Positions 1 through 64,000 of a stretch of DNA of 64,000 nucleotides are shown piece by piece. This stretch comes from Geothrix sp. 21YS21S-2. GTDB lineage: Bacteria; Acidobacteriota; Holophagae; Holophagales; Holophagaceae. How positions within the stretch are numbered: the first letter of the stretch is position 1; each line of letters opens with the position of its first letter. The stretch spans positions 2,266,001 through 2,330,000 of the forward strand of contig NZ_CP132910.1 of assembly GCF_030846775.1 (NCBI RefSeq), given 5' to 3'. A program made the position numbers and the translations under genes. The notes under the pieces are model-generated. The model had not been told where the DNA came from and searched no databases. It saw only the letters and a list, made by a program, of their open reading frames with translations.

Positions 1-2
1 AG

Positions 3-1334
3 TCAGAAGCGGAACTTGGCGCCCAGGGCGATGATGGTGGCCCCCACCTTGTAGGTGCCGGTCAGGCCGCCCCGGAAGAAGTTCGGATCGGACTGGGAGG
101 TGCCCGACACCTGGCCCAGGGGGACCGTGGAGCCGAAGATCTGGGTGGCGCCGAAGTCCACCGTGGTGGCCTTCGAGACGGTCCAGGACACGCCCGCCGA
201 GATCCACTTGCGGTCGGCGTCGGGAATGCGGGGCGTGCGGTGGGCGTTGTCCACCGGGGACCGGTCGTAGGCCAGGCCGAAGCGGAAGGCCCACTCGGGC
301 GACACCCTGCAGAGGGTGCCCACGGAAAGGAACCAGGAGTCCTTCCAGTTCTCGTCCACCACGGAATCGGGCTGGCTGGAGGCGAACTTCACCCGCAGCT
401 CCTTGAAGTCCGACCACCCGGTCCAGGCCGCCTCGCCCTGGAGGCTGAAGGTGGGGGTGACCTGCCAGGTGAAGCCCGCCGATGCCGTGGCGGGCAGGTT
501 CACGTCCGCGGTCCCGCCGCCGTTGACGAAGGTGGTGTTGAAGGGGGCAGGGACGGGGTCGTAGGCGATCTGGCCCTTCACCTTCAGGGTGGTCTTGCCC
601 TGGTAGCCCACGCCGAACCTCAGGTCCGTGGACGGCTGGAAGGTGAAGCCGGCCTTGTAGCCGTAGGCCCAGCAGTCGCCCTTGAGGGTCGCGGTGCGGT
701 CCGCGCTCCCGGGGGTGAAGCCGGGGACCCCAAGGGCGTTGCCGATGGCGCCGAAATCCACCGAGTTGCTGAGGGTGGCCTCGGCCTTGCGCGCCACGAA
801 GGCCACGCCGAAGGTCCAGGCCTCGCTGGCCCGGAAGGCCACGCTGGGGGCGACGTCGTAGGTCTTCAGGTCGGTGCGCAGGCCGTGGTAGCGTCCGATG
901 AACGAGTCGGGGTAGTTCGTCACCAGCCCGAAGGGCACGTTCACCGACAAACCAAGGTGGACCTTGTCGTTCAGGGCCCAGTGGGCGTAGATGCCCGGGA
1001 GGATGGGCTGGCTGGTGGCGTTGGGCAGGTCCGGGGGCCCGGAGATGGTCCGGGACGCGGGCTGGAACACCGGGGCGCGGGAGCCCGCGGCGTTGGAGAG
1101 GTCCATGTGGATGCCGATCCAGGAACCGCTCACCGACACCTCCCCGCCCTGGAAGAGCGGCAGGACCGCCGGGTTCCAGAAGAGGGAGGAGATGTCCGGG
1201 GCGCCGGCGCTGGCGCCGGCGAAGGCGTTGCCCAGCCCGGAGGCGCTCTGCTCCCGGAGCAGGAAGCCCGAGGCCGAGGCGGTGGAGGCGATGGCGAGGA
1301 AGAGGGTGAGGGAGGAAAGTGCGCGCTTGGTCAT
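3..1334 (-). CDS. OmpP1/FadL/TodX-family outer-membrane transporter
   Basis: 443 residues with a cleavable signal peptide (ends around ASTASA). The mature protein starts GFLLREQSASGLGNAFAGAS, the classic FadL N-terminus (hatch region) in which small residues surround NAFAG. The rest alternates in beta-strand fashion and ends in aromatic FRF, as expected for an outer-membrane barrel. Family members import long-chain fatty acids or other hydrophobic compounds across the outer membrane. The start ATG is preceded by a GAGGAG Shine-Dalgarno. It lies 36 bp downstream of a lipase-like lipoprotein on the same strand, so the pair is probably an operon that releases and then takes up acyl chains. The exact substrate cannot be read from the sequence. 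Confidence 0.88.
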   Translation of the reverse strand: MTKRALSSLTLFLAIASTASASGFLLREQSASGLGNAFAGASAGAPDISSLFWNPAVLPLFQGGEVSVSGSWIGIHMDLSNAAGSRAPVFQPASRTISGPPDLPNATSQPILPGIYAHWALNDKVHLGLSVNVPFGLVTNYPDSFIGRYHGLRTDLKTYDVAPSVAFRASEAWTFGVAFVARKAEATLSNSVDFGAIGNALGVPGFTPGSADRTATLKGDCWAYGYKAGFTFQPSTDLRFGVGYQGKTTLKVKGQIAYDPVPAPFNTTFVNGGGTADVNLPATASAGFTWQVTPTFSLQGEAAWTGWSDFKELRVKFASSQPDSVVDENWKDSWFLSVGTLCRVSPEWAFRFGLAYDRSPVDNAHRTPRIPDADRKWISAGVSWTVSKATTVDFGATQIFGSTVPLGQVSGTSQSDPNFFRGGLTGTYKVGATIIALGAKFRF

Positions 1335-1370
1335 GGGAAGGGGGCTCCTCGTTCGGATGGGGGGATCGGG

Positions 1371-3797
1371 TCAGTGGCCGAGGATGGTCCAGATGGCCGG
1401 AACCTGGACCTCGGAGGAAACCCCCGTGACCAGCCCGGAGGCCGTCTGGGTGGGATCCAGGGCGATGGACGTCCCGGTCACGCCGAGGAAGTAGAGAAGC
1501 TGCTTCTGCATGAGGCCCGCGTTGGCGGGGTGGGTCGGATCCAGCAGGCCGCCGTGGGAGATCCCGGCCTGGTCGAACTGGAAGTACCCCTCCACCGGGG
1601 TGGTGGCGGTGGGGAGCAGGGCCGCAGGCTGCGTCTTGGGCGCCGGGGAGGTTCCGTTCAGGGTGTACATGAAGGTCGCGGGGATCCGGTCCGCCGCGCC
1701 GTAACCCAGCTGGAAGAAGCCCGGGGCCACGGCGGCCGCGGCCGCGGTGCCCAGCACCGCCCGGCCTCCCAGGGCGTTGCCCAGGTAGCGGGTGTAGGGG
1801 TTGGTGATCACAAGGTCGCCGTCGGTGGGATTGCCGTTGGCATCGAAGGTGGAGGAGGTGGCCTCCTGGATGAGGAGGCGCCCCGAGAGCCGGCTGGGCA
1901 GGCCCGAGGCCAGCGGCGTGGTCATGCTGGCCGGATCCGCGGTGTCCACCACGGTCTGGGTGGCCTGGAAGAAGGAATTGTAGGTCACGCTGCCCTTGGC
2001 GATCCCGGCGGCCGCCAGACCCGCGTCGATCGTGGCCCCGAAGGCCGGGCTGGCCTGGATCAGGTAGGCGGTGCGGGCACCCGGGACGCTGAGCAGGCCC
2101 TTCATGTCGTTGGCGAGGGTGGCCTGGGTGTAGGGCGGCGCGGTGGTGGACAGGGTGGTGTTGCCGGCGAGGTAGTAGGCCCCCACGATCGAGCCCAGGC
2201 TGATGCCCACGAACCTGGCCTTGGTCGTGGCGGGGGCCTTGGCGGCCAGGACGTCGAAGCCGTGGGTGGCCAGCACCAGCTCGAGCCGGTGGAGGTCGAA
2301 GGCGGCCTGCTGGATGTTGGACCGGGTGGCCAGCGGCGCGCCCACGGCCATGAAGGCCTGGCCCCAGCCGGCCTGCTTCTGGGCCTTCACGGCGGCGCTG
2401 TCGCCGGCCGCCACCTGCAGGGCGGGCGGGGCCAGGGCGCCGTGGAGGGGAAGATCCACGGCCAGGGCCGCGTAGCCGCCGCCCGTGAGCACCTGGGCGA
2501 GGCCGATCACCGTCTCCTTCTGGCTCGTGATGCCGTGCTGGTAGAGGACGACGGGGTAGCCGCCGGCGGGGGCCGCGGCGTCGGGGGCGAAGTAGACGAA
2601 CGGGATGGGCGAAGGCACGTGGTAGTACCCGGTGAGGACGCCGCCGGCGCCGCGGAAGGGCTGCACCACGCCCGAGGCCGGATTGAAGGCGCCGGTCACG
2701 GCGGTGAGGTCCATGGAGGCGGCGTTGGCCCGGGCCAGGACGGGATCGATGTTCAGGAACGCGGTGTTGATGGTGCCCAGGACGACGGTCCCGAGGGTGG
2801 CGGGCACGGTGCTGGCCGGAGCGCCCGTGACGCCCTGCCAGAAGGCCCCCACGTCCAGGAGCGGATTGGCGTTGCCCTTGGTGAAGGTGGTGGTGACGGT
2901 GACGGCGTTGTCCCAGGTCTTGCCGGACAGGCCGCCCAGGGGCGCGCCGGCGGCGAAGGCCCGCAGGGCCGACTCGACGGGAATCACCGTCGTGGGGCTG
3001 GCGGGGTTGGGCGCGACGAACCCCGCGCCGGAGGTGATGAAGCGGCCCATGAGCGCGATGTCGGCGCGGGAGGCGATGGTGGTGGTGGTCCTGGCGGCGA
3101 TGAGGTCGTCCATGACCTTGGCGTAGCCCGACAGGAGGATGTTGGTCCCCGAGGTGGCGTTGGCCCGGATGGCCTCCAGGGCCGCGGTGGAACCCGTGAG
3201 GGGCACCGTGGACTTGAGGTAGTTGAAGTACACCGACGGGATCACCGCCCCGCCCGTGGCGGCGTCCTGCACCCGGCTGGTGACCACGTAGACGTAGCGG
3301 GTGGCGGGCGTCAGGGGGAAGGACGGGAAGAGCCACAGGTCCGTGCCGCCGGCGGGGTACTTGAAGGTGAACATGCCCGTGACGTCGGTGAACCCCAGCG
3401 GGTTGTTCTCGGTGCCGGCGGTGTCGGGGGTGATCTGGAACACCTTGATGTTGGCCGGCGTGACCGTGGAGGCCAGGAGCGGGTAGGTGAAGTGGAGGTA
3501 GATGGGGGCGTTCACCCCGGCCACCGCGTTGGTGCTGCCCACCTCGTACTTGTTGATGTAGGCCATGGCCTTGGCCGGGTCCAGGCTCGTGCCCGCCGCG
3601 AGCGTGGCCAGGGGGTCCGCCGCCACCGCCGTGGCCAGGATGTTGGGCAGGGGCACGTCCCCCGTCGTGGGATCGAAGGCTGCTGCGTTGGAACTCATGT
3701 CCGGGGCCGGGTTGGGCACCGGTTCCTGGCGGGAGGAGCAGCCCGCCAGGGCCAGGAGGGACACGCAGGTCAGCGACGTTCGAAGGAAGGCATTCAT
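1371..3797 (-). CDS. Lipase-like alpha/beta-hydrolase lipoprotein
   Basis: 808 residues. The N-terminus MNAFLRTSLTCVSLLALAGCSS is a lipoprotein signal with lipobox LAGC (Cys20). Residues about 40-330 resemble the bacterial virulence-factor lipase N-terminal domain, with an Ig-like segment around residues 85-200. The C-terminal half is an alpha/beta-hydrolase: YQHGITSQKE forms the oxyanion region and VGISLGSIVG carries the nucleophile elbow GxSxG with Ser533. A late His (GISHGG) is a possible catalytic base. Family members are cell-surface esterases or lipases. The gene is followed by a FadL-type porin in the same direction, which suggests hydrolysis of extracellular lipids with uptake of the fatty acids. 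A good GAGG-type Shine-Dalgarno precedes the ATG. Substrate is inferred, not shown. Confidence 0.8.
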   Translation of the reverse strand: MNAFLRTSLTCVSLLALAGCSSRQEPVPNPAPDMSSNAAAFDPTTGDVPLPNILATAVAADPLATLAAGTSLDPAKAMAYINKYEVGSTNAVAGVNAPIYLHFTYPLLASTVTPANIKVFQITPDTAGTENNPLGFTDVTGMFTFKYPAGGTDLWLFPSFPLTPATRYVYVVTSRVQDAATGGAVIPSVYFNYLKSTVPLTGSTAALEAIRANATSGTNILLSGYAKVMDDLIAARTTTTIASRADIALMGRFITSGAGFVAPNPASPTTVIPVESALRAFAAGAPLGGLSGKTWDNAVTVTTTFTKGNANPLLDVGAFWQGVTGAPASTVPATLGTVVLGTINTAFLNIDPVLARANAASMDLTAVTGAFNPASGVVQPFRGAGGVLTGYYHVPSPIPFVYFAPDAAAPAGGYPVVLYQHGITSQKETVIGLAQVLTGGGYAALAVDLPLHGALAPPALQVAAGDSAAVKAQKQAGWGQAFMAVGAPLATRSNIQQAAFDLHRLELVLATHGFDVLAAKAPATTKARFVGISLGSIVGAYYLAGNTTLSTTAPPYTQATLANDMKGLLSVPGARTAYLIQASPAFGATIDAGLAAAGIAKGSVTYNSFFQATQTVVDTADPASMTTPLASGLPSRLSGRLLIQEATSSTFDANGNPTDGDLVITNPYTRYLGNALGGRAVLGTAAAAAVAPGFFQLGYGAADRIPATFMYTLNGTSPAPKTQPAALLPTATTPVEGYFQFDQAGISHGGLLDPTHPANAGLMQKQLLYFLGVTGTSIALDPTQTASGLVTGVSSEVQVPAIWTILGH

Positions 3798-4047
3798 TCT
3801 TCACCTCGGGAGGCGGGTTGATGGATTGGGTCCAGAGACTAAACGCCTTCGAAGTTGTCTTCCACAAAAAATTGTCAGAAAAGGCTTATTTTTCGGGGAA
3901 ATAAGACGATCGGAAGGTCGTTTTAACCTGCGCCCTGGATGGGACCAGGCCGCGTCGGAAATCGGGATAAGATGGACGGTCGACTCGCCCCGTGAACCCA
4001 AACCTTGGCCCTTCAAGGATTCCGCGTCTTCTTCCAAGGGAGGATCC

Positions 4048-6447
4048 CTGTTCCGCGCTGCACTGATCGCCCTCCTCCTGCTCCTGTGCCCCTGGCGCCT
4101 GGCGGCAGGGCCTTCCCGCAAGCCGCTGGTGGCGGGCATTTCCAAGGACTTCCCGCCCTTCGAGTTCCTGAACGGCAAGGGCGAGCCGGACGGTTATGAC
4201 GTGGAAGTCCTGAAGGCCGCCGCGGCCGTCATGGACGTGCCCCTGACCTTCAAGGCCGCGCCCTGGGAGACCATCCTCCAGGACCTCGCCGCGGGCAGGG
4301 TCGACGTGGCGCCGGGAGTTCTCTGGTCCCGGGAGCGGGCCGGGTATCTCGCGTTCAGCCAGGCCCATCTGGTGGTCCACTATTCCATTTTCCAGAGGCG
4401 CGATTCCCCGCCGGTCCAGGACCTGGCCGGACTGCGGGGGCGGCGCATCCTCGTGGAGAAGGGCGGCGAGATGGCCGAATTCTTGGCCTCCCAGGGGATG
4501 GCGGACTGCGTGGAGCCCGTCGCCTCCGAGCCCGAGGCCCTTCGCCTGCTGGCATCCGGCGCCCAGGATGCCGCCATCGTCGCCCGCATCACGGGCCTGT
4601 GCCTGATCGAGGAGTTCCGCCTGACCAACCTGAAGGCCTCCGGTGGCTCCGTCCATGCCCGTGACCTCTGCTTCGCCGTTCCCCGGGGAAGGGAGGACCT
4701 GAAGGCGACCCTCGAGACGGGTCTCGCCATCGTCAACCGGACCAAGGGCTACGACGCCATCTACGGCAGGTGGTTCGGGCACCTGGATCCGGCGCCCCGG
4801 ACGCGGCTGCTCCGGCTGGCGGGATGGGTCGGGCTGGGCGGGCTCGTCCTTCTCCTGGGGGCGCTGGCATGGACCGCCGCCCTGCGGCGCCAGGTGAAGG
4901 ACCGCACCCGGGATCTGGCCCAGGCCAACGAGGCCATCCGGGAGAACGAGAGGCTCCTGGCCGCCATCGTGGACACCCTGCCCCTGGGTCTGTTCGCCAA
5001 GGACCCCAGGAACGGCTTTCGCTACGTGCTCTGGAACACCGAGGCCGAGGAGATCTTCGGTCTTCGGCGGGAAGAGGTCGTGGGGAGGCGGGACGAGGAC
5101 CTCTGGCCGGCGGACCAGGCCGCCTTCTTCCGCGGGGTGGACCTCGATGTCCTCAGCCGGGGCGAGGTGGTGGACGTCCCCCGGGAGCCGGTGGACTCGC
5201 GCTCCCGGGGACCCATCCAGCTGCACACCGTCAAGGTGGCGGTGCCGGATTCCGCCGGGCGCCCCAGCCTGCTCCTGGGCCTTTCCGAGGACATCACCGA
5301 GCGCCTGCGCCTTGCGGAGGAGCACCGCGTCCTGGAAGCCCGCCTCCAGGAAACCCAGAAGCTGGAGAGCCTCGGCAGCCTTGCAGGGGGCGTCGCCCAC
5401 GACATGAACAACGTCCTGGGCTCCATCCTCGGCCTGGCCTCCGCGTTCCAGGACCAGGCAGAGCCGGGCTCGGGCCTTGCCCGGGCCCTGGAGACCATCA
5501 CCAAGGCCTGCACGCGGGGCGGGACCATGGTGCGCGGCCTGCTTGCCTTCGCCCGCAAAGGGCTCACGGAGATGAAGGACCTGGACCTCAACGGCCTCGT
5601 GCGGGACGAGGTGCAGCTCCTGGAGCGCACGACGCTGGCCCGGGTCCGGTTGTCGATGGACCTGGCCGAAGGCCTGGAGCCCATCCGCGGCGACGCGAGC
5701 GCCCTCACCCACGCCCTCATGAATCTCTGCGTGAATGCCGTGGACGCCATGGACGACGACGGCATCCTCACCCTGCGCACCCGGAACGCGGAGTCCGGGT
5801 GGGTGGAGGTCCAGGTCCGGGACACCGGCCGGGGCATGCCCCCCGAGGTCCTCGCCAGGGCCCTGGATCCCTTCTTCACTACCAAGGCCCACGGCACCGG
5901 CCTGGGGCTCTCCATCGTCCATGGCACCGTCAAGGCCCACCAGGGGCGGATGACCGTGGACAGCGATCCGGGAAGGGGCACGGTCGTGACCTTGCGGTTC
6001 CCGGCCTCGCGTCCCGCTCCGTCGCCTTCCGGAGGCGGCACCGCCGGCGGGCCGAAGGCCCGGACCCTGGCCCTCCGGGTGCTCCTGGTGGACGACGACG
6101 AGCTGATCCGGACGTCCATCGGACCCGTGCTGGAAGCCCTGGGCCACACGGTGGCGCTTGCCTCCAGCGGCAGGGAGGCGCTGGACCGGGTCGGGAGCGG
6201 GCTCATCCCCGATGTGGTCATCCTCGACATGAACATGCCGGGCCTCGGCGGGGCGGAAACCCTCCCGCACCTTCGCGCGCAGTGTCCGGCCCTGCCCGTC
6301 CTCCTCTCCACGGGAAGGGCGGACCAGGGCGCCCTGGACCTGACCCTGGCCCATCCCAGGGTCGCCCTCCTGGCCAAGCCCTTCACGATGGCCGACCTGC
6401 GAAGGGCGCTGGAGGACATCGCAGCCAGGGGTTGGCTAGTTGGCTAG
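4048..6447 (+). CDS. Hybrid sensor histidine kinase with periplasmic solute-binding domain
   Basis: No ATG/GTG/TTG fits the start of the homologous protein. I chose the CTG at 4048 because it has a GGGAGGA Shine-Dalgarno just upstream and gives a clean signal peptide (FRAALIALLLLLCPWRLAAG); 799 residues. Order: SBP_bac_3-type periplasmic domain about 25-245 (GISKDFPPFEF, GYDVEV), one membrane helix about 252-280, PAS about 300-420, HisKA with phospho-acceptor His451 (GGVAHDMNNVL), HATPase (NLCVNAVDAMD, DTGRGM, GTGLGLS), then a receiver with Asp727 (VILDMNMPG). This is a BvgS/EvgS-like layout: the outer domain binds a small polar ligand and controls the kinase. No separate response regulator is adjacent. 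Its 3' end overlaps the converging kinase gene by 12 bp. The start is uncertain; the rest is secure. Confidence 0.85.
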   Translation: MFRAALIALLLLLCPWRLAAGPSRKPLVAGISKDFPPFEFLNGKGEPDGYDVEVLKAAAAVMDVPLTFKAAPWETILQDLAAGRVDVAPGVLWSRERAGYLAFSQAHLVVHYSIFQRRDSPPVQDLAGLRGRRILVEKGGEMAEFLASQGMADCVEPVASEPEALRLLASGAQDAAIVARITGLCLIEEFRLTNLKASGGSVHARDLCFAVPRGREDLKATLETGLAIVNRTKGYDAIYGRWFGHLDPAPRTRLLRLAGWVGLGGLVLLLGALAWTAALRRQVKDRTRDLAQANEAIRENERLLAAIVDTLPLGLFAKDPRNGFRYVLWNTEAEEIFGLRREEVVGRRDEDLWPADQAAFFRGVDLDVLSRGEVVDVPREPVDSRSRGPIQLHTVKVAVPDSAGRPSLLLGLSEDITERLRLAEEHRVLEARLQETQKLESLGSLAGGVAHDMNNVLGSILGLASAFQDQAEPGSGLARALETITKACTRGGTMVRGLLAFARKGLTEMKDLDLNGLVRDEVQLLERTTLARVRLSMDLAEGLEPIRGDASALTHALMNLCVNAVDAMDDDGILTLRTRNAESGWVEVQVRDTGRGMPPEVLARALDPFFTTKAHGTGLGLSIVHGTVKAHQGRMTVDSDPGRGTVVTLRFPASRPAPSPSGGGTAGGPKARTLALRVLLVDDDELIRTSIGPVLEALGHTVALASSGREALDRVGSGLIPDVVILDMNMPGLGGAETLPHLRAQCPALPVLLSTGRADQGALDLTLAHPRVALLAKPFTMADLRRALEDIAARGWLVG

Positions 6448-7974
6448 GGGCAGCAGCACCCTCACCACCGTGCCCCGCCCCGGATCGCTCTGGATCTGCA
6501 CCGTGCCCTTGTGGTTGCGGATGATCCCCGCCACGGCGGGCAGCCCCAGGCCCCGCCCGATGAATTTCGTCGTGAAGAAGGGATCGAAGATCTTCCGCAG
6601 GACCTCCTGGGTCATGCCCATGCCGGTGTCCCTCACTTCCAGGAAGGCGTAGGCGCCCGCGCCGACGCCGAGGTTCGGCGCCAGGGAGGATTCCCAGCGG
6701 CGGTCCAGGATCTCGCCGCCGGTGCGGATGGCCACCTCCCGCGAGGAGGCCGGGTCCAGGGACTCGAAGGCGTTGACGGCCAGGGTTCGCACGACCTGGA
6801 GGAGCTGGTTGGGATCCGCCAGCACCTGGGGGGCCGCGGGGTCCAGGAGGAACTCCAGCCGGGTGCTCCTGGGCACCATGGCCATGAGGAATTCGCGGGA
6901 GCCCTCCACCAGCGCGTTGAGGTCCACCCTCCTCATGGCGGAGACCGTCTGGCCCAGGTAGGCCATGAGCTGGTTGGTGAGATCCGACCCCCTCATCGCG
7001 GCCTGCTCGATGCGGTCGAAGCTGGCCCGGGCGCGGCTTTCGGGGTGCACGTCCCGCACGCCCAGGTTGCAGTTGCCCAGGATCGCGGTGAGGAGGTTGC
7101 TGAAGTCGTGGGCCACGCCGCCCGCGAAGGCCTTGAGGCCCTCCATCTTGTGGGTCTCGCGCAGGGACTCCTCGGCGGCCTTGAGGGCCGTGATGTCGGC
7201 CTGGATCGCGATGAAGTGGCCCGGGGCGCCGCCCTGGCCCGGCACGGGCACGATGGTGGTGGCCACCCAGTAGGGCTCGCCGTCCTTGGCCCGGTTGCGG
7301 ATCTCGCCCTTCCAGACCTGGCCGGCCAGGATGGTGCGCCAGAGCTCCTGGAAGAAGACCGCGCCGTGGAAGCGGCTGTTGACCAGCTGGTAGGTCCTGC
7401 CGAGCAGCTCGGGCCGGGCGTAGCCGGACAGGTCGCAGAACTTGTCGTTCACGGCCAGGATCCGGCCCTTGGCGTCCGACAGCGACACGATGGCGTGCTC
7501 GTCCAGGGCCCGCTGGTAGCTCTCCATCCCGACCGCCCCCCAGGACTGGGCGTCCATCCTGGGCTTGCGCACCGCGTACTCCCGGGCCTCCCCCAGGATC
7601 GCGTCCCCGGTGGGGCCGTCGGCCAGCTTCCAGACCATGCGGATGGGGGTGCCGTCCCGCTTCTGGAAATGGCTTTCATGAATCCCAGATACCTTTCCCC
7701 GCATGTGCCCATCGAACATGGACAGGACGGTGCGCCGCTCCCTGGGCACCACCATGTCGGCGAAGTCCTTTCCCAGCAGTTCCTCGTTGCCGTAGCCCCA
7801 CAGGCGGGAGGAGGCCCCCTTGACCATGCGGAACCGCCGGTCGGCGCCAAGGCTGTACACCACCTCCCGATCCTTATCCAGGATCCAGTCCAGAAGGGCG
7901 CCCGGGTCAGCGGGCGACTTGGCTCTGCGGCCCAGGAAGAACATGTTCAAGTATACAATTCGGGGCCGGGCCAT
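6436..7974 (-). CDS. PAS-PAS sensor histidine kinase
   Basis: About 512 residues with no signal peptide or membrane segment, so probably cytosolic. Two PAS domains (about 30-130 and 155-270; the second has the NDKFCDLSGYARPELLG hallmark and a PAC tail) precede HisKA with His289 (GGVAHDFSNLL) and a HATPase domain (VNAFESLD, RDTGMGM, GRGLGLPAV). The end shares 12 bp with the converging hybrid kinase. The reading frame is open to a TTG at 7989; I prefer the ATG at 7974, and an ATG at 7944 is also possible, as none has a strong Shine-Dalgarno. The gene is divergent from the small secreted protein at 8056. The signal and the partner regulator are unknown. Confidence 0.8.
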   Translation of the reverse strand: MARPRIVYLNMFFLGRRAKSPADPGALLDWILDKDREVVYSLGADRRFRMVKGASSRLWGYGNEELLGKDFADMVVPRERRTVLSMFDGHMRGKVSGIHESHFQKRDGTPIRMVWKLADGPTGDAILGEAREYAVRKPRMDAQSWGAVGMESYQRALDEHAIVSLSDAKGRILAVNDKFCDLSGYARPELLGRTYQLVNSRFHGAVFFQELWRTILAGQVWKGEIRNRAKDGEPYWVATTIVPVPGQGGAPGHFIAIQADITALKAAEESLRETHKMEGLKAFAGGVAHDFSNLLTAILGNCNLGVRDVHPESRARASFDRIEQAAMRGSDLTNQLMAYLGQTVSAMRRVDLNALVEGSREFLMAMVPRSTRLEFLLDPAAPQVLADPNQLLQVVRTLAVNAFESLDPASSREVAIRTGGEILDRRWESSLAPNLGVGAGAYAFLEVRDTGMGMTQEVLRKIFDPFFTTKFIGRGLGLPAVAGIIRNHKGTVQIQSDPGRGTVVRVLLPLAN

Positions 7975-8055
7975 GCGGGTATATTCCAATTCTTTTTCTT
8001 ATCGCAAACGGGGAAAACGCGCTAAAATGCTGGAATTCCATCTCCAGGAGCTTCC

Positions 8056-8250
8056 GTGAAGACGTTCATCGCCGCCCTCGCCATCCTCTCCTTCGCCGCC
8101 GCCCGCGCCGAAGAGCCCAAGAAGCCGGCCAAGGCTGCCGCCTGTGCGAAAGAAGGCTGCAAGGACTCGAAAGCCTGTGAAAAGAAGGTTTCCGAGAAGA
8201 AGAAGGACTGCTGCAAGCAGGAATGCCCCAAGGACGCCAAGAAGGGCTGA
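8056..8250 (+). CDS. Small secreted Cys/Lys-rich protein
   Basis: 64 residues from a GTG start with a CCAGGAG Shine-Dalgarno 5 bp upstream. The first 18 residues (MKTFIAALAILSFAAARA) form a signal peptide ending in an AxA cleavage site. The mature 46 residues are nearly all Lys, Ala, Glu and Cys, with six cysteines in pairs and singles (CAKEGC, ACEKK, DCCKQEC). This is typical of small exported metal-binding or disulfide-rich peptides, but I do not recognise a named family and no function can be assigned. A TAAAAT -10-like hexamer lies at 8023-8028. It is a believable gene because of the signal peptide and the ribosome site, despite its length. Confidence 0.65.
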   Translation: MKTFIAALAILSFAAARAEEPKKPAKAAACAKEGCKDSKACEKKVSEKKKDCCKQECPKDAKKG

Positions 8251-8327
8251 ACGGACCGGAGGATCTCCGACGGTTTTGATCGACTTTCCCTTGGCTTGGC
8301 TGCCGGGTCTGGTACCATTCCAGGCCG

Positions 8328-8834
8328 ATGAACCAGAAGTTTTCTCCATTGGCCCATGACGAATTTGTCGCCCTCCTGGAGGGCGGGATGTCGGTGTGCG
8401 TGGCCTCCCGGGGAAGGGGGGGGATCCCGGCGGTGAGCCGGGCCCTGGGCTGCCGGGTCTCCCGGGACCGCCGCCGCCTGTCGGTGTTCCTCTCCCGGTC
8501 CCAGGCCGCGGACATCCTGGAGGACGTGCGCGCCAACGGCACCATCGCCGTGGTGGCCTCCCATCCCGTCACCCACCGCTCCTACCAGTTCAAGGGCACG
8601 GACGCCGCCGTGGCGCCCCTGGGCAGGGGTGAACCGGCCCGCATCCGTGCCTACGTGGAGACCTTCCTCCGGGTTGTGGAACCCGAAGGCTACCCGCCCC
8701 ACCTCATCCGCGCCCTCTTCGCCAGCCCCCGGGAGACCCCCGAGGACTGGGTGGCGGTGACCTTCACGCCCACCTCCGCCTTCAGCCAGACACCGGGCCC
8801 GTCCGCGGGCGATCCCCTGGGGGACGCCCCATGA
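8328..8834 (+). CDS. Pyridoxamine-5'-phosphate-oxidase-like FMN split-barrel protein
   Basis: 168 residues. The sequence (FVALLEGGMSVCVASRGRGGIPAVSRALG, then RLSVFLSRSQAADILEDVRANGTIAVVASHPVTHRSYQFKG) follows the FMN-binding split-barrel fold of the PNPOx-like family, where the protein dimer binds flavin, haem or F420. The C-terminal part about 105-145 is helical and ends in a Pro/Gly-rich tail. Its stop overlaps the start of the next gene (ATGA), and that protein begins with a second split-barrel domain, so the two are made together and may form a heteromer. The substrate is unknown. Confidence 0.75.
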   Translation: MNQKFSPLAHDEFVALLEGGMSVCVASRGRGGIPAVSRALGCRVSRDRRRLSVFLSRSQAADILEDVRANGTIAVVASHPVTHRSYQFKGTDAAVAPLGRGEPARIRAYVETFLRVVEPEGYPPHLIRALFASPRETPEDWVAVTFTPTSAFSQTPGPSAGDPLGDAP

Positions 8835-10180
8835 CCATCCGGCTCGAGACCATCCGCGACTGCCTGGAGGGCGCCGTGCCGGGCTACGTCGCGACCTGCG
8901 ATCCCGACGGGACCCCCAACATCACGGCCCTTTCCCAGGTGCAGTACGTGGACGAGCGCCACCTGGCGCTCTCCTACCAGTTCTTCAACAAGACCCGCCG
9001 GAACATCCTGGCCAACCCCACGGCCCGGCTCCAGGTGACCAGCCCCCTCACCGCGGCCCAGTACCGCATGACGCTGCGCTACCTGCGCACCGAGACCCAG
9101 GGACCGCTGTTCGAGACCATGAAGGCCAAGCTCGCGGGCATCGCCTCCCACGAAGGCATGACCGGGGTGTTCCGCCTCCTGGGCTCGGACGTCTTCGAGG
9201 TCCTGGAGATCGAGCTCGTGCCCGGGCAGCCCCTGCCGCCGCCGGCGCAGCCCAGCCGCATGACGGCCCTGCGCTCCTCCGCGGCCCGCCTCGCCGCGGC
9301 CCAGGACCTGGAGAGCCTCCTGGGCGGCATCCTGGACTGCATGGAGAAGGATTTCGACATCGGCCACACCATGGTGCTGATGGCCGACACCGCGGGCCGC
9401 AAGCTGTACACGCTGGCGACCCGCGGCTACGACCGCTCCGGGATCGGCTCGGAGATCCCCATGGGCGAGGGGGTCATCGGCGTCTGCGCCCGCATGGCCA
9501 CTCCCATCCGCATCGGACACGCCACCTCCGAGTACGGCTACGGCCGCGCCCTGCGCCGGAGCGCGGAGGAGGAGGGCATGGGGGACCGCCTGGACACCCG
9601 GATCCCCCTGCCCGGCCTGGCGGAACCCGCGAGCCAGCTTGCCATACCCATCCAGGCCCGGGGCCGGCTCCTGGGGGTCCTGTACGTGGAGAGCCCGCAG
9701 GATTCGCGGTTCACCTACGACGACGAGGACGCCCTCATGGTCGTGGCCGCCCAGTTCGGCATGGTCGTCCAGGACCTGGAGACGGGCCAGGAGCCCCCGG
9801 AGGACCCCGCCTCCGAGCCTCCGGAGCCCCCGCCCGGGTGCGTGGGGGGAGGCCCCCTGGTGGTGCGGCACTACGCCGAGGACGACAGCATCTTCCTGGA
9901 CGGCGACTACCTCATCAAGGGCGTGGCCGGCAGCATCTTCTGGACGCTGGTCAGGGACCACGTCACGCTCCAGCGCACCACCTTCAACAACCGGGAGCTG
10001 CGCCTGGACCCCAGGATCAAGCTGCCCGGCCTCAGCGACAACCTGGAGGCGCGGCTGGTGCTGCTGGGGCGGCGCCTGGTGGAGCGGGAGGCCTGCGTCC
10101 GCATGGAGAAGACGGGCCGGGGCCGGTTCCGCCTCTGCGTCGAGCGGGCCCTGCACCTCGAGGACGTCCCGCAATCCTAA
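8831..10180 (+). CDS. FMN split-barrel / GAF / winged-helix-like fusion protein
   Basis: 449 residues with three parts. Residues 1-135 are a PNPOx-like split barrel (GYVATCDPDGTPNITALSQVQYVDERHLALSYQFFNKTRRN). Residues about 150-315 are a GAF domain (LESLLGGILDCMEKDFDIGHTMVLMAD, then GEGVIGVCARMATPIRIG). Residues about 335-445 form a tail (DGDYLIKGVAGSIFWTLVRDH, NNRELRLDPRIKLPGLSDNLEARL) that reads like a winged helix found after GAF or forkhead-type domains. The layout suggests a flavin- or haem-linked sensor that might act on transcription, but no DNA target is known. Translation is coupled to the upstream gene by a 4-bp overlap, and a likely terminator follows at 10233. Confidence 0.75.
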   Translation: MTIRLETIRDCLEGAVPGYVATCDPDGTPNITALSQVQYVDERHLALSYQFFNKTRRNILANPTARLQVTSPLTAAQYRMTLRYLRTETQGPLFETMKAKLAGIASHEGMTGVFRLLGSDVFEVLEIELVPGQPLPPPAQPSRMTALRSSAARLAAAQDLESLLGGILDCMEKDFDIGHTMVLMADTAGRKLYTLATRGYDRSGIGSEIPMGEGVIGVCARMATPIRIGHATSEYGYGRALRRSAEEEGMGDRLDTRIPLPGLAEPASQLAIPIQARGRLLGVLYVESPQDSRFTYDDEDALMVVAAQFGMVVQDLETGQEPPEDPASEPPEPPPGCVGGGPLVVRHYAEDDSIFLDGDYLIKGVAGSIFWTLVRDHVTLQRTTFNNRELRLDPRIKLPGLSDNLEARLVLLGRRLVEREACVRMEKTGRGRFRLCVERALHLEDVPQS

Positions 10181-10232
10181 GGGAACCTTAAAGGGATCTT
10201 AAAAAAATCTTATTAAGGAACTTGGAATAACC

Positions 10233-10258
10233 CGCCCCCGTCCGGGGGCGTAATTTTG
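10233..10258 (+). terminator. Probable intrinsic terminator
   Basis: A 7-bp GC stem (CGCCCCC / GGGGGCG, loop GTCC) is followed by TAATTTT. It lies about 50 bp after the FMN/GAF gene and about 80 bp before the E1-alpha gene, so it most likely ends the upstream transcript. The T-run is short. Confidence 0.55.
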
Positions 10259-10336
10259 CAATGTCGCCCAAGGCAGCGTTCCCCCCCGGAGCCGCACGCC
10301 ACTCCTGGCAGACCTTTGGAAATTGACGAGGAGAAC

Positions 10337-11299
10337 ATGAACCGATACCCCTTTGAACCCACCCCGCGCGCCCTCCTGGAACGGATGCTCTTCATCCGCG
10401 CCTACGAAGAGCAGATCGCCGACTTCCACACCAAGGGCCCCTTCCCCCACGTGTGCACCTCCGTGGGCCAGGAGGCCTCCGCGGTGGGCGTCGTGGCCGC
10501 CCTGGAGCCCGCCGACCTCATCCTCACCAACCACCGCAGCGCCGGCCACCTCCTGGCGCGGGGCGCGGACCCCGGCAGGGTGCTGGCCGAAGTGATGGGC
10601 CGGTCCGGCGGCTACTGCAAGGGCAAGAGCGGCACCCTGCACGTCTCCGCCAAGGAGCTGGGCGTCATCCTCACGTCGACCATCGTGGGGGGCGAGCTCT
10701 CCCTGGCCACGGGCGTTGGCCTCTCCCTGTCCATGCAGGGCAGCGACGCGATCGCCGTGTGCTTTTTCGGCGACGGAGCCGCGGCGGAGGGCATCTTCCA
10801 CGAGTCCCTGAACCTGGCGGCGGTGTGGCAGCTCCCGATCCTCTACGTGTGCGAGAACAACCACTGGCAGGCCTTCGTGCACCGGAACGAGACCATGCTC
10901 GGGGACCGGATCTCGCCCCGGGCCGCGGGCTACGGCGTGGAGGGCCTCACGGTGGACGGCAACGACGTGGAGGCCGTACTGGCCGCCGCGAAGGACGCCG
11001 CCGCCAAGGTGCGGGCGACGCGCAGGCCCTTCCTGCTGGAGACCTACACCTACCGCCTGCGCGGCCACATGGAGCCCAACGACCAGTCCTACGTTGACCC
11101 GTCGGAGCTGGACCTCTGGCGCGCGCAGGACCCCATCCTCCGCATGAAGCGCAGCCTCCTGGACCGGGGCCTGGCCACCGAGGCCGGCCTCGCGGACATG
11201 GCCGCGCGGGCCCGGGAGGCCATGGAGGCCGCCGCGGCCTTCGCCTCCGCCTCGCCCTTCCCCGACCCCGCCGAACTCCTCACCGACGTCTACGCCTGA
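10337..11299 (+). CDS. Thiamine-diphosphate 2-oxoacid dehydrogenase E1 alpha subunit
   Basis: 320 residues from the ATG at 10337, which has a GACGAGGAG ribosome site; the frame extends upstream but without a better start. The thiamine-diphosphate motif runs from GDGAAAEG to NLAAVWQLPILYVCENN, and HRSAGHLLARGAD, CKGKSGTLHV and RLRGHMEPND are typical of E1-alpha subunits of the AcoA/PdhA type. With the beta subunit it decarboxylates a 2-oxo acid (or cleaves acetoin) and passes the acyl unit to a lipoyl E2. The beta gene follows after 12 bp. No E2 or E3 is nearby, so the partner must be encoded elsewhere, and the exact substrate (pyruvate, branched-chain acid or acetoin) cannot be decided here. 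Confidence 0.85.
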   Translation: MNRYPFEPTPRALLERMLFIRAYEEQIADFHTKGPFPHVCTSVGQEASAVGVVAALEPADLILTNHRSAGHLLARGADPGRVLAEVMGRSGGYCKGKSGTLHVSAKELGVILTSTIVGGELSLATGVGLSLSMQGSDAIAVCFFGDGAAAEGIFHESLNLAAVWQLPILYVCENNHWQAFVHRNETMLGDRISPRAAGYGVEGLTVDGNDVEAVLAAAKDAAAKVRATRRPFLLETYTYRLRGHMEPNDQSYVDPSELDLWRAQDPILRMKRSLLDRGLATEAGLADMAARAREAMEAAAAFASASPFPDPAELLTDVYA

Positions 11300-11311
11300 A
11301 AGGAATCCCCA

Positions 11312-12310
11312 ATGCAGAACATCACCGTTGAAGCCGCCGTGGGCCAGGCCCTTGCCGAGGAGATGCGCCGCGACCCCACCGTCCTCATCTTCGGGGAGGG
11401 CGTCGCCACCAAGCGGAAGGACCTCCTGGAGGCCTTCGGGTCCGCCCGGGTGCGCAACACCCCCCTGGCCGAGGGGATCATCGCCGGCACCGCCGCCGGC
11501 GCCGCGGCCACGGGCCTGCGGCCCGTGGTGGACCTGCTCTTCGCGCCCTTCCTCTGCTTCGCCATGGACGAGATCGTCAACAGCGCGGGCAAGCTGCGCT
11601 ACATGTCCGGCGGCCAGTTCAAGTTCCCCATGGTCGTCATGGCGATGACCGGCGGCGGCTGGACCGTGGGCGCCCACCACAACCACAACCTGGAGTCCTG
11701 GTTCGTGCACGCCCCCGGACTGAAGGTGGTGATGCCCTCCAACCCCGCCGACTTCAAGGGCCTGCTCAAGTCCGCCATCCGCGACGAGAACCCGGTGCTC
11801 TTCTTCACCGACATGGCCCTCTCGTTCAAGCCCGGCGAGGTCCCCGAAGGCGACCACCTGGTGCCCCTGGGCAAGGCCTCGGTGGTGCGCGAGGGGTCCG
11901 ACGTGACCCTCATCTCCTACGCCAAGACCGTCGACGCCTGCCTGGAGGCCGCCCAGACCCTGGCGGCCCAGGGCGTGGAGGCCGAGGTGATCGACCTGCG
12001 CACCCTCAAGCCCCTGGACGAGGCCACGATCCTGGCGTCAGTGGCCCGGACGGGCCGGGCCGTGATCGTGCACGAGGCCGGACGCCTCTGCGGGGTCGGC
12101 GCCGAAGTGGCCGCCCTGCTCTCCGAGAAGGCCTTCGCCGACCTCAAGGCCCCCATCGTGCGCCTCACCGGCCCCGACGTGCCGCCGCCCTCCAGCTACG
12201 TCCTCGAGCAGGCCTACATCCCCCAGGCCGGCGCCGTGGCCGAGGCCGCCCTCCGCCTGGCCTCGCACTCCGCCGCCCTCAAGCTCGCCCCCAGCCCCGC
12301 GGGAGCCTGA
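11312..12310 (+). CDS. Thiamine-diphosphate 2-oxoacid dehydrogenase E1 beta subunit
   Basis: 332 residues, full length for E1 beta. Recognisable stretches are ITVEAAVGQALAEEM, FGEGVATKRK (the acidic residue that activates thiamine diphosphate), RVRNTPLAEGIIAGTAAGAA, and the C-terminal transketolase-like domain (VIDLRTLKPLDEATILASVARTGRAVIVHEAG). It completes the heterotetrameric E1 with the alpha subunit encoded 12 bp upstream, with an AAAGGAA ribosome site. The last 25 residues are Ala/Pro-rich and add nothing recognisable. It is followed by cytochrome genes in the same direction (25 bp), so cotranscription is possible, though a functional link is only a guess. Confidence 0.87.
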   Translation: MQNITVEAAVGQALAEEMRRDPTVLIFGEGVATKRKDLLEAFGSARVRNTPLAEGIIAGTAAGAAATGLRPVVDLLFAPFLCFAMDEIVNSAGKLRYMSGGQFKFPMVVMAMTGGGWTVGAHHNHNLESWFVHAPGLKVVMPSNPADFKGLLKSAIRDENPVLFFTDMALSFKPGEVPEGDHLVPLGKASVVREGSDVTLISYAKTVDACLEAAQTLAAQGVEAEVIDLRTLKPLDEATILASVARTGRAVIVHEAGRLCGVGAEVAALLSEKAFADLKAPIVRLTGPDVPPPSSYVLEQAYIPQAGAVAEAALRLASHSAALKLAPSPAGA

Positions 12311-12335
12311 TTCCCGCCCCACCCAAGGAGATTCC

Positions 12336-12857
12336 GTGAACCTGCTTCCGACTTTCGCCGTCCTCGCCGTGGCCGCCTCCCTCCAGGCCCAGACCCCCGC
12401 CGCCCGCGGCGCCTACCTGGTGAAGACCATGGGCTGCAACGACTGCCACACCCCCCTGAAGATGGGGCCCAAGGGCCCCGAACCCGACATGGACCGCTTC
12501 CTCTCCGGCCACCCCGCGGGCCTGAAGATGCCCCCCGCCCCCGACCTGGGACAGGGCCCCTGGGCCTGGGTGGGCAGCGGCACCATGACCGCCTTCTCCG
12601 GCCCCTGGGGCACGACCTTCTCGGCCAACCTCACCTCGGACAAGGAGACCGGCATGGGCGCCGTCTCCGAAAAGGACTTCATCCAGATATTCCGCACCGG
12701 GCGCCACCTGGGCAAGGGCCGCCCCGTGCTGCCCCCCATGCCCATCCCCGCCGTGAACGAGGCCACCGACGAGGACATCAAGGCCATCTATGCCTTCCTC
12801 CAGACCACCAGGCCCATCCGCAACGCGGTGCCGGACATCCTCCCGCCCCGCTCCTGA
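12336..12857 (+). CDS. Monohaem c-type cytochrome
   Basis: 173 residues from a GTG start with an AAGGAGA ribosome site. Residues 1-19 form a signal peptide (MNLLPTFAVLAVAASLQAQ). The single haem-binding motif is CNDCH in GAYLVKTMGCNDCHTP, near the N-terminus, as in class I periplasmic cytochromes of the type that feed alcohol or aldehyde dehydrogenases. The C-terminus has VLPPMPIPAVNEATDEDIKAIYAFLQTTRP, where a Met could be the distal haem ligand. It lies 6 bp ahead of a dihaem protein, with which it probably works in periplasmic electron transfer. The donor and acceptor are unknown. Confidence 0.8.
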   Translation: MNLLPTFAVLAVAASLQAQTPAARGAYLVKTMGCNDCHTPLKMGPKGPEPDMDRFLSGHPAGLKMPPAPDLGQGPWAWVGSGTMTAFSGPWGTTFSANLTSDKETGMGAVSEKDFIQIFRTGRHLGKGRPVLPPMPIPAVNEATDEDIKAIYAFLQTTRPIRNAVPDILPPRS

Positions 12858-12863
12858 GGTCCC

Positions 12864-13883
12864 GTGCTCCCCCGGTTCCTTCTCGCCCTGACCCTGGCCG
12901 CCGCCCCCCCCGCGCAGCTCTCCCTCACCGGACTCTACGAGGAGGGCCGGGTGGCCGCGGGCAACCTGCGCTACTCCCCCCAGTACCCGCTCTGGTCCGA
13001 CGGGGCCGGCAAGTCGCGGTGGATCGCCCTGCCCCCGGGCACCGCCATCGGCACCCAGAACCCCGGCGCCTGGGACTTCCCGGTGGGCACGAAGTTCTGG
13101 AAGGAGTTCGCCTTCGGTGGCCGGAAGGTGGAGACCCGCATGCTGTGGAAGGCGGCGGAGACCGAGTGGGTCTACGCCGCCTACCGCTGGCGGGAGGACC
13201 AGCGCGATGCCGACCTGGCGCCGGCCGCGGGCGTGGGGGACACCGCCGACCTGGGCGGCGGGTTGAGCCACGCCATCCCCTCCACCGCCGACTGCAGGGC
13301 CTGCCACGAGAACGGCCCCACTCCGGTGCTGGGCTTCACCGCCCTGCAGCTCTCCCCCGACCGGGATCCCCTGGCCCCCCACGCCGAGCCCCTCGAACCG
13401 GACATGGCCACCCTCCGGACCCTGGCCGAGCGCCGCCTCCTGGACCCGCCCCTGCCGCCGGGCCCCGCCCCGCGCATCCAGGCCGACAGTCCCCGGGCCC
13501 GCGCCGTGCTGGGCTACCTCGCGACCAACTGCGGCACCTGCCATACCCCTGCGAGCCCCATCCGGGGCGTCAGCCTCGACCTGACCCCCGGCTCGGGCAC
13601 CGCCACCACCGTGGGCCGCCTCGGCCACTACCGCATCCCCGGCGACGAGGCCCCGAGCTCCATCGTCCGCCCCGGAGACCCCGGGCACAGCTCCCTGCTC
13701 TACCGCATGGCCTCCGGCCACGCCGAGGCCCGCATGCCCCCCATGGGAAACGCCCTGCCGGACCGGGAAGCGGCTGAACTCGTACGGGCCTGGATCGCGT
13801 CCTTGCGCGACCCCGGCGACGGCCGTACGCTTCCCCCCGGACCCGCAGGAAACGGCCCATCCGACCCGAGGAGGGCGCCATGA
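12864..13883 (+). CDS. Dihaem c-type cytochrome-like protein (SO2930-like)
   Basis: 339 residues from a GTG start. It begins with a short signal peptide (MLPRFLLALTLAAAPPAQ). A beta-rich domain follows (YSPQYPLWSDGAGKSRWIALPPG, WDFPVGTKFWKEF, EWVYAAYRW), then two haem motifs: CRACH near residue 150 and CGTCH near 220. YSPQYPLWSDGA plus two CxxCH motifs is the pattern of the SO2930-type dihaem family of unknown role. Such proteins are periplasmic. The gene is 6 bp downstream of the monohaem cytochrome and overlaps the next small ORF by ATGA, indicating one operon. The actual redox partner is not known. Confidence 0.72.
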   Translation: MLPRFLLALTLAAAPPAQLSLTGLYEEGRVAAGNLRYSPQYPLWSDGAGKSRWIALPPGTAIGTQNPGAWDFPVGTKFWKEFAFGGRKVETRMLWKAAETEWVYAAYRWREDQRDADLAPAAGVGDTADLGGGLSHAIPSTADCRACHENGPTPVLGFTALQLSPDRDPLAPHAEPLEPDMATLRTLAERRLLDPPLPPGPAPRIQADSPRARAVLGYLATNCGTCHTPASPIRGVSLDLTPGSGTATTVGRLGHYRIPGDEAPSSIVRPGDPGHSSLLYRMASGHAEARMPPMGNALPDREAAELVRAWIASLRDPGDGRTLPPGPAGNGPSDPRRAP

Positions 13884-14059
13884 TCATGGAACTTGCCGAG
13901 CAGGAGGCGGATCTCCTGAAACTCCTTCTGGTGAAGGAGCTGGAAGAGACCCGGGTGGAAGTGCATCACGCCAGGAACATGGATTTCAAGCTTGGCCTGG
14001 AGGCCCGGGAGGCCAACCTGAAGAGCCTGCTCAACCGGTTCCAGCGCCCTAACCTCTGA
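13880..14059 (+). CDS. Small hypothetical helical protein coupled to cytochrome gene
   Basis: 59 residues (MIMELAEQEADLLKLLLVKE...). The start ATG overlaps the stop of the dihaem cytochrome (ATGA) and follows a GAGGAGGG ribosome site, so translation is coupled. The protein is charged and predicted all-helical (EADLLKLLLVKELEETRVEVHHARNMDFKLGLEAREANLKSLLNRF), possibly a coiled coil, without signal peptide or cysteine. I do not recognise a family. The stop codon ends 1 bp before the inverted repeat of the insertion sequence, so the natural C-terminus may have been cut or replaced by the insertion. Confidence 0.55.
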   Translation: MIMELAEQEADLLKLLLVKELEETRVEVHHARNMDFKLGLEAREANLKSLLNRFQRPNL

Positions 14060-14060
14060 T

Positions 14061-14076
14061 ATGTATTGGCCTGTCA
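14061..14076. repeat. IS terminal or subterminal inverted repeat (transposase 3' side)
   Basis: ATGTATTGGCCTGTCA. Its reverse complement matches 15784-15799 at 15 of 16 positions. Confidence 0.7.
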
Positions 14077-14106
14077 AGGCTGGCAGCCAACTATTTCTCT
14101 TTTCCG

Positions 14107-14300
14107 GCAGTGTGTAGGGAGCAGAACGGACGGCATGCCGACGGTTGATCAGTCTGATATGCGCGGGTTGGGTACCGCATGACAACGGGTTCGTCGAGGA
14201 GCTGCCTCGATCTAGTGGCGAGGGTCATTCCAGAAGCGAATGCCTCTTAGAGGGTTCGAGGATTCTCCCACCGTTGTCCGTTCTGCTGCCGACACACTGC
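14107..14300 (-). repeat. 25-bp imperfect inverted repeat enclosing 144 bp in the IS non-coding end
   Basis: Arms at 14107-14131 and 14276-14300 pair at 23 of 25 positions (they begin GCAGTGTGT and end AGCAGAACGGAC). The repeat lies just after the transposase stop, in the place where IS1111-type elements encode their guide RNA. It could be the closing stem of a structured RNA, or the ends of a small nested element. I cannot tell which from one copy. Confidence 0.6.
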
Positions 14301-14317
14301 GGCTGCACTTCAGCCAG

Positions 14318-15442
14318 CTAAGGCTTGGGGGTAGGCGGTGGCAGGGCCTGGCCAATGGCCCAGAGGAAGCCGGTCAGCTCGCGGGCGATGGCCGTGCAGG
14401 TCTGGACCTTCTTCTTGCCCCTGGCCTCGAACTGCCGGTAGCGTGCGCAAAGGCGCTTCTGTGCAGCCCAGGCGATGGTCTGCACTGCTTCTGGAGCACG
14501 TTCGGCCCGTCTTTGCAGGCTCGGGGTTTTCCTCGCGGGATGCCGGTAGGTCCATGCTGCCTCCACCAGGACCCTGCGCACATGGCCATTGCCGGTCTTG
14601 GTGATCCCCCCGCGGGACCGGGTCTCGCCACTGGAATGCTCGCTGGGAACCACCCCCAGATACTTCATCAACTGGGGTGCATTGGCGAATCGCCTCAAAT
14701 CGCCGATCTCAGCCACGATCGTGGTCGCAGTGAGGCGGTTGATCCCGCGCAGGGCCATGTAGCCTTCGATCAGCCTGGAGAAGGCCGAACTCGATCCGGC
14801 GGTTTCGATCTGCTCGTCGAAGGCCGCAACCCGTCTGGTCATGGCCTGGACCGTATCGACATATTCCTGAAAGACGATTTGTTGGACCGGCTGGTCGAAC
14901 TTCATGGTTTCCAGCCAGCGGAGATGGGCCTGGGTCCACCGGGTTTTTCCGGAATAGGTCCGCCCGTGCCGCAGCAGGAAGGCCAACAGTCGCTGCTTGG
15001 CGACGTGCTGCAAATGCTTCAGGTCCTCCCGAGCCCGGGTCAGATCCCGCAGGGCCTCCTGGGCTTCGTCGGGCACCCATATTGCCGTTAGTTCCCCGGC
15101 CCGGTGGAGCCTGGCCAAGGTCAGACTATCGCGGCGGTCGGTTTTGACCCGGTCCCCAGGTTTCCTGGGAATGAGGGACGGCGCCACAACCTGGCACTCC
15201 AGCCGTAAAGCGAGTAGTTGCCGATAAAGGATGTAACCGCAGGGGCCCGCTTCGTAGCAGAACGAAAGCGTCGCGCCATCCTTCCGGAGTTGCCTCACAA
15301 GTTTCACCACGGCCTCCGGTGTATTGGCGATCTCACCCACGTACCGAACTTCCCCTTCGTGGGCTTCAGCCACCGAGACCGCAATCGTCTCCTTGTGGAC
15401 ATCCAGCCCGACGTACTTGCTCACCTTGCTAGAATCGTTCAC
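14318..15442 (-). CDS. IS110-family transposase (DEDD recombinase)
   Basis: 374 residues from a GTG start with a GAGGAGG ribosome site. The N-terminal DEDD (RuvC-like) domain shows YVGLDVHKET (Asp14), CYEAGPCGY and VKTDRRDSLTLARL, and the C-terminal transposase_20 domain shows IEGYMALRGINRLTATTIVAEIGD and YLGVVPSEHSSGE, including the conserved catalytic Ser region. Length is normal for the family, with no frameshift, so it may be active. It acts with a non-coding RNA from the element to move a circular intermediate without target duplication. The sense of the gene is opposite to the neighbouring cytochrome operon. Confidence 0.93.
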   Translation of the reverse strand: MNDSSKVSKYVGLDVHKETIAVSVAEAHEGEVRYVGEIANTPEAVVKLVRQLRKDGATLSFCYEAGPCGYILYRQLLALRLECQVVAPSLIPRKPGDRVKTDRRDSLTLARLHRAGELTAIWVPDEAQEALRDLTRAREDLKHLQHVAKQRLLAFLLRHGRTYSGKTRWTQAHLRWLETMKFDQPVQQIVFQEYVDTVQAMTRRVAAFDEQIETAGSSSAFSRLIEGYMALRGINRLTATTIVAEIGDLRRFANAPQLMKYLGVVPSEHSSGETRSRGGITKTGNGHVRRVLVEAAWTYRHPARKTPSLQRRAERAPEAVQTIAWAAQKRLCARYRQFEARGKKKVQTCTAIARELTGFLWAIGQALPPPTPKP

Positions 15443-15783
15443 GGCCTGTCCTCCTCAATTACGGCTCTGAGCCGGTTGTGTAATGCGCACTGAGCTTAAC
15501 CCGCGTCATTTAAGGACGGACAGGCCCCTTTGAGGAGCCTGGGGCCTTGCCTCGGTGGGCCTTGCGCACCACCCTTTAGACAGCCGGGCGGAGGTTAGGG
15601 CTACCGCAGGGATGCGACCCGAGCGCCGACCCGGGCCCGGAAACAGGGTGGGCCGGAGTCATCCGGCCCCGTCCTTGGCAACCGCCTTTCCAACCGGCCC
15701 AGTTTCTGGGCTTCAGGCGATAAATCCCGGGGGTCTGGGGGCAGAGCCCCCGGGGATCTCGTTCTAACGGCCCGCCTGATTCG
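15443..15783. other. Non-coding 5' part of the IS element with hairpins
   Basis: No convincing gene. A perfect 9-bp inverted repeat (GGCCTGTCC at 15443-15451 and GGACAGGCC at 15518-15526) brackets the start of the region; the left arm touches the transposase start codon. A strong GC hairpin (GGGGGC-AGA-GCCCCC within 15727-15759) lies near the outer end. No T-run follows, so it does not look like a terminator. It may belong to the element's guide RNA or regulatory end. Confidence 0.5.
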
Positions 15784-15799
15784 TGTCAGGCCAATACAT
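15784..15799. repeat. IS terminal or subterminal inverted repeat (transposase 5' side)
   Basis: TGTCAGGCCAATACAT, the partner of 14061-14076. It lies 45 bp downstream of the metzincin stop codon. Confidence 0.7.
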
Positions 15800-15844
15800 G
15801 ATGTCTAGATGGTGTTTTAGAAATAGAAGGCCCCGCGATGATGG

Positions 15845-18619
15845 CTAGTCCACCTGCCTCATGCGGGTGGTGTGGCCCTTCACGCCGTCGCTGAACACGA
15901 GGTCCAGCGAGGCCGCCGAAGTCTGGAAGGTCCGCTGGCCGCCTTCGAGGATGGCCACCACCTCCCCTGTGGCCGTGTCCCTGACCATGACGGCGGGGTG
16001 CGCGGCGGCGTCCCAGTCCAGGGCCACCTCGCCTGCCGAGACCCGGCGCAGGGAGGGTTGCCCCGCAACGACCCGGGGCGAGGTGCGGCTTGCGAGGATC
16101 TGCCCGTCCTTGAGGACCCTGAGGCTGGCCAGGGCATCCAGGTCGGCGGAGGCCGCGGGCAGGGCCACGAGGAAGTGCCGGTCGTGGGGACCCGGGTCGC
16201 AACCCATCTCCTCGGCTTCCATGGGGGAGGTAAGGACCACATTTCCGCCGGCGTCCAGGCCTTCCAGGCGCAGGTCCCCTTCCGGCTGGACCGGGGACGG
16301 GACGGCGCGGGTGCGGAATCCGGGGAGCAGTTCGACGGAGCCGTCCTTGTGCACGATGCCCCGGGCGATGAGGCACTCCCGGGCCGTATCCGCGGCCGTG
16401 GCCACGTAGGCGCCGGTGGCCGCGCGGGTGGTGATGACCTTCTTGTAGTTGTAGTCGCTCACCCAGACCGGACTGCAGTAGCTCATGACGTCCACCACCG
16501 AGGTGGGCGATTCGAGGATGTTCCGGGTGCTGTCGTAGCCCCAGACGCCGATGACGCCGCTGGCGTACGGATAGCCGGTGTCGTACGAGGAGACCCCGCA
16601 CGGCGCGTGGGACAGGCCGAAATTGTGCCCGACCTCGTGGGCGAAGACCTCCGGGTAGAGCCCGCCGTCGGCATAGTTGGCGCTCTTGTCCCAGCCGATG
16701 GCCGTGCGCGCGGAGTAGGGAGAGTTGAGGGTCGGGACGTACCCCATCCCGGCCGTGCCGCTGGCGTAGGGCGTCGTCACGGCCCCGTAGTAGTACCGGC
16801 CGGTGGCGCCGTCCGCGGCGTGCTTGGCGGAGAGGTCGCTCAGGAGCTTGCTCCAGGTGGTGTCGTCAGTGGCGCTGAGGGTGGAGACCGAACCGGTGAA
16901 GGGAGCCCCCACGAGGATGTCCAGGTCGGCGATGGGCCACATCCTGGCCAGCCGCGCCACCCACGACGCCTTGGTGGCCTCGGTCACGTTGGCCGTGCCG
17001 CTGGACAGCACCACGGGGAAGATCGTGGTGCGGAAGGTGGGAACCGTGGTCACCGCGAGGGCGACCGTGGTCGTGTTGTTGGTGCGGTCCCCCTCGGCGA
17101 CCAGGCCTCCGGGGTCGATCACCGCCTCGATCGCATAGCCGGTGCCCACCGGGGACGCCAGGTCCGTTCCGGGGATGGCCAGGTTCCAGCTGGAGGCGAG
17201 GGTGCCTTCGGCCACCGTCAGCGGGGTGCCGGCGCCCGGTGCGGCGACGGTCTTGGGATAGCCGGAGACGGCGGTTCCGTTGTTGGTGAGGGTGACCTGA
17301 ACCACGGGCGCGGCGGTGTTGGCCTGGTTGGCCAGCACGTAGACCCGGGCGAGTCCGTTCTTGCCGGCGATGATGGGCACGGAATTGTCGGGGGTCTGGG
17401 TGCTCTGGGTGAATTCGATCTTCGCCACCGCCAGATCCAGGGTGGAGCCGGGGGGGAAGACCACGATGGACAGGGCCGCCGTGGCGGAGCCGCCGCCATT
17501 GGAGGCGGTGACGGTGTAAGTCGCCATGGCGGTCGCCGCCGTGGGCGTGCCGCTGATGACGCCGGTGGCGGTGTTCAGGGCCAGCCCTGGGGGCAGGGAC
17601 GGGCTGACCGCGTAGGAGGCCACGGCGCCGCCGCCCGAAGTGGATGGGACGTTCGCCGCGATGGCGGTGCCGACCGCGTAGTAGGCCCTGGTCACCGTGT
17701 AGGTCAGGCCCGAGGGAGCCACCTCCACGACGGAGAGGGTGAGGGTGGCCTGGGCGCTGCCCGCGGGGTTGGAGCCCGTGACGACATAGCTGGCCGGAGC
17801 CGTCAGCGTCGTGGGCATCCCGGAGATGACGCCGGTGGCGGGGTCCATGGCCAGGCCCGCGGGAAGGGCCGGGCTGACGACGTAGCCCGTCGGCGCGCCG
17901 CCGCTGAAGGAGGGGCTGTTGGCCGTGATCGCGATGCCGCGGGGGTAGGCCGCCGTCGTCCGGGTGTAGGTGAGGTTGGCCGGGGCCACTTCCACCACGG
18001 ACAGGGTGAGCGTGGTGGTCACGCTGCCGGTGGCGTTGGAGGCCGTCACGACGTAGGCGGCGGCGGCCGTGACGGCGGTGGGGGTTCCGGTGATGACGCC
18101 GGAGGCGGAGCTGAGCGACAGGCCCGCGGGAAGGGCCGGCTCGATCAAATAGCCGGTGGGCGTGCCGCCGGTGTGGGAGGGCGTGTTGGCGGCAATGGCG
18201 GCGCCCCGGGCGTAGACGGCGGTGGGGATGCCGTAGGACACCCCCGTGGGGGCGGCGTCGTTCACCGTGATGGTGAGCCCCGCGGTGGTGCCGCCTGCGG
18301 AGTTGGTGGCCGTCACGGTGTAGGTGGCCCTGGCTGTGATGGCGGTGGGGGTTCCGCTGACGGCGCCGGTCGAGGAGCTCAGGCTCAGACCCGCCGGCAG
18401 GGTGGGGGTGACGGAATACCGGGCCGGGGTTCCGCCCGTGGAGGAGGGCAGATCGGGGGTGATGGCCTCGCCGATGGTGAAGACCGCCGGGTTGGCGGCG
18501 TAGGTGAGATTGGCGGGTCCCTGGGGCGCCGGCGTGGAGGAGCCTCCCCCCCCGCATCCGAGGTTGACAAGGAGACTGCCGGCCAGGAAAAGGCCGATCC
18601 ATCGGAAAGGTCGCATCAT
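15845..18619 (-). CDS. Secreted metzincin lipoprotein with four Ig-like repeats
   Basis: 924 residues. A lipoprotein signal ends at Cys22 (LLVNLGC) followed by a Gly/Ser/Pro linker. Four tandem He_PIG (putative Ig) repeats of about 89 residues, each with a PALPAGLSL..TGVISGTPTA core, occupy about 36-392. A CARDB-like beta domain follows (FTQSTQTPDNSVPIIAGKNG to DRTNNTTTVAL). The catalytic domain carries HEVGHNFGLSH (His661, Glu662, His665, His671) and the Met-turn VMSYC, so it is a zinc metzincin. A beta-rich C-terminal region of about 180 residues ends the protein. It should sit on the outside of the cell and cut protein or glycoprotein. It is paralogous to the next gene upstream, including the MRPFRW start. 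Stop is intact despite the nearby IS. Confidence 0.82.
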   Translation of the reverse strand: MMRPFRWIGLFLAGSLLVNLGCGGGGSSTPAPQGPANLTYAANPAVFTIGEAITPDLPSSTGGTPARYSVTPTLPAGLSLSSSTGAVSGTPTAITARATYTVTATNSAGGTTAGLTITVNDAAPTGVSYGIPTAVYARGAAIAANTPSHTGGTPTGYLIEPALPAGLSLSSASGVITGTPTAVTAAAAYVVTASNATGSVTTTLTLSVVEVAPANLTYTRTTAAYPRGIAITANSPSFSGGAPTGYVVSPALPAGLAMDPATGVISGMPTTLTAPASYVVTGSNPAGSAQATLTLSVVEVAPSGLTYTVTRAYYAVGTAIAANVPSTSGGGAVASYAVSPSLPPGLALNTATGVISGTPTAATAMATYTVTASNGGGSATAALSIVVFPPGSTLDLAVAKIEFTQSTQTPDNSVPIIAGKNGLARVYVLANQANTAAPVVQVTLTNNGTAVSGYPKTVAAPGAGTPLTVAEGTLASSWNLAIPGTDLASPVGTGYAIEAVIDPGGLVAEGDRTNNTTTVALAVTTVPTFRTTIFPVVLSSGTANVTEATKASWVARLARMWPIADLDILVGAPFTGSVSTLSATDDTTWSKLLSDLSAKHAADGATGRYYYGAVTTPYASGTAGMGYVPTLNSPYSARTAIGWDKSANYADGGLYPEVFAHEVGHNFGLSHAPCGVSSYDTGYPYASGVIGVWGYDSTRNILESPTSVVDVMSYCSPVWVSDYNYKKVITTRAATGAYVATAADTARECLIARGIVHKDGSVELLPGFRTRAVPSPVQPEGDLRLEGLDAGGNVVLTSPMEAEEMGCDPGPHDRHFLVALPAASADLDALASLRVLKDGQILASRTSPRVVAGQPSLRRVSAGEVALDWDAAAHPAVMVRDTATGEVVAILEGGQRTFQTSAASLDLVFSDGVKGHTTRMRQVD
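17446..18514 (-). repeat. Four tandem 267-bp He_PIG-coding repeats
   Basis: Each unit codes for about 89 residues with the pattern PALPAGL..(T/S)G.I(S/T)GTPTA....Y.VTA(S/T)N. The units are diverged from each other, so they are old rather than recently copied. Confidence 0.8.
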
Positions 18620-18716
18620 GCCCCCGCGGCAAACGTCGCCAACCCAATTATAAGATAATGAGTCTCATGGGGTTCGTTGAATATTTTATAACTGCTTCTC
18701 CGTTCGTTTCCGGGCT

Positions 18717-21700
18717 TCAATCCACCTGTTTCAGGTGGGTGGTGTGGCCCTTGATTCCATCGCTGAACACCAGGTCCAGGGCGGCGGCCTGGGTCCGGAT
18801 CGTCCGCTCCCCGCCGGCGAGGACGGCGATGACCTCCCCGGTGGAGGCATCCCGCACCAGGAGCCCCGGATGGACACGGGCATCCCAGGTGATCGTCACG
18901 TCCTCGCCGGAGGCGCGGCGGACCGCGGGACCGGCGCTTGGGGCCCCGGCCGAGGTGCGGCTGGCCAGGATCCGGCCTTCCTTCAGGATCCTCAGGTCCG
19001 CCAGGGCGTCCAGGTCGCTGGAGGCCAGGGGAAGGGCCGCGAGGAAATGCCGGTCGCGGGGGGCCCCTCCGCAGCCCGCCTCCACCGCCTCCAGGGGCGC
19101 GGTGAAGAGGAGCCGGCCCGTGGCGTCCAGGCCCTCCACCCGCAGGTCGGATTCCACCGGGGGGATCGTCGGCGCCGCCCCGGTGCGGAACCCGGGGAGC
19201 AGCTCGACCGTGCCGTCCTCGTGAAGGAGGCCGCGCACGAGCAGGCACTCCCGGGGGTCCTCGGGGGAGGCCACCAGGAACCCGCCGGTGACGTTGCGGT
19301 TGGCGAGAACCTTCTTGTAGTTGTAGTCGCTGACCCAGTTGGGGCTGCAGTAGCCCATGATGTCGTTCCAGGACGTGGGGGCGTAGAGGGTGTTGGAGAC
19401 GCTGTCGTACGCCCAGGTGCCGATGATGCCGTTGGCGTAGGGATAGCCGGCGTCGGGGTTGGCGACTCCGCCGCAGGGGGCGTGATAAAGGCCGAAGGTG
19501 TGGCCGATCTCGTGGGCGAAGACCTCCGGGTACTTGCCGCCGTCGGCGTAGCCGCTGGCCTTGTCCCAGCCGATGGCCGTGCGGTAGCGGTAGTTGGCGC
19601 CCGGGCCGGCGATGTAGCCCAGGCCGGCCACGCCGCTGCCGTAGGGGATGCTCAGGGCCCCGTAGTAGTAGCGGTTGGTGGCCGCATCCGCCTGGTGCTT
19701 GAGCGCGAGATCGCTGAGGAGGGCGCTCCAGCCCGTTCCGTCGGAGCCCAGGGTCGCCACCGAGCCGGTGAAGGTGGCCCCCACGAGGACGTCCACGTCG
19801 GCCACGGGCCACATCTTGGCCAGCCGGGCCACCCAGGCGGCCTTGTTGGCCTCCGTGATGTTGCCCGTTCCGCTGGAGAGAACCACGGGGAAGATCGTGG
19901 TGCGGAAGGTGGGCACGGTGGCGCCGGTGAGCGCCACCGTGGTCGTGTTGTTCGTGCGGTCCGCCTCGGCGACCAGGGCCTGGGGGTCCACCACGGCCGT
20001 GAGGGCGTAGCCGGTCCCCGCGGGGGCGGCCAGGTCCGAGCCGGGGATGGCCAGGTTCCAGCTGGAGGCCAGGGTTCCTTCGGCGACCGCCAGGGGCACG
20101 CTGGCGCCGGGGGCCGGGATGGTCCTGGGGTAGCCCGCGACCGGGATCCCGTCGTTGGTGAGGGTGAGCTGCACCGCCGGCGCCACGGTGTTGGCCTGGT
20201 TGGCCACCACGAAGACCCGGGCGACCCCGCTCTTGCCGGCGAGGATGGGCACGCTGTTGTCGAGGGTCTGGGGGCTCTGCATGAGCTCGATGGCGTCCAC
20301 GGTCAGGTCCAGGGTCGGGCCGGGAGGATAGACCACGATGGACAGGGAGGCCGTGGCCGCGCCGCCCGGATTGGAGGCGGTCACGGTGTAGTTGGCCTTC
20401 GCCGTGGAGGTGGTGGGCGTCCCGCTGATGACGCCCGTGGTGGCGCTGATGGCGAGCCCCTGGGGAAGGGCCGGGGACACCGCGTAGGCGGTCGCGGGAT
20501 CGCCGCCGCTGGTGGACGGGGTGTTGGGAGTGGCCGGGACGCCCACGGAATAGTAGGCCTTCGCCAGGGTGTAGGTCAGGCCGGTGGGGGCCGCCTCGAC
20601 CACCCGGAGGGTGAGGGTGGCCTGGGTGCTCCCGGCGGTGTTGGAGGCCGTGATCACGTAGGGGGCCGAGGCGGCCGCGGCGGTGGGGGTACCGGTGATC
20701 ACGCCGGTGGAGGTGCTGAGGACCAGGCCCGCAGGGAGGGCCGGACTTACCGCGTAGGCGTCGGGGACCCCGCCCGCGTTGGAAGGCGCGTTGGCCGTGA
20801 TGGCGGTGCCGTGTTGGTACACGGCGGGGTTGAGGCTGTAGACCAGGGCCGTCGGGGCCGGTTCCACCACGGTGAGGGTGAGGGTGGCCTGCGCACTGCC
20901 GCCGGTGTTGGAGGCCGTCACGAGGTAGGGGGCCGAGGCGGCCGTGGCGGTGGGCGTCCCGGTGATCACGCCGGTGGAGGTATTAAGGGCCAGGCCCGCC
21001 GGCAGGGAGGGGCTGACCACGTACGAGGCCACCACCCCGCCCCCGTGGGAGGGCGTGTTGGCGGTGATGGCGGTTCCGCGGATGTAGACGGCCGGGTTGA
21101 GGCTGAAGGCCAGGGCCGTGGGCGCCGGTTCCACCACCGTGAGGGTGAGGGTGGCCTGCGTGCCGCCCAGGGCGTTGGAGGCCGTCACGGTGTAGGTGGC
21201 GGCGGCGGTCTGGGCCGTGGGCGTCCCCGCTATGACGCCGGTGGCGGTGTCAAGCGCGAGCCCGGCGGGAAGGGCCGGGGCGACGGCGTAGGCGGTCGGC
21301 CCGCCCCCGCCGTGCGTTGGCACGTTGGACGGAATGGCCACGCCCCGGGTGTACACCGCCGGATTGGCGCTGTAGGCCAGTCCCGTCGGGGCCTGATCCA
21401 CCACCGACAGGGTGAGGGTGGCCTGGGCGCTGCCCGCGGTGTTGGTGGCCGTGACGACATAGGGGACCGCAGCGGCGAGGGCCGTGGGGGTCCCGGTGAT
21501 CGCGCCGGTGGCGGTGCTGAAGGCCAGGCCCGCGGGCAGGGCCGGGCTGATCGCGTAGGCGCTGGGGACGCCGCCCGCATTGGAGGGCGTGTTGGCCGGG
21601 ATGGCGGTGCCCCGGGCGTAGACCGCCGGATTGAGGCTGTAGGCGAGGGACGTGGGGGTCACGTCCACCACCGAGAGGATGAGGGTCGCCAGGGTTGACC

Positions 21701-22829
21701 CGCTGGTGTTGGTGGCGGTGACGGCGTAGGCGTCCGGGGCGGCGAGGGCCGTGGGGGTCCCGGTTATCACGCCGGTCGAGGTATTGAGCGCGAGCCCGGC
21801 GGGGAGGGCCGGACTGACCGCGTACGAGACGACCACGCCCCCGCCGTGGGAGGGGGTGTTGGCGGCGATGGCCGCACCCCGGGTGTAGACCGCGGGGTTG
21901 AGGCCGTAGGCCAGGGTCGTGGGGGCCGGTTCCACCACCGACAGGATGAGGGTGGCCTGGGCGCTGCCGCCGGTGTTGGTGGCCGTGACCACGTACGGGG
22001 CCGCGGCTGCGAGGACGGTGGGGGTTCCGGTGATCGCCCCGGTGCCGGCGTCCAGGGACAGCCCCGCGGGAAGCGCCGGGGCCACCAGGTAGGAGGCCAC
22101 CGGGCCGCCTGCGCTGGAAGGAAGGTCGGCGGCGATGGCGGCGCCCCGGAAGAACACCGCCGGGTTGGCGCTGTAGGCCAGGCCCGTCGGCGCCTGCTCC
22201 AGCACCGAGAGGACGAGGATGGCCTGGGCGAAGCCGCCGGTGTTGGTGGCCGTGACCGTATAGGAGGCCGGGGAGGCCGTGGCGAGGGGCGTCCCGGTGA
22301 TCGCGCCCGTGGCCGCGTCGAGGGCGAGACCCGCGGGAAGGGCCGGACTGACGGCGTAGGAGACCACCGCGCCCCCTGCGCTGGAGGCCAGGTTGGCCGC
22401 GATGGGCAGGCCCCGCTGGTAGACGGCCGTGGCCATGGTGTAGGCGAGGTTCGAGGGCGCGGCGTCGTTCACCGTGATGGCCACGGCCGCCGCGGCGCTG
22501 CCCGCCGAATTGGAAGCGGTGACGGTGTAGGTGGCCCGCGCGGTGATGGCCCCCGGGGTTCCGCTGATGACACCGGAGGCGGCGCCCAGACTGAGCCCGG
22601 CGGGGAGGGCCGGGGTGACGCTGTAGGCGGTTGGCGCCCCCCCCGTGTGGGAGGGGACGTCGTTGGCGATGGCCTGCCCCAGCGTGAAGGTGGCCGGATT
22701 GGCGGAGTACGCCAGGCCCGAGGGGGCCTGGACGGCCGGGGTGGGCGAACCCCCCCCGCCGCCGCTGCAGCCCGAAAGGACGAGGAGACAGACAGTCAAA
22801 ACCAGGCCAAACCAACGGAATGGTCGCAT
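18717..22829 (-). CDS. Secreted metzincin lipoprotein with nine Ig-like repeats
   Basis: 1370 residues. Lipoprotein signal with Cys21 (LLVLSGC). Nine He_PIG repeats cover about 37-838, then the same CARDB-like domain (LMQSPQTLDNSVPILAGKSG), the metzincin catalytic domain with HEIGHTFGLYH (His1106, Glu1107, His1110, His1116) and Met-turn IMGYC, and the same C-terminal beta region ending KGHTTHLKQVD. It exceeds its downstream paralogue by almost exactly five repeats (446 residues). The long stalk would carry the protease further from the outer membrane. The 97-bp gap between the genes has a TATAAT-like sequence on the minus strand (18647-18652), so the second gene may have its own promoter. Substrate unknown. 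Confidence 0.82.
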   Translation of the reverse strand: MRPFRWFGLVLTVCLLVLSGCSGGGGGSPTPAVQAPSGLAYSANPATFTLGQAIANDVPSHTGGAPTAYSVTPALPAGLSLGAASGVISGTPGAITARATYTVTASNSAGSAAAAVAITVNDAAPSNLAYTMATAVYQRGLPIAANLASSAGGAVVSYAVSPALPAGLALDAATGAITGTPLATASPASYTVTATNTGGFAQAILVLSVLEQAPTGLAYSANPAVFFRGAAIAADLPSSAGGPVASYLVAPALPAGLSLDAGTGAITGTPTVLAAAAPYVVTATNTGGSAQATLILSVVEPAPTTLAYGLNPAVYTRGAAIAANTPSHGGGVVVSYAVSPALPAGLALNTSTGVITGTPTALAAPDAYAVTATNTSGSTLATLILSVVDVTPTSLAYSLNPAVYARGTAIPANTPSNAGGVPSAYAISPALPAGLAFSTATGAITGTPTALAAAVPYVVTATNTAGSAQATLTLSVVDQAPTGLAYSANPAVYTRGVAIPSNVPTHGGGGPTAYAVAPALPAGLALDTATGVIAGTPTAQTAAATYTVTASNALGGTQATLTLTVVEPAPTALAFSLNPAVYIRGTAITANTPSHGGGVVASYVVSPSLPAGLALNTSTGVITGTPTATAASAPYLVTASNTGGSAQATLTLTVVEPAPTALVYSLNPAVYQHGTAITANAPSNAGGVPDAYAVSPALPAGLVLSTSTGVITGTPTAAAASAPYVITASNTAGSTQATLTLRVVEAAPTGLTYTLAKAYYSVGVPATPNTPSTSGGDPATAYAVSPALPQGLAISATTGVISGTPTTSTAKANYTVTASNPGGAATASLSIVVYPPGPTLDLTVDAIELMQSPQTLDNSVPILAGKSGVARVFVVANQANTVAPAVQLTLTNDGIPVAGYPRTIPAPGASVPLAVAEGTLASSWNLAIPGSDLAAPAGTGYALTAVVDPQALVAEADRTNNTTTVALTGATVPTFRTTIFPVVLSSGTGNITEANKAAWVARLAKMWPVADVDVLVGATFTGSVATLGSDGTGWSALLSDLALKHQADAATNRYYYGALSIPYGSGVAGLGYIAGPGANYRYRTAIGWDKASGYADGGKYPEVFAHEIGHTFGLYHAPCGGVANPDAGYPYANGIIGTWAYDSVSNTLYAPTSWNDIMGYCSPNWVSDYNYKKVLANRNVTGGFLVASPEDPRECLLVRGLLHEDGTVELLPGFRTGAAPTIPPVESDLRVEGLDATGRLLFTAPLEAVEAGCGGAPRDRHFLAALPLASSDLDALADLRILKEGRILASRTSAGAPSAGPAVRRASGEDVTITWDARVHPGLLVRDASTGEVIAVLAGGERTIRTQAAALDLVFSDGIKGHTTHLKQVD
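20320..22721 (-). repeat. Nine tandem 267-bp He_PIG-coding repeats
   Basis: Same unit as in the adjacent paralogue. The inner units (such as those starting TSLAYSLNPAVYARG and TALVYSLNPAVYQHG) are more like each other than the first and last, which fits expansion from the middle of the array. Confidence 0.8.
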
Positions 22830-22923
22830 CGTGCCCCCTCGGTATGAATCAATACTCCCATCCGAGGATGGGTTTGGCCATGGGCAATGGCTGATCCCGA
22901 TTAACGATCAGACAAGCGGCCCA

Positions 22924-24807
22924 TCAGGGCTTGAGGTGCTTGCCCAGGAACGTCTCCATGGCGCCGTAGAACGCGAAGCGGTTCTCCTCGTTATGGAAGC
23001 CGTGGCCTTCGTTGTCCTTGACCAGGTACTCCACCTCCACTCCGCGCTTCTTGAGGGCGGCCACCATCTGGTCGCTCTCGTCCTTGTTCACGCGGGGATC
23101 CTTGGCGCCCTGGGCGACGAGGAGCGGGGTCTTGATGCGGTCCGCCAGGAAGGCCGGGCTCGTGGCCTCCATGCGGGCCTTGTCCGTCTCAGGGTTGCCC
23201 ACCATCTCGTACATCATTTCCAGGAAGGGCTTCCAGTAGGGCGGGATGGTCTTCATGAAGGTGAAGAGGTTGGAGACGCCCACGTAGTCGACGGCCGCCG
23301 CGTAGAGGTCGGGCGTGAGGGTGACGCCGGCGAGGGTGGCGTAGCCGCCGTAGCTGCCGCCGTAGATGGCGACCCGCTTGGGATCGGCGATCCCCTGCTT
23401 CACGAGCCAGGCCACGCCGTCGGTGATGTCGTCCTGCATGGTGCCGCCCCACTGCTTGAAGCTGGCTTCCCAGAACTTCCTGCCGTAGCCCGTGGAGCCC
23501 CGGAAGTTCATCTGGAACACGGCATAGCCGCGGCTGGCCAGGAACTGCACCTCGGGGTTGAAGCCCCAGACGTCCCGGTGCCAGGGGCCCCCGTGGGGGT
23601 TGATCACCACGGGCAGGCCCTTGGCCTCCCTGCCGTTGGGCAGGGTGAGGTAGCCGTTGATGGTGAGGCCGTCCCGGGAGGTGTAGGTGACCGGCTTCAT
23701 GGGCGCCATGTCGGCCTCCTTGAGCCAGGGCGAGACCTGGGCCAGGAGGGTGAGGCTGCCGGTGGCCTTGTCGTAGAGGTACCGGGCGCCCCGGGAGCGG
23801 TCATTGTAGGCGGCGACGATGAAGTGCTTCTCGGCCTTGTCGCTGGCCGTGAAGGCCACCTCGTAGCCCGGCAGCTTCGCGGAAACCTTCTCGAACATGG
23901 CCTTGGACTCGCCGTCCAGGAAGTGGCGCTCCGGCTTCCAGGTCGTGTAGGAAGCGGCGACGAGGACTTTGCGGAGCCTGGAGTGGGCCAGCCCCGACAC
24001 GTCCACCTGCGGGTGCTCGAAGATCAGCTTCCCTTCCTTGGCGGTGGCGAGGTCGAACTCGAAGATGGCCGACTTGTCCCGGCCCCGGTTGGAGGCCACG
24101 TACAGTCCCTTGTTGTCGAAGGTGAACAGCAGGGGCGAGACGGATTCCTTGAAGTTGGTGGTCAGGATCACCTTGAAGGGATCCTTCTCCGTCTCGCGGT
24201 ACAGGAGGCTGTTGTTGACCCCGTCCGTGGTCAGGGCCACCCGCAGGCGCCCGGCGTGGTCGGTCATCCAGCCCGTGATGTTGCCGGGGTTCTGGGCGAC
24301 CTGCTCCTCCTTGCCGGTCTTCACGTCCACGCGGAACACGTCGAAGACGCGCGGGTCGCGGCGGTTGTGGGAGAGCAGCAGGAACCCGGGGTCGTCCTCC
24401 AGGTCGTCCACGATCTCCGCGCGCAGCTTCTCGCCCGGGGTGAGGTCCTTGAGGTCCTTTCCCTCCAGGTCCACGCTGACCACGTGGAAGTTCTCGTCCC
24501 CGCCGAAGTCCTTGACGTAGAGGATGCGGTCGCCCTTCCAGAAGTAGCCGGAGATGTCCCGGGCCGTCTCGGACGTGACGCGCTTTTCGGGGCCGCCGGC
24601 CAGGGGACGCACGAAGACGTTCTGGCGGTTCTCGTAGGGGGCCACCCAGCTGAGGTACTTCCCGTCCGGCGAAACGGCGAACGCCGTCTTCTCCGGGTTG
24701 CGGAAAAAGTCCTTGAGGGCCGGGGGGGCCTTGGGGGGCACCGCCGTGGCGAGCATGCCCACGGCCAGCAGACCCGTGATGAGACAACCTGAAAGCGTAC
24801 GACTCAT
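22924..24807 (-). CDS. S9-family (prolyl oligopeptidase-type) serine peptidase
   Basis: 627 residues from the ATG at 24807, which has a GGAGGAA ribosome site and gives a signal peptide (MSRTLSGCLITGLLAVGMLATA). An upstream in-frame start would add a poor non-signal leader. An N-terminal beta-propeller (about 35-370, with FAVSPDGKYLSWVAPYE) precedes an alpha/beta-hydrolase domain with Ser485 in GGSYGG, Asp in GAKDPRVNKDES and His in GHGFHNEENR. Members cut short peptides after Pro or Ala, in the periplasm. It is probably unrelated in regulation to the metzincins, though all three are exported peptidases in the same direction. The 94-bp gap behind it contains two short hairpins with no T-tract. 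Confidence 0.87.
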   Translation of the reverse strand: MSRTLSGCLITGLLAVGMLATAVPPKAPPALKDFFRNPEKTAFAVSPDGKYLSWVAPYENRQNVFVRPLAGGPEKRVTSETARDISGYFWKGDRILYVKDFGGDENFHVVSVDLEGKDLKDLTPGEKLRAEIVDDLEDDPGFLLLSHNRRDPRVFDVFRVDVKTGKEEQVAQNPGNITGWMTDHAGRLRVALTTDGVNNSLLYRETEKDPFKVILTTNFKESVSPLLFTFDNKGLYVASNRGRDKSAIFEFDLATAKEGKLIFEHPQVDVSGLAHSRLRKVLVAASYTTWKPERHFLDGESKAMFEKVSAKLPGYEVAFTASDKAEKHFIVAAYNDRSRGARYLYDKATGSLTLLAQVSPWLKEADMAPMKPVTYTSRDGLTINGYLTLPNGREAKGLPVVINPHGGPWHRDVWGFNPEVQFLASRGYAVFQMNFRGSTGYGRKFWEASFKQWGGTMQDDITDGVAWLVKQGIADPKRVAIYGGSYGGYATLAGVTLTPDLYAAAVDYVGVSNLFTFMKTIPPYWKPFLEMMYEMVGNPETDKARMEATSPAFLADRIKTPLLVAQGAKDPRVNKDESDQMVAALKKRGVEVEYLVKDNEGHGFHNEENRFAFYGAMETFLGKHLKP

Positions 24808-24887
24808 AATTCCTCCATTGATGGTGGCCCAATGTGGCGGAATTTTATGCCCGGGTATCGGGTTGCCCGGCATTAAAAAATAACAAA

Positions 24888-24901
24888 TTGACCTCCGTCA
24901 A
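24888..24901. promoter_or_regulatory. FNR/HcpR-type box TTGAC-N4-GTCAA
   Basis: Perfect palindrome TTGAC-CTCC-GTCAA, 47 bp before the ATG of the DUF438 gene. Crp/Fnr-family regulators of the FNR, DNR and HcpR type bind TTGAY-N4-RTCAA, and this form resembles HcpR sites. The regulator gene is not in the window. Confidence 0.5.
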
Positions 24902-24948
24902 GGCGGCGCCCCCCTCCCGGCCGAATAGTGGGATCCGGGACGTGAAAC

Positions 24949-26193
24949 ATGAGCGAACTTATCAACAACCAGGAACTGCGGATCAAGACCCTGAAGGAGG
25001 TCATCCTCCACCTGCACCGGGGAGAGGCCCCCGAGGCGGTGCGGGAGCGCCTCAAGGGGCTCGTGTCCGAGGTGGACGCCGCTGAAATCGCCGCCATGGA
25101 GCAGCAGCTGATGGCCGAAGGGCTCTCCGCGGAGCAGGTGCGCAGCATGTGCGACCTGCACGCCGACGTGCTCAAGGACGTCATGGCCAAACCCAGCGCG
25201 CCGCCGGTGCTCCTGCCGGGGCACCCCGTGGACACCTTCCAGCGGGAGAACCGCGCCCTGGAGCAGGCCGCGGACCTCGCCCGGAAGCGCGCCGCGGCCT
25301 GCGCCGCCCTGCCCGATTCGGGGACGCCCACGGCGGAGCGCCTGGCCCTCCTGGAGGCCCTGGCCCCCCTCATGGACGTGGAGAAGCACTACGGGCGCAA
25401 GGAGCACCTGGTGTTCACCATCCTGGAGCGCCACGGCAACACCGGCCCCTCCAAGGTGATGTGGGGCAAGGACGACGAGGTGCGGGATCTGCTCAAGGGC
25501 GCCCTGGCGGGCCTGCGGGAGGAGACGCTGTGCGGCGCCGAGCTGAAGATCCTGGCCGCATCAGGCGTGACGCCCGCCCTGGACGCCCTGGAATCCATGA
25601 TCTACAAGGAGGAGAAGATCCTCTTCCCCATGGCCCTGCACCTGTTCACCGAGGGCGAGTGGGGCGAGGTGTTCGAGCAGAGCCGGGAATACGGCTGGTG
25701 CCTGGTGGCCCCGGCCGAGGGCTGGCGGCCCCCGCAGGCCAGCCTGCCCCAGGACCCGCTGCTCCTGCCCGCGGCCAAGGCCGTGCAGTTCCCCAGCGGG
25801 ACCCTCTCCTTCGAGCAGCTGCTGGGGATCTTCAATGCCCTGCCCGTGGATCTCACCTTCGTGGACGCCCAGGACAACGTGGGCTTCTTCAGCGAAGGGC
25901 CCGAACGGGTCTTCGCCCGGAGCCGCGCCATCATCGGCCGCGCCGTGCAGAACTGCCACCCGCCCAAGAGCATGGCCATCGTGGAGAAGATCCTCGCCGA
26001 CTTCCGGGAGGGGCGCCAGAACGTGGCCGAGTTCTGGATCGAGATGGGCGGGAAGTTCGTCCACATCCGCTACTTCGCCGTGCGCAACGAGGGAGGGGAA
26101 TACCTGGGGACCCTGGAGGTCACCCAGGAGCTGAGCCGGCTTCGCGCCCTGAGCGGGGAGCGCCGGCTCCTGCAGTACGAGGAGGCCCTGTGA
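24949..26193 (+). CDS. DUF438 / hemerythrin / PAS protein
   Basis: 414 residues in three parts: DUF438 about 8-78 (NQELRIKTLKEVILHLHRGEAPEAVRERL), a hemerythrin HHE domain about 90-235 that provides His/Glu ligands for a di-iron site (LMDVEKHYGRKEHLVFTILERHG, MIYKEEKILFPMALHLF), and a PAS domain about 265-400 (FNALPVDLTFVDAQDNVGFFSEGPERVF). Relatives are found in anaerobes and facultative bacteria and are linked to nitric-oxide, oxygen or iron-sulfur stress, but no enzyme activity is established. Its stop overlaps the start of the DUF2249 gene (GTGA), and a TTGAC-N4-GTCAA box lies upstream, consistent with nitrosative or anaerobic control. Confidence 0.85.
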   Translation: MSELINNQELRIKTLKEVILHLHRGEAPEAVRERLKGLVSEVDAAEIAAMEQQLMAEGLSAEQVRSMCDLHADVLKDVMAKPSAPPVLLPGHPVDTFQRENRALEQAADLARKRAAACAALPDSGTPTAERLALLEALAPLMDVEKHYGRKEHLVFTILERHGNTGPSKVMWGKDDEVRDLLKGALAGLREETLCGAELKILAASGVTPALDALESMIYKEEKILFPMALHLFTEGEWGEVFEQSREYGWCLVAPAEGWRPPQASLPQDPLLLPAAKAVQFPSGTLSFEQLLGIFNALPVDLTFVDAQDNVGFFSEGPERVFARSRAIIGRAVQNCHPPKSMAIVEKILADFREGRQNVAEFWIEMGGKFVHIRYFAVRNEGGEYLGTLEVTQELSRLRALSGERRLLQYEEAL

Positions 26194-26444
26194 GCGCCCC
26201 CACCTGGTACGATCCCGCCCGCGTGATCCTCACCGTGGACGTCACCGCGATGCTCGCCAAGGGCGTCCATCCCCTCCAGCCGGTGCGGGAAGCCCTGGAG
26301 GCCTGCGCCCCCGGGAGCATCGTGGAACTGCGCAGCACCTTCGAACCCGCGCCCCTCCTGGAGGTCTTCCGGGAACTGCGCATGGACGTCTGGTGCGAAG
26401 GGGAGGCAGGGGCTTTCAGGACCTGCATCCGGAAACCCGGCTAG
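26190..26444 (+). CDS. DUF2249 (TusA-like) protein
   Basis: 84 residues from a GTG overlapping the DUF438 stop. The sequence ILTVDVTAMLAKGVHPLQPVREALEACAPGSIVELRSTFEPAPLLEVFRE matches the DUF2249 pattern, a TusA-like two-layer fold seen beside hemerythrin/DUF438 genes and nitric-oxide response genes. The usual TusA cysteine is not at the N-terminus here, so sulfur transfer is doubtful. Translation is coupled to the upstream gene and the mobB gene follows 23 bp later, so the three form an operon. The biochemical role is unknown. Confidence 0.8.
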   Translation: MSAPTWYDPARVILTVDVTAMLAKGVHPLQPVREALEACAPGSIVELRSTFEPAPLLEVFRELRMDVWCEGEAGAFRTCIRKPG

Positions 26445-26467
26445 GATCTTTGACGGAGGTCGCCGGT

Positions 26468-26965
26468 ATGAAGGTCATGGGCATCGTCGGCTGGAGCGGC
26501 AGCGGCAAGACCAGCCTGCTGGTGCAGGTCCTCCCTCTCCTGCGGGATCGGGGGCTGAAGGTCTCCACCATGAAGCACGCCCATCACCGCTTCGACGTGG
26601 ACCGCCCCGGCAAGGACTCCTTCCAGCACCGGGAGGCCGGGGCCTCGGAGGTGCTGGTGGTGACGTCGAGCCGCTGGGTGCTCATGCACGAGTCCCGGGA
26701 GGAGCCCGAGCCCTCCATCGAGTCCCTGATCCAGCGCATGACCCCCGTGGACCTGCTGCTCATCGAGGGCTTCAAGACCCACCCCCACCCCAAGCTCGAG
26801 ATCCACCGGAAATCCGAGGGCAAGCCCCTGCTCGCCCCCGGCGACCCGGACATCGTGGCGGTGGCCACGGACAGCCCCCTTCCGGGCCTCGCCCTGCCCC
26901 AGCTGGACCTGAACGACCCCGCGGCCATCGCGGACTTCATCCTGGCCCACACCGGGCTGGGCTGA
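26468..26965 (+). CDS. mobB: Molybdopterin-guanine dinucleotide biosynthesis protein MobB
   Basis: 165 residues from the ATG at 26468 with a GGAGG ribosome site; the frame is open further upstream but that start would overlap the DUF2249 gene. Walker A is GWSGSGKT (8-15), followed by MKHAHHRFDVDRPGKDSFQHREAGA, typical of MobB (Mg/GTP-binding, and a His pair seen in the family). The family helps attach GMP to molybdopterin, probably as a GTP-binding partner of MobA. Its place in an operon with DUF438 hints that a molybdoenzyme may be used under the same conditions. No mobA is present. Confidence 0.9.
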   Translation: MKVMGIVGWSGSGKTSLLVQVLPLLRDRGLKVSTMKHAHHRFDVDRPGKDSFQHREAGASEVLVVTSSRWVLMHESREEPEPSIESLIQRMTPVDLLLIEGFKTHPHPKLEIHRKSEGKPLLAPGDPDIVAVATDSPLPGLALPQLDLNDPAAIADFILAHTGLG

Positions 26966-26993
26966 GGCTTCAGGGGTTCCGGAACATTTCTCT

Positions 26994-27008
26994 AGACGAC
27001 CGGTCTAC
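26994..27008. promoter_or_regulatory. Putative NemR-type operator
   Basis: TAGAC-GACCG-GTCTA, a palindrome 19 bp before the TetR-family gene start; the inner GACCGGTC is palindromic too. NemR of E. coli binds a TAGACC/GGTCTA-type site, so autoregulation of the downstream operon is likely. Confidence 0.55.
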
Positions 27009-27027
27009 TTCAAGTAGGCTGAAAGCC

Positions 27028-27612
27028 ATGAGGCAGCCCCAAACCGACGTCCGCAAGCACATCCTCGCCACGGGCTACGGGATCATCTCCCGCAAGGGCT
27101 TCTCCGCCATGGGCCTCACCGAGCTCCTTGAGGCGGCGCAGGTGCCCAAGGGCAGCTTCTACCATTATTTCGAGTCCAAGGAACAGTTCGGGGAGGCCCT
27201 CCTGGAGGCGTACTTCACGGACTACCTCATGCGAACGGAGGCCCTGCTGGACGCCAGGGACCTGCCCGCCCGGGACCGCCTGATGCGCTACTGGCTCCGG
27301 TGGCGGGACGCGCAGATCCAGGATCCCGAGGCGCTCCAGTGCCTGGTGGTCAAGCTCAGCGCCGAGGTGTCGGACCTCTCCGAAGCGATGCGCGCCGTCC
27401 TCCTGCGGGGCACGGACGGCGTGCTGGCCCAGCTTTCGGCCTGCGTGGCCGAGGGCGTCCGGGACGGTTCCCTGCGCGGGCAGGACCCGGACGCCGTCGC
27501 CCTCTCCCTCTACCAGCTCTGGCTGGGCGCGAGCCTCCTGGCCAAGGTCCGCCGCGACCCCACCCCCTTCGAGTCGGCCCTGGCCACCACCCGCGCCGCG
27601 CTCGGCACCTGA
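27028..27612 (+). CDS. nemR: NemR-like TetR-family redox regulator
   Basis: 194 residues. The N-terminal helix-turn-helix reads GFSAMGLTELLEAAQVPKGSFYHYFESKEQFG. The effector domain matches E. coli NemR around the redox switch: CLVVKLSAEVSDLSEAMR, with Cys105 at the position of NemR Cys106, and LWLGASLLAK with Lys173 at the place of NemR Lys175. In E. coli that Cys reacts with HOCl and with electrophiles such as methylglyoxal and quinones, releasing the repressor. The downstream yqhD-like and aldo-keto reductase genes (20-bp gaps) would remove aldehydes, which fits. The upstream palindrome suggests autorepression. Whether this Cys senses the same compounds is inferred. Confidence 0.85.
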   Translation: MRQPQTDVRKHILATGYGIISRKGFSAMGLTELLEAAQVPKGSFYHYFESKEQFGEALLEAYFTDYLMRTEALLDARDLPARDRLMRYWLRWRDAQIQDPEALQCLVVKLSAEVSDLSEAMRAVLLRGTDGVLAQLSACVAEGVRDGSLRGQDPDAVALSLYQLWLGASLLAKVRRDPTPFESALATTRAALGT

Positions 27613-27631
27613 AAACCCTTCAAGGAATCCC

Positions 27632-28771
27632 ATGCAAAACTTCACCTTCTGCAACCCGACCAAGATCCTCTTCGGCAAGGGGCGAATCCAGGACCTGGCC
27701 AAGGAGATCCCGGCCGGCCAGCGCGTGCTCGTCACCTACGGCGGAGGCAGCGCCCTGGCCAGCGGCACCCTCGGCGAGGTGCGCGAGGCCCTCCGGCACG
27801 CCGCCGTGACCGAGTTCGGCGGCATCGAGCCCAACCCCAGCTACGAGACCCTGATGGGCGCCGTGAAGCTGGCCCGGGAGACCGGCACCGAATTCATCCT
27901 CGCCGTCGGGGGCGGCTCGGTCATGGACGGCACCAAGTTCATCGCCGCCGCGGTGCCCTTCACGGGGGAGGACCCCTGGGACCTCGTCGTCCGGAAGGCG
28001 CCCGTGAAATCCGCCCTGCCCTTCGGCACCGTGGTCACCATGCCCGCCACGGGTTCGGAGATGAACAGCGGCGCCGTCATCACGCGCCGCTCGCTGGGGA
28101 CCAAGCTGCCCTTCGGCAGCCCCCTGCTCTTCCCCCGCTTCTCGGTGCTGGACCCCGAGAAGACCTACACCCTGCCCCCGCGCCAGATCGGCAACGGCGT
28201 GGTGGACGCCTTCGTGCACACGGTGGAGCAGTACCTCACCTACCCCGCGGACGCCCCGATGCAGGACGAGTTCTCGGAGGGGATCCTGCGCACGCTGATC
28301 CGCGTCGGGCCCACGACCCTCGCCGAGCCGGAGAACTACGAGGCGCGCGCGGCCTTCGTGTGGGCCGCCACCCTGGCCCTCAACGGCCTCATCGGGGCGG
28401 GCGTGCCCCAGGACTGGGCCACCCACATGATCGGCCACGAGCTCACGGCGAAGTTCGGCCTGGACCATGCCCAGAGCCTGGCCGTGGTGCTGCCGTCGAT
28501 GCTGGAGGAGCGCATCGGGGCCAAGCGGGCCAAGCTCGAGCAGTACGCGGAGCGCGTGTGGGGCCTTAGGACGGCCCCGGAAGCCATCGAAGCCACCCGG
28601 GCCTTTTTCGAGAGCCTGGGCGTGAAGACCCGCCTTCAGGATTACGGCGTCGGCGCCGACGCCATCCCGGGCCTGCTCGCGGCCCTGGAGGCCCACGGCA
28701 TGACGGCCCTGGGCGAGCGCCGGGACGTCACCCTGGACGTGTCGCGCCGGGTCCTGGAGCGGGCCCTCTAG
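27632..28771 (+). CDS. yqhD: NADPH-dependent aldehyde reductase YqhD
   Basis: 379 residues, collinear with E. coli YqhD. Key parts: NPTKILFGKGRIQDL, RVLVTYGGGSAL, FGGIEPNPSYETLMGAVKL, VGGGSVMDGTKFIAAAV (nucleotide-binding), GNGVVDAFVHTVEQ and WATHMIGHELTAKFGLDHAQ, which supply the Asp and three His metal ligands. The enzyme is an iron-dependent-type (zinc-bound in E. coli) alcohol dehydrogenase that reduces short-chain and lipid-derived aldehydes, with NADPH. It lies 19 bp after the NemR-like gene with an AAGGAA ribosome site and is followed by an aldo-keto reductase gene 20 bp later, forming an aldehyde-defence operon. Confidence 0.92.
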   Translation: MQNFTFCNPTKILFGKGRIQDLAKEIPAGQRVLVTYGGGSALASGTLGEVREALRHAAVTEFGGIEPNPSYETLMGAVKLARETGTEFILAVGGGSVMDGTKFIAAAVPFTGEDPWDLVVRKAPVKSALPFGTVVTMPATGSEMNSGAVITRRSLGTKLPFGSPLLFPRFSVLDPEKTYTLPPRQIGNGVVDAFVHTVEQYLTYPADAPMQDEFSEGILRTLIRVGPTTLAEPENYEARAAFVWAATLALNGLIGAGVPQDWATHMIGHELTAKFGLDHAQSLAVVLPSMLEERIGAKRAKLEQYAERVWGLRTAPEAIEATRAFFESLGVKTRLQDYGVGADAIPGLLAALEAHGMTALGERRDVTLDVSRRVLERAL

Positions 28772-28791
28772 TCCCAGGAAAGGAGGCCACC

Positions 28792-29841
28792 ATGAAATAC
28801 AACCCGTTGGGCCGCACCGGCCTTTTCGTGTCCGAGATCTGCCTGGGCGCCATGACCTTCGGGGGCAACCCCGAGGCCGGCTTCTGGAAGACCATCGGCG
28901 ACCTCGGCCAGCCCGAAGTGGACGGCATCGTGGGCCGGGCGCTGGCCGCGGGCGTGAACTTCATCGACACCGCCGACGTCTACTCCTACGGCCAGTCCGA
29001 GCGGCTCGTGGGCCAGGCCCTGAGCAACCTGGGGGTGGCCCGCAAGGACGTCGTCCTCGCCACCAAGGTCTTCGGGGAGATGGGCCCCGGCCCCAACGAC
29101 CGCGGCGCCTCCCGGGGCCACATCATGGACTCGGTGCACGGGAGCCTGGAGCGCCTCCAGACCGACCACATCGACCTGTACCAGATCCACGGCAACGACT
29201 CCGTCACGCCGGTCGACGAGACCCTGCGGGCCCTGGACGACCTGGTGCGCCAGGGCCTGGTGCGCCACGTGGGCGTGTCCAACTGGACGGCCTGGAGGAT
29301 CGCCAAGGCCCTGGGCCAGAGCGAGGCCAGGAACTGGGCCCGCTTCGAGACCCTGCAGGCCTACTACTCCATCGCCGGGCGCGACATCGAACGGGAGCTG
29401 GTGCCCATGCTCACGGAGGAGAAGCTGGGCCTGATGGTCTGGTCCCCCCTCGCCGGGGGGCTGCTCTCGGGCAAGTACGGCCCCGGCGCCACCACCCCGG
29501 AAGGCTCCCGGCGGACCACCTTCGACTTCCCGCCCGTGGACAGGGACCGGGCCTGGGCCTGCGTGGCCGCCATGCGCGAAATCGGGGAGGCCCGCGGCAT
29601 CTCGGTGGCCCGCGTCGCCCTGGCGTGGCTCCTCGCCCAGCCCCACGTGATGAGCGTGATCATCGGCGCCCGCACCCAGGCCCAGCTGGACGACAACCTC
29701 GCGGCGACGGACGCGGAGCTCTCCGCCGGAGAGCTCGCGCGCCTCGATGCGGTCAGCGCCCTCCCGCCGGAATACCCGGGCTGGATGCTGCAGCGCCAGG
29801 GCGGATCGCGGCGGCCGAAGCCCTTCCAGCCGAAGAGCTGA
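28792..29841 (+). CDS. Aldo-keto reductase
   Basis: 349 residues with the TIM-barrel AKR signatures: NFIDTADVYSYGQSE gives the catalytic Asp and Tyr, VVLATKVFG the Lys, and YQIHGND the His; the NADPH-binding end shows IIGARTQAQLDDNL. It resembles the YajO/YghZ-like group that reduces sugars and small aldehydes. It begins with AGGAGG at the right spacing and shares the strand and short gap with yqhD, so it is likely the third gene of the NemR-controlled operon. Confidence 0.9.
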   Translation: MKYNPLGRTGLFVSEICLGAMTFGGNPEAGFWKTIGDLGQPEVDGIVGRALAAGVNFIDTADVYSYGQSERLVGQALSNLGVARKDVVLATKVFGEMGPGPNDRGASRGHIMDSVHGSLERLQTDHIDLYQIHGNDSVTPVDETLRALDDLVRQGLVRHVGVSNWTAWRIAKALGQSEARNWARFETLQAYYSIAGRDIERELVPMLTEEKLGLMVWSPLAGGLLSGKYGPGATTPEGSRRTTFDFPPVDRDRAWACVAAMREIGEARGISVARVALAWLLAQPHVMSVIIGARTQAQLDDNLAATDAELSAGELARLDAVSALPPEYPGWMLQRQGGSRRPKPFQPKS

Positions 29842-29882
29842 CGATCCGGCCCGGAACGGCGGGATTCCCCGGACCGCAATTT

Positions 29883-29923
29883 CAATGTTGAGACATTGAC
29901 TCATTCCCATTTTCGTTTATCCT
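29883..29923 (+). promoter_or_regulatory. Candidate promoter with overlapping palindrome
   Basis: TTGACT (29896-29901) and TATCCT (29918-29923) are 16 bp apart and fit a sigma-70 promoter for the three-gene operon that starts at 30006. The palindrome CAATGT-TGAG-ACATTG (29883-29898) covers part of the -35 box, so it could be a repressor site. Confidence 0.4.
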
Positions 29924-30005
29924 TGCCGTGGTTTGTTCCGCACCCTGCCCCCGCCAGGCGCCTCCCAGAGGACGCCGGACGCAGGTCCACCCCAAGGAGG
30001 AACCC

Positions 30006-30440
30006 ATGCAGACCCCGGAAGACGAAGTCCGTGAAGCTTCGGCGCGCTTCTATTCCGCCTTGAACCGCATGGCCAACGGCGATGCGGATCCGCTGGCGGA
30101 GGTCTGGCACCATGGCGCCGAGGCGACCACCATGCACCCGGTGGGCGGCCGGGAGGCGGGTTGGGGACCGGTCCAGGCCTCGTTCGCGCAGGTGGCCCAC
30201 CTCGCCTCGGAAGGACAGATCCGGCTTGAGGAGCAGCTCGTCCGGGTCGTGGGGGACCTGGCCTATGAACTGGGCGTCGAACGCGGAGCCGTCAAGCTCG
30301 GGGGCCTCCAGTCCACCGTCGACAGCCGGGTCACGAACATCTACCGCAAGGACGAAGGGACCTGGAGGATCGTCCACCACCATACGGACGTGTCGCCGTC
30401 GATGGTGGAGATCCTGGATCGCCTGTCGGCGAAGGCCTGA
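30006..30440 (+). CDS. SnoaL/NTF2-like domain protein
   Basis: 144 residues from the ATG at 30006, directly after AAGGAGGAA; a longer upstream frame lacks a ribosome site. The pattern EVREASARFYSALNRMANGDADPLAEVWHHGAEATTMHPVGG with VTNIYRKDEGTWRIVHHHTDVS is that of the DUF4440/SnoaL-3 group of NTF2-like barrels, which bind small hydrophobic molecules or act as minor isomerases. No catalytic residue can be named with confidence. It leads a three-gene operon with an ABM-type protein and an NmrA-like protein. Confidence 0.75.
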   Translation: MQTPEDEVREASARFYSALNRMANGDADPLAEVWHHGAEATTMHPVGGREAGWGPVQASFAQVAHLASEGQIRLEEQLVRVVGDLAYELGVERGAVKLGGLQSTVDSRVTNIYRKDEGTWRIVHHHTDVSPSMVEILDRLSAKA

Positions 30441-30451
30441 GGAGGCAAGCC

Positions 30452-30739
30452 ATGCCCTATGCCATCGTTCACCACTTCCCGGGCGGCACCAAGGAGCAGT
30501 ACGAGGCGTCCGTCGGCGCCGTGCATCCCGGCAGGACCGTCCTTCCCAAGGGGCAGGTCTACCACGCCGCCGGGCCTTCCCCCGGGGGCTGGACGGTCAT
30601 CGCCGTCCACGACTCGAAGGCGAGCTGGGAGGAGTTCCGGGACGAGATCCTGATGCCGAGGATGCGGCAGGGGATCCCCGGCGGCTTCAAGACGCCGCCC
30701 CTGGAGACGGCCTTCGAAACCCACCTCGTGCTGTCCTAG
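30452..30739 (+). CDS. ABM-like dimeric alpha-beta barrel protein
   Basis: 95 residues with a GAGGAGGC ribosome site 11 bp after the SnoaL gene. MPYAIVHHFPGGTKEQYEASVGAVHP..GQVYHAAGPSPGGWTVIAVHDSKASWEEF has the pattern of small dimeric ferredoxin-like barrels (antibiotic-biosynthesis-monooxygenase or YciI-type). Such proteins oxidise or bind aromatic compounds without a cofactor, or are simple stress proteins. The substrate is unknown. Confidence 0.6.
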   Translation: MPYAIVHHFPGGTKEQYEASVGAVHPGRTVLPKGQVYHAAGPSPGGWTVIAVHDSKASWEEFRDEILMPRMRQGIPGGFKTPPLETAFETHLVLS

Positions 30740-30748
30740 GGAGGTCCC

Positions 30749-31693
30749 ATGGCCAAGCGGCTCATCGCGGTGATCGGCGCCACCGGCGCCCAGGGCGGCG
30801 GCCTCGTGCGGGCCGTGCTCGCGGATCCGGGCGGAGGCTTCGCGGTGCGGGCCGTCACCCGCAAGCCCGGGGAAGGCAGGGCCGCGGAGCTGGCCAGGGC
30901 AGGCGCCGAGGTGGCGGCAGCGGACCTCGACGACCCCGCGAGCCTCGTGAAGGCCTTCGAAGGGGCCGACTGCGCCTACTGCGTCACCAACTTCTGGGAG
31001 CACTTCTCCCCCGAGAAGGAGCTGGCCCAGGCGAAGAACCTCGCCCGGGCCGCCAGGGCCGCGGGCGTGGGCCACGTCATCTGGTCCACCCTGGAGGACA
31101 CCCGGCTCTCGGTGCCCCTCACCGACGACCGCATGCCCACGCTGATGGGGACGTACAAGGTCCCCCACTTCGACGCCAAGGGCAGCGCCGACGCGTTCTT
31201 CGCGGAGGAGGGGGTGCCCACCACCTTCCTGCTCACGTCCTTCTACTGGGACAACCTCATCCACTTCGGCATGGGCCCGAAGAAGGGCGAGGACGGGAAG
31301 TGGTCCTTCGTCCTGCCCATGGCGGACCGCAAGCTGCCCGGCATCGCCGCCGAGGACATCGGGCGCTGCGCGTACGGCATCTTCAAGCGGGGCGCGGGAC
31401 TCGTGGGCCGGACCGTGGGCATCGCCGGTGAGCACCTGACGGGGGCCGCCATGGCATCCGCCCTCTCCAGCGCCCTGGACCGGCAGATCGCCTACGCCTA
31501 CGTCCCGCCGGAGGTCTACCGCACCTTCGGGTTCCCCGGGGCGGAGGATCTGGGCAACATGTTCCAGTACAACCGGGATTTCGCCGACGCGTTCTGCGCG
31601 AGGCGGGACCTCGCGTTCTCCCGTTCCGTCAATCCGGAGCTGCAGACCTTCGCCCAGTGGCTCGCGCGGCATGTGAAGGAGATCCCGGGCTGA
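30749..31693 (+). CDS. NmrA-family NAD(P)-binding protein
   Basis: 314 residues. The Rossmann motif is IAVIGATGAQGGGLVRAVLA, and the family feature AVTRKPGEGRAAELARAGAEVAAADLDDPASLVKAFEGADCAYCVTNFWEHF follows. NmrA-like proteins sense NADP/NADPH ratio or act as NADPH-dependent quinone reductase-like enzymes; the YxxxK catalytic pair of true SDRs is not apparent. It is the last gene of the SnoaL/ABM operon (9-bp gap, GGGAGG ribosome site). The trio suggests handling of reactive small molecules, which is only inferred. Confidence 0.8.
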   Translation: MAKRLIAVIGATGAQGGGLVRAVLADPGGGFAVRAVTRKPGEGRAAELARAGAEVAAADLDDPASLVKAFEGADCAYCVTNFWEHFSPEKELAQAKNLARAARAAGVGHVIWSTLEDTRLSVPLTDDRMPTLMGTYKVPHFDAKGSADAFFAEEGVPTTFLLTSFYWDNLIHFGMGPKKGEDGKWSFVLPMADRKLPGIAAEDIGRCAYGIFKRGAGLVGRTVGIAGEHLTGAAMASALSSALDRQIAYAYVPPEVYRTFGFPGAEDLGNMFQYNRDFADAFCARRDLAFSRSVNPELQTFAQWLARHVKEIPG

Positions 31694-31716
31694 GACCAGC
31701 CCAGGGAATTTGACCG

Positions 31717-31741
31717 GGATGTGAAATGCCATTTTACATCC
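31717..31741. promoter_or_regulatory. 25-bp palindrome upstream of the cytidylate-kinase-like gene
   Basis: GGATGTGAAATG-C-CATTTTACATCC, arms of 12 bp with one mismatch, 36 bp before the start of the kinase-like gene. This looks like an operator of a dimeric repressor. A hairpin in the 5' leader is the alternative; it is not followed by a T-run. Confidence 0.5.
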
Positions 31742-31777
31742 GGTTCCCGGAAGCGAAAACTGGGGGTGGAGGCGTCC

Positions 31778-32425
31778 ATGACGAGCCACCCCGCCATCAC
31801 CATCTCCCGCAGCATCGGCAGCGGCGGCACCGAGGCGGGCTTCCTGACGGCGCGCAGGCTCGGCTGGCACTTCTGCGACCGGCGGATCCTGCGTCTGGCC
31901 GCGGGGGCCATGGGCCACTCCGTCGCCAGCCTGGCCCACCAGGAGGACCACCCCAGCGGATTCAAGGATTGGCTCATGACCATCTTCGCGCTGGGCTCCC
32001 CGGAGGCGCCCTTCACCCTGTTGCATGAGGTGCCCATCTACAGCCGGGATCTGTTCGACGTGCAGAAGGCCGTGATGCACCGGATGGTGGAGCACGCCCC
32101 CTCGGTGATCGTCGGGAGAGGCGGGTTCATCGCCCTGAAGGACCAGCCGGACGTGCTCCACGTGAGCATCCACGCGGATCTGGACTTCCGGGTCGAATCG
32201 CTGATCCGGCGCCACAAGGCCCCCAACCGCCGGGCCGCCCTGGCCACCATCGAGGACTCCGACCGGGGCCGGGCCGGGTTCATCAAGGCCATATCCGGCG
32301 CGGACTGGCGGGATCCCAGGCACTTCGACCTGGTGCTGGACCCCTCGGGCGAGGGCCTCGAAGCCTGCGTGGGAAGCATCGTCGCGGAGGCCGGCCGGCG
32401 CTTCCTGCTGGACCGGGAGGCCTGA
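31778..32425 (+). CDS. Cytidylate-kinase-like family protein
   Basis: 215 residues from the ATG at 31778 with a GGTGGAGG ribosome site; an ATG-less upstream extension of 19 residues would run into the palindrome. The N-terminal ITISRSIGSGGTEAGFLTARRLGWHFCDRRILRLAA is the shortened P-loop seen in the PF13189 cytidylate-kinase-like family, and VIVGRGGFIALKDQPDVLHVSIHADLDFRVE supports it. These proteins phosphorylate nucleotides or other small molecules, mostly uncharacterised. The stop touches that of the converging GAF gene. A 25-bp palindrome upstream indicates dedicated regulation. Confidence 0.75.
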   Translation: MTSHPAITISRSIGSGGTEAGFLTARRLGWHFCDRRILRLAAGAMGHSVASLAHQEDHPSGFKDWLMTIFALGSPEAPFTLLHEVPIYSRDLFDVQKAVMHRMVEHAPSVIVGRGGFIALKDQPDVLHVSIHADLDFRVESLIRRHKAPNRRAALATIEDSDRGRAGFIKAISGADWRDPRHFDLVLDPSGEGLEACVGSIVAEAGRRFLLDREA

Positions 32426-33469
32426 CTACTCCCGGCGCTGTTCCAGCATGTGGAAGAGCTTGGCCTTGGCCAGGGCGTCCTCCCCGCGGTTCACCAGAAG
32501 CCCCACCTGGTGGGCCACCTCCTCGATGAGGTTGCGCTCCTCCTGCAGGAAGGGCCCCTCGTCGAAGGCGGGCATGTCCCGCACGTAGTACACCTGCACG
32601 GCGCCGCGGAGCTTGCCGGCCACCAGGATGTCCGCCTCCTGGAGCCACGGGGTCTCCTGGAAGCCGGGCGTGTCGAACATCCGGCCGTTGAAGAGGATGC
32701 GGGCGGAGGTGAGCTCGGGGTACTGCCACGCGGGCGGCAGCAGCTCCACGATGTCCTGCAGCTGTTCCTCCAGCGTGCGGCCATCCAACTGGGACACCTG
32801 GGCGATGCCGTACAGGCAGTCCAGTTCCTTGACCCGTTCCCGCAGGGCCCACTGGGCCGCCTGGAAGGCCACGGCCACGCCGAGGGTCTCGCCGACGCCC
32901 TCGAAGTACTGCACATCGTTGCGCGTGAAGTAGTCGGCCTTCCGGCTTCCGAGGTACAGCACGCCCCGGATGCGCTCGTCCACGGGGACGGGCACGAAGG
33001 CCAGGGACCGGTATTCCCCGCCGATGACCACGGAATGGGCCTGGGCGTCCAGGCGGCCGCTTTCCCGGAGGAGCACCGGACGGGTGGAGTCGCTGGTCCA
33101 GAAGCTCCCCCCCCGGGTGGAGAAGGGGGAGGCGGCCAGGAACTGGCCCTTCAGCACCGAGGCCATGATCTGGTCGGCCAGCAGGGACGGGTCCGGGTCC
33201 GACGGGACGAGGTCGCAGAGGAAGCGGAAGCCCCCCTCCCCCACCTCCGCCCTGCAGCGGTAGACCTTGCCGCCGTCCTCCAGGCGCACCTCCAGGATGT
33301 CGCAGGCCAGGAACTCCAGGATGGAGCCGCTGGCCATCTGCAGGAATTCCAGCCGCAGGAAGCCCTGGTTGGCCATGGAGAACAGGCGGTGGAGCAGGTC
33401 CCGGAACCGGAAATGCGAAGCGCCGCCCCAGGCCAGGAGCGGGTTGCCGTCGTGGGTGGACTCGATCAT
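32426..33469 (-). CDS. GAF-domain protein
   Basis: 347 residues with no kinase or output domain. The N-terminal region (about 20-215) contains a GAF-type domain (LLHRLFSMANQGFLRLEFLQMASGSILEFLACDILEVRLEDG, then SLAFVPVPVDERIRGVLYLGS) and the C-terminal region (about 220-340) a second one (LDCLYGIAQVSQLDGRTLEEQLQDIVELLP, GAVQVYYVRDMP). Proteins like this bind small ligands or dimerise with a partner. It shares an 86-bp divergent promoter region with the PEP-binding receiver protein, and the pair may act together. The ligand is not known. Confidence 0.72.
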   Translation of the reverse strand: MIESTHDGNPLLAWGGASHFRFRDLLHRLFSMANQGFLRLEFLQMASGSILEFLACDILEVRLEDGGKVYRCRAEVGEGGFRFLCDLVPSDPDPSLLADQIMASVLKGQFLAASPFSTRGGSFWTSDSTRPVLLRESGRLDAQAHSVVIGGEYRSLAFVPVPVDERIRGVLYLGSRKADYFTRNDVQYFEGVGETLGVAVAFQAAQWALRERVKELDCLYGIAQVSQLDGRTLEEQLQDIVELLPPAWQYPELTSARILFNGRMFDTPGFQETPWLQEADILVAGKLRGAVQVYYVRDMPAFDEGPFLQEERNLIEEVAHQVGLLVNRGEDALAKAKLFHMLEQRRE

Positions 33470-33555
33470 GCCGGGAACCTCCGGAATGCTGGCTCGATGG
33501 GCCTATTCTGCCCGAATTTCAATGCTATGATGCGGACACCTTCCCGGAAAAGACC

Positions 33556-36522
33556 ATGCGAGACCGGATCCTGGACGACCTCCTCGGCATCCCGGAGCAG
33601 ACCGAGACCCTGTACGACTCCCTGATCCCGAGGCGGGTCAACAACCTGCTCCTGGTGACCAGCCTCTACGACAGCTACACCTTCATCGAGGACGGCCGCC
33701 TCTCGGAAATGCTGCTCAACGAGTTCATGGAACTCAACCTGCAGTATTCCCCGCATATCCAGCGGGTGTCCACGGCGCTGGAGGCGCTCGACCTCATCTC
33801 GCGCATGGACTTCGACCTGGTGATCTCCATGCCGCGGGTGGGGGAGATGAACGTCCGGGAGTTCGGGGAGCGGGTGCAGGAACGGGCGCCGGGCCTGCCG
33901 GTGATCCTCCTGGCCAGCAGCCTGCGGGAACTGGCGCAGCTCCAGCCCCTCACGGACCTGAAGGGCATCTACGACGTCTTCGTATGGCTGGGGGACGTGC
34001 GGCTGTTCCTGGCCATGATCAAGTCGGTGGAGGACCGCCTGAACGCCTGGCATGACGCCCGGCTCGCCGGCGTCAAGTGCATCCTGGTGGTGGAGGACAA
34101 CGTCCCCTTCTATTCCGCGAACCTGCCCGAGCTCTACACGGAGGTCATGAAGCAGACCCTGACCCTCATGGCCGAGGGGGTGAACCGCTCCCAGCGCATC
34201 ATCCGGCGCCGCGCCCGGCCCAAGATCCTCCTGGCCCACACCTTCGAGCAGGCCATGGATTTCTACGGAAAGTACCGGGAGGACCTGGTGGGGGTCATCC
34301 TGGACATCGCCTTCCCCCGGGGCGGGCGCATGGACTTCGCGGCGGGACCGGCCTTCGCCAAGATCGTGGCCGAGCGCAGCCCGGACCTCCCCATCCTGGT
34401 GCAGTCCACTTCCGAATTCTGGGACCCCGGGCCCGAGTCCACCGTGACCTTCGTGGACAAGCGCTCCCCGGACCTCCGCCAGGAGCTGCGGACCTTCATG
34501 CAGGACTACCTGGGCTTCGGCGAGTTCATCTTCCGCAACACCGACGGCGCCATCGTCTCCAAGGCCGACGACCTCCGCAGCCTGGAGTGGTCGGTGCAGG
34601 CGGTGCCCATCGAGAGCCTCGAGTTCCACGCCCACCGCGGCGACTTCAGCAAGTGGCTCCTGGTGCGCACGGAGTTCGAGCTGAGCGGGACGCTGGCCCG
34701 GATCATCGCCCAGAACCCGCAGGGCGAGGACCTGCGCTCGCGGATCCTGGACGCCCTCCACGCCCACCGGGCCCGGGCAGGCGCGGGCGTCGTGGCGGAG
34801 TTCTCACCCACGGGCTTCGAGGGGAGCAGCCGCTTCGTTCGGCTGGGCACGGGCTCCCTGGGCGGCAAGGGCCGGGGCCTGGCCTTCGTCAATTCGCTGA
34901 TCACCTCCTACCACCTTGAGAACCGCTTCCCGGGCATCCGCATCGCCGTGCCCCCCACCCTGGTGCTGGCCACCAGCGTCTTCGACCAGTTCATGCAGAC
35001 GCCCGGCCTGCGGGCCTTCGCGCAGCAGGAGCAGGACAACGAGGCCATCACCCGGGCCTTCCTGGCCGCGGATCTGCCGCGGGACGCGGTGGACGCCCTG
35101 TGGACCTTCCTGGACTGGATCCGCTACCCCCTGGCGGTGCGCTCCTCGAGCCTCCTGGAGGACGCCTCCTACCAGCCCTTCGCGGGGATCTACGAGACGT
35201 ACATGATCCCCAACAACGAGGAGGATCCGGAACTGCGCCTGGCCCGCCTGGGCGACGCGGTGAAGCGGGTCTACGCCTCGACGTTCCATTCCGAGGCCAA
35301 GGCCTATCTCCAGTCCACGCCCAACCGCGTGGAGGAGGAGAAGATGGCGGTGGTGATCCAGCAGATGGCGGGAAGGCGCCACGGCCGCTACATGTATCCC
35401 GACTTCGCCGGGGTGGGCCGCTCCCTGAACTTCTACCCCATGCCCGGCATGAAGCCCGAGGAGGGCGTGGGCTCGGTGGCCCTGGGCCTGGGCAAGACCG
35501 TGGTGGACGGCGGCCGCTGCGCGCGGTTCTGCCCCGCCCAGCCCGCCAAGCCCCTCCAGTGGTTCTCGCCCCGGGACTACCTGCAGAACGCCCAGCGGGA
35601 GTTCCTCGCCCTGGACCTGGACAGCCACGGCACCGGGCACGGCGGCATGCTCAACCTGGCGACCCTCGACCTGGCCGCGGCCAGGGAGCACGGCACGCTC
35701 TACCCCGTGGGCGGCGTCTACTCCCCGGACAACGACGCCATCTACGACGGCTGCTCCCGTCCCGGGGTGCCGCTGGTGACCATGGCCGGCGTGTTCAAGG
35801 GCGGGGTGTTCCCCCTGGGCGAGGTGCTCACCCTGCTGCTGAAGGCCGGCGCCGCCGCGAACTCCTGCCCCGTCGAGATGGAGTTCGCCGTCACCCTCTC
35901 GAAGAACCCCGGGGAGCCCCACGCCTTCGACTTCCTCCAGATCCGCCCCATGGTCATGGGCACCGACGCCCAGGACATCCCCATGGCCGCCCTCAAGCCC
36001 GGGGACGCCATCTGCACCTCCCGCATGGCCATGGGCAACGGGTTCCTGGAGGGCATCCAGGACCTGGTCTACGTCCGCCCCGGGACCTTCAGCCGGGCCC
36101 TGACCACGCGCATCGCCTCCGAGGTGGGGGACCTCAACAAGCGCCTCAAGGGCCGCCCCTACCTCCTGGTGGGCCCCGGCCGCTGGGGCAGCAGCGACCC
36201 CTGGCTGGGCATCCCCGTGGCCTGGTCCCAGATCGCCGGCGCCCGCTGCATCGTGGAGACCGACATGGGGGACATGCACGTGGATCCGTCGCAGGGTTCG
36301 CACTTCTTCCAGAACCTCATGGCGTTCGGAGTGGGATATCTCACGGTGGAGACCCAGGGGAAGGAGGACCTGCTGGACTTCGGGTGGCTGGAGGCGCAGG
36401 AGGCCACCTACGAGACGGAGCACCTGCGGCACCTGGCGTTCACGGCGCCGCTGGAGGTGGCGCTCAACGGCCGGCGGAACCGCGGGGCCGTGCTCAAGCC
36501 CGGGTGCAGCCTGCGCGGCTAG
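33556..36522 (+). CDS. Receiver-like / PEP-pyruvate-binding domain protein
   Basis: 988 residues. The first about 180 residues resemble a degenerate receiver (NLLLVTSLYDSYTFIEDG, FDLVISMPRVGEMNVREFG), and about 170-320 a second receiver with the acidic pair in VVEDN and the candidate phospho-acceptor Asp in GVILDIAFPRGG. Residues about 440-870 are a PPDK-type ATP-grasp PEP/pyruvate-binding domain (GTGSLGGKGRGLAFVNSLI, YPLAVRSSSLLEDASYQPFAGIYETYMIPN, EMEFAVTL, FLQIRPMV). There is no swivelling phosphohistidine domain and no TIM barrel, so it is not a full dikinase or PEP synthase. Similar proteins are annotated only as PEP/pyruvate-binding. A TATGAT -10 box lies at 33526-33531. Confidence 0.75.
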   Translation: MRDRILDDLLGIPEQTETLYDSLIPRRVNNLLLVTSLYDSYTFIEDGRLSEMLLNEFMELNLQYSPHIQRVSTALEALDLISRMDFDLVISMPRVGEMNVREFGERVQERAPGLPVILLASSLRELAQLQPLTDLKGIYDVFVWLGDVRLFLAMIKSVEDRLNAWHDARLAGVKCILVVEDNVPFYSANLPELYTEVMKQTLTLMAEGVNRSQRIIRRRARPKILLAHTFEQAMDFYGKYREDLVGVILDIAFPRGGRMDFAAGPAFAKIVAERSPDLPILVQSTSEFWDPGPESTVTFVDKRSPDLRQELRTFMQDYLGFGEFIFRNTDGAIVSKADDLRSLEWSVQAVPIESLEFHAHRGDFSKWLLVRTEFELSGTLARIIAQNPQGEDLRSRILDALHAHRARAGAGVVAEFSPTGFEGSSRFVRLGTGSLGGKGRGLAFVNSLITSYHLENRFPGIRIAVPPTLVLATSVFDQFMQTPGLRAFAQQEQDNEAITRAFLAADLPRDAVDALWTFLDWIRYPLAVRSSSLLEDASYQPFAGIYETYMIPNNEEDPELRLARLGDAVKRVYASTFHSEAKAYLQSTPNRVEEEKMAVVIQQMAGRRHGRYMYPDFAGVGRSLNFYPMPGMKPEEGVGSVALGLGKTVVDGGRCARFCPAQPAKPLQWFSPRDYLQNAQREFLALDLDSHGTGHGGMLNLATLDLAAAREHGTLYPVGGVYSPDNDAIYDGCSRPGVPLVTMAGVFKGGVFPLGEVLTLLLKAGAAANSCPVEMEFAVTLSKNPGEPHAFDFLQIRPMVMGTDAQDIPMAALKPGDAICTSRMAMGNGFLEGIQDLVYVRPGTFSRALTTRIASEVGDLNKRLKGRPYLLVGPGRWGSSDPWLGIPVAWSQIAGARCIVETDMGDMHVDPSQGSHFFQNLMAFGVGYLTVETQGKEDLLDFGWLEAQEATYETEHLRHLAFTAPLEVALNGRRNRGAVLKPGCSLRG

Positions 36523-36932
36523 GCGTGGAAGCGGGACACCAGGTAGCGGATGCCGATGCCCATGCTGGCCTCCCAGGCCAGGGTCACCTCCGGGGTCCAG
36601 GCGGGGTCGGCCACCCGCACCGCCGACAGGAGGCTGTCCAGCCAGTTGTCGTACAGCTCCGCTCCGATCGCCAGCTGCGCGGCCCCGTGCCGCCGGGCCA
36701 GGTGGTCCAGGAACTCCGGAGGTCCCAGGCCGTCCTGGCGGGCCGCGCGGAGCATCAGGGTGAAGGAGCTCTGCAGCATCTCCTTCTGCCTCGCGAAATC
36801 CGTGGTGCCGAACTTCTCCCGGACCTTGGGGGAGGAAGCGAGGAAGAGCTCATAGAAGAGATCCAGGAAATCCGGATTCGCCCTGCATCGCTCGAGGCTG
36901 TCCCCGAAGACCTGGAGCGTGGCGTCGTCCAT
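36519..36932 (-). CDS. Globin-family protein
   Basis: 137 residues, the length of a single-domain globin. The haem pocket shows FYELFLASSPKVREKF, an HL-type segment (FLDHLARRHGAAQLAIGAELYDNWLDSLLSAVR) where His in RRHG is the best candidate for the proximal ligand, and a C-terminal helix (WEASMGIGIRYLVSRF). Such globins bind oxygen or nitric oxide, or sense them. The stop overlaps by 4 bp with the converging PEP-binding gene. Its 71-bp upstream gap holds a palindrome (ATGAGACTCAT) and no strong promoter. Confidence 0.72.
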   Translation of the reverse strand: MDDATLQVFGDSLERCRANPDFLDLFYELFLASSPKVREKFGTTDFARQKEMLQSSFTLMLRAARQDGLGPPEFLDHLARRHGAAQLAIGAELYDNWLDSLLSAVRVADPAWTPEVTLAWEASMGIGIRYLVSRFHA

Positions 36933-36996
36933 CGGATCCTCCGGGATGATGAGGACAACTTATAGCGAAGGGCGGGACAATCAAGAAAAATCGGGA

Positions 36997-37007
36997 ATGA
37001 GACTCAT
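36997..37007. promoter_or_regulatory. 11-bp palindrome ATGAGACTCAT
   Basis: The same 11-mer lies in reverse orientation at 18658-18668, upstream of the four-repeat metzincin gene. Here it covers the end of the Rrf2 gene and lies about 65 bp before the globin start. A shared regulator is possible but unproven. Confidence 0.3.
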
Positions 37008-37447
37008 ATCGCGTAGTTGCTCACCGCGTCGGAGCGCTTGGCGCGGTCCCGCTCCACCAGCGCCGCCAGGGAGATCCCGCCGTAGATGTCCCCCAGGGCC
37101 CGGCTACCCTCGGCCCACAGGTCCTCAAGCGTGCAGGCCTCGGGCTTTCCGCAGCAGCCCGAGCCCCCGGGGCAGTCCGACAGGGTCAGGGGCCCCTCCA
37201 GGGCCTCCAGGATGGCCAGCACGGAGATGTCGGCCGGGTTGCGCGCCAGGGTGTAGCCCCCCCGGGCCCCCCGCACGGCCTGGACGATCCCGCCCTTGCG
37301 CAGCGGCACCATCAGCTGCTCCAGGTAGGTCCCCGGGAGCCCTTCGGCCTCCGCGATGTCCTTGAGGAAGGTGGGCCCTTGCCCATGCAGGCGACCCAGG
37401 GCCAGCAGGGCCCGCATTCCGTAGATGGCGCGCGAAGAGAATTTCAT
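37004..37447 (-). CDS. Rrf2-family transcriptional regulator (CymR/IscR-like)
   Basis: 147 residues from the ATG at 37447. MKFSSRAIYGMRALLALGRLHG is the typical Rrf2 N-terminus, followed by a winged helix (LKDIAEAEGLPGTYLEQLMVPLRKGGIVQAVRGARGGYTLAR). The effector loop has DCPGGSGCCGKPEACTL with four cysteines, three of which could hold an iron-sulfur cluster as in IscR. It is divergent from O-acetylhomoserine sulfhydrylase with two matching palindromes between them, so the likely role is control of sulfur assimilation, as for CymR. Whether it holds a cluster is not shown. Confidence 0.85.
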   Translation of the reverse strand: MKFSSRAIYGMRALLALGRLHGQGPTFLKDIAEAEGLPGTYLEQLMVPLRKGGIVQAVRGARGGYTLARNPADISVLAILEALEGPLTLSDCPGGSGCCGKPEACTLEDLWAEGSRALGDIYGGISLAALVERDRAKRSDAVSNYAI

Positions 37448-37464
37448 GGCCCCAGAATACCCAC

Positions 37465-37477
37465 TTCTTACTAAGAA
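37465..37477. promoter_or_regulatory. Rrf2 operator candidate at the regulator gene
   Basis: TTCTTA-C-TAAGAA, 18 bp before the Rrf2 start codon. It shares half-sites with the larger palindrome at 37505-37531, so it may be an autoregulatory site. Confidence 0.5.
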
Positions 37478-37504
37478 ATCATCTTGACGGCGAACCATTG
37501 TTGA

Positions 37505-37531
37505 GTATTCTTATTTTATCACTAAGAATAC
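37505..37531. promoter_or_regulatory. Rrf2 operator candidate at metY
   Basis: GTATTCTTA-N9-TAAGAATAC, a perfect 9-bp palindrome 19 bp before the metY start. It shares the TTCTTA/TAAGAA half-sites with 37465-37477, which points to one regulator for both genes. Confidence 0.6.
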
Positions 37532-37549
37532 CTTCCCGAGGAGCCGCCC

Positions 37550-38833
37550 GTGACCTACCGCCCCGAAACCGTCGCCCTGCATGGCGGCCAGACTCCCGAC
37601 CCCACCACCCTCAGCCGCGCCGTGGCCATCCACCGCACCAGCTCCTACGTGTTCAAGAGCACCGAACACGCCGCGAACCTCTTCGCCCTGCGGGAGCTGG
37701 GCAACATCTACACGCGCATCGGCAACCCCACCCAGGACGTCCTGGAGCAGCGCATCTCCCAGTTGGAGGGCGGCGCGGCCTCCCTGGCCCTGGCCTCGGG
37801 GACCTCGGCGATCTTCTACGCCATCATCACCCTCGCCCAGGCCGGCGACGAGATCGTGGCGGCCAACAACCTCTACGGCGGCACCTACACCCAGTTCGAC
37901 GCCATCCTGCCGGCCCTGGGCATCAAGGTCCGCTTCGTGGATCCCGGGGACCCCGCGAATTTCCAGAAGGCCATCACGGACAGGACCCGGGCCGTCTTCA
38001 TCGAGAGCATCGGCAACCCGCTGCTGGACGTGGCCGACATCGAAGGCATCGCCGCCGTGGCCCACCGCAACGGCCTGCCCCTCATCGTGGACGCCACCTT
38101 CTCCACGCCGTACCTGCTCCAGGCCATCCGGCACGGCGCGGACATCGTCGTGAATTCGCTCACCAAATGGATCGGAGGCCACGGCACGGGCATCGGCGGC
38201 ATCATCACCGACGCGGGCACCTTCGACTGGAAGGGCGGAAGGCACCCCCTCTTCACCGAGCCCGACCCCAACTATCATGGCCTGCGCTGGGGCATCGACC
38301 TGCCCGCGCCCCTGGCCCCCCTGGCCTTCATCCTCAGGGCCCGCACGGTGCCCCTGCGCAACCTGGGCGCGGCCATCTCCCCCGACAACGCCTGGATCTT
38401 CCTCCAGGGCATCGAGACGCTGCCCCTGCGCATCGTCCGCCACAGCGAGAACGCGCTGGCCGTGGCCCGGCACCTTCAGAAGCATCCAAAAGCGGCCTGG
38501 GTGCGCTACCCCGGCCTGCCCGGCGACCCCAGCTTCGAGCTCGCGTCGAAGTATCTCCGGAACGGCTTCGGAGGCATGGTCATCTTCGGCATCAAGGGCG
38601 GGTCCGAGGCCGCCGTGCGCCTCATCGACAGCATCCCCCTCTTCTCGCACCTGGCCAACGTCGGCGACGCCAAGAGCCTGATCATCCACCCCGCCAGCAC
38701 CACCCACTCCCAGCTCAGCGAGGCCCAGCAGCGCGAGGGCGGCCTCACGCCGGACCTGGTGCGCCTGTCCATCGGCATCGAGCACATCGACGACATCCTC
38801 GAGGCCCTGGACGCGGGCCTGGCCAACGCCTGA
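37550..38833 (+). CDS. metY: O-acetylhomoserine sulfhydrylase
   Basis: 427 residues from a GTG with a GAGGAG ribosome site. It is a Cys/Met-metabolism PLP enzyme: YTRIGNPTQDVLEQRISQLEGG, ALASGTSAIFYAIITLAQAGDEIV, IESIGNPLLDVADIEGIA, VDATFSTPYL, and the PLP Lys in VNSLTKWIGGHG. It joins O-acetylhomoserine with sulfide to make homocysteine, opening methionine synthesis. The length and the insert (GGRHPLFTEPDPNYHGL) fit MetY rather than MetB or MetC. Divergent from an Rrf2 regulator with paired operators, it is likely induced by sulfur limitation. Confidence 0.9.
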   Translation: MTYRPETVALHGGQTPDPTTLSRAVAIHRTSSYVFKSTEHAANLFALRELGNIYTRIGNPTQDVLEQRISQLEGGAASLALASGTSAIFYAIITLAQAGDEIVAANNLYGGTYTQFDAILPALGIKVRFVDPGDPANFQKAITDRTRAVFIESIGNPLLDVADIEGIAAVAHRNGLPLIVDATFSTPYLLQAIRHGADIVVNSLTKWIGGHGTGIGGIITDAGTFDWKGGRHPLFTEPDPNYHGLRWGIDLPAPLAPLAFILRARTVPLRNLGAAISPDNAWIFLQGIETLPLRIVRHSENALAVARHLQKHPKAAWVRYPGLPGDPSFELASKYLRNGFGGMVIFGIKGGSEAAVRLIDSIPLFSHLANVGDAKSLIIHPASTTHSQLSEAQQREGGLTPDLVRLSIGIEHIDDILEALDAGLANA

Positions 38834-38834
38834 C

Positions 38835-40142
38835 TCAGTCCGTGAAGCCGCTCTCCAGCCCCGCCTCGATGCCCGAATACGCCCTGTCCAGCTGCTCCCC
38901 GGTCACGCAGTAGGGGGGCAGCAGGTAGAGCGTGGGGCCCAGGGGCCTGAGCAGCAGCCCGCGCTCCAGGAAGAACCGCTTCATGCGGGCGTTCAGGCCG
39001 GGGAGGTCCGGGACCACGTCGAAGGCCGCGATGGTCCCCTGCACCCGCAACCTCGCGGCGTGCTGACTCGCCGCGACGATCCGCGCAAGATCCGTGCGGT
39101 GCCGCCGCTCGATCTCCGCCCGGGCCGCAAGGCAGGCCGGGTCCAGCAGGAGGTCCAGGGAGGCCAGCGCCGCCGCGCAGCCCAGGGGATTGGCGGTGAA
39201 GGAATGGCCGTGGAGGAAGGCCCGGTCCGTGGAGGGATCCAGGAAGGCGTCGTGCACGGCCTCGGTGGTGATGGTGAGGCTCATGGGGAGCGCGCCTCCG
39301 GTGAGGCCCTTGGACAGGCAGATGAAGTCAGGCTCCACCCCCGCCCCGAGGCACCCGAAGAGCGGTCCCAGCCGGCCGAAGCCCGTCATCACCTCGTCGA
39401 GGATCACCAGGATCCCGCGGCTCCTCATGCGCTCCACCACGCCGCGCAGGAAGTCCGGCCGGTGCATGCGCATTCCGCTGGCGCCCTGCACCAGGGGCTC
39501 GATGACGGCCGCGGCGGTGGCCGCGCCGTGGCGTTCGAGGTGGCGGTCCAGTGCGGCCAGGGCCGCGGCCTCCTTGGCCTCCACGTCCCCGTCGCCCAGC
39601 CAGGTGCCCGCCACGGGCAGCACGTCCACCGGGAACATCAGGGACCGCCAGGCCTCGAAGAACCGCGAGGACACGCCCACCGACATGGCTCCGACCGTGT
39701 CTCCGTGGTAGCCGCCGTCGAAGGCCAGAAATCGGTCCCGGGCCTCCCCGCGGTTGCTCCGCGCCTGGAGCGCCATCTTCAGGGCCACCTCCACCGCGGT
39801 GGAGCCGTTGTCCGAGAAGAAGCAGCGCCGGAGGCCCGGGGGCAGGAGGGCCGTGAGCCGCCGGCAGAGCTCCACCGCCGGCTCGTGGGTGAACCCCGCG
39901 AAGATCACCTGCTCCAGGCGCAGGGCCTGGTCGCCGATGGCCCGGGCGATGGCGGGGTGGCCGTGGCCATGGAGGGTCACCCACCAGGAGGAGACGAGGT
40001 CCAGAATCTCCCGGCCTTCGACGTCCGTGAGGACCGCGCCCCGGGCCGAGCGGATGGGGATGGGCGGCGGCGCGGTGAGGGCCTGGGTGAAGGGGTGCCA
40101 CACCAGGGAGCGGTCCAGATCCGCGAGGGCGGTGCGGTCCAT
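38835..40142 (-). CDS. bioA: Adenosylmethionine-8-amino-7-oxononanoate aminotransferase
   Basis: 435 residues, with VWHPFTQALTAPP at the N-terminus, SDNGSTAVEVALKMALQ, GYHGDTVGAMSVG, ILDEVMTGFGRLG and the PLP Lys in ICLSKGLTGGALPMS, all typical of BioA. It converts KAPA to DAPA using S-adenosylmethionine. It is the last gene of the biotin operon; its ATG overlaps the stop of bioD (ATGA). The stop lies 2 bp from the converging metY stop. Confidence 0.94.
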   Translation of the reverse strand: MDRTALADLDRSLVWHPFTQALTAPPPIPIRSARGAVLTDVEGREILDLVSSWWVTLHGHGHPAIARAIGDQALRLEQVIFAGFTHEPAVELCRRLTALLPPGLRRCFFSDNGSTAVEVALKMALQARSNRGEARDRFLAFDGGYHGDTVGAMSVGVSSRFFEAWRSLMFPVDVLPVAGTWLGDGDVEAKEAAALAALDRHLERHGAATAAAVIEPLVQGASGMRMHRPDFLRGVVERMRSRGILVILDEVMTGFGRLGPLFGCLGAGVEPDFICLSKGLTGGALPMSLTITTEAVHDAFLDPSTDRAFLHGHSFTANPLGCAAALASLDLLLDPACLAARAEIERRHRTDLARIVAASQHAARLRVQGTIAAFDVVPDLPGLNARMKRFFLERGLLLRPLGPTLYLLPPYCVTGEQLDRAYSGIEAGLESGFTD

Positions 40143-40768
40143 CAGCGGCCTCCGATAGGCGACAGGTCGAGCCGTGCGGCGGCCGCCGCCAGGGCCGCCG
40201 GGGTCAGGGGGTCCAGCCAGGGGATGCGGCCCAGGATGGGTGCGCCTCCGAGGCGGGCGATGGCCGCCAGGTTGAGAGGATGGTCCGGCCCACTGAAGAC
40301 GATGCCCGCCACCGGGAGACCCCGCCGGCGCAGGGCCTCCAGGGACAGCAGGGTGTGGTTGATCGTGCCCAGCCCGGTGCGCGCGGCGAGAACCACAGGA
40401 AGCCCCAGGCGGGCCGCGAGGTCGATCATGAGGGTCGTGGCGTCCAGCGGGACCAGGAGGCCCCCCGCCCCCTCCACCACCAGGAGGCCCTCCGGGAGGG
40501 CGATGCGGGCGGGGTCGATGGTCAGGCCCTCCTCCGCCGCGGCCTGGTCAGGCGCGAGGGCCGCCTGGAATTCGTAGGCCGGGCGCGGGAAGTCCCCGGG
40601 CCGGTGCCCGGTGAGCCTGGCCACCACGGCCGTGTCGCCCCCGGGCGCCCCGCGCAGTCCGCTCTGCACCGGTTTCCAGTAGCCCGCGCCCAGGGCCGCC
40701 ACCAGGGCCGCCGCCACGACGGTCTTGCCTGCGTCCGTGTCCGTTCCCGCCACGAAGACGCTTCCCAT
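40142..40768 (-). CDS. bioD: Dethiobiotin synthetase
   Basis: 208 residues. The P-loop reads MGSVFVAGTDTDAGKTVVAAALVAALG, followed by YWKPVQSG, and LLVVEGAGGLLVPLD is the conserved ATP/Mg region. It makes dethiobiotin from DAPA and CO2 with ATP. The start was set at the ATG that overlaps the bioC stop; the frame is open further upstream but that would duplicate bioC sequence in another frame. Confidence 0.93.
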   Translation of the reverse strand: MGSVFVAGTDTDAGKTVVAAALVAALGAGYWKPVQSGLRGAPGGDTAVVARLTGHRPGDFPRPAYEFQAALAPDQAAAEEGLTIDPARIALPEGLLVVEGAGGLLVPLDATTLMIDLAARLGLPVVLAARTGLGTINHTLLSLEALRRRGLPVAGIVFSGPDHPLNLAAIARLGGAPILGRIPWLDPLTPAALAAAAARLDLSPIGGR

Positions 40769-41511
40769 CAGGCCCTCCAGATCACGGTGAGCACGTCGTA
40801 GGTGGCGAGGAACTCGCCGCCGCCGGAGCGCAGGAGCCGGCCCAGGGCGGCCGGGGAGAGCGTCGCGTGGCCCGGGGCGGCGGTGCGGGCCCCGGTGAGC
40901 CGCAGGTGGTCCAGGAAGCCGTGGAGGCTCCCGCACCGCAGCGGGAAGGACCGCCGCCCGACGCGGCACCCGGGCAGCAGCGCCTCCAGCCCCTCCGGCG
41001 TGGGGTAGGCCGGCGTGCCCGGCTCCACTCCGGCGGCCCGGCACCTCCCGCGCCACTCGGGGAAGGTGCCGGCGCCCAGGGTGGTCACCGCCAGCGCGCC
41101 GCCGGGGTTCAGAAGCCCGTGGAGCCGGGTGAGGCCCGCCGCCAGGTCGCCGAACCACTGCACCGCCAGGCTGGAGACGATCAGATCGAAGCGCCGCCCG
41201 CCCACATCCGGGTCCTCCCCGTCCATGACCCGCGCATCCACCCCGGGAAAGCGGCGGGAGCACGCCGCGACCATGGCCGGGGCGAGGTCCGTCGCCAGCC
41301 ATCGGCACCCGGGAAGGGCCGGGGCCAGGGCGCCGGTGAGAAACCCCGTGCCGCAGCCGATCTCCAGCACGTCCGGGGCCGCCTTGGGGGGCAGGGCCAG
41401 GACCTGGCCCGCCAGCGCCGCGGCCACCCGCCGCTGAGGCCCCGCCTGCCCGTCGTAGGTGCCGGCGGCGGCGTCGAAGCGCCTCAGGATGGTCTCCTTC
41501 CACTCGCTCAT
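40768..41511 (-). CDS. bioC: Malonyl-ACP O-methyltransferase BioC
   Basis: 247 residues. FDAAAGTYDGQAGPQRRVAAAL is the BioC N-terminus, VLEIGCGTGFLTGALA is the SAM-binding motif, and FDLIVSSLAVQWFGDLAAGLTRL is the family signature. It methylates malonyl-ACP so that fatty-acid synthesis can build the pimeloyl chain. Its stop overlaps the bioD start and its start overlaps the end of the upstream esterase gene, so translation is coupled. Confidence 0.9.
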   Translation of the reverse strand: MSEWKETILRRFDAAAGTYDGQAGPQRRVAAALAGQVLALPPKAAPDVLEIGCGTGFLTGALAPALPGCRWLATDLAPAMVAACSRRFPGVDARVMDGEDPDVGGRRFDLIVSSLAVQWFGDLAAGLTRLHGLLNPGGALAVTTLGAGTFPEWRGRCRAAGVEPGTPAYPTPEGLEALLPGCRVGRRSFPLRCGSLHGFLDHLRLTGARTAAPGHATLSPAALGRLLRSGGGEFLATYDVLTVIWRA

Positions 41512-42086
41512 GGCTGGAGGGCCTTCGCCAGGTCCAGGGGCCGGGTCAACGGCAGGACGTGGCCGCCGGTGGGCCAGACCTGCCCCGGGAAGGCCATGGA
41601 CACCAGCGGGTCGTCCTCGGCGCCGAAAGCCAGGACCGGCCGGCGGAGCCCGCGCGCATCCTCGTCGCGCATGCGCAGGAGGTCGGCGCGGAGCCGCGGG
41701 ACGTCGGGTTCCCCGGGGGGCACCGCCGTGCCGAGGCGGGCGTGGAAGGCCTGAAGCACCTCGCCGGGAGCCTTCTCGAGGCGGTTCAGCATTCGGTCCA
41801 GGACCCGCACCGGGGTCCCCTGCGGGTAGTCCCCCGCCGCGGAGAAGCGCGCGAAGCCGTTGACCGACACCAGCGGAACCCCCGCCAGGGCCGGCTCCCG
41901 AAGGGCCCAGAGGCACCCGAAGGAGTGGCCCACCACCAGGTCCAGGTCCGGCGGGAACGCCAGCCGCTCCGGCCCGAAGTACCCCAGGTCCGCCTCGAAC
42001 CACTCGGGCCCTGCCAGGGCGGCCCGCAGCGGCCCCCAGAGGGACGGGCCGAAGCCCCAGCCGTGCACCAGGAGGATCCGTCTCAC
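41508..42086 (-). CDS. Alpha/beta-hydrolase, probable pimeloyl-ACP methyl ester esterase (BioH-like)
   Basis: 192 residues from a GTG that overlaps the bioF stop (GTGA). RRILLVHGWGFGPSLWGPL gives the oxyanion region and VVGHSFGCLWALRE the nucleophile Ser in GxSxG; Asp in LAFGAEDDPLVS and His in GGHVLPLTRP complete the triad. In this position, between bioF and bioC, it is expected to remove the methyl ester of pimeloyl-ACP, which ends the BioC pathway. It is shorter than E. coli BioH (about 256 residues), so which of the several analogous esterase families it belongs to is unclear. Confidence 0.78.
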   Translation of the reverse strand: MRRILLVHGWGFGPSLWGPLRAALAGPEWFEADLGYFGPERLAFPPDLDLVVGHSFGCLWALREPALAGVPLVSVNGFARFSAAGDYPQGTPVRVLDRMLNRLEKAPGEVLQAFHARLGTAVPPGEPDVPRLRADLLRMRDEDARGLRRPVLAFGAEDDPLVSMAFPGQVWPTGGHVLPLTRPLDLAKALQP

Positions 42087-43252
42087 GCGCCCGCCCTCCC
42101 CAGCCCCTGGAGGGCGTGGACGAGCAGGCCGAGGTCCTCCTCGGTGTGGGCCGCGCTCAGGGCCAGGCGCAGCCTTCCGGTGCCCGGAGGCACCGTCGGA
42201 GGACGGATCCCCACGGCCAGAACGCCCCGCTCCTCCAGGAACCGCGAGCCCGCCAGGGTATCGGCGTCCGAGCCCAGGACGGCGGGGACGATCTGGGTGT
42301 CCGAGGCCAGGGTGTCGATCCCCAAGGCCCGCAGGGCGCTCCGCACCCGCTCCGCGTGGCGGGAGAGGACGGCCCGCTCCCTGTCCAGGCGGGGGAGCAG
42401 CTCCACCGCCGCGAGGGCCGCCCCGGCCGAGGGGGGCGGCAGGGCCGTGCTGAAGATGAAGCCGCGGCACGTGTTCACAAGCCAGTCCACCAGGACGCCG
42501 TCGCAGGCCACGAAGGCCCCGTAGCCCCCGAGGGCCTTGCCGAACGTGCCCATCACCAGGTCCACGCGCCCCTTCACCCGGGCCTCGGCGCACAGGCCTG
42601 CGCCGCTGGGGCCCAGCACGCCGGTGGCGTGGGCCTCGTCCACGTAGAGGAAGGCCCCGTGCTCCGCGGCCAGGTCCGCCAGGGCCGGCAGGTCGGCGCG
42701 ATCCCCGTCCATGCTGAAGACGCTCTCCGTGAGGATCATGCGGAACGTGCCCCCGCCCCGCTCCAGCAGCTCCCGCAGGTGCCCCGGATCGTTGTGGCGG
42801 AACCGCTGGGCGCGCACCCCGGCCAGGCGCAGGCCCTCGTACATCGAGGCGTGTGCGAGCCGGTCGATGAAAACCCGGGGCTCGTGGCCCGCCGCCCGCG
42901 GATCCAGCAGGGCCGACAGCACGGCTGCATTCGTCTGGAAGCCCGAGCCCATGGCCAGGGCGGCCTCCGTGCCCTTCAGCGCCGCCAGCGCGCCCTCCAG
43001 CCGCGGGTGCACGGGGAGGGTGCCGCACACCAGGCGCGAGGCCGTGGCCCCGGTTCCCCCCGCATCCGCCTTCACCAGGCGCGAATCCCGGGCCAGGCCC
43101 AGGTAGTCGTTGCTGGAGAAGTTCACGAGGCGCCGCCCGTTGCGCTCCACCGCCATGCCGTCCAGGGGGGTCACCGGCGTGAGCGTGCGGCGCCGCGAGG
43201 CCCGGCCCAGGTCGTCCAGGGCCCGGGCCAGGGTGTCGCGGTAGGGGTCCAC
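42083..43252 (-). CDS. bioF: 8-amino-7-oxononanoate synthase
   Basis: 389 residues from the GTG at 43252, 2 bp after the bioB stop. LVNFSSNDYLGLARDSRL, SRLVCGTLPVHPRLEGALAALKGTEAALAMGSGF, FIDRLAHASMYEGLRL, LYVDEAHATGVLGPSGAG, and MGTFGKALGGYGAFVAC (PLP Lys) are standard BioF motifs. It condenses pimeloyl-ACP with alanine. The region before MAVERNG, about 32 residues, is present in typical BioF sequences, which supports the GTG start over an internal ATG. Confidence 0.93.
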   Translation of the reverse strand: MDPYRDTLARALDDLGRASRRRTLTPVTPLDGMAVERNGRRLVNFSSNDYLGLARDSRLVKADAGGTGATASRLVCGTLPVHPRLEGALAALKGTEAALAMGSGFQTNAAVLSALLDPRAAGHEPRVFIDRLAHASMYEGLRLAGVRAQRFRHNDPGHLRELLERGGGTFRMILTESVFSMDGDRADLPALADLAAEHGAFLYVDEAHATGVLGPSGAGLCAEARVKGRVDLVMGTFGKALGGYGAFVACDGVLVDWLVNTCRGFIFSTALPPPSAGAALAAVELLPRLDRERAVLSRHAERVRSALRALGIDTLASDTQIVPAVLGSDADTLAGSRFLEERGVLAVGIRPPTVPPGTGRLRLALSAAHTEEDLGLLVHALQGLGRAGA

Positions 43253-43254
43253 GC

Positions 43255-44196
43255 CTAGACCCGCGCGCCTTCCACCCTCATGCCCAGGGCGGCCATGAGG
43301 CGGCGGTCGTGGTTCTCGCCCGGATTGGGAGTCGTGAGGAGCTTGTCCCCGGTGAAGAGCGAATTGGCCCCCGCCAGGAACGCCAGGGCCTGCATCTCGT
43401 CGCTCATGGCGGTGCGCCCGGCGCTGAGGCGGATTCGGCTGGCGGGGAACAGGATCCGCGCCGTGGCGATCATGCGGATGAACTCCAGGGGCGGCACGGG
43501 CGGCAGGTCCGCCAGGGGCGTGCCGGCCACGGGCACCAGGTGGTTGATGGGGATGCTCTCCGGGGCCGGGTGCAGCTGGGTGAGCTCGTGGAGGAAGTGG
43601 ATGCGGTGGTCGATGGTCTCGCCCATGCCCACGATGCCGCCGCAGCAGACTTCCAGCCCCGCCCGGCGCACCGCGTCGATGGTGCGCAGGCGCTCCTCGA
43701 ACTTCCGGGTGCTGATCACGGTCTCGTAGAAGTCCCTGCTGCTGTCGATGTTGTGGTTGTACACCTGGCAGCCGGCCTCCTTCAGGCGCCGGGCCTGGTC
43801 CTGGGTGAGCATGCCCAGGGTCACGCACACCTCCATGCCCAGCCCGGAGACGCCCCGCACCATGGCCAGGACGGCCTCGAAGCCTTCGTTGTCCCGCACC
43901 TCGCGCCAGGAGGCGCCCATGCAATAGCGGGTCGACCCCTGGTCCCGGGCGGCGCGGGCGCCTTCCAGGACCGATTCCAGCTCCTTCATGGGCTCGACCT
44001 TGAGGCCGGTGTCGTACCGCGCGCTCTGGGGGCAGTAGGCGCAGTCCTCGGGACAGGCCCCGGTCTTGATGGAGTCCAGGGTGCAGAACTGGATCTCCTC
44101 GGGGTTCCAGTGGGCCCGGTGCGCCGTCGCCGCCCGGAAGACCAGTTCGGGCAGGGGCAGGTCATGGATGGCGCGGATCTCGGCGGGAGTCGTCAT
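43255..44196 (-). CDS. bioB: Biotin synthase
   Basis: 313 residues from the ATG at 44196. The radical-SAM motif is C48PEDCAYC55 and the enzyme carries the NHNIDSSRDFYETVISTRKFEERLRTI signature. It inserts sulfur into dethiobiotin. A longer TTG start (44214) is possible but it would overlap the IR at 44203-44217. It is the first gene of the operon bioB-bioF-esterase-bioC-bioD-bioA, a complete pathway from malonyl-ACP to biotin. Confidence 0.95.
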   Translation of the reverse strand: MTTPAEIRAIHDLPLPELVFRAATAHRAHWNPEEIQFCTLDSIKTGACPEDCAYCPQSARYDTGLKVEPMKELESVLEGARAARDQGSTRYCMGASWREVRDNEGFEAVLAMVRGVSGLGMEVCVTLGMLTQDQARRLKEAGCQVYNHNIDSSRDFYETVISTRKFEERLRTIDAVRRAGLEVCCGGIVGMGETIDHRIHFLHELTQLHPAPESIPINHLVPVAGTPLADLPPVPPLEFIRMIATARILFPASRIRLSAGRTAMSDEMQALAFLAGANSLFTGDKLLTTPNPGENHDRRLMAALGMRVEGARV

Positions 44197-44202
44197 GGGT
44201 GG

Positions 44203-44217
44203 CCTTTGGAACAAAGG
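44203..44217. promoter_or_regulatory. Palindrome at the bioB ribosome site
   Basis: CCTTTG-GAA-CAAAGG, with AAAGG forming the likely Shine-Dalgarno of bioB. It may be a small operator or a stem that masks the ribosome site. The classical BirA operator was not found here. Confidence 0.4.
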
Positions 44218-44259
44218 ACACAGCCTAGCATGGGCGCCCCGCGGCCACAGCCGGACGAG

Positions 44260-44718
44260 CTAGAGACCGCCCTTGTTTTCCAGGCCCGTCTCCAGGTTCC
44301 GGAGATGCGCGACCAGACCGTCCAGTTGCTCCTTGAGCGCCACCAGATCCTCCTCCGGGCAGCCCAGGGCCGCGAAGAGGGTCCCGGGGACGCACCCGCA
44401 CGCCTCCTTGAGGGCGGCGCCCCGGGGGGTGAGGTCCACCCGGACCACGCGCTCGTCGTCCAGACTGCGGGTGCGGGTGATGAAGCCGGACGCCTCCAGG
44501 CGCTTGAGGAGCGGGGTGAGGGTGTTGGTGTTGAGCAGGGCCCGGTCGCAGAGGCGCGAAACGGCGCACGGCGCGTCCTCCCACAGGATCATCAGGACGA
44601 TGTACTGCGGGTAGGTGAGCCCCAGCGGCTCCAGCAGCGGCTGGTAGAGCCGCGTCACGAGCCGCGAGGCGGCGTAGAGGGGAAAGCACAGCTGGCGTTC
44701 CAGGAGCAGGGGGTCCAT
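44260..44718 (-). CDS. ohrR: OhrR-like MarR-family regulator
   Basis: 152 residues. LLLERQLCFPLYAASRLVTRLYQPLLEPLGLTYPQYIVLMILWE is the OhrR N-terminus with Cys11 at the peroxide-sensing position (Cys15/22 in known OhrR). The winged helix shows NTNTLTPLLKRLEASGFITRTRSLDDERVVRVDLT. In OhrR this Cys is oxidised by organic hydroperoxides, releasing the DNA. It is the last gene of ohr-gpx-ohrR, 1 bp after gpx. Confidence 0.88.
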   Translation of the reverse strand: MDPLLLERQLCFPLYAASRLVTRLYQPLLEPLGLTYPQYIVLMILWEDAPCAVSRLCDRALLNTNTLTPLLKRLEASGFITRTRSLDDERVVRVDLTPRGAALKEACGCVPGTLFAALGCPEEDLVALKEQLDGLVAHLRNLETGLENKGGL

Positions 44719-44719
44719 G

Positions 44720-45205
44720 TCACCTTCCCAGGAGCTGCAGGATCGCCTTCTCCAGCCTCGCGGGGACGGTCGACGGCGCGTACCGCTTCACCGGCCGCCC
44801 TTCCCGGTCCAGGAGGAACTTCGTGAAGTTCCATTTCACGGCCTCGCTGCCCAGGACCCCCGGCAGGGCGCCGGTGAGCCACGTGAAGAGCGGGTGGGCC
44901 TTGGGGCCCTTCACCTCCACCTTCGCGAACATGGGGAAGGTGACGCCGTAGTTCAGCAGGCACCCGCCCGCGATGGAGGCCTCGTCCCCCGGCTCCTGCC
45001 TGCCGAACTGGTTGCAGGGGAAGCCGAGGACCACGAGGCCCTCGTCCCGGTGGTCCCGCCAGAGCTGCTCCAGACCGGCGTACTGGGGCGTGAAGCCGCA
45101 CTCGCTGGCGGTGTTCACCACCAGCACGACCTTGCCGCGGTACCGGGAGAGGGGGATCTCCTCCCCCTTCAGGGAGGTGGCCGTGAAGGCCTCGAGGCCG
45201 CTCAA
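44720..45205 (-). CDS. Glutathione peroxidase-family peroxidase
   Basis: 161 residues from a TTG that overlaps the Ohr stop. VNTASECGFTPQYAGLEQLW holds the peroxidatic Cys36, FPCNQFGRQEPG the conserved Gln (and a second Cys), and WNFTKFLLDREGRPVKRYAPS the Trp. Bacterial enzymes of this type usually take electrons from thioredoxin rather than glutathione. It reduces hydroperoxides, which matches the flanking ohr and ohrR. The TTG is chosen because a longer frame would run through Ohr in another frame. Confidence 0.87.
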   Translation of the reverse strand: MSGLEAFTATSLKGEEIPLSRYRGKVVLVVNTASECGFTPQYAGLEQLWRDHRDEGLVVLGFPCNQFGRQEPGDEASIAGGCLLNYGVTFPMFAKVEVKGPKAHPLFTWLTGALPGVLGSEAVKWNFTKFLLDREGRPVKRYAPSTVPARLEKAILQLLGR

Positions 45206-45618
45206 AGCAGCACCAGCTCCACCGGCACGTTGCCGCGCACGGCGTTGGAGTAGGGACACACCTGGTGGGCCTGTTCCATCAGCGACTGGGCCTGCTCCCG
45301 GGAGACGTCGGGAAGGAAGACCTCGAGCTTCACCGCAAGCTGGAAGCCGCCGCCATCCTTGGGCCCGATGCCCACCGTGGCGTCCACCCGCTGGGTGCCC
45401 AGGCGCACCTTGGCGGACCCGGCGACGAAACCCAGGGCGCTCTGGAAGCACGCCGCGTAGCCCGCCGCGAAGAGCATCTCCGGGTTGGGATTGGGTCCGC
45501 CCGGGCCGCCCAGGCCCTTGGGAAGGGCGAGCTGGAGGTCCAGGACGCCGTCGCTGCTGGTGACGCGGCCGGCGCGGCCGCCGTTGGCCGAAGCCTTGAT
45601 TTCGTACAGTGCGTTCAT
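45202..45618 (-). CDS. ohr: Organic hydroperoxide resistance protein Ohr
   Basis: 138 residues. MNALYEIKASANGGRAGRVTSSDGVLDLQLALPKGLGG is the N-terminal half, and Cys57 (AAGYAACFQSAL) and Cys121 (HQVCPYSNAVRGN) are the redox pair. Ohr is a lipoyl-dependent peroxidase for organic and fatty-acid hydroperoxides. A strong tandem palindrome lies 16-44 bp upstream. First gene of the operon. Confidence 0.95.
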   Translation of the reverse strand: MNALYEIKASANGGRAGRVTSSDGVLDLQLALPKGLGGPGGPNPNPEMLFAAGYAACFQSALGFVAGSAKVRLGTQRVDATVGIGPKDGGGFQLAVKLEVFLPDVSREQAQSLMEQAHQVCPYSNAVRGNVPVELVLL

Positions 45619-45633
45619 GGCGGGTCCCTTATA

Positions 45634-45662
45634 TATCGCAAGCGATTTAGTCGCTTGCGATA
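45634..45662. promoter_or_regulatory. Tandem palindromic OhrR operator
   Basis: A perfect 12-bp inverted repeat (TATCGCAAGCGA / TCGCTTGCGATA) with spacer TTTAG. Each half is nearly palindromic on its own (ATCGCAAGCGAT and TCGCTTGCGA), so two dimers could bind side by side upstream of ohr. Confidence 0.65.
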
Positions 45663-45786
45663 ACAATACGCCCCCCCACCGCCCTGTCAAGGCCGGCCTG
45701 CGGCCCCCCCTCTGCTAGACTCTGGAAAAACCCCGAGACGGACCCATGCAACCCATGCGACGACCTGTACCCGCGAGCCCGCGATC

Positions 45787-47727
45787 ATGATCCTGTACTG
45801 GACCGCTCTGGGACTCTCGGCCCTTTCGGGGATCCCGGGCCTCTTCCTCCCGCGCAAGGGCGGGGTCGCGTCGGCGGTCCTGCTCTGCCTGGCCGCGGTG
45901 GCGGGCCTCGCCGCCTCGGCGCGGGTCCTCTGCTTCGGCCTCGCGTGGAGCCAGGCCCTCCCGGCCACCCCCCTGGGGCCGGCGGGGTCGCTGGCCTTCG
46001 ACGCCGTCGCGGCCTTCTTCCTGATTCCGGTCGTGGCGCTCTCGGCCTGCGGCGCGCTGTACGGCGTCCGCTACTGGGAGGACCACCACGAGAACGCCCG
46101 CAGGCTGCGGCTGCTGCTGGGGATCCTGGCGGCCTTCACGGGGCTGCTGACCGCCGCCTCCCACATGGTCACCTTCCTCGTGGCCTGGGAGGGCATGGCC
46201 ATCGCCGCCTTCTTCCTGGTCACCACCGAGGACCGGGAGCCCGAGGCCCGACAGGCCGGGTGGCTCTACCTGGTCACGACCCACCTGGGAACGCTGTGCC
46301 TGTTCGGAGCCTTCGCCCTGACGGTCCCGGCCACCGGAGGCCTGGGCTTCGGAGCCCTACCCGGGGGCTTCGTCGCCAGCGGACGCGGCACGGCGGCCTT
46401 CGTCCTCTACCTGGTGAGCTTCGGCCTCAAGGCCGGGGCCCTGCCGCTGCACTACTGGCTGCCCCCGGCCCACGCGGCCGCGCCCAGCCACGTGTCCTCC
46501 TACCTTTCGGGCGTGCTCATCAAGACGGGGATCCTGGGCATGGTCCGGCTCCTTTCCTGGGTTCCGGATCCGCCGCTTTGGTGGGGCGGGGCCTGGGTGG
46601 CGCTGGGCGCCCTCTCGGGCATCCTGGGCGTGGCCCTGGCCCTGGGCCAGCACGACCTCAAGCGGCTCCTGGCCTACCACTCCATCGAGAACATCGGGAT
46701 CATCCTCCTGGGCCTGGGCCTGGGCACCCTGGGAAAGAGTACGGGGCACCCCGCCATCATGGTCCTGGGCTACGCGGGCGCGATGCTCCACGTGCTCAAC
46801 CACGGACTCTTCAAGGGCCTCCTCTTCCTGGCCGCGGGCTCGGCGGTGCACGCCACGGGCACCCGGAACCTCGAACGCATGGGCGGGCTCGCCCACCGGA
46901 TGCCCTGGACCTCCGGGGGCTTCCTGGCCGGGGCCTGGGCCATCTGCGGCCTGCCGCCCCTGAACGGGTTCGTCAGCGAGCTGTTCATCTACCTCGCCGC
47001 CTTCCACGCCCTGCCCCTGTCCCGCTCCCCCTGGCCCGCCGTGTCGCTGGCGTCCCTGGCCCTCATCGGCGCCCTGGCCCTGGCCTGCTTCGCCAAGGCC
47101 TACGGGATCGCCTTCCTGGGGATGCCCCGGTCCCCCGGGGCGGACCAGGCCCGCGAGGCGCCCCGGGCCATGCTGGCCCCCATGGGCATCCTGGCCCTGG
47201 CGTGCCTCGCCATCGGCCTGGCGCCGGCCCTGGCGGCCCCGGCCCTGGACCGGGTGGTGGCGGGCATGACCGGCTCGCAGGCCCTGCCCCGCCTGGGCAC
47301 CCTGGTGAACCTCCCCGCCCTCTCGATCCTGGCCGCCCTGCTCCTGGCGCTGGGCGCCCTCCTGTGGCGCTGGGCGGGACGGTCCCGCTCGGAGCGCGAC
47401 GTCCCCACCTGGGACTGCGGGTTCGAGGGGGGCACGCCCCGCATGCAGTACACCGCCTCCTCCTTCGCGGACGGCCTGGTCACGGGCATGCACTGGGCGC
47501 TGTGGCCCAAGGTCCACTGGCGCCGGCTCACGACCCTCTTCCCCTTCCCGACCCGCTTCGCCAGCCACCTGCCCGACCCGGTCCTGGACCGGGCCGGCAT
47601 CCCCCTCGCGGGCCTCGCGTCCCGCTGGCTGGAGCGGCTCCGGTTCTTCCAGGGGGGGCACCTTCCGGTGTACCTCCTCTACGTGATGCTCACCCTCATC
47701 CTCCTTCTCCTGTGGACGGCGGCATGA
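45787..47727 (+). CDS. HyfB/Ehr-like proton-pumping membrane subunit
   Basis: 646 residues and mostly membrane helices (about 16). The centre is the Proton_antipo_M antiporter domain (VTFLVAWEGMAIAAFFLVTTEDREPEARQAGWLYLVTTHLG, PLHYWLPPAHAAAPSHVSSYLSGVLIKTGILGMVRL, DLKRLLAYHSIENIGIILLGLGLG). The C-terminus WDCGFEGGTPRMQYTASSFADGLV is seen in HyfB/EhrA. Such subunits conduct H+ or Na+ in complex I and membrane hydrogenases. First of five overlapping genes. Confidence 0.86.
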   Translation: MILYWTALGLSALSGIPGLFLPRKGGVASAVLLCLAAVAGLAASARVLCFGLAWSQALPATPLGPAGSLAFDAVAAFFLIPVVALSACGALYGVRYWEDHHENARRLRLLLGILAAFTGLLTAASHMVTFLVAWEGMAIAAFFLVTTEDREPEARQAGWLYLVTTHLGTLCLFGAFALTVPATGGLGFGALPGGFVASGRGTAAFVLYLVSFGLKAGALPLHYWLPPAHAAAPSHVSSYLSGVLIKTGILGMVRLLSWVPDPPLWWGGAWVALGALSGILGVALALGQHDLKRLLAYHSIENIGIILLGLGLGTLGKSTGHPAIMVLGYAGAMLHVLNHGLFKGLLFLAAGSAVHATGTRNLERMGGLAHRMPWTSGGFLAGAWAICGLPPLNGFVSELFIYLAAFHALPLSRSPWPAVSLASLALIGALALACFAKAYGIAFLGMPRSPGADQAREAPRAMLAPMGILALACLAIGLAPALAAPALDRVVAGMTGSQALPRLGTLVNLPALSILAALLLALGALLWRWAGRSRSERDVPTWDCGFEGGTPRMQYTASSFADGLVTGMHWALWPKVHWRRLTTLFPFPTRFASHLPDPVLDRAGIPLAGLASRWLERLRFFQGGHLPVYLLYVMLTLILLLLWTAA

Positions 47728-48650
47728 TCGGGACGCCCGGGGTCCGGATCCTCCACGTGCTCCTCCAGGTGGTTTCCACCCTGGCGCTCTCGCCCCTCGT
47801 CCCGGGCCTGATCAACAAGGTCAAGGCCGTCCTTGCCGGACGCACGGGGCCCCCGGTGCTCCAGCTCTACTACGACCTGGCCAAGCTCTCCCGCAAGCGG
47901 GCCCTCTTCAGCCGCACCACCACCCCCATCTTCCTGGCGGGGCCCGTGGCGGCGGTGGCGGCGGTGCTCACCGCGGCCCTGCTGGTGCCCTTCGGTCACT
48001 TCCCGGCCCCGGTGCACTTCCAGGGGGACGCGGTGCTGTTCGTCTACCTCTTCGGGCTCGCGCGCTTCCTCACCATCCTCGCGGCCCTGGACACGGGCTC
48101 GAGCTTCGAGGGCATGGGCTCGGCCCGGGAGGCCACCTTCTCGGCCCTGGCCGAACCCGCCCTCTTCCTGGGCTTCGCGGCCCTGGCCAAGGCCTCGGGC
48201 AGCGTCTCCCTCTCGGACATGCTGGCTTCCCCGGGCTTCGGGCTCTCCCGCGCCATGGCCCCCTTCATCCTGGTGCTGGTGAGCTGGGCCATCGTCTTCC
48301 TGGCCGAGAACGCCCGGCTCCCGGTGGACGACCCCAACACGCACCTGGAGCTGACCATGATCCACGAGGCCATGGTGCTGGACCACTCCGGGCGGCCCCT
48401 GGCCCTGGTGCTCTACGGCGCCAGCCTCAAGCTCCAGGTGCTGGGGGCCCTGATCCTGGGGCCCCTCCTGCCGCGCACCCGCCACCCATGGCTGGACTGG
48501 GGCGCCTATTTCCTGGGCCTGGCCCTGCTCGCGGCGGGGGTGGGCGTGGTGGAGAGCGTCACCTCGCGCCTGCGCATGACCCGGGTGCCCCAGTTCCTCG
48601 TGGCCAGCGTGCTGGCCTCGGCCTTCGCCTTCCTGATCCTGCTGGTGTAG
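47724..48650 (+). CDS. HyfC/NuoH-like membrane anchor subunit
   Basis: 308 residues, start overlapping the previous stop (ATGA). It has about 8 membrane helices and the NuoH/HyfC motif [32 protein letters not shown], where acidic residues on the cytosolic side contact the peripheral subunits. [29 protein letters not shown] matches HycD/HyfC. It anchors the soluble redox arm to the membrane. Confidence 0.88.
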
Positions 48651-48653
48651 ACG

Positions 48654-49289
48654 ATGCTCTGCGACCTCCTCATCGCCCTGACGATGCTCACCAACTTCGC
48701 GCTGGTAACCTCCAGCCGGGTGGCGAAGGTGGTGCGGCTGGCGGTGATCCAGGGCATCATCCTGGGTTCGCTGCCCATCGCCATGGGCCTGGGCCGGCAT
48801 CCCCACATCCTGCTCATGGCGGTCAGCACCGTCGCCGTGAAGGGCTGGTTCATCCCCTTCCTCTTCCGCCGCGCCCTGAAGCAGGTGAAGACGCCGCGGG
48901 AGGTCGAGCCCTACATCGGGTACGGTACCTCGGTCATCTTCTGCGCCCTGGGGACGGCACTGAGCCTGATGCTGGCCCACACCCTGCCCCTGGAGCCCGG
49001 CGCGGCCCACCCCCTCCTGCTCCCCGCGGGGCTCGCCACCCTCTTCACCGGGTGCCTGCTCCTGGTGTCGCGCAAGAAGGCCCTCACCCAGGTGGTGGGC
49101 TACCTGGTGCTGGAGAACGGCATCTACCTCTTCGGCCTCATGCTCGTGGAGGAGATGCCGCTCCTGGTGGAGGCGGGCATCCTCCTGGACCTGTTCGTGG
49201 GCATCTTCGTCATGGGCATCGTCATCAACCACATCTCGGTGGCGTTCGACTCCATGGACACGCACCACCTGGCCAAGCTGAAGGACTGA
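48654..49289 (+). CDS. HyfE-like membrane subunit
   Basis: 211 residues and about 6 membrane helices. It fits HyfE (NuoK-like): MLCDLLIALTMLTNFALVTSSRVAKVVRLAVIQGIILGSLP, then ALTQVVGYLVLENGIYLFGLMLVEEMPLLVEAGILLDLFVGIFVMGIVINHI. The Glu in LENGIYLFG is the conserved charged residue of the family. Gap 3 bp upstream. Confidence 0.85.
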   Translation: MLCDLLIALTMLTNFALVTSSRVAKVVRLAVIQGIILGSLPIAMGLGRHPHILLMAVSTVAVKGWFIPFLFRRALKQVKTPREVEPYIGYGTSVIFCALGTALSLMLAHTLPLEPGAAHPLLLPAGLATLFTGCLLLVSRKKALTQVVGYLVLENGIYLFGLMLVEEMPLLVEAGILLDLFVGIFVMGIVINHISVAFDSMDTHHLAKLKD

Positions 49290-49293
49290 CGCG

Positions 49294-50721
49294 ATGGCCT
49301 GGTACCTCATCCTCCTCCCGCTCCTGGCCGCGCTCCTCGCGTTCCTGACGCCCAGCCCGGCGTGGCGGCCGCGGATCCTGCCGGCCACGGCGGTCCTCCA
49401 CCTGGGCGGGCTCCTGGCGGCCCTGCGCGGACCCCTGAGGCCGGGCGCGTGGCTCGCCCTGGATCCCATGGGCGGCTGGGTCCTCCTGGTCATCAGCGTC
49501 CTGTTCCTCCTCTGCGCCTGGTACACCCCGGCCTACCTGGCCCTGCGCCCCAACCGGGACAACCGGATCTTCATCACGTGCTTCCTCAGCTTCCTGGGCC
49601 TGGCCTCCCTGCTGGCCCAGGCCACCCATCCGGGCCTGGTGTGGGTGGCCATGGAGACCCTCACCCTGTCCACGGCTCCGCTCATCTACTTCAACAAGAA
49701 CCAGCGCTCCCTGGAGGCCGCCTGGAAGTACCTCATGATCGGCTCCGTGGGCATCGCCTTCGCCCTGCTGGGAACGCTGTTCATCGCCTACGCGGCCCAC
49801 ATGGGGGGCCTGCGGGAACCCCTCCGCTTCGACCGGCTCTGCCTGGAGGCCGCGCGCCTCTCCCGGCCCTGGCTGCGGGTGGGCTTCATCCTGAGCCTGG
49901 TGGGCTACGGCACCAAGATGGGCATCGCGCCCCTGCACACCTGGAAGCCCGACGCCTACGGCGAGACGCCCGGGGTCGTGGGCGCGCTGCTGGCCGGGGG
50001 CATGACCAGCTGCGCCTTCCTCGCCCTGCTGCGCGTCCAGACCGTGATGGCCGCCGCCGGGGAGGGCCCCTTCGCCCGCGGGCTCATGGTGGTGCTGGGC
50101 CTGGTCTCCATGGCCTGGGCCTTCGTCTTCCTGGTTCGCCAGGGGGACCTCAAGCGCATGCTGGCCTACTCCAGCGTCGAGCACATGGGGATCCTGCTCT
50201 TCGGCATAGGGCTGGGCGGACCCGCCGCGGCCTTCGCGCTCTACCACCTGGCCGCCAACGCCCTGGTGAAGTGCGTGCTCTTCCTCTCCGTGGGCAACAT
50301 CCACCGCTCGTACGATTCCCGCCAGCTGCCGTACGTCACCGGTGCCATCCGGCGCACGCCCGTGTCGGCCTGGCTCCTGCTCCTGGCCTTCCTGGCCATC
50401 ACCGGCACCCCGCCCTTCGCGCCCTTCGTGAGCGAGTTCAACCTGGCCCTGCTGGCCCTGGGACCGGGCCGGACCTGGCCGGGGCTCCTCTTCCTGATCC
50501 TTCTGGCCGGAGTCTTCCTCGCCATGAGCGACACGCTGGTGAAGGTGGTGTTCGGGGCGCCCAGCCGCGAGCGGGCCCGCACCCCCTACCGGGACACCTT
50601 CGGCACCACGGCCCCCCTCATCGCCGCCCTCGCCCTGGCCCTGGTCATGGGCCTCTGGCTGCCGAGCCCCCTGGCTTCGATGCTCCGGAGCTCCGCGGCC
50701 CTGCTGGAGGCGCGCCCATGA
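49294..50721 (+). CDS. HyfF-like proton-pumping membrane subunit
   Basis: 475 residues with about 14 helices and an antiporter-type centre (WVAMETLTLSTAPLIYFNKNQRSLEAAWKYLMIGSVGIAFALLG, KMGIAPLHTWKPDAYGETPGVVGALLAGGMTSCAFLALLR, DLKRMLAYSSVEHMGILLFGIGLGG). Corresponds to HyfF/EhrD and is paralogous to the first gene. Conserved Lys and Glu residues indicate a working ion channel. Confidence 0.87.
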   Translation: MAWYLILLPLLAALLAFLTPSPAWRPRILPATAVLHLGGLLAALRGPLRPGAWLALDPMGGWVLLVISVLFLLCAWYTPAYLALRPNRDNRIFITCFLSFLGLASLLAQATHPGLVWVAMETLTLSTAPLIYFNKNQRSLEAAWKYLMIGSVGIAFALLGTLFIAYAAHMGGLREPLRFDRLCLEAARLSRPWLRVGFILSLVGYGTKMGIAPLHTWKPDAYGETPGVVGALLAGGMTSCAFLALLRVQTVMAAAGEGPFARGLMVVLGLVSMAWAFVFLVRQGDLKRMLAYSSVEHMGILLFGIGLGGPAAAFALYHLAANALVKCVLFLSVGNIHRSYDSRQLPYVTGAIRRTPVSAWLLLLAFLAITGTPPFAPFVSEFNLALLALGPGRTWPGLLFLILLAGVFLAMSDTLVKVVFGAPSRERARTPYRDTFGTTAPLIAALALALVMGLWLPSPLASMLRSSAALLEARP

Positions 50722-52172
50722 CCCTGCAGCCCTTCCGCAACGGGCAGAGGCTGCCCCTGAAGGAGATCCGGGACCTCCGGTGGCCGGACTTCCGGGAGGC
50801 CGTGGTCCAGGGGCTCACCGGCGGCGCGCGCCTGGCCTGCCTCTGCGCGGACGGCGACCTCAACCTCTACGCCGTCCTGGCCGAGGACGGCCACGGCCGG
50901 CTCCTGGCGGGGCGCACGCACCTGGACGGCCCGCGGTATCCGGCCTTCACGCCGAGGTTCCCCCAGGCCCACCTCTTCGAGCGGGAGCTGGCCGAGCACG
51001 GCGGCATCGTCCCGGAAGGCCATCCCTGGCTCCAGCCCGTGCGCGAGCCCCGGCGCCACGCGTACTACCACACCAGCGGGGAGGAGGTGCACGAGGTCTC
51101 GGTGGGCCCCGTCCACGCCGGCGTGATCGAGCCGGGCCACTTCCGCTTCCAGTGCCACGGCGAGAAGGTGCTCCACCTGGAGATCGTCCTGGGCTACCAG
51201 CACCGCGGCGTCGAGCGCGCCCTGCTCGGGGGCCCGCACCCCCTCAGCCTGAAGCACGCGGAGACCGCCGCCGGGGATTCCTCCATCGCCCACGGGTGGG
51301 CGCACTGCCGGATCCTGGAGGCCCTTTCGGGCGCCCAGGTGCCGCCCCGCTCGGACCTGGTGCGCGGCGTGGCCCTGGAACTGGAGCGGGCTGCGAACCA
51401 CACCGGAGACCTGGGCGCCCTGGCCGGGGACGTCGGGTTCCAGCCCACCTCCGCCCTCTGCGGGCTGGTGCGGGGCGACTGGCTGAACCTTACCGCGGCC
51501 GTGTGCGGCAGCCGCCTGGGCCGGGACTGGCTGCGGCCCGGGGGCCTGCGCATGGACCTGGAGCCCGGCCGCGCCCGGGCCCTGGCCCCGCGCCTGGCCG
51601 GGGTGTGGGCCGAGACGCGGCAGGCCGTCCAGCTCCTGTGGGACGCCGCCTCGGCCATGAACCGCTTCGAGGCCGCCGGAGCGCTGGATCCCATCGCGGC
51701 CCGGGAGATCGGCCTCGTGGGGGTCCCCGCCCGGGCCTGCGGCCTGGACCTGGACGTGCGCCGGGACCACCCCTTCGGGCCCTACGGGCTCCGCCCCGTC
51801 GTCCCCGCCCTGGCGCAGAGCGGCAACGTCTTCTCCCGCGCCTGGGTGCGGTGGCTGGAACTGGCTGAAAGCCACCGCTTCATCGACGAGGGCCTGGCGG
51901 CCCTCGCGGAGCTCCCCTGCGATCCGGCCCCGGCCCCCCCGCCGGCCCTGGAGCCCGAGAGCTTCTGCGTGTCCCTGGTGGAGGGCTGGCGCGGCGAGGT
52001 GCTCCACCTGGCCATCACCGACGCCCGGGGCCGGTTCCGCCTCTACAAGCTCGTCGACCCCTCCTTCCACAACTGGATGGGCCTGGCCCTGGCCATGCGG
52101 GAGGGCCAGATCTCGGACTTCCCGCTGTGCAACAAGAGCTTCAACCTCTCCTATTGCGGGCATGATCTCTGA
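50718..52172 (+). CDS. Ehr/HyfG-like large subunit without complete NiFe ligands
   Basis: 484 residues. Residues 1-110 resemble the NuoC-like segment; 115-484 are NuoD/HyfG-like (HVGPVHAGVIEPGHFRFQCHGEKVLHLEIVLGYQHRGVERAL). At the first NiFe position, where hydrogenases read ERVCGIC..AH, this protein has ETAAGDSSIAH: Ala185 and Ser188 replace the two Cys. Near the C-terminus the second CxxC is not kept (SFNLSYCGHDL has one Cys). It should therefore not bind NiFe, as in the energy-converting hydrogenase-related (Ehr) complexes. No small NuoB/HyfI-like subunit gene follows. Confidence 0.82.
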   Translation: MTLQPFRNGQRLPLKEIRDLRWPDFREAVVQGLTGGARLACLCADGDLNLYAVLAEDGHGRLLAGRTHLDGPRYPAFTPRFPQAHLFERELAEHGGIVPEGHPWLQPVREPRRHAYYHTSGEEVHEVSVGPVHAGVIEPGHFRFQCHGEKVLHLEIVLGYQHRGVERALLGGPHPLSLKHAETAAGDSSIAHGWAHCRILEALSGAQVPPRSDLVRGVALELERAANHTGDLGALAGDVGFQPTSALCGLVRGDWLNLTAAVCGSRLGRDWLRPGGLRMDLEPGRARALAPRLAGVWAETRQAVQLLWDAASAMNRFEAAGALDPIAAREIGLVGVPARACGLDLDVRRDHPFGPYGLRPVVPALAQSGNVFSRAWVRWLELAESHRFIDEGLAALAELPCDPAPAPPPALEPESFCVSLVEGWRGEVLHLAITDARGRFRLYKLVDPSFHNWMGLALAMREGQISDFPLCNKSFNLSYCGHDL

Positions 52173-52201
52173 AACGGACATTGACCCCCAGGAGGCAGAC
52201 C

Positions 52202-52951
52202 ATGCTGCTCGCAGGACGCACCATCCTCGTCACCGGCGGAAGCCGGGGCATCGGCGCCGCCACCGCGCGCCGTCTCGCCGGCCACGGCGCCGCCGTCGCG
52301 GTGAACTACGCTTCCAACGAGGCAGCGGCCCGCGGCGTCGTTGAAGCCATCACGGCCGCGGGCGGCCGGGCCGTCGCCATCCAGGCCGACGCCCGGGACC
52401 CCGTCCAGGTCGAGGCCCTTTTCAGGCAGGCCGAGGCCGCCCTGGGCCCCATCGACACCCTGGTGCTCAACGCCAACATGAGCTTCCCCGTGGCCCTCTT
52501 CACCGCGATGCCCTGGGAGGGGTTCCAGCAGAAGCTCCTGGGCGAGCTGGCCTCGGCCTTCCACGCGTGCAAGGCGGCGGTGCCCGGCATGATCCAGCGG
52601 CGGAAGGGCTGCATCATCGCCGTGAGCAGCGGCCTCTCCCGGCAGCCCGGGGAGGGCTTCTCGGCCCACACCACCGCCAAGTCGGGCCTGGACGCCCTGA
52701 TGAAGTCCCTCGCCCTGGAGCTCGGCCCCCACGGCATCCGGGTGAACGTCGTGGCCCCCGGCCTCACGGAGACCGACGCCACCGCCCACTTCCCCGAGGC
52801 GGCCAAGACCGCCGCGGGAAGCCGGCTGCCCCTGAGGCGCATCGGCCAGCCCGATGACGTGGCGGGGATCATTGCGCTGGTGGCCTCGGACGAGGCCGGG
52901 TACCTCACCGGCCAGTACCTGTCCGCCGGGGGCGGCGGGATGATGCTCTAG
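52202..52951 (+). CDS. SDR-family oxidoreductase with His in place of catalytic Tyr
   Basis: 249 residues from the ATG at 52202 with CAGGAGGC upstream. Rossmann motif TGGSRGIG (11-18), LNANMS in place of NNAG, and PEAAKTAAGSRLPLRRIGQPDDVAGIIALVASDEAGYLTGQYLSAGGG at the end are typical of FabG-like SDRs. The active site reads VSSGLSRQPGEGFSAHTTAKSG: Lys160 is kept but the usual Tyr is His156. It is 29 bp after the Ehr operon and ends 1 bp from the converging transporter. Role unknown. Confidence 0.85.
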   Translation: MLLAGRTILVTGGSRGIGAATARRLAGHGAAVAVNYASNEAAARGVVEAITAAGGRAVAIQADARDPVQVEALFRQAEAALGPIDTLVLNANMSFPVALFTAMPWEGFQQKLLGELASAFHACKAAVPGMIQRRKGCIIAVSSGLSRQPGEGFSAHTTAKSGLDALMKSLALELGPHGIRVNVVAPGLTETDATAHFPEAAKTAAGSRLPLRRIGQPDDVAGIIALVASDEAGYLTGQYLSAGGGGMML

Positions 52952-52952
52952 T

Positions 52953-54368
52953 TCAGGTCGCCGCGGCGGCATCCTTGCGCCCGGCCAGCAGGGCCTTGGT
53001 CTCGTAGGCCTTCTCCTCCGTCAGCGGATAGCTCGCCAGCAGGAAGATCCCCGCCAGGCAAAGCGCCGTCGGCAGTCCGATCTCCCAGAACCGGATCCAG
53101 AACATCGTGCTCGCCGTCTGGGTCCCGACGCCCTCCAGGAAGCCCGTCCACCGGAGCAGGTAGCCGCCGGTGACGGAGGCGATGGAGACGCCCACCTTCC
53201 ACCACCAGTTGTAGACGGCGAAGTAGACGCCCTCCTGGCGGGTCCCCACCCGCGCCTCCTCCTCGTCGCAGATGTCCGAGATCATGGAGTTCACCAGCGA
53301 GAAGCAGAACACCATCCCCAGCGACAGGCAGATCGTCGGCAGGAAGGTGAGCCGCGGCCACGCGCGGTTGTAGCACACGAGCTTGAGCAGGTTGCCGCCG
53401 GCGATGACGGAGAAGCTGAGGATCACGGTGCCCTTCTTGCCCAGGTGCTTCGAGAGCCAGAGCATCGGGAACACGCCGGCGATGCCCACGGCGGCCCACA
53501 GGGTTCCGTTCTGGGCCATGAGGCTGGAGGCGGCGTCCTTGTCGCCTCCGAAGAGGTAGAAGATCGTCGTGAAGTTGCTGAAGCCCATCACCACCTGGAA
53601 GCCCACGATGAGCAGGGTGAAGGCGGCCACCAGCTTCAGGAAGGCGCGGTTCCGGTAGGTGGCGCGGAAGCCCTTGAGGATGGGGATCCGCTCCTGCTTG
53701 CGGGCCTGGGTCAGCTTGCCCTCCTTGCACACCAGGGCGCACACCAGCGCGGAACCCGTCAGGAAGAAGCTCATGCCCAGGCACACCCACTTGATCCCGG
53801 CGACGGTGTCGCCGTGGAACACCGGCCTGTTGGCCAGGTAGTACACCCAGGGAAGGAAGAAGGCGCCCACGTTGCCGATGAAGCTGGCGTAGGCGAAGAT
53901 GCTGGTCTTCTCGTGGTAGTCCTCGGTCATCTCCAGGCCCAGCGCGCCGTGGGGGATGGAGTAGATGGGGACGACGGTGTAGAAGAACAGGGAGGTGGCG
54001 ATGAAGTAGCCGAACATCGCCGGCCGGCTCCAGTCCCTGGGCACCGTCCACAGGAGCGTGAAGGCCACGCCCAGGAGGATCCCGCCCACCACGAGGAAGG
54101 GGATCCGGCGCCCGAAGCGCGAGCGGCTGTTGTCCGAGAGGTTGCCCAGGAAGGGGTCCACGAGCGCGTCCCAGAGGCGGGGGATGGCCTGGGCGTACCC
54201 GATCCAGATGGCGCTGATGCCCAGTCCCACGACGTAGACGAGGCTCGTGAGCTGGACGACGGAATTCACCGCCACGATCGTGACGATCGCCCCCAGCCCG
54301 TAGGCGATCTTCTGCCGGACGGGAACCCGGTCGGCGGCGAGGGTCGTGTGGTGGGGGCGGCTGGCCAT
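52953..54368 (-). CDS. GPH-family sugar transporter (MFS)
   Basis: 471 residues, 12 predicted helices. Glycoside-pentoside-hexuronide:cation symporter hallmarks: KIAYGLGAIVTIVAVNSVVQLTSLVYVVGLGISAIWIGYAQAIPRLWDALVDPFLGNLSDNSRSRFGRRIPFLVVGG and EEARVGTRQEGVYFAVYNWWWKVGVSI. It is divergent from the LacI-type gene and is therefore likely the importer for the sugar or oligosaccharide handled by the locus to its right. The ATG lies before an acceptable ribosome site (AGGAACCCCC). Confidence 0.86.
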   Translation of the reverse strand: MASRPHHTTLAADRVPVRQKIAYGLGAIVTIVAVNSVVQLTSLVYVVGLGISAIWIGYAQAIPRLWDALVDPFLGNLSDNSRSRFGRRIPFLVVGGILLGVAFTLLWTVPRDWSRPAMFGYFIATSLFFYTVVPIYSIPHGALGLEMTEDYHEKTSIFAYASFIGNVGAFFLPWVYYLANRPVFHGDTVAGIKWVCLGMSFFLTGSALVCALVCKEGKLTQARKQERIPILKGFRATYRNRAFLKLVAAFTLLIVGFQVVMGFSNFTTIFYLFGGDKDAASSLMAQNGTLWAAVGIAGVFPMLWLSKHLGKKGTVILSFSVIAGGNLLKLVCYNRAWPRLTFLPTICLSLGMVFCFSLVNSMISDICDEEEARVGTRQEGVYFAVYNWWWKVGVSIASVTGGYLLRWTGFLEGVGTQTASTMFWIRFWEIGLPTALCLAGIFLLASYPLTEEKAYETKALLAGRKDAAAAT

Positions 54369-54522
54369 GGGGGTTCCTGACGGGAGTGGGAAATTTTGAA
54401 GGGAAAAAGCGAGAATCCGATTCAGTGTTCAAACATGCATGCCTGTTTTTGCCTTGCCGTATCCATGTGGCGCAAGCCTGTTTCAACGCCAAGCGGCCCG
54501 TTACATATTCGTTACTTTCTTC

Positions 54523-54550
54523 TTGCAGGTTTCAAGGTCAGGGGTATATT
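54523..54550 (+). promoter_or_regulatory. Promoter of the LacI-type gene
   Basis: TTGCAG (54523-54528) and TATATT (54545-54550) with a 16-bp spacer. The predicted start site would be near 54557, just ahead of the LacI-type operator. Confidence 0.5.
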
Positions 54551-54567
54551 ACTACTTGTCCCCATCT

Positions 54568-54581
54568 TGTAAACGTTTTCA
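54568..54581. promoter_or_regulatory. LacI-family operator
   Basis: TGTAAACGTTTTCA, a palindrome with the central ACGT core used by LacI/GalR regulators. It overlaps the expected transcript start of the regulator, so it is likely autoregulatory. Confidence 0.65.
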
Positions 54582-54607
54582 TTTCCTCTCACCCGGAGAA
54601 CCGAGCC

Positions 54608-55681
54608 ATGACGGAGCGCCCCCAGGAAGGTGCCGCCAGCCACGACGACCGGGCCGAGGTGACCATCCACGACGTGGCCCGCATGGCGAACGTCTCCATC
54701 GCCACCGTGTCCCGGGTGCTCAACGGCAGCAACCCGGTCAAGGGCGCCACGAGCACCCGCGTCCAGGAGGCCATCGAGAGCCTCGGCTACATCCCCCACA
54801 GCGGCGCCCGGGGCCTGATCAAGAAGGAGACCCGCACCATCGGGGCCCTCCTGCCCGACATGTTCGGCGAGTTCTTCTCGGAGGTGATCCGGGGCCTCGA
54901 CCAGGTGGCGCGGAACCGGCACTACAGCCTGCTGGTGACCTGCACCCACGGGGACATGGAGTCCGCCGAGGCGATGCTCAGGACCATGCACGGGAAGGTG
55001 GACGGGCTGGTGATCCTGTCCTCCGAGCTGGAGGTCCACGAGGGCATGGCCCGGCTTCTCCGGCGCACCCCGGCGGTCTTCCTCAGCCAGGTGGCGGGGG
55101 GCCTGGAGGAGCGCTTCGATTCCATCAGCGTCGACAACCACGGCGGCGCCCTGTCCATGGTGCGCTACCTCATCGGCCTGGGCCACGCGCGCATCGCCTT
55201 CATCCGCGGGCCCGAGAACAACACCGACGCCCAGCAGCGCCTCCAGGGCTACCGGGAGGCCATGGCGGCCCTTCCCGGAACGCGGGAATGCACCCTGGAG
55301 GCCCAGGGCGACTTCGGGGAGGCCTCGGGCTACCGCGCCGCGTGCCGCCTCCTGAAGGCCCCGGTCCGCCCCACCGCCATCTTCGCGGCCAACGACGACA
55401 TGGCCATCGGGGCGCTGGCCGCCCTGAAGGACCAGGGCCTCCGGGTCCCCGAGGACATCTCCCTGGCGGGCTTCGACGACGTGCCCATCGTGCGGTACCT
55501 GACCCCCGCCCTCACCTCCATCCGCGCGCCCATCTCCGACCTGGGCGCCAGGGCCGCCGAGAGGCTGCTGACGGTCATCGAGTCCGGCGGCGCCGTCCAG
55601 CCCCGGCAGCAGACCCTCGAAGTGCTCCTGGTCCCCCGCGGCTCCACCTGCCCGCCCCTTTCCGGAAGCGGGGGTCAATGA
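54608..55681 (+). CDS. LacI-family transcriptional regulator
   Basis: 357 residues from the ATG at 54608 with a CCGGAGAA ribosome site; an open frame runs upstream to 54386 but covers the operator and promoter. The helix-turn-helix is VTIHDVARMANVSIATVSRVLNGSNPVKGATSTRVQEAIESLGY and the periplasmic-binding-like sugar domain follows (IGALLPDMFGEFFSEVIRGLD, AIFAANDDMAIGALAALKDQGLRVPEDISLAGFDD). It should control the downstream TonB/glucanase genes in response to a sugar. Confidence 0.92.
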   Translation: MTERPQEGAASHDDRAEVTIHDVARMANVSIATVSRVLNGSNPVKGATSTRVQEAIESLGYIPHSGARGLIKKETRTIGALLPDMFGEFFSEVIRGLDQVARNRHYSLLVTCTHGDMESAEAMLRTMHGKVDGLVILSSELEVHEGMARLLRRTPAVFLSQVAGGLEERFDSISVDNHGGALSMVRYLIGLGHARIAFIRGPENNTDAQQRLQGYREAMAALPGTRECTLEAQGDFGEASGYRAACRLLKAPVRPTAIFAANDDMAIGALAALKDQGLRVPEDISLAGFDDVPIVRYLTPALTSIRAPISDLGARAAERLLTVIESGGAVQPRQQTLEVLLVPRGSTCPPLSGSGGQ

Positions 55682-55740
55682 CCCCCCCCTCCACCCCAGC
55701 ATTACCATAAGTTAAATTTTTACAACAAAAGGAGAGAAAC

Positions 55741-58593
55741 ATGAGCCGAACCCTCCGAGCCAGGGTTAGCGCAGCCCATATCCCCGCCTTCGCGGCGGCC
55801 CTCATCGCCATGGGCGCCGCCCCATGCCTCATGGCCCAGACCACCACGGCCATCCTCCGGGGCCACGTCCGGCTCGCCGGGAACGCCGTGGGCGGCGCCA
55901 GGGTCACGGCCGTGAACAAGGCCAAGGGCTTCACCACCATCGCGGTGGCCAAGGCCGACGGCACGTACCACCTCACGCTGGAGCCGGCGACCTACACCCT
56001 CACCGCCACCGCCCCGGGCTCCGGCACCGCCGTCAAGTCCGTGCGCGTGCAGGTGGGCCAGGCCCTCGACCTGGACTTCGCCCTGGCGCCCCAGGCCGCC
56101 GCGGTCGTGGAGGTCACGGGCTCCCTCGTCGAGCTCCGCTCCGCCGAAGTGGCCACCAACATCACCCTCGAGCAGCTCGAGGACCTGCCCCAGGGCAACC
56201 GCAACTTCCTGAACTACGCCGCCCTGGCCCCCGGCATCAAGCTCTCCAACGACGAGATGAACCAGTCCTTCTCCTCCGGAGGCCAGACCAACCAGCGCGT
56301 CAACATCTTCATCGACGGCGCCAGCTACAAGAGCGACCTCCTCTCCGGCGGCACCGTCGGCCAGGACAGCAGCCGCGGCAACCCCTTCCCCCTGGGCGCC
56401 GTGCAGGAATTCCGCGTGATGACCGAGAACTACAAGGCCGAATACCAGAAGGCCTCGGGCGCCGTCATCAGCGCCGTCACCAAGTCCGGCACCAACGACT
56501 TCCACGGCGACCTCTTCGTCTACTACCAGAACAAGTCCCTGGTCTCGAACAACTACTTCGCCGAGAAGCGCGGCCAGCCCAAGCCCGAATACTCCCGCAC
56601 CCAGGAGGGCTTCAGCGCAGGCGGCCCGATCATCAAGGACAAGATGCACTACTTCGTGTCCTATGAAGGCAACCAGCAGAACCGCGACAACCAGGTCTTC
56701 CTGGGCGGCGGCAAAATCAGCGGCGCCTCGCCCGCCCTGGTGAGCCAGCTGAAGAGCTACGCCGGCAACTACGGCTCCCCCTTCCGGTCCAACCTCCTGT
56801 TCGCCAAGGTGGACTACCAGATCGACACCGCCCACGTGCTGGAGTACTCCCTCAACCTGCGCTCCGAGCACGAGAAGCGCGACTTCGGCGGCCAGACCAC
56901 GTTCGAGAACGGTTCGGACATGTCCAACAAGGTCTTCACCACGAGCCTGAAGGACAAGTTCACCACGGCCAACTGGGTCAACGAGTTCATGGTCACCTAC
57001 CAGAAATCGGAGTGGAATCCCAAGGCCATCAACCCCGATCTCGTCGCCAAGAACTACTTCGGCATCCTGGTCACCGGCGGCCACACCGACCAGCAGGACT
57101 TCGTCCAGAAGCGCATCTCCCTGCGCGACGACTTCTCCTACGTCGCCGTGGCGAACCACAGCTTCAAGTTCGGCGGCAACATCGACTTCATGGACTACGG
57201 GATCAAGAAGTACCAGGTGGGCAACCCCGTGTTCAACTTCGACCCCAACATCGACCCCACCCTCACCATCCCCTTCCAGGCCCAGTACGGCACGGGCAAC
57301 CCCGACATGAGCGCCACCAACAAGCAGATCGGCTGGTACGCCCAGGACGACTGGAACGTCACCCCCCGCCTCCTGGTGAACCTCGGCCTGCGCTGGGACT
57401 TCGAGGCCGACATGTTCAACAAGGACTATGTCACCCCGCAGGCCGTGGTGACGGCGCTCGGCTCCACGTACGACTCCAAGTACTTCTCCAACGGCAGCCA
57501 GCGCAAGCCCTTCTACGGCGCCTTCCAGCCCCGCATCGGCTTCTCCTACGACGTCAAGGGCGACGGCACGGCGGTGGTGTTCGGCGGCGTGGGCCGCTAC
57601 TACGACCGCGAGTCCTTCAACAACGTGCTCGACGAGCGCTTCCGCCTGCAGTACGGCGTGCGCACCTTCACCTTCTCCGCCGACGGTTCCCCCGTGAACG
57701 GCACCCCCGCCATCAAGTGGGACCCCAAGTACATGTCCAAGGACGGCCTGAACGGCCTCATCGCCCAGGGCGTGGCCCCCAACCCCGAGGTCTTCCTCCT
57801 CGACAACAACGCCAAGCCCGCCCACTCCGACCAGGTCAGCCTGGGCTTCCGGACGAAGGTCGGCAGCGTCAACGCCTCGGTCACCTTCACGGACGTGCGC
57901 AGCTTCGACGCGATCACCTGGAAGTGGGGCAACCGCGACGCCCAGCTGAACTACATCCCCGTCCCCGGCTACTCCAACGTCCTGCTCAGCGACACCAAGA
58001 AGACCTGGTACGACGCGATGTACGTGGTCGTGGAGAAGCCCTTCACCGAGGCCTCGGGCTGGGGCGCCGGCGTCCACTACACGCTCTCGAGCGCCAAGCA
58101 GACCGGCAACGACCTGTTCAGCCTCGATTTCGTCAACGCGGACGCCTACGGCAAGCACCCCACCGCCGACGACGAGCGCAACCGCCTGGTCATGGACGGC
58201 ATCGTGAGCCTGCCCTTCGGCTTCCGCCTCAGCGGCCTGATCACCCTCAGCTCCGGCCTGCCCTACACCCTGTGGGACGTGACCAACGGCTGGGGCTACA
58301 ACCAGCGCCACTTCCACTACAACGCCGGCCGCCCCCAGAAGTTCAGCTTCATCATCCCCGACGCCTGGGGCTACCGCTCCGTCGACCTGAAGCTCCAGAA
58401 GGACTTCCGGATCGGCAAGACCAAGCTGGGCGTGAACGTGGAGGCGCTCAACGTCTTCAACTATCACAACTTCATTTATGGCTGGGATTCGGGGTACATT
58501 GACGGATCCGCCGGCGCGGCCGCGAAGTTCGGCCAGCCCGTGGACGCCATGACCGGCCGCCGCATCCAGTTCGGCGCCACGTTCCAGTTCTGA
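55741..58593 (+). CDS. TonB-dependent receptor with carboxypeptidase-like domain
   Basis: 950 residues. Signal peptide, then a CarboxypepD_reg-like beta domain (about 38-115, TTAILRGHVRLAGNAVGGARVTAVN), plug domain (ATNITLEQLEDLPQGNRNFLNYAALAPGIKL, then EYQKASGAVISAVTKSGTNDFHG) and a 22-strand barrel ending in FGATFQF. This type is common in Acidobacteriota in place of SusC/SusD. An AAGGAGAG ribosome site lies 5 bp upstream; a degenerate match to the LacI site (TTTTTACA) lies at about 55716. It should import the glycan or its fragments. Confidence 0.9.
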   Translation: MSRTLRARVSAAHIPAFAAALIAMGAAPCLMAQTTTAILRGHVRLAGNAVGGARVTAVNKAKGFTTIAVAKADGTYHLTLEPATYTLTATAPGSGTAVKSVRVQVGQALDLDFALAPQAAAVVEVTGSLVELRSAEVATNITLEQLEDLPQGNRNFLNYAALAPGIKLSNDEMNQSFSSGGQTNQRVNIFIDGASYKSDLLSGGTVGQDSSRGNPFPLGAVQEFRVMTENYKAEYQKASGAVISAVTKSGTNDFHGDLFVYYQNKSLVSNNYFAEKRGQPKPEYSRTQEGFSAGGPIIKDKMHYFVSYEGNQQNRDNQVFLGGGKISGASPALVSQLKSYAGNYGSPFRSNLLFAKVDYQIDTAHVLEYSLNLRSEHEKRDFGGQTTFENGSDMSNKVFTTSLKDKFTTANWVNEFMVTYQKSEWNPKAINPDLVAKNYFGILVTGGHTDQQDFVQKRISLRDDFSYVAVANHSFKFGGNIDFMDYGIKKYQVGNPVFNFDPNIDPTLTIPFQAQYGTGNPDMSATNKQIGWYAQDDWNVTPRLLVNLGLRWDFEADMFNKDYVTPQAVVTALGSTYDSKYFSNGSQRKPFYGAFQPRIGFSYDVKGDGTAVVFGGVGRYYDRESFNNVLDERFRLQYGVRTFTFSADGSPVNGTPAIKWDPKYMSKDGLNGLIAQGVAPNPEVFLLDNNAKPAHSDQVSLGFRTKVGSVNASVTFTDVRSFDAITWKWGNRDAQLNYIPVPGYSNVLLSDTKKTWYDAMYVVVEKPFTEASGWGAGVHYTLSSAKQTGNDLFSLDFVNADAYGKHPTADDERNRLVMDGIVSLPFGFRLSGLITLSSGLPYTLWDVTNGWGYNQRHFHYNAGRPQKFSFIIPDAWGYRSVDLKLQKDFRIGKTKLGVNVEALNVFNYHNFIYGWDSGYIDGSAGAAAKFGQPVDAMTGRRIQFGATFQF

Positions 58594-58612
58594 GCAGGAA
58601 GGTCCAACCGAC

Positions 58613-60049
58613 ATGGGAACGTTTACATTTTTCACCAAGGCGTCCGTAGGCCTGGCGATGCTGCTGGCGGTGTCCACCGCCTGCGGCGCCGCCAAGCCCG
58701 CCCCTCCCGTGCCGGAGCTTTCGGACCAGGCATTCATTGAACTGCTGGAACAGCGGACGTTCCAGTTCTTCTGGGACACGGCGGATCCGGGGACGGGACT
58801 CATCCCGGACCGCCATCCCACCCCCTCCTTCGCCAGCATCTCGGCGGTGGGGTTCGGGCTCACCGCCTACGTCATCGGCGCCGAGCGCGGCTACGTCACC
58901 CGCGACCAGGCCGCGCAGCGGGTCCTCAAGACCCTGCGCTTCCTGGAGCGGGCCCCCCAGGGCCCCGATCCGGTCAACGCCTCGGGCTACCGGGGCTTCT
59001 ACTACCACTTCCTCGACATGAAGACCGGGCTCCGGTTCAAGAACGTCGAGCTCTCCACCATCGACACGGCCCTGCTCATCGCCGGCGCCCTCACCTGCCA
59101 GGCCTACTTCGACCGGCCCGCCGAGGCCGAGATCCGCGCCATCGCGTCCCGCCTCAACGAGCGGGTCGAGTGGACCTGGGCCATGCCCCGCGCCAACCGC
59201 GTCAGCATGGGCTGGACGCCCGAGGAGGGCTTCAACACCTGGGACTGGCACGGCTACATGGAGGCGATGCTCCTCGAGTTCCTGGCCATGGGCTCGCCCA
59301 CCCACCCCATCCCCCCCGCCGCCTGGCCCGAGTACACGAAGTCCCAGGTCTGGGGCACCTTCCAGGGCCAGGCCTCCTTCCAGTTCGGCCCGCTCTTCGG
59401 GCACCAGTTCTCCCACGTCTGGGTCGACTTCCGCGGCGTGCGCGACGCCTCCGCGGCGGCAGCGGGCATCGACTACGCCGAGGAGACCCGCCGGGCCACC
59501 CTGGCCCAACGTTCCTACGCCATGGCCAACCCCGGCAACTGGAAGGGCTACGGCCCGAACATCTGGGGCATCTCGGCCTGCGACGGACCCTCCGACGCCG
59601 TCCTCACCGTGGACGGGGTCCGTCGCACCTTTCTCACCTACGCCGCCCGGGGCGCCGCCGCGAACGGCATCCTGGACGACGGCACCATCACCCCCAACGC
59701 GGCCGCGGGCTCCCTGCCCTTCACGCCGGAGATCTCCCTGCCGGCCCTGCAGGAGATGCGCCGCCGCTTCGGGGACAGCCTCTTCTCGACGTACGGCTTC
59801 CTGGACGCCTTCAACGAGACCTTCCCCGCGGGGGCCCCGGCCCATCACGGGCGCAGCGTCCCGGGCCTGGGCTGGGTGGACACCGACTACCTGGGCATCG
59901 ACCAGGGCCTGATCCTGGGCATGGTCGAGAACTACCGCTCGGGCCTGGTCTGGAGCCTTCTCAGGAAGGACCCCACGCTCCAGCGGGGCATGCGCCTGGC
60001 CGGGTTCAAGGGCGGCTGGCTCGACGTTTCCGCGGCGAAGAAGCCATGA
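58613..60049 (+). CDS. GH144-type glycosidase (glucoamylase-like; endo-beta-1,2-glucanase family)
   Basis: 478 residues with a lipoprotein-type leader (lipobox STACG). FFWDTADPGTGLIPDRHPTPSFASISAVGFGLTAYVIGAERGYVTRDQAAQRVLKTLRFLE through GFYYHFLDMKTGLRFKNVELSTIDTALLIAGALTCQAYFD and FQGQASFQFGPLFGHQFSHVWVDFRGVRDA follow the PF10091 glycoamylase family. CAZy GH144 (with characterised beta-1,2-glucanases) corresponds to that family. It would cut beta-1,2-glucan to sophoro-oligosaccharides. A LacI-type operator overlaps the start codon region. Confidence 0.78.
   Translation: MGTFTFFTKASVGLAMLLAVSTACGAAKPAPPVPELSDQAFIELLEQRTFQFFWDTADPGTGLIPDRHPTPSFASISAVGFGLTAYVIGAERGYVTRDQAAQRVLKTLRFLERAPQGPDPVNASGYRGFYYHFLDMKTGLRFKNVELSTIDTALLIAGALTCQAYFDRPAEAEIRAIASRLNERVEWTWAMPRANRVSMGWTPEEGFNTWDWHGYMEAMLLEFLAMGSPTHPIPPAAWPEYTKSQVWGTFQGQASFQFGPLFGHQFSHVWVDFRGVRDASAAAAGIDYAEETRRATLAQRSYAMANPGNWKGYGPNIWGISACDGPSDAVLTVDGVRRTFLTYAARGAAANGILDDGTITPNAAAGSLPFTPEISLPALQEMRRRFGDSLFSTYGFLDAFNETFPAGAPAHHGRSVPGLGWVDTDYLGIDQGLILGMVENYRSGLVWSLLRKDPTLQRGMRLAGFKGGWLDVSAAKKP
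58614..58627. promoter_or_regulatory. Second LacI-type operator match
   Basis: TGGGAACGTTTACA, 12 of 14 bases as the reverse complement of the site at 54568. It starts within the start codon of the glucanase gene, so it may give separate control of this gene. Confidence 0.5.
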
Positions 60050-62994
60050 CCGGACGCCTCCGCGGGCTCCTCCTGGCCCTGGCGGCCGGGGCGGCCCTGG
60101 CCGCGCCTCCCCGGGTCCTGGACCGGTTCGAGACCGTCCAGGCCTGGAAGGCGGTCCCCTCCGACGGCGTGCTGCTGGCCCTTGGCGGCGCCGGCAGCCT
60201 GCGCATGGACTTCGACTTCCAGGGCCGGGGCGGCTACGCGGCCGCGCGCCGGAACCTGCCCCTCACCCTGCCCCCCAACTACGAGATCACCTTCGAGGTG
60301 CGCGGGGACTGCCCGCCCGAGAACCTGGAGTTCAAGCTGGTGGATCCCTCCGGAGAGAACGTCTGGTGGGTGCGCAGGCCCGCCTTCGCCTTCCCGAAGG
60401 CGTGGACCCGCGTGACGCTGAAGAAGCGCCACGTCTCGTTCGCCTGGGGCCCCGGCGGGGCCGATCCCACCCGCATCGCCTCCATCGAGTGGTGCGTCAC
60501 CGCCGGCTCCGGCGGCAAGGGCCACGCCGAGTTCCGCGACCTGGCCATCCGCGAGCTGCCGGTGGACGTCCCCTACGACCGGACCCCGGCCGACACCCGG
60601 GGGCCCGGCTGGCGCCAGCTGGACTTCGAGATCCCGCGCGAGTTCGGCGGGCTCCGCATCGACTGGGCCGACCCGGGCCCCCGGGACTTCCGGGTCCTGG
60701 GCTCACCCGAAGGCTCAACCTGGACCACGCTCGCCGAGGTGCGCGGGGCGGCGGGCGCCGCCAGCCACCTGCTCCTTCCGGAAACGGAGGCGCGGTTCCT
60801 GCGGGTCGAAGGGGGCGCGGCGCGGTCCCTGGCCGTGCAGCCCCTGGCCTTCGGCGAGTCCTGGAACGCCGCCTTCGAGGCCATCGCCCGCAAGGCCCCG
60901 CGGGGCGACTATCCCCGGGCCTACCTGGGCGAACAGCCCTACTGGACCCTGGTGGGCGTCGACGGCGGGCTGGACTCGGCCCTCATGGGCGAGGACGGTT
61001 CCCTCGAGGCCGGCGCCGGGGGGCCCTCCGTCGAACCGTTCCTGTGGAGCGGCGGGAAACTCCTGGGCTGGGCCCAGGGGGAAACCTCCCAGTCGCTGGA
61101 GCGGGGCGCCCTGCCCATCCCTACCGTCACCCGCACCCACGGCGACCTGACCCTGCGCGTCACCGCCTTCGGGACCGGAACGCCCGCGGCGCCCGTCATC
61201 CGGGCCCGCTACCGGCTGTCGGCGGGCGCCAAGCCCTGGAAGGGCACCCTCTTCCTGGCCGTGCGCCCCTTCCAGGTGAACCCGCCCCTGCAGTTCCTGG
61301 GCACGCCCGGGGGCGCAACGGAGATCCGCGCCCTGGCCTTCGGCCCGGATTCGGCCGCCGTCAACGGCAAGCGCCTGCTGGTCTCCGCCACCCGCCCCGA
61401 CGGGGCCGGCGCTGCCGGGTTCCACGGCGGCTCCATCGTGGACCATCTCCACCGGGGCGTCCTGCCCCCGGCCGCGGCCGTGGAGGACCCCGCCGGGCAC
61501 GCCTCCGGCGCCTTCCGGTACGACGTGGACCTGGCCCCGGGCGGAACCCGCGACATCCTGGTGGACCTGCCGCTGGGCGACGCCGCCCCCCGGCCCCCCT
61601 TCGAGGCCGACCTGCGGGAGACCATCGCCTCCTGGGACGAGAAGCTCAACCGGGTGCGCGTCGACCTCCCCGAGCCCGGGGCGGCCGACACCCTCCGCAC
61701 CTGCCTGGCCCACATCCTCATCAGCCGCAAGGGCCCCGCGCTCCGGCCCGGCACCCGCTCCTACGCCCGGAGCTGGATCCGCGACGGCGCCATGATGGCC
61801 GTTGCGCTGCTGCGCCTGGGCCACGCCCGGGAGGTGCGGGAGTTCATCGAGTGGTACGCCCCCAACCTCTTCCCCAACGGGAAGGTGCCCTGCGTCGTGG
61901 ACGACCGCGGCGCGGACCCCGTGCCGGAGAACGACAGCCACGGCGAATTCCTCCACCTGCTGGCCGAGTACGCGCGCTTCACCGGGGACCGGGCCTTCCT
62001 GGCCCGGGTGTGGCCCCAGGGCCGGCGCGCGGCGGACTACATGGAAAGCATCCTGGAAAAGGACGGCATGATGCCGGCCTCCATCAGCCACGAGGGCTAT
62101 TCCGCCAAGCCCATGCACAGCTACTGGGACGATTTCTGGACCCTGCGCGGCTTCAAGGACGCGGCCTGGATCTGCTCAGAGCTGGGGGACCCGGCCTCGG
62201 CCCGGCACTTCGAGGCCCTGCGGGACCGGTTCCGCGCGGACCTGCTGGCCTCCCTGCGCGCGACCATGGAGCGCGGCCGCATCGCCTGGCTCCCGGGGTG
62301 CGCGGAGCTGGCTGACTTCGACGCCACCTCCACCACGGTGGCCCTCCTGCCGGGAGGGGAGCTCCCCTTCCTGCCGAGGCCCGCCCTGGAGGCCACCTTC
62401 GGGGAGTTCTGGCGGCAGTTCCAGGAGCGCCGCAAGGGCGGCGCGCCCGAGGACCGCTACACGCCCTACGAGACCCGGATCATCGGCGCCTGCGCCCACC
62501 TGGGCTGGCCGGAGCGCGCCCGGGACCTGCTCGCGGCCTACCTGGAGGACCGGCGCCCCCTGGCCTGGAACCAGTGGCCCGAGGTGGTGCAGCGCGGCCT
62601 GCGCAGCCCGGTCTACCTGGGCGACCTGCCCCACGCGTGGGTGGGCTCGGACTACATCCGCTCCCTCCTGGCCCTCCTGGTGCTGGAGCGGGAGGATGCC
62701 GGCGCGCTGGAACTGGGGGCCGGGGTCCCGGAAGCCTGGTTCCGGAGCGGATTCAGCCTGGCGGGCCTGAGGGTCCCGGGCGGCGAGCTGGGCTATTCGG
62801 CCCGGGCGGAAGGGACGCGGGTCACCTACGTCCTCTCCGGCACGGCGCCCTGCCCTCCGGGGGGCCTTGTCCTCCGGTGGCCCCTGGCCGGGGCGTTCCG
62901 CCGGGCGCGGATCGATGGGAAGGTGATGGAAGGTCTCTCCGGAACGAGCGTGACCCTGCGGCGGATTCCCGCCACGGTGGTGATGGAACAGTGA
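60046..62994 (+). CDS. Large secreted six-hairpin-type glycosidase
   Basis: 982 residues from the ATG that overlaps the previous stop (ATGA). After a signal peptide the first about 270 residues hold two beta-sandwich (carbohydrate-binding or discoidin-like) modules (FDFQGRGGYAAARRNLPLTLPPNYEITFEVRGD; WRQLDFEIPREFGGLRIDWADPGPRDFRVLGS). A middle beta region leads to an (alpha/alpha)6 domain starting near RSWIRDGAMM (575-584). Conserved acidic residues such as Asp580 and the Glu in NDSHGEF are candidates for catalysis. The precise GH family is not clear. Confidence 0.7.
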   Translation: MTGRLRGLLLALAAGAALAAPPRVLDRFETVQAWKAVPSDGVLLALGGAGSLRMDFDFQGRGGYAAARRNLPLTLPPNYEITFEVRGDCPPENLEFKLVDPSGENVWWVRRPAFAFPKAWTRVTLKKRHVSFAWGPGGADPTRIASIEWCVTAGSGGKGHAEFRDLAIRELPVDVPYDRTPADTRGPGWRQLDFEIPREFGGLRIDWADPGPRDFRVLGSPEGSTWTTLAEVRGAAGAASHLLLPETEARFLRVEGGAARSLAVQPLAFGESWNAAFEAIARKAPRGDYPRAYLGEQPYWTLVGVDGGLDSALMGEDGSLEAGAGGPSVEPFLWSGGKLLGWAQGETSQSLERGALPIPTVTRTHGDLTLRVTAFGTGTPAAPVIRARYRLSAGAKPWKGTLFLAVRPFQVNPPLQFLGTPGGATEIRALAFGPDSAAVNGKRLLVSATRPDGAGAAGFHGGSIVDHLHRGVLPPAAAVEDPAGHASGAFRYDVDLAPGGTRDILVDLPLGDAAPRPPFEADLRETIASWDEKLNRVRVDLPEPGAADTLRTCLAHILISRKGPALRPGTRSYARSWIRDGAMMAVALLRLGHAREVREFIEWYAPNLFPNGKVPCVVDDRGADPVPENDSHGEFLHLLAEYARFTGDRAFLARVWPQGRRAADYMESILEKDGMMPASISHEGYSAKPMHSYWDDFWTLRGFKDAAWICSELGDPASARHFEALRDRFRADLLASLRATMERGRIAWLPGCAELADFDATSTTVALLPGGELPFLPRPALEATFGEFWRQFQERRKGGAPEDRYTPYETRIIGACAHLGWPERARDLLAAYLEDRRPLAWNQWPEVVQRGLRSPVYLGDLPHAWVGSDYIRSLLALLVLEREDAGALELGAGVPEAWFRSGFSLAGLRVPGGELGYSARAEGTRVTYVLSGTAPCPPGGLVLRWPLAGAFRRARIDGKVMEGLSGTSVTLRRIPATVVMEQ

Positions 62995-63010
62995 AAAGGA
63001 AGTCGAAGTA

Positions 63011-64000
63011 ATGGATAACCGTGGGCATCTTCTTTCCAATGGCCGGTACCGCGTCCTCCTGACGGAGCTGGGCACCGGATACTCCGAGTGCGCGGGGCAG
63101 GCCCTCACGCGCTGGAGGGGCGACGGCGTCGAGGACCCGGACGGCTTCTTCATCTACCTCAAGGACCTGGATTCCAACGAACTGTGGTCCGCCGGGCTCC
63201 GTCCGGCGCGGAAGGTCCCGGATTCCGCCGGCGCCTCGTTCCAGGACGGCCAGGCCACCCTGACCCGCGCGGACGGCGGCATCGAGACGACCCTGGAAGT
63301 GGCCGTGCTCCCCGGCCGGGACGCCGAGGCACGCCGCCTCACCCTCGCCAACCGCACCTCCCTGCCCCGGCGCATCGAAGTGACCTCGTGCCTGGAGGCG
63401 GTGCTCAACGAGCGCGGCGCCGACCTGGCCCACCCCGCCTTCTCCAAGCTCTTCGTGCAGACGGAGTGGTGCCCGGAGTCCCGGGCCCTCCTGGCCCGCC
63501 GCCGGCCCCGGGGGGCCGACGAGAAGCCCCGGTGGATGTGCCACTGGCTGGCCTCCGGCCCCGGGGGCCTGTCCTTCGCCACCGACCGCGCCGCCTTCCT
63601 GGGCCGCGGACGCACCCTCGCCGAGCCCGCGGCGCTCCTCGCAAGCGGCCCCCTCGCCGGCACCGCGGGTTCCGTCCTGGACCCGGTCCTGGCCCTGCGC
63701 TGCGTCCTGGAGCTCGCCCCCGGCGCCAGCGCATCCCTCACCCTGGGCCTGGGCTTCGCCCTGGAGCGGGAGGAGGCCATCGCGCTGTGCGCGGCGGAAA
63801 CGCCCTTCCCACCCACGGGCGCGATCCGGCCGATCCGGCTTCCGGAGCCGGCCCTCTTCATCCCCAGGCCCTTCCGGCCCGCCGCCCTCCGCGAGCCGGA
63901 GACGTGCCTGGACAACGGCCTCGGCGGCTTCTCCCCGGACGGCCGCGAATACGTCATCCACGTGCGCCCCGGCGCGGACGGCCACCCCGTGCTGCCGCCC
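63011..64000 (+). CDS. GH94/NdvB-like protein, truncated by the window end
   Basis: First 330 residues. LLSNGRYRVLLTELGTGYSECAGQALTRWRGDGVEDPDGFFIYLKDLDSNELWSAG and RRIEVTSCLEAVLNERGADLAHPAFSKLFVQTEWCPESRALLARRRPRG match the N-terminal beta-sandwich of the glycoside phosphorylase part of cyclic beta-1,2-glucan synthases and of 1,2-beta-oligoglucan phosphorylase (GH94). CLDNGLGGFSPDGREYVI is a family hallmark. No glycosyltransferase part precedes it, which favours a phosphorylase. It follows the glycosidase gene after 16 bp. Confidence 0.75.
   Translation, partial: MDNRGHLLSNGRYRVLLTELGTGYSECAGQALTRWRGDGVEDPDGFFIYLKDLDSNELWSAGLRPARKVPDSAGASFQDGQATLTRADGGIETTLEVAVLPGRDAEARRLTLANRTSLPRRIEVTSCLEAVLNERGADLAHPAFSKLFVQTEWCPESRALLARRRPRGADEKPRWMCHWLASGPGGLSFATDRAAFLGRGRTLAEPAALLASGPLAGTAGSVLDPVLALRCVLELAPGASASLTLGLGFALEREEAIALCAAETPFPPTGAIRPIRLPEPALFIPRPFRPAALREPETCLDNGLGGFSPDGREYVIHVRPGADGHPVLPP

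Follow-up and report, generated by a model that had tools for sequence, protein, structure and literature searches.

Tandem metzincin-like genes of a Geothrix genome carry Ig-like arrays of four and nine units

Two adjacent genes in a 64,000-nucleotide stretch of the Geothrix sp. 21YS21S-2 genome (hereafter the window, in which all unlabelled positions are counted) encode paralogous proteins, P1 and P2, which share a 534-residue C-terminal module with a metzincin-type zinc motif and differ by five Ig-like units in the array that precedes it. The reading favoured here, with a probability of roughly one in two, is that both are exported metzincin proteases, probably lipid-anchored at an N-terminal Cys, in which an Ig-like rod would follow the anchor and carry the catalytic module at its far, C-terminal end, the array acting as a spacer that would fix how far the active site stands from the membrane. 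On this reading, an old gene duplication was most likely followed by growth of the P2 array from about four units to nine through amplification of its interior, with the first and last units and the enzyme retained, which would give the cell a short and a long version. The features are as follows.

15845..18619, minus strand: P1, predicted metzincin of 924 amino acids with four He_PIG units (open reading frame list and Pfam)
17450..18517, minus strand: P1 array, four 89-residue Ig-like units, residues 35-390 (Pfam and unit HMM)
15848..17449, minus strand: P1 C-terminal module, with a CARDB-like region (about residues 395-521), a predicted metzincin domain (about 523-742) and a beta-rich C-terminus (alignment, models and fold matches)
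16607..16639, minus strand: P1 zinc motif HEVGHNFGLSH, residues 661-671
18717..22829, minus strand: P2, paralogue of 1370 amino acids with nine He_PIG units (open reading frame list and Pfam)
20322..22724, minus strand: P2 array, nine 89-residue Ig-like units, residues 36-836 (Pfam and unit HMM)
18720..20321, minus strand: P2 C-terminal module, with 66% identity to the P1 module (alignment)
19482..19514, minus strand: P2 zinc motif HEIGHTFGLYH, residues 1106-1116
22924..24873, minus strand: neighbouring gene for an S9 prolyl-oligopeptidase-type peptidase, missing together with P2 from the related genome G002

Reading along the minus strand, the S9 peptidase gene is followed by P2 and, after a gap of 97 bp, by P1, and each of the two proteins has a hydrophobic N-terminal segment, then a Cys and a run rich in Gly, then the He_PIG array and the 534-residue C-terminal part. 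The original prediction of two tandem genes described this arrangement correctly, as both open reading frames end exactly where it had placed them; the CARDB-like, catalytic and C-terminal regions that it held to be common are the module found in both, and the possibility it had raised that the genes might be unrelated outside the repeats is contradicted by 65.6% identity over 540 residues. On the other side of P1, the ~1.8 kb at 14046-15844 that separate it from a cytochrome-like gene carry an IS110 transposase gene (14318-15442) and are absent at the corresponding place in G002 and G005, two genomes of the same genus with single P1-type genes (L022 and L023, respectively). The promoter scan gave no hit at either P1 or P2; by eye, a TATAAT-like hexamer and a common GC-rich stretch were seen before the P1 start (18600-18660, minus strand) and in L023 (11590-11640, minus strand).

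Pfam analysis revealed four He_PIG stretches in P1 (E 8e-34) and nine in P2 (E 1.1e-85), all above the 24-bit cut-off, and the DNA of both genes showed 13 register copies at a spacing of 267 nt, with one 270-nt step per gene. When the limits were set by an HMM derived from these 13 units, the P1 array measured 356 residues and the P2 array 801, a difference of 445 residues or 5 x 89. The repeat counts first proposed, four and nine, were thus borne out by Pfam and the unit HMM, and so was the equation of the 446-residue difference between the proteins with five units, the remaining residue lying in the linker before the array and 534 residues following the array in both. Adjacent units were 51-61% identical in P1 and 48-76% in P2 (49-61% and 46-76%, respectively, over all unit pairs), and the longest exact DNA repeats, 21 bp (P1) and 26 bp (P2), mean that these are old arrays in which recombination is at present not easy. 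A rapid, phase-variable repeat number in P1 and P2 was ruled out by these short exact repeats together with the positional conservation of P1-type units described below. Genome-wide, 25 He_PIG matches exceeded the cut-off; P1 and P2 account for 13, and the remaining 12 are spread over five open reading frames elsewhere, which are possible sources of units.

For the catalytic module, an AlphaFold2 model built from 42 aligned rows reached a pLDDT of 91.3 and a pTM of 0.91, and its residues 138-357 matched adamalysin II (1iag) with a Z score of 15.7 and an rmsd of 3.4 over 174 aligned residues, so that structure prediction, suggested earlier as a check, confidently returned a metzincin fold. The whole-P1 model (33 rows) gave a pLDDT of 87.0 and a pTM of 0.63, the latter leaving the relative domain positions along the rod uncertain, and a fold search with full-length P1 yielded mainly eukaryotic Ig and cadherin chains, uninformative for the enzyme. 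The three zinc-binding His, the catalytic Glu and the Met of the Met-turn were invariant in 33 aligned rows including P1 and P2, and of 127 deduplicated family sequences 46 had another residue in place of the Gly usual in metzincins at position 8 of HExxHxxGxxH (Ser in 32, Arg in 6, Asn in 5, Asp in 2 and Tyr in 1). The region before the catalytic domain scored 20.2 and 22.6 bits against Pfam CARDB in P1 and P2, just below the 22.7 cut-off, which was exceeded in the relatives L022 (26.3 bits) and L024 (25.7 bits); moreover, a solved CARDB domain (3idu) matched the module model (Foldseek probability 1.00, E 4.8e-4). Taken by motif and predicted fold, P1 and P2 are probably metzincin proteases, and presumably proteolytic.

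With respect to family, both proteins scored above the cut-off of Pfam Peptidase M66 (PF10462; P1 36.1 and P2 27.2 bits, against 20.6), the family of StcE and TagA, but the match was confined to the zinc region, about 50-65 of the 306 profile positions. Some Pfam reprolysin models also reached their cut-offs. The P1 module had no NCBIfam match at E up to 0.01, and of the 42 module members 8 matched NCBIfam Mep72, at E 0.0009 at best. Among the matches listed in the module fold search there were no M66 or CpaA entries, an absence that excludes nothing.

Regarding the anchor, P2 has a lipobox (LSGC, Cys21) that fits the PROSITE PS51257 pattern, whereas the corresponding P1 sequence (NLGC, Cys22) has an Asn at -3, which lies outside that pattern. 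The designation of the pair as lipoproteins is therefore consistent with the P2 sequence and doubtful for P1. The PS51257 pattern was matched by 48 of 77 family open reading frames, and a Cys followed by a Gly-rich run occurred in 54 of the 58 Holophagaceae open reading frames, the other four being cut at the 5' end; both proteins are probably lipidated. It would be very improbable, in our estimate, that P1 is released and P2 alone is a true lipoprotein, the pair dividing free from tethered work instead of acting at two heights: the lipoboxes are off consensus in all three P1-type sequences (P1, L022 and L023) and P2's fits, but all three P1-type proteins retain the Cys and the Gly run after it, which is what their use would predict. 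Ig-like units are about 4 nm long, from which extended arrays of ~16 nm (P1) and ~36 nm (P2) can be estimated, and the latter would be hard to fit extended into the periplasm, which favours a position on the cell surface. The seven GspD-type secretin matches in the genome included none above the curated cut-off, and accordingly no export route to the surface was identified.

Phylogenetic analysis of 30 modules placed P2 outside a group of P1, L022 and L023 (group support 100/99), and a 34-row tree agreed, indicating that the genes were duplicated before these species diverged. Both trees and the 66% identity rule out a recent origin of P2 by copying of P1. In the one-contig genome G002, the P1-type gene lies directly beside a hemerythrin/PAS gene with neither a P2 counterpart, which was found nowhere in that genome, nor the S9 gene between them, most simply explained by one loss of both. 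In G005, the contig extends ~150 bp beyond the P1-type gene on its upstream side, where the sequence is unlike the end of P2, and the S9 gene stands at the end of another contig. A functional link of P1 and P2 to the S9 peptidase appears weak, because in a further genome, G008, which encodes the S9 peptidase (79% identity), the module search gave no more than a marginal match (E 4.7e-4). The dS between P1 and P2 in the CARDB and catalytic part (0.44) was hardly above that between species (0.37-0.40), compared with 0.66 versus 0.42-0.48 in the C-terminal rest, and the low value in the former part may reflect some gene conversion.

The history of the arrays was traced unit by unit. Among P1, L022 and L023, identity by position was 71-79% for unit 1, 66-72% for unit 2, 67-76% for unit 3 and 66-73% for unit 4, so that the P1 units have been kept one by one in two related species, where array length is stable. 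The first unit of P2 was 67-70% identical to P1-type first units and its last unit 59-66% to P1-type last units, and P2 units 3-8 were 64-76% identical among themselves and 53-64% to P1-type interior units. It is therefore most likely, as far as the identities indicate, that four units existed before the species split and that amplification followed inside the P2 array; shrinkage of a long ancestor in the P1 line is less likely. Support in the unit tree was low, with 3 of 20 branches starred. The comparison of repeat counts, proposed for other strains, was made between species with one genome each, and there the P1-type count was constant at four in all three genes while P2 was absent from G002. 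A simple counting method gave a dN/dS of 0.35-0.48 for the P1-type stalk and 0.36-0.42 for the enzyme, indicating purifying selection on the stalk like that on the enzyme.

To describe the stalks of relatives, units were coded as H (He_PIG), T (TIG) and D (a stretch of 130-200 residues that recurs between TIG units and was identified with a purpose-built HMM). The 58 Holophagaceae open reading frames examined, three of them genome twins of others, included the architectures HHHH, H9, HHT, H8T, TT, TTT, DTT, TDTT, TTDTT and T5 as well as giants with 10, 11 and 20 TIG units, and nine of the 58 had no H, T or D. A second He_PIG array, with eight units and a TIG, was seen in another Geothrix (L123), which a quick tree joined with L036 and the careful tree did not. 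The clade of the 34 closest modules, from which the genome twins L133, L145 and L148 had been dropped before tree building, held 33 complete stalks (L134, cut at its 5' end, was left out) in 11 states: TTDTT in 16, DTT in 5, HHHH in 3, TTT in 2 and seven states seen once. The fewest state changes on the tree numbered 13, and the fewest changes of type, H or T, numbered 2, the figure of 13 being approximate as 16 of 31 inner branches were starred.

Pfam scans of the stalk regions of 26 relatives revealed TIG and, in more distant ones, I-set, fn3 (7), InlB-like Flg_new_2 (11), PKD and leucine-rich repeats (LRR), the last in some cases together with Big_2; no stalk domain at E up to 0.01 was seen in L039, the shorter L043 gene and L047. 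The module followed an LRR stalk in L053, L059, L062, L072 and L073, from Gemmatimonadota and other bacteria, with Big_2 present in L053, L059 and both L073 genes. In 77 open reading frames that had both a zinc motif and a stop upstream, Cys and module were separated by anything from almost nothing to ~1400 residues, starts being unassigned in this set and some rows being fragments or having the wrong Cys.

Because of its place between the N-terminal Cys and the module, an array with more units makes a longer spacer, and a constant module on a stalk of changing fold and length is what a spacer predicts. The stalk thus seems best seen as an exchangeable spacer, a reading favoured by these domain arrangements. 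One observation against it is that constraint on the P1 stalk is as strong as that on the enzyme; this is not required of a mere spacer and would suit units serving as substrate-recognition domains, more units giving more or different binding. The M72 glycoprotease CpaA offers a model for such recognition, since its report describes four tandem Ig-like domains that help form the substrate cleft and precede a C-terminal metzincin domain (PMC7542363), and the LRR stalks of some relatives look like binding domains and may add binding. Recognition by the Ig-like units is nevertheless doubtful, as close relatives carry the same module on He_PIG or TIG units and others on LRR, fn3 or, in L047, nearly nothing, and the replacement of the stalk by unrelated repeat folds argues against one specific ligand. 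The likeness of P1 and P2 to CpaA in having tandem Ig-like domains and then a C-terminal metzincin domain was drawn by description, and by the same description CpaA differs from them in lacking an anchor and in having a membrane-bound chaperone, CpaB, and cleft-lining Ig-like domains (PMC7542363).

A search with the C-terminal part of P1 found a match in 17 of 60 relatives' genomes, a whole-module profile matched 51 of 77 family genomes at E up to 0.001 (some marginally), and a scan of named genomes gave at least 68 loci, including Geothrix, Gemmatimonadota, Thermus, Chloroflexi and Myxococcales. A relative on a Thermus plasmid is annotated as M66; a further module relative, annotated as a putative peptidase M66, was observed in the Thermus phage phiLo (MH673673.1 95471-96151), with 33% identity over 45% of the module.

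Of five tandem pairs compared, P1 and P2 included, three differ much in length and two (L021 and L073) do not. The L021 pair (L021:3576-6620 and 6610-9651; G000:C1, ~749.6-755.7 kb) is a second pair in the genome of the window, with five TIG units in each gene and HExxHxxRxxH instead of HExxHxxGxxH, and L073 has two LRR-stalked open reading frames of similar length. Neighbouring genes of Geothrix G064 carry 11 and 20 TIG units, and a Gemmatimonadaceae locus (L043) has two open reading frames of 867 and 2004 amino acids. Two module-bearing open reading frames also occur in L017, L063, L066, L084, L099 and L102. Short and long paired forms are hence recurrent, but follow no rule. The giants of G064 (L150:199-6210, L150:7160-14866 and L151:974-7999) measure ~2000-2570 amino acids; some TIG units of the two L150 genes are 96-97% identical, and their exact DNA repeats extend up to 86-87 bp, suggesting that array growth there is recent.

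These comparisons also bear on neutral drift, under which recombination would lengthen and shorten the arrays, any count beyond some minimum would serve equally well and the five extra units of P2 would be without function. Stalk number and type change often in relatives, G002 lacks P2 altogether and two of the five tandem pairs compared have stalks of equal length, all of which drift would accommodate; set against it are the four units kept in order in three species, the purifying selection on the stalk and the single architecture TTDTT kept in 16 of 33 close relatives, which argues against constant change. Drift is on balance unlikely, though the best placed of the alternatives considered. 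As for the earlier proposal that repeat number sets the reach of a surface protease, the part that stands is the anatomy, namely, in P1 and P2, an array set between the Cys and the module and, in relatives, stalks that change by whole units or domains; control of reach by array number is plausible and has comparative support, and having two lengths may be of benefit.

Among known systems, a close parallel is with the Periscope Proteins SasG, Rib and Sgo_0707, in which folded domains arranged in tandem are reported to hold a functional domain away from the cell, their number differing between homologues and varying between strains (PMC8201768, PMC9704523). P1 and P2 share this layout in mirror image, with a differing unit number: Periscope Proteins are described there as having an N-terminal ligand-binding head and a C-terminal wall anchor, whereas P1 and P2 have a C-terminal enzyme head and an N-terminal Cys as the putative anchor. 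The highly identical tandem repeats by which Periscope Proteins are recognized were not found in P1 and P2, whose adjacent units show the lower identities given above, compared with the near-identity (82-100%) given in those reports for adjacent SHIRT units; the G064 arrays come nearer in this respect. In fibrillar adhesins, heads are likewise reported to combine freely with many stalk domain families (PMC8286594), and such free pairing of head and stalk is common to both, although the head is adhesive there and a protease-like module here. No paper pairing He_PIG with a metzincin was found in the literature search, nor anything on Geothrix metalloprotease lipoproteins or on acidobacterial metallopeptidases with a Putative Ig domain.

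The results point to a secreted metzincin family without a fitting curated name in the NCBIfam scan. A far-reaching version, in which this would be a widespread unnamed family of anchored metzincins whose stalk length is selected while the enzyme stays constant, whose paralogues cut at two fixed heights above the membrane and whose stalk can be rebuilt from any rod-forming domain, is offered as speculation that is probably too strong. Length variation of surface stalks is known for adhesins, and the same logic seems to apply here with an enzyme as the head. Putatively anchored at the N-terminus and offering one conserved module on naturally occurring stalks of many types and lengths, the family would form a ready comparative set for asking whether reach is selected.

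Follow-up and report, generated by a model that had tools for sequence, protein, structure and literature searches.

A predicted Ehr-type operon without an adjoining EhrS gene in Geothrix sp. 21YS21S-2

Can an operon for an Ehr (energy-converting-hydrogenase-related) complex that does not encode the iron-sulfur subunit EhrS still give rise to a working complex? Ehr complexes lack NiFe-coordinating residues and are suspected of linking redox reactions with the translocation of charge (PMC6349859). Proteomics has revealed the Ehr complex of Geobacter sulfurreducens, EhrS included; its role, by the account given there, had never been investigated (PMC7894505; also PMC8691401). In the window analysed here, a stretch of 64,000 nucleotides of the Geothrix genome, an earlier note made from the sequence alone had described an Ehr-like, ion-pumping complex whose NiFe ligands are lost and whose small subunit is missing.

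Gene content and the large subunit

Positions 45787-52172 hold five intact open reading frames, overlapping or closely spaced, in the order B-C-E-F-L (Table 1). Their Pfam and NCBIfam matches, with PF00361 found twice, PF00146 once and a HyfE-like subunit once in the membrane part, bear out the four membrane subunits and the large subunit in HyfB-C-E-F-G order that the earlier note had listed. None of the scores reached the curated cut-offs that NCBIfam sets for genuine subunits of hydrogenase-4 or complex I. By its sequence, the locus is an Ehr-type operon, hereafter Ehr1, and its retained antiporter-like subunits suggest that the complex may pump ions.

Table 1. Predicted genes and sites of the Ehr1 locus and its left and right flanks, in window positions
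Feature	Position	Strand	Evidence
ohrR-like marR gene	44260..44718		
Glutathione-peroxidase gene (gpx)	44717..45190		
Ohr peroxiredoxin (ohr), left flank of insertion site	45202..45690	-	TIGR03561 above cut-off
Inverted repeat, candidate OhrR operator	45634..45662		
EhrB1, HyfB/NuoL-M-like antiporter subunit, 646 aa	45787..47727	+	PF00361; NCBIfam hydrogenase 4 subunit B E=1.6e-152, under curated cut-off
EhrC1, HyfC/NuoH-like membrane subunit, 308 aa	47724..48650	+	PF00146 E=3.1e-30
EhrE1, HyfE-like membrane subunit, 211 aa	48654..49289	+	NCBIfam hydrogenase 4 membrane subunit E=3e-23, under curated cut-off
EhrF1, HyfF-like antiporter subunit, 475 aa	49294..50721	+	PF00361; NCBIfam hydrogenase 4 subunit F E=9.4e-82, under curated cut-off
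EhrL1, HyfG/HycE-like, NuoC+NuoD fusion-type large subunit, 484 aa, without NiFe Cys ligands (A185, S188)	50718..52172	+	PF00329, PF00346; best solved relative HycE 7z0s_E (sequence and fold)
SDR-family oxidoreductase, flanking gene outside the complex	52202..52951	+	Gene arrangement in related genomes (see text)

Apart from S, the subunit set of Ehr1 is that of known Ehr complexes such as G. sulfurreducens GSU0739-0745, and the NiFe ligands are likewise lost (PMC6349859, PMC7894505). EhrL1 also carries the C-terminal DFPLCNKSFNLSYCG motif, which is conserved in the Ehr loci examined. However, Ehr1 has no EhrS gene and contains one HyfB-like gene, whereas family orthologs have two. The order B-C-E-F-G is shared with formate hydrogenlyase and hydrogenase-4 (HycE, HyfG; PDB 7z0s), which provide the closest solved large-subunit relative, but the NiFe cysteines, the small subunit and an adjacent formate dehydrogenase or ferredoxin gene are absent from Ehr1. 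The subunits are homologous to those of respiratory complex I (NuoCD, NuoH, NuoL/M/N), and the position of HycE Ser283 is Asn in EhrL1, as in NDUFS2 (PMC9474812); unlike complex I, Ehr1 includes no NuoB/NuoI or NADH module.

A tree of 51 sequences without a non-Ehr outgroup places EhrL1 among the Ehr large subunits, as sister to the Ehr1 L of another Geothrix genome, G004 (98/91), inside the Ehr1 set of the family (100/100). EhrL1 is homologous to group 4 large subunits without the four Cys ligands of their NiFe site. As the earlier note had read them, A185 and S188 occupy the positions of HycE Cys241 and Cys244, and the closer alignment to HycE did not recover the four-Cys site. However, the loss is nothing particular to Ehr1: a set of 122 Ehr large subunits has Ala (95), Ser (16), Cys (10) or Val (1) at position 185 and Thr (93), Ser (23) or Ala (6) at position 188, so the missing ligands are a trait that defines the Ehr family generally, and they were rejected as a special feature of this locus. 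The claim of a single cysteine near the end was mistaken, since there are two, C471 and C480, kept in 122/122 and 121/122 Ehr L proteins, respectively; an ungapped alignment to HycE places neither of them at a ligand position and pairs HycE Asp529 with Asn476. The quinone-site Tyr of complex I is presumably Gly in Ehr, by motif reading. HycE residues E193, H284, R395, E437 and R478, named as proton-pathway residues (PMC9474812), are all retained, as E138, H228, R339, E381 and R425. An AlphaFold model of EhrL1 (mean pLDDT 82.9) has HycE as its nearest relative by fold, with a TM-score of 0.80 by query length. Its low-confidence segments (106-146 and 470-484) include conserved motifs, and our guess is that they might become ordered only through contact with a partner. 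EhrL1 is also about 18 residues shorter at residue 109, in the NuoC/NuoD linker, than most family orthologs, and it has a cluster of changes at residues 242-250.

Missing terminal genes and the flanks of the operon

That no small subunit stands next to L held true: no EhrS/HyfI/NuoB-like gene adjoins EhrL1, and none occurs in any frame over the following 11.8 kb or in the rest of the window, so a hidden or nearby EhrS was rejected. PF01058 matches lie at five other places in the genome (one contig, 5.25 Mb). The one located at 2,414 kb represents an EhrS that has the cysteines of the ferredoxin-type clusters and of the proximal cluster. Judged by sequence and surroundings, the remaining four resemble one Mbh-like group 4 subunit, two NuoB proteins of complex I and a periplasmic-type hydrogenase small subunit. 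Conservation of the gap, which the earlier note had suggested checking in relatives, was found in none of them: EhrS directly follows L in 118/118 other Ehr loci whose sequence extends far enough beyond L, while three more loci left no room to judge. Of the 322 matches among genome contigs, the best 80 entered this set, in which two or more sequences occur twice. The local absence of EhrS is thus a real exception, the only one in a sample of 119, and because EhrS is not encoded with L, we regard Ehr1 as a variant rather than a regular Ehr member. A limited literature search found no report of an Ehr without S, and no close copies above 60% identity were found on plasmids.

The 5' end of the operon differs as well. 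A further HyfB-like gene precedes B in 10/10 family orthologs whose contig reaches far enough; before EhrB1 there is none, the opposite-strand ohr comes next, and no remnant was recognised by eye in the upstream sequence. With this gene and EhrS both absent, Ehr1 lacks both terminal genes. The Ehr2 operons of the genus, including that of this genome, likewise have a single B.

The SDR gene starts 30 bp after EhrL1, behind a 29-bp spacer with an AGGAGG-like ribosome-binding site. It does adjoin L, as the earlier note had said, but it did not take the place of the small subunit: in G002, a genome of the same genus, the DNA matches of ohr and SDR are separated by 107 bp that hold no Ehr gene, which makes the SDR a flanking gene, and it was rejected as a replacement. 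The ohr and SDR proteins of G002 are 85% and 92% identical to those of the window, and the two are collinear over bioB, the marR-type gene, MFS and lacI. The sequence upstream of SDR differs in G001, G003 and G004. The Ehr1 block, missing from G002, may have been either inserted in its own lineage or deleted in G002. Among six genomes of the genus, an Ehr1-type L was found only in this one and in G004; two of the four without it are incomplete.

Two further observations concern the left flank. Between ohr and EhrB1, near the ohrR-like marR gene, lies a perfect 12-bp inverted repeat, TATCGCAAGCGA-N5-TCGCTTGCGATA, a candidate OhrR operator with a possible effect on the Ehr1 operon as well. A gpx gene sits between the marR gene and ohr; it is missing from G002, where the marR-type and ohr matches are about 18 bp apart, and therefore represents another gain or loss at the same locus.

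A complete second operon and the evolution of Ehr1

The genome-wide search for EhrS/HyfI-like genes proposed by the earlier note revealed an intact EhrS2 in a complete B-C-E-F-L-S operon, Ehr2, located 96 kb downstream (L006:7674-14892). A small-subunit gene, whose presence in another frame or just outside the note had named as a case against its reading, is thus absent beside L and present at the genome level. The L of Ehr2 is 57% identical to EhrL1 and is followed by EhrS2, in which all cluster cysteines are present. EhrS2 is about 61-68% identical to the S proteins of Ehr1-type operons in the family, which makes cross-binding plausible. The same genome has an Mbh-like group 4 locus (L007) with NuoB-like, NuoH-like and antiporter-like genes.

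Ehr1 shows no obvious sign of being a pseudogene. Its frames are unbroken over 6.4 kb, and near-invariant positions, defined from about 95-122 Ehr sequences, are kept almost throughout (L 129/131, B 71/73, C 58/59, E 19/19, F 54/55), and most of the exceptions are mild substitutions (L→M, Y→F, A→S, L→I, K→Q, L→Q). GC3 of EhrB1 and EhrF1 is 0.96, matching neighbouring genes; synonymous sites were too diverged for a firm dN/dS value. The end branch of EhrL1 is 0.32 vs 0.14 for G004. When changes in Ehr1 and in its nearest ortholog, that of G004, were counted at sites where six outgroups agree (five genes, Bonferroni limit 0.01), EhrL1 was accelerated (27 vs 7, p=0.0008) and was the only gene to pass the limit; EhrF1 showed a weaker acceleration (23 vs 8, p=0.011), EhrC1 a tendency (17 vs 9, p=0.17), and EhrB1 (18 vs 17) and EhrE1 (12 vs 8) none. 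At 40 L positions diagnostic for Ehr1 or Ehr2, EhrL1 has no Ehr2-type residue and eight of neither type, compared with one and one in G004. A shift of EhrL1 toward Ehr2-type residues as an adaptation to EhrS2 was thereby rejected, and the faster evolution of EhrL1 fits relaxed constraint no less well than it fits an adaptation to EhrS2.

Possible states of Ehr1 and their meaning

The best single mechanism, for which we put the chance at a little below even, is that the Ehr1 proteins still form an Ehr complex with a borrowed EhrS. The five proteins would assemble with EhrS2 from the operon 96 kb downstream; EhrS2 would pass electrons through two ferredoxin-type clusters and the proximal cluster to the EhrL1 pocket without NiFe, and the reduction of an acceptor in this pocket would power the movement of ions through the NuoH-like and the antiporter-like subunits. 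The open frames, the near-invariant and proton-path residues kept, GC3, the completeness of Ehr2 and the similarity of EhrS2 to Ehr1-type S proteins argue for such sharing, while the acceleration of EhrL1 and its departure at 8/40 diagnostic residues, against 2/40 in G004, argue against it. The latter observations also suit an early relic, which comes close behind and which the present data do not separate from sharing: Ehr1 could, with appreciable but lower probability, be a partial operon copy that lacks an iron-sulfur subunit, has no useful activity and has only just started to drift. Besides the faster L, the somewhat faster F and perhaps C, and the eight lost diagnostic residues, the absence of both terminal genes is consistent with decay, and Ehr1 is dispensable because 4/6 genus genomes examined (two incomplete) show none. 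However, a relic has to be reconciled with 6.4 kb of unbroken frames, with near-invariant residues almost all retained, with B and E that are not accelerated and with high GC3 in B and F.

It is rather improbable that Ehr1 works without any EhrS, either as a redox-free, Mrp-like antiporter or channel or with another NuoB-like partner, for example that of the Mbh-like group 4 locus. Although the antiporter-like and NuoH-like subunits are intact and another group 4 type small subunit is encoded at 1,035 kb, L retains the conserved active-pocket positions, which a pure antiporter would not be expected to need, the Mbh-like small subunit matches just the C-terminal half of EhrS (39%), and EhrS is missing from none of the 118 other loci. 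An assembly or strain artefact is very unlikely: the gap was seen in one genome only, from one strain of the species, but this genome is a single contig, the L-SDR junction is clean, with its spacer and ribosome-binding site in place, and, beginning at the SDR, the right flank runs collinear with that of G002.

Ehr complexes are widespread, and no tested function was described in the literature found in a limited search. With a likelihood just short of one half, Ehr1 would represent a working Ehr-type complex without an iron-sulfur subunit of its own, implying either an EhrS shared by two paralogous complexes or a redox-free ion transporter. A natural Ehr copy without the electron-input subunit, beside a complete one in the same genome, offers a handle on the role of EhrS and on whether the membrane part can work without it.
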